A stretch of 9,386 bases of DNA from an uncultured Eubacterium sp. (GTDB lineage Bacteria; Bacillota_A; Clostridia; Lachnospirales; Lachnospiraceae). Made by a program: the position numbers and the translations under genes. Location: NCBI GenBank assembly GCA_948759685.1, contig CAQBGY010000110.1, positions 1 to 9,386 of the forward strand, in the 5' to 3' direction. The notes beneath the pieces were generated by a model. The model searched no databases. It was not told the origin of the DNA and worked only from the letters and a program-made list of their open reading frames with translations. Each line of letters starts with the position of its first letter. Position 1 is the first letter of the stretch. Below, piece after piece: positions 1 to 9,386 of this stretch.

Positions 1-27
1 TATCCGGCGCAGCTCTTTGTCTTTCAT
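1..27 (-). CDS. 5' end of a leftward gene of unknown function (partial)
   Basis: Only the first nine codons are visible, reading MKDKELRRI, and the gene runs off the left edge. The start is supported by an AAAGGAGG-like Shine-Dalgarno sequence (complement of 36-43) placed 8 nt before the ATG (complement of 25-27), and by an extended -10 promoter further upstream. It diverges from the excisionase gene, a position often filled in clostridial mobile elements by a small regulator or an unnamed accessory protein. The visible residues are too few to assign a family. Coding is likely; function is unknown. Confidence 0.6.
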
Positions 28-47
28 GTTGGGTTTCCTCCTTTATC

Positions 48-71
48 GGTATGGTTAAAGTATACCATACC
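48..71. promoter_or_regulatory. 8-bp inverted repeat over the leftward -10 (possible operator)
   Basis: GGTATGGT (48-55) and ACCATACC (64-71) are perfect complements separated by 8 nt. The repeat straddles the putative leftward -10 element (59-64) and lies just upstream of the leftward ribosome site. As DNA it could be an operator for autoregulation. Only the symmetry is seen; binding is inferred. Confidence 0.45.
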
Positions 72-87
72 AAAACCATTATTGCAA
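59..87 (-). promoter_or_regulatory. leftward promoter with extended -10
   Basis: On the minus strand a -35 TTGCAA (87-82, 4 of 6 consensus bases) is followed after 17 nt by TATACT (64-59). TGG directly precedes that hexamer, giving the extended -10 pattern TGnTATACT. It would drive the leftward gene starting at 27. The -35 lies inside the 82-94 palindrome, so a protein bound there should block this promoter. Confidence 0.55.
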
Positions 88-94
88 TATGCAA
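82..94. promoter_or_regulatory. operator candidate copy 1, TTGCA-N3-TGCAA
   Basis: TTGCA-ATA-TGCAA is a perfect dyad with 5-bp arms. The same arms and spacing recur at 170-182, 88 bp away, with nothing else shared between the two spots. It overlaps the -35 of the leftward promoter. It is a candidate site for a dimeric regulator of the divergent pair; the regulator is not identified. Confidence 0.45.
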
Positions 95-125
95 GTTAAA
101 AATAATTTTCAAAATTACATAACGC

Positions 126-154
126 TTGACAACGAAATATAAATGATGTATAGT
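126..154 (+). promoter_or_regulatory. promoter of the excisionase gene
   Basis: A perfect -35 TTGACA (126-131) is followed after exactly 17 nt by TATAGT (149-154, 5 of 6 consensus bases). Transcription should start near 161, giving a leader of about 40 nt that begins just before the palindrome at 167-185. This is a strong sigma-A-type promoter facing the excisionase gene. Confidence 0.75.
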
Positions 155-166
155 AAGCATACTATA

Positions 167-185
167 AAATTGCATAATGCAATTT
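167..185. promoter_or_regulatory. operator candidate copy 2, 19-bp palindrome
   Basis: AAATTGCAT (167-175) and ATGCAATTT (177-185) are perfect complements around a single A, and the core matches the 82-94 element (TTGCA-N3-TGCAA). It lies at or just after the expected start of the excisionase transcript and ends just before the Shine-Dalgarno sequence. It could act as a DNA operator (roadblock) or as an RNA hairpin limiting ribosome access. The shared core with copy 1 favours a DNA operator. Confidence 0.5.
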
Positions 186-201
186 GAGAGGAGGAGAATG
201 A

Positions 202-432
202 ATGACAGAAATGAAGATTGCCCTTTCCATTGAGGAGGCGGCAGACTACACCGGAATAGGTCGGAACACACTAAGGAAACTGGTGGAGTGGAATAAACTC
301 CCTGTATTAAAAGTGGGGAGAAAGGTACTTATCAAAAAGGACATTCTGGAACTGTTTATGACGGTGAATGAAGGAAGGGATTTGCGGGACAAGGGAAATG
401 TCAAGGCTGTCACAAGAAAGGCGGTTGTATAA
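202..432 (+). CDS. excisionase-family small HTH DNA-binding protein
   Basis: This 76-residue basic protein resembles the Tn916 Xis / MerR-like HTH_17 family. The HTH covers about residues 9-29 (SIEEAADYTGIGRNTLRKLV), followed by the typical short wing with LPVLKVGRKVLIKKDILELF. Family members bend DNA at element ends and bias a tyrosine or serine recombinase toward excision, or act as small regulators. The start at 202 is chosen because AGGAGG (189-194) lies 7 nt upstream. A downstream ATG at 211 is in frame but less well placed. The gene has its own strong promoter and palindrome and sits upstream of a relaxase gene, as in clostridial integrative and mobilizable elements. No integrase is visible, so a direct role in excision is inferred. 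Confidence 0.85.
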   Translation: MTEMKIALSIEEAADYTGIGRNTLRKLVEWNKLPVLKVGRKVLIKKDILELFMTVNEGRDLRDKGNVKAVTRKAVV

Positions 433-453
433 AAGGCAGGCTCACAGTTACAG

Positions 454-506
454 TGAACTTAAAAAATGCAATCATTTTTGAAAAATGAACTTAAAAAATG
501 CAATCA
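454..506 (+). repeat. two 21-bp direct repeats, 32-bp period
   Basis: Two identical 21-bp copies (454-474 and 486-506), each beginning TGAACTTAAAAAATGC, are separated by 11 nt that include TTTTTGAAAAA. The 32-bp period is close to three helical turns, so proteins bound to both would lie on one DNA face. They lie just upstream of the relaxase promoter. Each also contains a TGCAA half-site as in the upstream palindromes. They may be binding sites for an element-encoded regulator, the excisionase or the recombinase. Function is not established. Confidence 0.6.
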
Positions 507-522
507 CTTTGAATAAAGTCAG

Positions 523-551
523 TTGACCGCCGGAAACAGCAGAAATGTAAT
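523..551 (+). promoter_or_regulatory. putative relaxase promoter
   Basis: TTGACC (523-528, 5 of 6) is followed after 17 nt by TGTAAT (546-551, 5 of 6). It points to the relaxase gene and would give a leader of about 240 nt containing the two hairpins at 695-762. Promoter calls by eye are uncertain, but both hexamers and the spacing fit well. Confidence 0.5.
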
Positions 552-694
552 TCAGCATAACCAGTGTATTTGGGACAGATAAGGATAACAAAGACGGGCA
601 GAAATAAAAGGATTGCTAGAAGAACAAGCATAAAACAGCCGGAAAATTGTTTCCAATATGCTGAAAGCACATTTCACTGTATACCCTCGGAGAG

Positions 695-762
695 CCCCCG
701 CAGTATTGGCTTGCCAATACTGCTAGGGGGTTATCATCTATGGCGGAGCCAAGATGATAACC
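695..762 (+). other. oriT: candidate oriT: two abutting strong hairpins before the relaxase gene
   Basis: Hairpin A has the perfect 11-bp stem GCAGTATTGGC (700-710) / GCCAATACTGC (713-723) with a TT loop. CCCCC (695-699) and GGGGG (726-730) extend it across a 2-nt bulge. Hairpin B has GGTTATCATCT (729-739) / AGATGATAACC (752-762), extended inward by TGGC (741-744) / GCCA (748-751) with one bulged A and a GGA loop, so about 15 bp. The two stems share the GG at 729-730 and could be alternative or stacked folds. MobV relaxases act at inverted-repeat-rich oriT sites directly upstream of their own gene, which is exactly this position. The nick site is not assigned. A role as mRNA leader structure is also possible. 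Confidence 0.6.
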
Positions 763-795
763 GCACTGCTCCAACATGAAATCAGGGAGGAAAAC

Positions 796-2076
796 ATGGG
801 AGAGATTTCTTTCAGCAACCATATCAGCAATAAGAAAAGCGCAATCAACAGCAAGGCAAAACTTGCCGGAGTTGCAAAACACAATTTGAGGAAATACCAT
901 TCGCAGGATTACAGCAGGGATAACATCACACTTCTTTATGGGACAACCAATCTCATGCAGGACGTGAAAAATGTGTACCACAAAGAATTTGATGCCGCCC
1001 TGCAAGAATACAATGCAAAGCAGACAAGACCGGAAAGACGGATTGGTGATTATTTTGAACATGTATCCGAAACGGAACAGGACATGGCAGTGGAAGTCAT
1101 CATACAATGCGGCGATAAGAAATTTTGGGAACAGAACAGCGGTGACAAAATATTTATGAAACAGGTCTATAAGCAGCTCCTTTTGAAACTGCAGGAGTAT
1201 CTGCCGGATTTTAAGGTTGCCAATGTGGTAATCCATTTTGATGAGGCAAGCCCGCATATGCACGTTGTAGGCATTCCGATAGGGAGAGGGTTTAAGCGTG
1301 GCTTGTCAACAAAAGTGTCAAAGCGTTCCGTATTCACGCCCCAAGTCCTGTCGGAAGTTTTGCAGGATAAAATGCGGGCAGACGCCAACCACTATATGAA
1401 AGCCATCTTCCAGCAGGAAGTAAAGGAAAAGAAAAAGGGCAAAAACCATGACCTGACGGTTGCGGAATACAAAGTTGCAAAAGAGGAAGAAAAGATTGAA
1501 AAACTATCAACGGATAAAATAGGACTGGAGGCTGACATTCTCGTCCTGAACCATACAAAGTCCACCACGCAGAAGAAATTGGACGAACTGGACGGGGAGA
1601 TTGAAAGTTCCAATATATTCATGAAAGCACTCCGGCAGATAAAACAGTTTATACAGTCATATCTTCCCTTTGCGCCGCTGATTGAGGAATTTGCGAACCA
1701 TGTGGAGCGTGGGGCGGATATAGAGGCAGGAAACAGCTTTCGGGGGCTGTTTACCGCACTTGGGGAACTGCTCAATTCATTTAAGGAAATCATCATGGAC
1801 GGACTGTGCTGGTTTCCCCGCCTTATGCGGTGGCAGACCTCAAGGGGCGAAGTTTCCCCTGTATTTGAAGATTACAGGAATGAAGGCTATTATTACTGTT
1901 TGAAATCCTATATGGATATCCATACAAGGCAGGAATACCCAAAGGAACTGATACAGCCGGAAATCAAGCCGGAAAACCGTACTGGCACAATAGAGCAGCT
2001 AGCGCAGAATGTGGAGGCTGTCGAAAAGCAGGTACAGCTTATGGGGGTAAAAATGAACCGAAGTCATATGTATTAG
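796..2076 (+). CDS. mobV: MobV-family (Pre/Mob) relaxase
   Basis: This 426-residue protein is a plasmid mobilization/recombination relaxase. Such enzymes nick one strand at oriT, stay attached to the 5' end and pilot the strand to a recipient through a conjugation channel supplied elsewhere. Diagnostic motifs are HNLRKY (about residues 29-34), a NITLLYG segment (43-49), and the metal-binding signature HFDEASPHMH (147-156) with H147, D149, E150, H154 and H156. A charged, Lys/Glu-rich coiled-coil-like stretch (about 205-275) follows. Length fits the family. The ATG at 796 is preferred because GGGAGG (785-790) lies 5 nt upstream; the earlier in-frame ATG at 754 falls inside hairpin B and lacks a ribosome site. 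The gene follows the oriT-like hairpins and ends at a terminator-like hairpin. No frameshift or missing catalytic residue is seen. Confidence 0.93.
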   Translation: MGEISFSNHISNKKSAINSKAKLAGVAKHNLRKYHSQDYSRDNITLLYGTTNLMQDVKNVYHKEFDAALQEYNAKQTRPERRIGDYFEHVSETEQDMAVEVIIQCGDKKFWEQNSGDKIFMKQVYKQLLLKLQEYLPDFKVANVVIHFDEASPHMHVVGIPIGRGFKRGLSTKVSKRSVFTPQVLSEVLQDKMRADANHYMKAIFQQEVKEKKKGKNHDLTVAEYKVAKEEEKIEKLSTDKIGLEADILVLNHTKSTTQKKLDELDGEIESSNIFMKALRQIKQFIQSYLPFAPLIEEFANHVERGADIEAGNSFRGLFTALGELLNSFKEIIMDGLCWFPRLMRWQTSRGEVSPVFEDYRNEGYYYCLKSYMDIHTRQEYPKELIQPEIKPENRTGTIEQLAQNVEAVEKQVQLMGVKMNRSHMY

Positions 2077-2126
2077 ACCTAACTAAGTATAAAGCGGCAG
2101 ACTTAAAATTAAACCTTGTAATGCTC

Positions 2127-2161
2127 AAAAGGACACTTTCATTCTTTGAAAATGTCCTTTT
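2127..2161 (+). terminator. terminator-like hairpin after the relaxase gene
   Basis: AAAAGGACA (2127-2135) pairs with TGTCCTTTT (2153-2161). The stem continues inward with TTTC (2137-2140) / GAAA (2148-2151) across a single C-A mismatch, closing a 7-nt loop. The A-rich and T-rich flanks make it usable in both directions, which suits its place between the rightward relaxase gene and the leftward remnant at 2173-2467. The stem is only moderately GC-rich and the U-run is short. Confidence 0.6.
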
Positions 2162-2172
2162 GGCATATACAA

Positions 2173-2467
2173 TTATTCAAATTCTTTTACTTTAGGCGCA
2201 AGCCTTATTCCGTCCTGCAATCCCAATCTGTAAGGGCTGCACCATATGTTGCGCAGAAATCATTGGCACTGAAAGCGATTTGTCAACGATTGCACTCTGT
2301 TCTTTACTTAACTCCGCATTATCCAGTTTGTCAAATGCTTTGTCCTGACGTTTCATCGTATCATGGTAAGTGCTGTTTCTGCTGACTGCTTTGTTTAAGG
2401 CTTTGACGGTCTTTATTTTAACAAACATGTCCAACAGATATTTTGTTTTATTTCCTGGGTTTTCCAT
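2173..2467 (-). pseudogene. frameshifted small accessory protein gene
   Basis: The start is a clear ATG (complement of 2465-2467) with AAAGGAG (complement of 2474-2480) 6 nt upstream, reading MENPGNKTKYLLDMF and on through KEQSAIVDKSLS in one frame. That frame then gives VPMISAQHMV and a stop at 2192-2194. A neighbouring frame instead reads SANDFCATYGAA from the same spot, and a further frame change restores LQDGIRLAPKVKEFE before a stop at 2173-2175. As I recall them, small hypothetical proteins of clostridial mobile elements have this pattern (KEQ..ID.A.SA...C...YG...GLQDGI.L..E), so the decoded product would be about 97 residues with several indels. The function of the family is unknown. 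It could instead be a shorter live protein ending at 2192; the pseudogene reading is inferred from memory of the family. Confidence 0.6.
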
Positions 2468-2551
2468 ACAAAACTCCTTTTGTCTAATACATTCTGTCAA
2501 GGCAAATCTTTAAAATGACCTTTGCGATTTTTCTGTTTTTCCAAATGCAGA

Positions 2552-2579
2552 TTTCCAATACCTGTTTTTTCTGTATAAT
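2552..2579 (+). promoter_or_regulatory. weak distal promoter candidate for the nuclease operon
   Basis: A perfect TATAAT (2574-2579) lies 16 nt after TTTCCA (2552-2557, 4 of 6). It would give a leader of about 155 nt containing the hairpin at 2606-2632. The -35 is poor, so this is only a candidate. Confidence 0.3.
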
Positions 2580-2605
2580 AGATCTGTTTAAATGATGATT
2601 ACAAA

Positions 2606-2632
2606 GGGGTGTGTATTTTTACAATATACCCC
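2606..2632 (+). other. leader hairpin in the AT-rich intergenic region
   Basis: GGGGTGTGT (2606-2614) can pair with ATATACCCC (2624-2632) using two G-U wobbles, closing a 9-nt loop. TATTTT follows shortly, so it may be a weak terminator or attenuator before the nuclease operon. Nothing else coding is seen between 2468 and 2743. Confidence 0.35.
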
Positions 2633-2653
2633 CTATTTTCATTGTGAGAATTA

Positions 2654-2697
2654 TCAAATAGTCATTTGAAACGTTATATAAAGTGACAAATAGTCAC
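2654..2697. promoter_or_regulatory. paired palindromes over the nuclease-operon promoter candidate
   Basis: CAAATAGTCA occurs at 2655-2664 and again at 2687-2696, a 32-bp offset (about three helical turns). Each copy lies in a different dyad: TCAAAT-AGTC-ATTTGA (2654-2669) and GTGAC-AAATA-GTCAC (2683-2697). They overlap a promoter candidate, TTGAAA (2666-2671) then 17 nt then AATAGT (2689-2694), whose transcript would start near 2701. This is where a control protein, such as the HTH protein encoded at 3715-4221, would be expected to bind. Repeats are seen; regulation is inferred. Confidence 0.4.
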
Positions 2698-2743
2698 CAA
2701 TATTGAAAATATAAAGTGTATCGTTAATAGCGAGGTGAATGAT

Positions 2744-3739
2744 ATGGATTTATGGAAATTAATAAATAAATTAAATGAATTGAGTGAATTTTTTTATGCG
2801 AATGGTATAGTAGATATTTATACTAATAGTAAAATCTTTGAGGTTCTTATTGCTAATCAATTTGGACATCAGATTATAAATGGACATGCCTATTCTCCTG
2901 ATGCGAAGGATCAATATGGTAACTTTTATGAGTATAAACATTATAAGCAATCCAGTTCTAATCATACATGGACATTTAATGATTTTACTGATCGAACAAT
3001 TAAAAAGCTATATAATGTAAATTTCGTTTATTTTGTGGTTATAAATGATAAGTATGATATACCCGAAATAGAAAAATTATATATTGTATCTGGAGTAGAA
3101 GTTGCTAAATATATGGAAATAAGTACACAAAATATAGAGAACAAAAGAAAAATGATAAATATCAGTGCCCATCAAATAATTGAAAATATGCCATATACTT
3201 TAGTGGAAACACACAATATAGTATCATGGCATCCTGTAAAAACAGAATTTGAATCAGTATGTTCCATAGCGTTGGAAGAAATTTTTCTTACAGCTAGAAA
3301 AATTGAAGAAATAATTAATGTGGACGGGATTTTGACCAGTAATAAATTATGGGAGTTGTTGGTTGCTTGTAATTTGAATCATAGAATAAATCCCGAACAG
3401 AAAAAACATGATGCTTATGATATAAATGGTAAAACATACGAGTATAAGGTTAGCACAAGGCTCTTATGGATTTTTCAAGATATATCGGCAAATGTTTTGG
3501 ATTCTTATCTGAACGACGAAAAAATTATTTTGGCGCAAGTGGATAAGAGAACATTTACCATAAAAAGTATTATAGCGTGTCATCCTATGGCAGTAATTGA
3601 ATTACTGGAGAAGAAATTAATCATTAGAGAAAAAAGATTGCCTCAAGTGAGGCGTTTGACTGCGAGTATTGGTCTTAAAGATGTTTACAAAATGATTGCG
3701 GAAGGAGATGCAAAGTGGATTCACAGGACATATTTATAG
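2744..3739 (+). CDS. putative restriction endonuclease with two tandem PD-(D/E)XK domains
   Basis: The 331-residue product consists of two diverged copies of one module. Copy 1 (about residues 4-165) has E33 in a helix (IFEVLIA), then PDAKDQYGNFYEYK at 52-65. Copy 2 (about 175-331) has E204 (LWELLVA), then HDAYDINGKTYEYK at 222-235. The shared pattern is D-A-x-D-x-x-G-x-x-Y-E-Y-K, which matches the E...D...ExK core of PD-(D/E)XK nucleases: D53/E63/K65 and D223/E233/K235. An aromatic W-x-F motif follows in both (W76, W242). Both active sites look intact, so one chain could cut both strands or dimerise internally. I do not recognise a named restriction enzyme. ATG 2744 is chosen because GAGGTG (2732-2737) lies 6 nt upstream; a GTG at 2735 would overlap that site. 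It is first in a coupled operon and overlaps the next gene by 25 bp. Confidence 0.7.
   Translation: MDLWKLINKLNELSEFFYANGIVDIYTNSKIFEVLIANQFGHQIINGHAYSPDAKDQYGNFYEYKHYKQSSSNHTWTFNDFTDRTIKKLYNVNFVYFVVINDKYDIPEIEKLYIVSGVEVAKYMEISTQNIENKRKMINISAHQIIENMPYTLVETHNIVSWHPVKTEFESVCSIALEEIFLTARKIEEIINVDGILTSNKLWELLVACNLNHRINPEQKKHDAYDINGKTYEYKVSTRLLWIFQDISANVLDSYLNDEKIILAQVDKRTFTIKSIIACHPMAVIELLEKKLIIREKRLPQVRRLTASIGLKDVYKMIAEGDAKWIHRTYL
3702..3717 (+). promoter_or_regulatory. Shine-Dalgarno and GTG start inside the preceding gene
   Basis: AAGGAG (3702-3707) lies 7 nt before the GTG at 3715-3717, all within the 3' end of the nuclease gene. It fixes the start of the HTH gene and implies translational coupling. 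The weak start codon may keep the level of the product low. Confidence 0.65.
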
Positions 3740-4221
3740 ATAATATCATTAGATTCGCAGGGTATCATAATTTGAATACCTACAGAAAGATTGCAAACTT
3801 TTTAAATGTTACTGAAGACTCGCTAAAACATTGGCAAAGTAAAACCAGATGCCCTTCTCTTAAAAGACTTGATCAGATAAGTGATAAAATAGGATGTTGG
3901 TCGTATGCATTGATACAGAAGGATGGTGATATTTTTGCAGAAATTGAATTACTAAGAAATAATTCAAGAGAAATATTGATAAAAAACTTAAAAGAATATT
4001 TTTTACAAAAGGGACGATTTTCATGGAAAGATAAAGCTGCTTTGTTTTATGGATTTGTCAGCGAAGCTGCTTTAAAATCGTATTTCAGAGAGAAAAATTT
4101 TAAAACGCCACCATTAAAGAAATTAGATGAGATGGCATCTGCATTAGGTAAACCGACATATGAATTAATCAAGGAGGTCAAATTAATTGAGAAAACAGAT
4201 ACCCGAAAAAATAAAGAGTAG
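3715..4221 (+). CDS. protein with two tandem HTH-like repeats, possible controller of the locus
   Basis: This 168-residue protein holds two similar units. Unit 1 (about residues 20-68) reads from TYRKIANFLNVTEDSLKHW to PSLKRLDQISDKIG and SYALIQ. Unit 2 (about 102-155) reads from WKDKAALFYGFVSEAALKSY to PPLKKLDEMASALG and TYELIK. Both share the order helix - turn - LK(H/S)(W/Y) - PxLK(R/K)LD - short helix - (S/T)YxLI, like Cro/XRE-type HTH folds. Control (C) proteins of restriction-modification systems are small HTH regulators, but they normally carry one HTH and dimerise; this one would carry both in one chain. It could instead be a DNA-recognition subunit for its neighbours. The GTG start has a good ribosome site. 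It overlaps the nuclease gene by 25 bp and the methyltransferase gene by 35 bp. Confidence 0.6.
   Translation: MDSQDIFIDNIIRFAGYHNLNTYRKIANFLNVTEDSLKHWQSKTRCPSLKRLDQISDKIGCWSYALIQKDGDIFAEIELLRNNSREILIKNLKEYFLQKGRFSWKDKAALFYGFVSEAALKSYFREKNFKTPPLKKLDEMASALGKPTYELIKEVKLIEKTDTRKNKE
4171..4189 (+). promoter_or_regulatory. strong Shine-Dalgarno with TTG start
   Basis: AAGGAGGT (4171-4178), a near-perfect anti-16S match, lies 8 nt before the TTG at 4187-4189. No nearby in-frame ATG fits, because the next Met is residue 31. The strong site with a weak codon, placed inside the upstream gene, points to coupled and tuned translation. Confidence 0.65.
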
Positions 4222-6571
4222 ATTAAATAAAATTAAAACAGCTATTGAAGATGTTCCTAATACTGTTCCTAATGAAATGCGGACGACTTTTAATTTTAAA
4301 GGCAGGAAGTCTCCTATTATAGCTGAAAAAGTAATAGAAGCAATAAGTGATAGTGAAGATGTTATATATGATCCTTTTATGGGTTCCGGTTCATTTGTAT
4401 ATGCTGCGATGGGAAAAGTAAAAAAGATTTATGCTACGGAATTGGACAATTATACATTTAATGCTGTAAGTGTATTGATGAATAAGGTAGATATGCTTAA
4501 ATTAAGTAAATTATTTGATGCTGTTAAAGAAGATGTATATGAGCAGATAATGAGATTATATGAAACATCATGTTGTGGTAGCAAAAATTATATAAGTAAA
4601 GTTTTGTTTGATCCTGAAGAAGGCAAAGAAGGATATTTTAATCCATCTAATAATAGGGAAATAATAGATGGTAAAAATATAAAACTTATAGAAAAATGTC
4701 CAGTATGTGGTGGTAAGTCCAAAAAATTTGATGATGAAGATTATCAAAAGTTAGTTAGACTAGAAAAAGTAGATGTAGAAAGATTTCCAAGAAATCAATA
4801 TATTGTAAATAGCAGGATTAATATTACATCATCAACAGGCGCGGATAAATATGATAGGATTTTTACACAAAGAAATAAAATTGCTTTATTGATTTTACAA
4901 GATGCAATTAATAAAATTGAACCATCAGACGAAAAAGATGTATTAGAACAAGTTTTGGTTGCCTCTATTTCGCTTGCAAGAATTGCTATGTACGGTTCCA
5001 GCACCGATATATTATATCATGTAGTGGGGCATGGGGCACAGGATATGAATGTTTGGCTACTTTTTGAGGAAAAGTATAAAAGTTTTTGTAAATTCAAGTC
5101 CGTTTATAGCGATAAACAAATAGGAACAACAGATTCAACTGTAATAATTGCCAATAAGGACTATGCAGAGTATATTAAAGAAAACCCTGATCTGAAAGTA
5201 GATATTATCTATACTGATTTTCCATATACTGACCAAGTTCCATATTTAGAAAGAAATCAATTATATCGTATTTGGTTGGAAAAGTTTTATGATTCTAAAT
5301 ATGCATTAACAGAAGATATGTTGAAGCAAGAAATAGTTCTAACAAATGCAGAGTCAAGAATTGAAAAAAGGGATATAGAGAATTACTATAAAGATATTGA
5401 CAATATGTTTTCTCATTTTTATAGCGTATTAAATGAAGATGGGCTTGTGTTTCTTACAATGAAACTGGGGAAAGCAAAGTATTTTAAAACTTATATAGAA
5501 ATTGTAAATTTAGCTCGCAAAAACGGTTTCGAGTATGCATATCAAATTGGAGTTGAAAAAAAAGATCCGACAATAAGAAAGCAATCAGCGTTCACCAATA
5601 CATTTATGAATGAGATGATAGTTGTTTTTTATAAATTACCAAAAGAGGATAGATATTGGTATATTGGTAACGAAAATTATGAGTTTTTACTTGTTAAAAA
5701 AGTGTATTTATACCTAATTCGAACAAAAGAATATGTGACATTATCAAGTGCCGTAACTCTCGTTTGCAATGACTTAAAGTCAAAATATTCATATTTAGCT
5801 AGTGAACAAGATATATTGAAAATAAAGACTCTGTTACAGCAATATTTTAAGGTAGATGCGGGCTGCATACAAATCGATAATAATCAATTATATTTAGATA
5901 TTGAGGATACAACGGATTTGTATACAAAATTATATGACTTAATGCCAATTTTTATTAGACAACTTTTGGACAGTAAAGGCAAGTTTGTATTAGAAGATGT
6001 TTACTTCGAGTTGGTCAATTCGTTATGTGATGGTAATCCCAAAACGATTGCACAAATTTTAGAAGATGAAAACCATCAAAGAGATATTGGTAATTTAATA
6101 TTAAATTATTGTGAAAAAGACGGGCAATATTATGTTGAAAGACAAGATATTAGTAAACCTAATGAGAATGCGATTGATATATCAACATTAAGTGGTACAG
6201 ATTTTGAAATTTTAGTACAAAGTTTACTGAAAAAAGAAGGGTATGAAAATGTTATAAAGATGGGAGGGGCAGGTGACTTAGGTGTTGATATTATTGCCTC
6301 TAAACGTCAACAGGATAGATTGTTGCATTATATTTTCCAGTGTAAACGTTGGGCTTCAAATGTTGGTTCTGACCCTATACAGAGATTATATGCTGAAAGG
6401 ATGAGAAGAAGATTGGACTATGCAGTTTGTGTGACGACCTCTGGGTATACCAAAGATGGTAAAAAGGTGGCATTTGATCTTGAGGTTGAGACTGTAGATG
6501 GAAATCAGTTGATGCAACGTCTTAACAAATACTTTCCGGGAGAGTATTATAATGGAATTCAAGATATATAA
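4187..6571 (+). CDS. Zn-ribbon DNA amino-methyltransferase fused to an Mrr-type nuclease domain
   Basis: This 794-residue fusion would both modify and cut DNA. The N-terminal methyltransferase (about 1-485) has SAM motif I DPFMGSGS (62-69) and an acidic motif II (E85-D87). An insertion follows with a Zn-ribbon-like Cys set (C129-C130 and C171-P-V-C174). Catalytic motif IV is at 343-347 in TDFPYTDQVPYLERNQLY. That order (motif I, Zn ribbon, motif IV) is typical of the Zn-ribbon adenine-methylase group (COG1743-like). Motif IV is DFPY, not DPPY; the TTT codon is two changes from proline, so a sequencing slip is unlikely. About 485-660 is unassigned. The C-terminus (663-785) matches Mrr_cat: LSGTDFEILVQSLL (E674), GGAGDLGVD (D701), QCK (Q718, K720). 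The TTG start is set by its ribosome site. It is last in the operon. Confidence 0.82.
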   Translation: MRKQIPEKIKSRLNKIKTAIEDVPNTVPNEMRTTFNFKGRKSPIIAEKVIEAISDSEDVIYDPFMGSGSFVYAAMGKVKKIYATELDNYTFNAVSVLMNKVDMLKLSKLFDAVKEDVYEQIMRLYETSCCGSKNYISKVLFDPEEGKEGYFNPSNNREIIDGKNIKLIEKCPVCGGKSKKFDDEDYQKLVRLEKVDVERFPRNQYIVNSRINITSSTGADKYDRIFTQRNKIALLILQDAINKIEPSDEKDVLEQVLVASISLARIAMYGSSTDILYHVVGHGAQDMNVWLLFEEKYKSFCKFKSVYSDKQIGTTDSTVIIANKDYAEYIKENPDLKVDIIYTDFPYTDQVPYLERNQLYRIWLEKFYDSKYALTEDMLKQEIVLTNAESRIEKRDIENYYKDIDNMFSHFYSVLNEDGLVFLTMKLGKAKYFKTYIEIVNLARKNGFEYAYQIGVEKKDPTIRKQSAFTNTFMNEMIVVFYKLPKEDRYWYIGNENYEFLLVKKVYLYLIRTKEYVTLSSAVTLVCNDLKSKYSYLASEQDILKIKTLLQQYFKVDAGCIQIDNNQLYLDIEDTTDLYTKLYDLMPIFIRQLLDSKGKFVLEDVYFELVNSLCDGNPKTIAQILEDENHQRDIGNLILNYCEKDGQYYVERQDISKPNENAIDISTLSGTDFEILVQSLLKKEGYENVIKMGGAGDLGVDIIASKRQQDRLLHYIFQCKRWASNVGSDPIQRLYAERMRRRLDYAVCVTTSGYTKDGKKVAFDLEVETVDGNQLMQRLNKYFPGEYYNGIQDI

Positions 6572-6572
6572 G

Positions 6573-6603
6573 CACAAATGCGAGGAGAATCCTCGCATTT
6601 GTG
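6573..6603. terminator. bidirectional terminator between convergent genes
   Basis: CACAAATGCGAGGA (6573-6586) pairs perfectly with TCCTCGCATTTGTG (6590-6603) around a GAA loop, a 14-bp stem with a GC-rich centre. It starts 2 nt after the stop codon of the methyltransferase-Mrr gene and ends 1 nt before the stop codon of the convergent gene, so it occupies the whole gap. The U-run is weak on both sides, but position and stem strength fit a shared terminator or 3'-end stabiliser. Confidence 0.8.
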
Positions 6604-9386
6604 TCATTTCCATTTAGCTGTAGAAGAATCCCACGTTAGATGTTTATCAAAAATATCAACTAAAGAAGAATATTTATTTGACAGTTTAGATAACCAGCCG
6701 TTCTGGATTAAAATTTCCATAAGTCCATTGTCATATAATTCGGGAGTAGACATCGAACCATTTGATTTTACCATAAATTTAGCTTGGCGAATAATATTGT
6801 GCTCGATTTCGGATATGTCTTCTTCGGCGTTGTGTTTTATAGGAGCAACACCTTTTGAAAAAATAAGTACAGAGTCACCATTTAACGATTTTTTAGGACT
6901 AATAATATTTTTTAAAGTAACAGTCTTATCAATGTGTATTTGAGTGATAAATCTAAAACAGTTTCTTTCCAAGATAGTGATTAGTTCGTTCCAAACATTT
7001 AAATCACTATCATGAAAATACAAACATAAATAATGGTTCGGTTTCAGTTTATGGGAACACATATGAAAAACTTGCTCCAATAAATTAAAATAGTCTCCCT
7101 TGCTCTTGTTGCGGGAAGGTGCAGAAGAAACAATTATTTCATCTTTTAAGTTATAATCTAAATTTAAAAATGGTTTGTATAACTGCATATATTCGGAATA
7201 CAGAACTTGTTCCAAATAGGGAGGGTCAGTTACAATTAAATCCACACCATTATCTGGTATATCCTGTTCGGTTATTGATTGACTACCTTTTTGCAATAAT
7301 AAGCATTTACAGGGAGAAAGAGAACTATATGATTCAACTATTTCGGAATCAGTATAATTTTCTTTCATAAATGGTATGACTTCATAAAATTTTTTGATTT
7401 TCTTTGTATAAATATCTATAATATTTTTCTCAACACAATCAGTTTTAGGTATCCATAACGGCCATTGAGAATTTGAATGTTTATCAGTTATCTTACATAG
7501 ATGCAATATGGACATCAGAATATATTTTAAAATAGTTTGATGCTTTTCGCTATATTTGTTAATTATGCTCAATATTTCGTCTAGTACGGATAAGTTACGT
7601 CCCGTAAATATGTTTTTAATATCATCATTTTCGGTTACTGCTATCTTGGAGTTATAGAGTAAGGTAGTATTGCTGATATTTTTTAATACTGGGGTAACAT
7701 TAATTTTTGCATAGTCGCTTTCATCAGCAGTCTTAATGCCTCTTTTTGTACACTTGCATGTATAATTGATGGTTTTAATTATTATCTTTGAACCTGTTCT
7801 CTCTGGTTTGTCAAATATTACTTTTGAAATAGTGCCGGTTTTTTTACATATTGGACAAGTGGTTTCATAGTAGTGAAACAATGTGTTTAGTTCTGATATA
7901 AAGTTTTCGAGCTCTTTTTTTATATTTGGAATGGTATTAACGGATAATAAAAGTTTTGAAATGAATAATGGCATATCGTTAATATCACAACCAATAGCGC
8001 AACGAGACAAATCTGTTTTAATGGCTTCGAGTGTTGTTACTCCGGATCCAAGAAATGGATCAAAGACAACATCACCTCTATTTGACAGAGAATTTATCAA
8101 TGTATCACAGATATTAAATGCTTTTTGCGACCAATACATATGAGAGTTATACATTGAATTGTTTTTACTTGGCAATAGGTTGCATAAAGTTTTTTTTAGC
8201 GAATCAATATTAACTTGATTCAAATTTTTATCACCACATAGTATCAAATATTCGAGAACTTTTTTTTGTTCACTGTTTCGATGGTTCGCATGATTATAAT
8301 TTTGCGTTACTACATTAACACGAGCATTTGTGTAATATTTTTTTGCGAGTTCTACTAATTCGTCAATTGAAACGGTATACCTGTCCGTGGCTTGTATTTC
8401 TCTGTCTTGAGGATATGCATAACTAATAGCAAGGTTCGTATGTGCGTGCGCACAGAAGCTGATTAAATTTTCTAATGATTGCTTAGCTGAACCACGTTGA
8501 CTTAGTTTTGATTGATAGCGTCCTTCAGTATATAAACCTTTGGTATAACCATTTTTGGTAACGGTTAACAAGGGATACTCATATTTGGCAGCTACATTTA
8601 GCAGATGATAATATCTTGAATATTGCATATCCGTATATGGCGGATCTGCATAAACTAAACCTACATTAGAAAAAAGTTTTTCGTCTAATAATTCCTCAAA
8701 ATTAGAATTAAAGATCATGTTCTTTCCAGAAAATTTGGAAAGAGGAACACTGATATATTCCTTGAATTTTTTAATGAATAATTCATAAATATTCTTTTTC
8801 CGTTGAACAAAAAGACGACTTTGATTTTTTTCAGGATTCAGTGGTTGAGCCATGTGACCATCTTTGGAAAAAACGGCTTCTTTCATTGCATAAAACAAGC
8901 ATGAAAGCAAGGCAGTCTTATATTCTGTAAAACTTGTATTAATCACTTTGATGATACAATCAATATCGAGTGCTTGGATTATCCCGTAGTAGTTTGTGGC
9001 ATAATATGTTGTAAATAGATAAAAATCCTTAGTGCTTTTTATGCCATCAACTGTCAATAGAGATTTAGTTATTTGGGAATATTGGTTGTTCCAAACAGTT
9101 GGATATGAATTATAAAGAGCAATCAATTCTTCAAAGTTTTCATGTTCTAATGCTTGCTGTTCATGGTTTATAAAATTTATAATAGGATTTGCCTGTTTTT
9201 TAATAGTAGTAGTATATTCTATGTCTAGTGAATGAAGGAGGTTAGAAGCAGCTTCTATATCTGCTTGATTTAAAATAGCGTCAGCTATTATACTTGCATA
9301 ACATTCGACATCATTCGCATAGACTTGATAATTATCTCTAAACATATTGCTAACAGCAGCAGAACCTGAAAAAATATCTAAAATTG
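6604..9386 (-). CDS. double DNA methyltransferase: two amino-methylase modules in one chain (5' end outside window)
   Basis: The frame stays open to the right edge, so the true start is outside; 926 residues are visible, numbered here from the first full codon. Module 1 begins at the edge with SAM motif I ILDIFSGSAAVSNMF (1-15; GSA where GSG is usual) and NDVE, then motif IV ADPPYTDMQYSRYYHLL (246-262), resembling COG3392-type adenine methylases. Module 2 starts near 410 (YWSQKAF) with motif I DPFLGSGVTTLEA (442-454), a Zn-ribbon-like set (C510-P-I-C513, C543-K-C545), and motif IV TDPPYLEQVLYSEYMQLY (719-736). Module 2 is clearly paralogous to the methylase in the 4187-6571 protein: both share TDxPYxxQVxYxExxQLY. 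Both DPPY sites are intact, so the protein could methylate two bases, for example one per strand of an asymmetric site, as in two-domain type IIS methylases such as M.FokI. Its promoter is outside. Confidence 0.85.
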   Translation of the reverse strand, partial: ILDIFSGSAAVSNMFRDNYQVYANDVECYASIIADAILNQADIEAASNLLHSLDIEYTTTIKKQANPIINFINHEQQALEHENFEELIALYNSYPTVWNNQYSQITKSLLTVDGIKSTKDFYLFTTYYATNYYGIIQALDIDCIIKVINTSFTEYKTALLSCLFYAMKEAVFSKDGHMAQPLNPEKNQSRLFVQRKKNIYELFIKKFKEYISVPLSKFSGKNMIFNSNFEELLDEKLFSNVGLVYADPPYTDMQYSRYYHLLNVAAKYEYPLLTVTKNGYTKGLYTEGRYQSKLSQRGSAKQSLENLISFCAHAHTNLAISYAYPQDREIQATDRYTVSIDELVELAKKYYTNARVNVVTQNYNHANHRNSEQKKVLEYLILCGDKNLNQVNIDSLKKTLCNLLPSKNNSMYNSHMYWSQKAFNICDTLINSLSNRGDVVFDPFLGSGVTTLEAIKTDLSRCAIGCDINDMPLFISKLLLSVNTIPNIKKELENFISELNTLFHYYETTCPICKKTGTISKVIFDKPERTGSKIIIKTINYTCKCTKRGIKTADESDYAKINVTPVLKNISNTTLLYNSKIAVTENDDIKNIFTGRNLSVLDEILSIINKYSEKHQTILKYILMSILHLCKITDKHSNSQWPLWIPKTDCVEKNIIDIYTKKIKKFYEVIPFMKENYTDSEIVESYSSLSPCKCLLLQKGSQSITEQDIPDNGVDLIVTDPPYLEQVLYSEYMQLYKPFLNLDYNLKDEIIVSSAPSRNKSKGDYFNLLEQVFHMCSHKLKPNHYLCLYFHDSDLNVWNELITILERNCFRFITQIHIDKTVTLKNIISPKKSLNGDSVLIFSKGVAPIKHNAEEDISEIEHNIIRQAKFMVKSNGSMSTPELYDNGLMEILIQNGWLSKLSNKYSSLVDIFDKHLTWDSSTAKWK

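Follow-up and report, generated by a model that had tools for sequence, protein, structure and literature searches.

A probable controller-regulated restriction-modification locus with a double methylase, a methylase-Mrr fusion and a natural tandem PvuII-like nuclease

Several described restriction-modification (R-M) types resemble parts of the locus analysed here. According to PMC4081073 (excerpts), one methylase or a pair accompanies many Type IIA enzymes, with each methylase acting on a single strand, and the two catalytic sites of a Type IIT enzyme differ from each other. In a PvuII-type system the regulator and restriction endonuclease (REase) genes overlap (PMC2997769, excerpt), and C proteins enhance an REase gene that lies downstream and is transcribed together with theirs (PMC12707154, excerpt). 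The window, which is the whole stretch of 9,386 nucleotides that was analysed, carries four genes that we call R, C, MMrr and MM. A sequence-only reading had been unable to place them in a named type. This still holds for the whole assembly, of which no description was found in the family libraries or the literature searched, and it does not hold for the parts: R relates to Type IIT enzymes and PvuII, MM to M.FokI and M12.MhoVII, and the operator to controller-protein systems. We consider it probable, if well short of certain, that the locus is a controller-regulated R-M system, most likely acting at an asymmetric site. Within this system, protection of both strands would fall to MM, the ancestral restriction subunit would be MMrr, and R would be an added, Type IIT-like cutter.

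The R gene (2744–3739, plus strand) encodes a tandem PD-(D/E)XK, PvuII-like nuclease; its 334-aa ORF opens at GTG 2735, and the homolog P0001 begins at the residue of ATG 2744. It overlaps by 25 nt the C gene (3715–4221, plus strand), which encodes a 168-aa tandem helix-turn-helix (HTH) protein and overlaps by 35 nt the MMrr gene (4187–6571, plus strand), whose product joins a methylase (residues ~1–490) to a C-terminal Mrr nuclease (~661–794). The gene of the double methylase MM (6604–9386, minus strand) is convergent and open at the window edge, with its start codon outside. Between the convergent stop codons of MMrr and MM sits a 14-bp perfect inverted repeat (6573–6603, arms 6573–6586 and 6590–6603), a likely bidirectional terminator, and Rfam and tRNA searches gave no match. 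The ORF coordinates confirmed the overlapping R-C-MMrr genes and the convergent MM described by the sequence-only reading, whose count of the modules in three proteins, three methylases and three nucleases, was likewise borne out by ORFs, Pfam domains and homologs.

The two halves of R proved homologous (local alignment score of 83, where 1000 shuffles averaged 31.5, sd 5.3, and none reached 83) and contain two complete active sites, D56/E66/K68 and D226/E236/K238 in the numbering of the 334-aa ORF, as expected for the duplicated PD-(D/E)XK protein first proposed. Both D/E/K sets are present without change in all 75 aligned rows (the window and 74 listed homologs, which are related and not independent), and the halves have clearly diverged. 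The best match to R, by sequence profile and by fold, was the engineered single-chain PvuII (PDB 3ksk). The window R scores 15.9 bits, below the gathering cut-off of 25 of the Pfam PvuII family (PF09225), and a single-sequence PDB search with it returned two unrelated chains only, with no nuclease; hence, the tandem-nuclease reading needs the homologs, 114 of 120 of which, among the matches listed, carry a precomputed PF09225 assignment. Judged from sequence and fold, R is a natural counterpart of the engineered single-chain PvuII. Since it is a covalent tandem with two unlike halves, its site is probably asymmetric. A search with the C-terminal half found 14 proteins, 13 of which retain first-half residues and are truncated or broken tandems; the remaining one, P0247, spans just the second half and is a possible one-domain relative. 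R evolves much faster than MM and MMrr, and thus may not share their site, a point against the preferred explanation.

Fifteen loci of the lineage were compared; as all were found through MMrr or R, any MM lacking an MMrr partner would have escaped notice. In all 13 loci that could be checked, MMrr has MM as a companion (in L006 and L009 the contig stops short of MM), and C is kept in 12 of 15 and lies directly before MMrr in 12 of 15. The homologs do recur together in this neighbourhood check. All four genes are also present in Pseudobacteroides cellulosolvens ATCC 35603 (L011/L068), whose genome is a single contig (PMC4582573). R is intact in 6 of the 15 loci, decayed in one and absent from eight, and, set against the constant MM-MMrr pair, this does not support the earlier idea of one system as an indivisible unit. 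In the MMrr tree, L065, L010 and L066 are basal and have C without R. With moderate support, the tree suggests that an older C-MMrr/MM system gained R once, with several losses afterwards.

Where computable, dN/dS was 0.02–0.17 in the three MMrr parts and 0.04–0.09 in MM, for pairs with L001 or L007 and with dS near saturation in most pairs. For L007 versus L008, both devoid of R and of an intact C, it was 0.06–0.10, which places MM and MMrr under purifying selection. Because R is often absent while MM-MMrr is kept and selected, MMrr is probably the core restriction subunit and R an add-on. The Mrr fusion had been proposed as a second layer; this order is probably reversed, given that MMrr persists without R and that MM-MMrr is under purifying selection. 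Two further candidates were rejected or set low: R as the core nuclease, on its absence from those eight loci, and decay of MMrr, on purifying selection.

In Pfam, MMrr matched N6_N4_Mtase at E 3e-12 and Mrr_cat at E 4e-22; searched as a single sequence against the PDB, it had no match. In an alignment of 34 MMrr rows (the window, 10 loci and 23 listed homologs, again related and not independent), the Mrr residues E674, D701, Q718 and K720 are kept in all 34. The methylase part retains motif X throughout the 34 rows, and its motif I can still be recognised. An intact motif IV is by definition (N/D/S)PP(Y/F). The motif reads DFPY in 30 of the 34 rows, including the window, DPPY in two, DIPY in one and AFTY in one. 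This departure from DPPY in most rows leaves the methylase activity of MMrr uncertain, which counts against the preferred explanation.

MM matched MethyltransfD12 (E 1.7e-10) and N6_N4_Mtase (E 2.6e-20), with the D12 domain at about 8230–9384 and the N6_N4 domain at about 6607–8229, both on the minus strand. The window lacks the first 38 residues of MM, and a complete MM of 964 aa is present in the near-identical contig L053; in L010 and L066 it is split into two genes. The methylase of MMrr, the third of the locus, is paralogous to the second MM domain. The suggestion that the double methylase is the protecting enzyme was supported, MM being the likely protector. The M2 half of MM also matched BREX PglXI (PADLOC label, E 2.6e-27). 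In a PADLOC scan of nine proteins, four from the window and five neighbours in L053, no BREX partner (PglZ, BrxC) was found, and BREX was rejected or set low on this partial PglXI-like match and the lack of a partner among the nine.

The halves of C are homologous as well (score of 56 against a shuffle mean of 23.2, sd 4.4; 0 of 1000 shuffles reached 56), in agreement with the duplicated HTH protein of the sequence-only reading, and the HTH_3 match (E 6.6e-4) is below the HTH_3 cut-off. C is a probable single-chain controller. A profile built from 11 C proteins matched eight PDB entries with E values no higher than 1, none of which bears the name of a controller protein. At 168 aa and with two HTH, C departs from the short C protein family; even the large C.Csp231I, with 98 aa in the excerpt of PMC3115060, is much shorter. 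That C is unrecognised as a controller by sequence and far longer than C.Csp231I was counted against the preferred explanation.

The rightward operon is preceded by a conserved operator, GTGAC-N5-GTCAC. The window has a C-box-like proximal operator, GTGACAAATAGTCAC (2683–2697, plus strand), and a distal half-site, ATCAAATAGTCAT (2653–2665, plus strand), with its core AGTCA at 2660–2664. The operator matches GTGACNNATAGTCAC at 0–1 mismatch in 8 of 8 loci with a close-type C and the region visible, and 20 mononucleotide shuffles of the window gave no match at 0–1 mismatch. The distal AGTCA lies 32 bp upstream of the proximal AGTCA in 6 of 7 loci, L005 having AATCA. The operator closely resembles the Esp1396I OL, ATGTGACTTATAGTCGTG (PMC3758141, excerpt), and other published C-boxes resemble it too (PMC4824078, excerpt). 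By its letters this would be the C-box operator of a controller-regulated Type II system, with the divergent-C loci (L010, L065 and L066) as the exception, no operator being found upstream of their C. With up to 3 mismatches none was found in L007 (C remnant), L008 or L012 (no C), and with 0–2 mismatches none upstream of MM in L053. C-less L008 retains an exact 18-base copy of the distal element. This copy, like the divergent-C loci without operator, counts against the preferred explanation.

The family search with MMrr matched 93 of 397 genomes, and only in G001, G007, G089 and G335 did the match extend over almost all of MMrr; G181 has a broken copy, and the matches in the other genomes, by reading, lie mostly in the Mrr domain and are uncounted. 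Among 398 phylum genomes the R profile matched G001 and one 74-residue stretch in G463, where the locus looks like repeat proteins, and among 58 order genomes only G011. R had no match in plasmids. Among phage records it matched one, the unannotated faecal scaffold MT836948, which has the complete set, R being truncated where the record stops; a distant R (P0113) matched nothing in plasmids and only MT836948 in phages. In viral contigs, R, MM and the R profile gave pattern stretches and no relative. MMrr matched 17 plasmid records, none covering 80% of it, and four phage records, one of which, MT836948, covers all of it.

In the preferred explanation, MM would be expressed from its own promoter and methylate both strands, one per domain. 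C would bind the C-box-like operator and the half-site 32 bp away, delaying the rightward operon until protection is established. The methylase part of MMrr would read the site of MM, and its C-terminal Mrr domain would cut unprotected DNA. R, inserted upstream of C and under the same control, would act as a second, dispensable cutter.

Other explanations were weighed. Distant MM-MMrr pairs adjoin Gabija genes (GajA/GajB), and we regard as possible, but unlikely, that MM-MMrr forms a modular core for modification and sensing, with three methylases, and that its killing modules are swapped between lineages, namely the controller-regulated single-chain PvuII-like Type IIT nuclease and Gabija; the DFPY methylase would license its own Mrr nuclease by reading, not writing, MM methylation. 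Neither R nor C is present in the ORF lists of the Gabija-lineage pairs, which counts against the preferred explanation. The ORF adjoining GajB in L050 had no Pfam match, and the nine-protein scan described above (window and L053 neighbours) found neither GajA nor GajB.

It is rather improbable that R and MM are the real R-M pair, as a Type IIT cutter and a two-strand methylase, with MMrr as an accessory, for example a guard or back-up methylase. The two intact active sites of R in 75 of 75 rows would fit such a pair, as would the Type IIA and Type IIT arrangements excerpted in PMC4081073, but MMrr persists without R in eight of 15 loci, R is decayed in one more and the basal loci have no R.

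Less probable again is a Type IV-like role for MMrr, as a modification-dependent nuclease directed against foreign-methylated DNA and held back by the methylation pattern of MM. MMrr does have an Mrr_cat nuclease domain, as Type IV Mrr enzymes do, PADLOC mREase_IV matches its residues 664–777 (E 2.2e-9), and DFPY could mark a methylase turned reader. However, the modification-sensing winged-helix domain of Type IV Mrr had no Pfam match in MMrr up to E 1, and the methylase part is under purifying selection with motifs X and I kept as above. Moreover, the two rows with canonical DPPY are distant ones.

A defence-island cluster of independent neighbours, R with C and MM with MMrr, is more doubtful still. 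R comes and goes, MM-MMrr is also found beside Gabija, and, among the 20 remaining listed R homologs, nine of a distant group lie on contigs of at least 5 kb without a size match to the listed MMrr homologs. Against it stand the overlap of the R-C-MMrr genes and the retention of C and operator without intact R in L003, L005 and L009. In addition, 13 of 62 R homologs share a longest contig of exactly equal size with an MMrr homolog, whereas offset controls gave a mean of 0.43 and a maximum of 3; the 62 are those with a longest contig of at least 5 kb in the first 100 of 120 listed (of 364), compared with 120 listed of 519 MMrr homologs. A chance neighbourhood was rejected or set low on these shared contigs and the tree. 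That R is a modification-dependent nuclease like NhoI or Eco15I of the BisI family, with PvuII as its closest canonical relative, is the least probable of all.

Under the preferred explanation, the locus shows an R-M system gaining and losing a second nuclease under one regulator, and it provides a probable single-chain regulator whose operator can be recognised. A covalently joined PvuII, built by protein engineers, has apparently also been made by nature, and because its halves have diverged the R family may yield cutters for asymmetric sites and nickases specific for one strand. Gabija is not known to use DNA methylation marks; its neighbourhood, if functional, would link the two. In comparison with known systems, Gabija lies beside distant MM-MMrr pairs and not in the window. 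The fold of PvuII and its single-chain form 3ksk extends over both halves of R, with two D-x9-E-x-K active sites per molecule, which we take to match the PvuII residue roles. PvuII itself is a homodimer of one-domain subunits for CAGCTG, whereas R is a natural covalent tandem of two unlike halves in one chain. Type IIG enzymes, of which Eco57I is a close example, usually have an N-terminal nuclease. Unlike them, MMrr has a C-terminal, Mrr-type nuclease and DFPY as motif IV; shared are nuclease and methylase in one chain and a separate methylase beside it (PMC4081073, excerpt). As in the single-chain Type IIT enzymes Mva1269I, BtsCI and BsrI (same excerpt), R would have two different catalytic sites in one chain with methylases nearby, but it has PvuII-like domains and is co-transcribed with a second nuclease. 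MM has two methylase domains in one chain, as do M.FokI (PMC4081073, excerpt) and M12.MhoVII (PMC12898733, excerpt), and like MhoVII pairs D12 with a YhdJ-class domain; unlike in these, as far as the excerpts describe them, the order is D12 then N6_N4, and a third methylase is present in MMrr. Finally, the locus shares with the controller systems of Esp1396I and PvuII a regulator gene that precedes and overlaps a nuclease gene, as well as a GTGAC-N5-GTC operator, and differs from them in its 168-aa tandem HTH regulator, the half-site 32 bp upstream and the two nuclease genes in the operon.

The rightward operon comprises three overlapping genes: R (2744-3739), encoding a tandem PvuII-like PD-(D/E)XK nuclease, C (3715-4221), encoding a tandem HTH protein that is probably a controller, and MMrr (4187-6571), encoding a fusion of an N6_N4 methylase with an Mrr_cat nuclease. 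Convergent with this operon is MM, a D12 methylase joined to an N6_N4 methylase, which spans 6604 to beyond 9386 on the minus strand; a perfect 14-bp inverted repeat lies between the stops of MMrr and MM. The full-length MM has 964 aa, as seen in the copy of locus L053. R and C are each an internal duplication, the observed score being reached by 0 of 1000 shuffles for either, and the MMrr methylase and the second half of MM are paralogs (26% identity, 450 residues, E 8e-20). A Petralouisia muris contig equals 95.7% of the window positions at a fixed offset, with R, C, MMrr and MM being 99-100% identical.

Relatives were collected by scanning species genomes with MMrr, which yielded 12 loci (14 confirmed out of 32 pattern stretches), and from a phage-labelled faecal scaffold (L019) and genome samples of 397, 398 and 394 genomes. 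The lineage with motif IV DFPY contains 15 loci (L001, counted together with the window, to L012, L019, L065 and L066). C was present in 12 of these, as a remnant in L007 and absent from L008 and L012. R was intact in six (L001, L002, L004, L006, L011 and L019, where the copy runs off the end of the record), decayed in L003 and absent from eight. MM was convergent with MMrr in 13 of the 15, the contigs of L006 and L009 stopping short of it. It adjoined MMrr directly in 12 loci and lay 3.5 kb apart in L066, with PhoU_div, PHO4 transporter and GGDEF genes (10341-13164) in between. The reading of MM as two enzymes in one chain is supported by L010 and L066, where MM is split into two separate genes. 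In L005, the position that R would have upstream of C is taken by three long opposite-strand genes (2663-8735; 1007, 519 and 522 aa), of which the third alone has Pfam matches (nSTAND3, AAA_22). The MMrr of L012, a MAG, carries a frameshift near residue 628 (around 11884) that could be an assembly error.

Where computable, and with many dS values near saturation, dN/dS was 0.04-0.09 for MM; within MMrr it was 0.06-0.12 in the methylase, 0.02-0.07 in the middle part and 0.02-0.17 in the Mrr domain. The comparison of L007 with L008, which both lack R and an intact C, gave 0.06-0.10. MMrr residues E674, D701, Q718 and K720 and motif X (F-x-F-x-GRKS) were kept in 34 of 34 rows; motif I varied slightly (DPFMGSGS in 27) and motif IV read TDFPY in 30, TDPPY in two, TDIPY in one and TAFTY in one. 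Substitution at the second position of motif IV is not in itself proof that activity has been lost; an NLPY-type motif IV is present in active rRNA adenine methylases.

R diverges faster than MMrr and MM (dN 0.25-0.44, L001 versus L004, L006, L011 and L019). In a tree of 18 MMrr rows, with strong support for 4 of its 15 inner branches, the base is formed by L065, L010 and L066, which have C and lack R, and R-containing and R-less loci are mixed above it. The simplest reading of this tree, moderately supported, is that R was gained once and then lost several times. Among the R rows listed, the first 100 include 62 with a longest contig of at least 5 kb, and for 13 of these 62 its length was identical to that of an MMrr row, against a mean of 0.43 and a maximum of 3 in offset controls. 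In the distant R group, none of nine further listed rows with a longest contig of at least 5 kb matched any listed MMrr row in length. In a second R group (P0101-P0120 type), GHSGS precedes the first active site; among the matches listed, this group was found in Patescibacteria, Oligoflexia and Clostridia.

Comparison of the upstream regions revealed a single conserved element within otherwise unlike sequences. The proximal operator (2683..2697 in the window), GTGACNNATAGTCAC, precedes the operon with at most one mismatch in all eight loci having a C of the window type and a visible region (L001-L006, L009 and L011), with no match at that threshold in 20 mononucleotide shuffles of the window. 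At up to three mismatches it had no match in L007, L008 and L012, and none was found upstream of the distant C of L010, L065 and L066, nor upstream of MM in L053 at 0-2 mismatches. A second AGTCA, which in the window belongs to the distal half-site (2653..2665), stands 32 bp upstream of that of the proximal operator in six of the seven loci examined, and is AATCA in L005; L008, which has no C, retains 18 bases identical to the distal element. C-boxes have been described with GAC and GTC on either side of a TATA spacer and a TG further out, an example being the Esp1396I oligonucleotide ATGTGACTTATAGTCGTGTGATTA (PMC3758141), or in the form GACT-tat-AGTC (PMC4824078). Since its profile matches general HTH proteins, with solved controller proteins not among the matches, C would act like a controller while standing outside that family. 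Promoter-like hexamers overlap the operator (5 found vs 1.7 expected), which is weak evidence.

The pairing of an MM fusion with an MMrr homolog (25-30% identity) recurs in the distant loci L050 (3532-14000), L051 (5571-16013) and L067 (4446-14896), with a broken copy in L052 (3345-11002), where an internal deletion (7166-9617) appears to have taken the second methylase of MM and a large part of that of MMrr. GajB was identified in all four and GajA in three (GajA and GajB E 1.7e-215 and 1.1e-206 in L051, 6e-216 and 2e-211 in L052, 3.7e-216 and 6.5e-208 in L067; GajB E 1.5e-241 in L050, where the stretch stops inside an apparent GajA). Gabija follows MMrr in L051, L052 and L067 and lies upstream of MM in L050. 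These loci stand for about two lineages, and defence genes cluster anyway, so that a link in function is no more than possible. L051 also has a PDC-S01 match.

A Mob_Pre/MobV-like relaxase gene (754-2076) adjoins the window locus, and L010 has two MobV-like genes, an AAA_25 gene and a phage-type integrase (8508-14018); because of these neighbours, mobile elements may carry the locus. The bacteriophage-labelled record of L019 (MT836948.1) consists of the locus and a gene (6782-7840) whose residues 12-135 match the PADLOC family labelled Aga_REase-PNTD1-PNTD2.

A classical controller-regulated system would be the simplest account, with MM made early, C accumulating, and R and MMrr following afterwards. 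MMrr would be the core cutter, because it is placed like a nuclease downstream of C genes and kept without R, and R would be an add-on. We infer a common target, and cutting itself. MM may be modelled on M12.MhoVII, which PMC12898733 describes as a fused D12/YhdJ-class methylase modifying complementary non-palindromic motifs, in a system whose nuclease cuts unmethylated DNA only.

Searches of the openly readable literature found no description of the R-C-MMrr/MM assembly, of a natural tandem PvuII nuclease or of a methylase-Mrr fusion like MMrr. Every part of the locus is of a known kind; as far as these literature searches reach, the novelty lies in how the parts are combined, in a PvuII-like nuclease made as a single chain and in the tandem form of the regulator.
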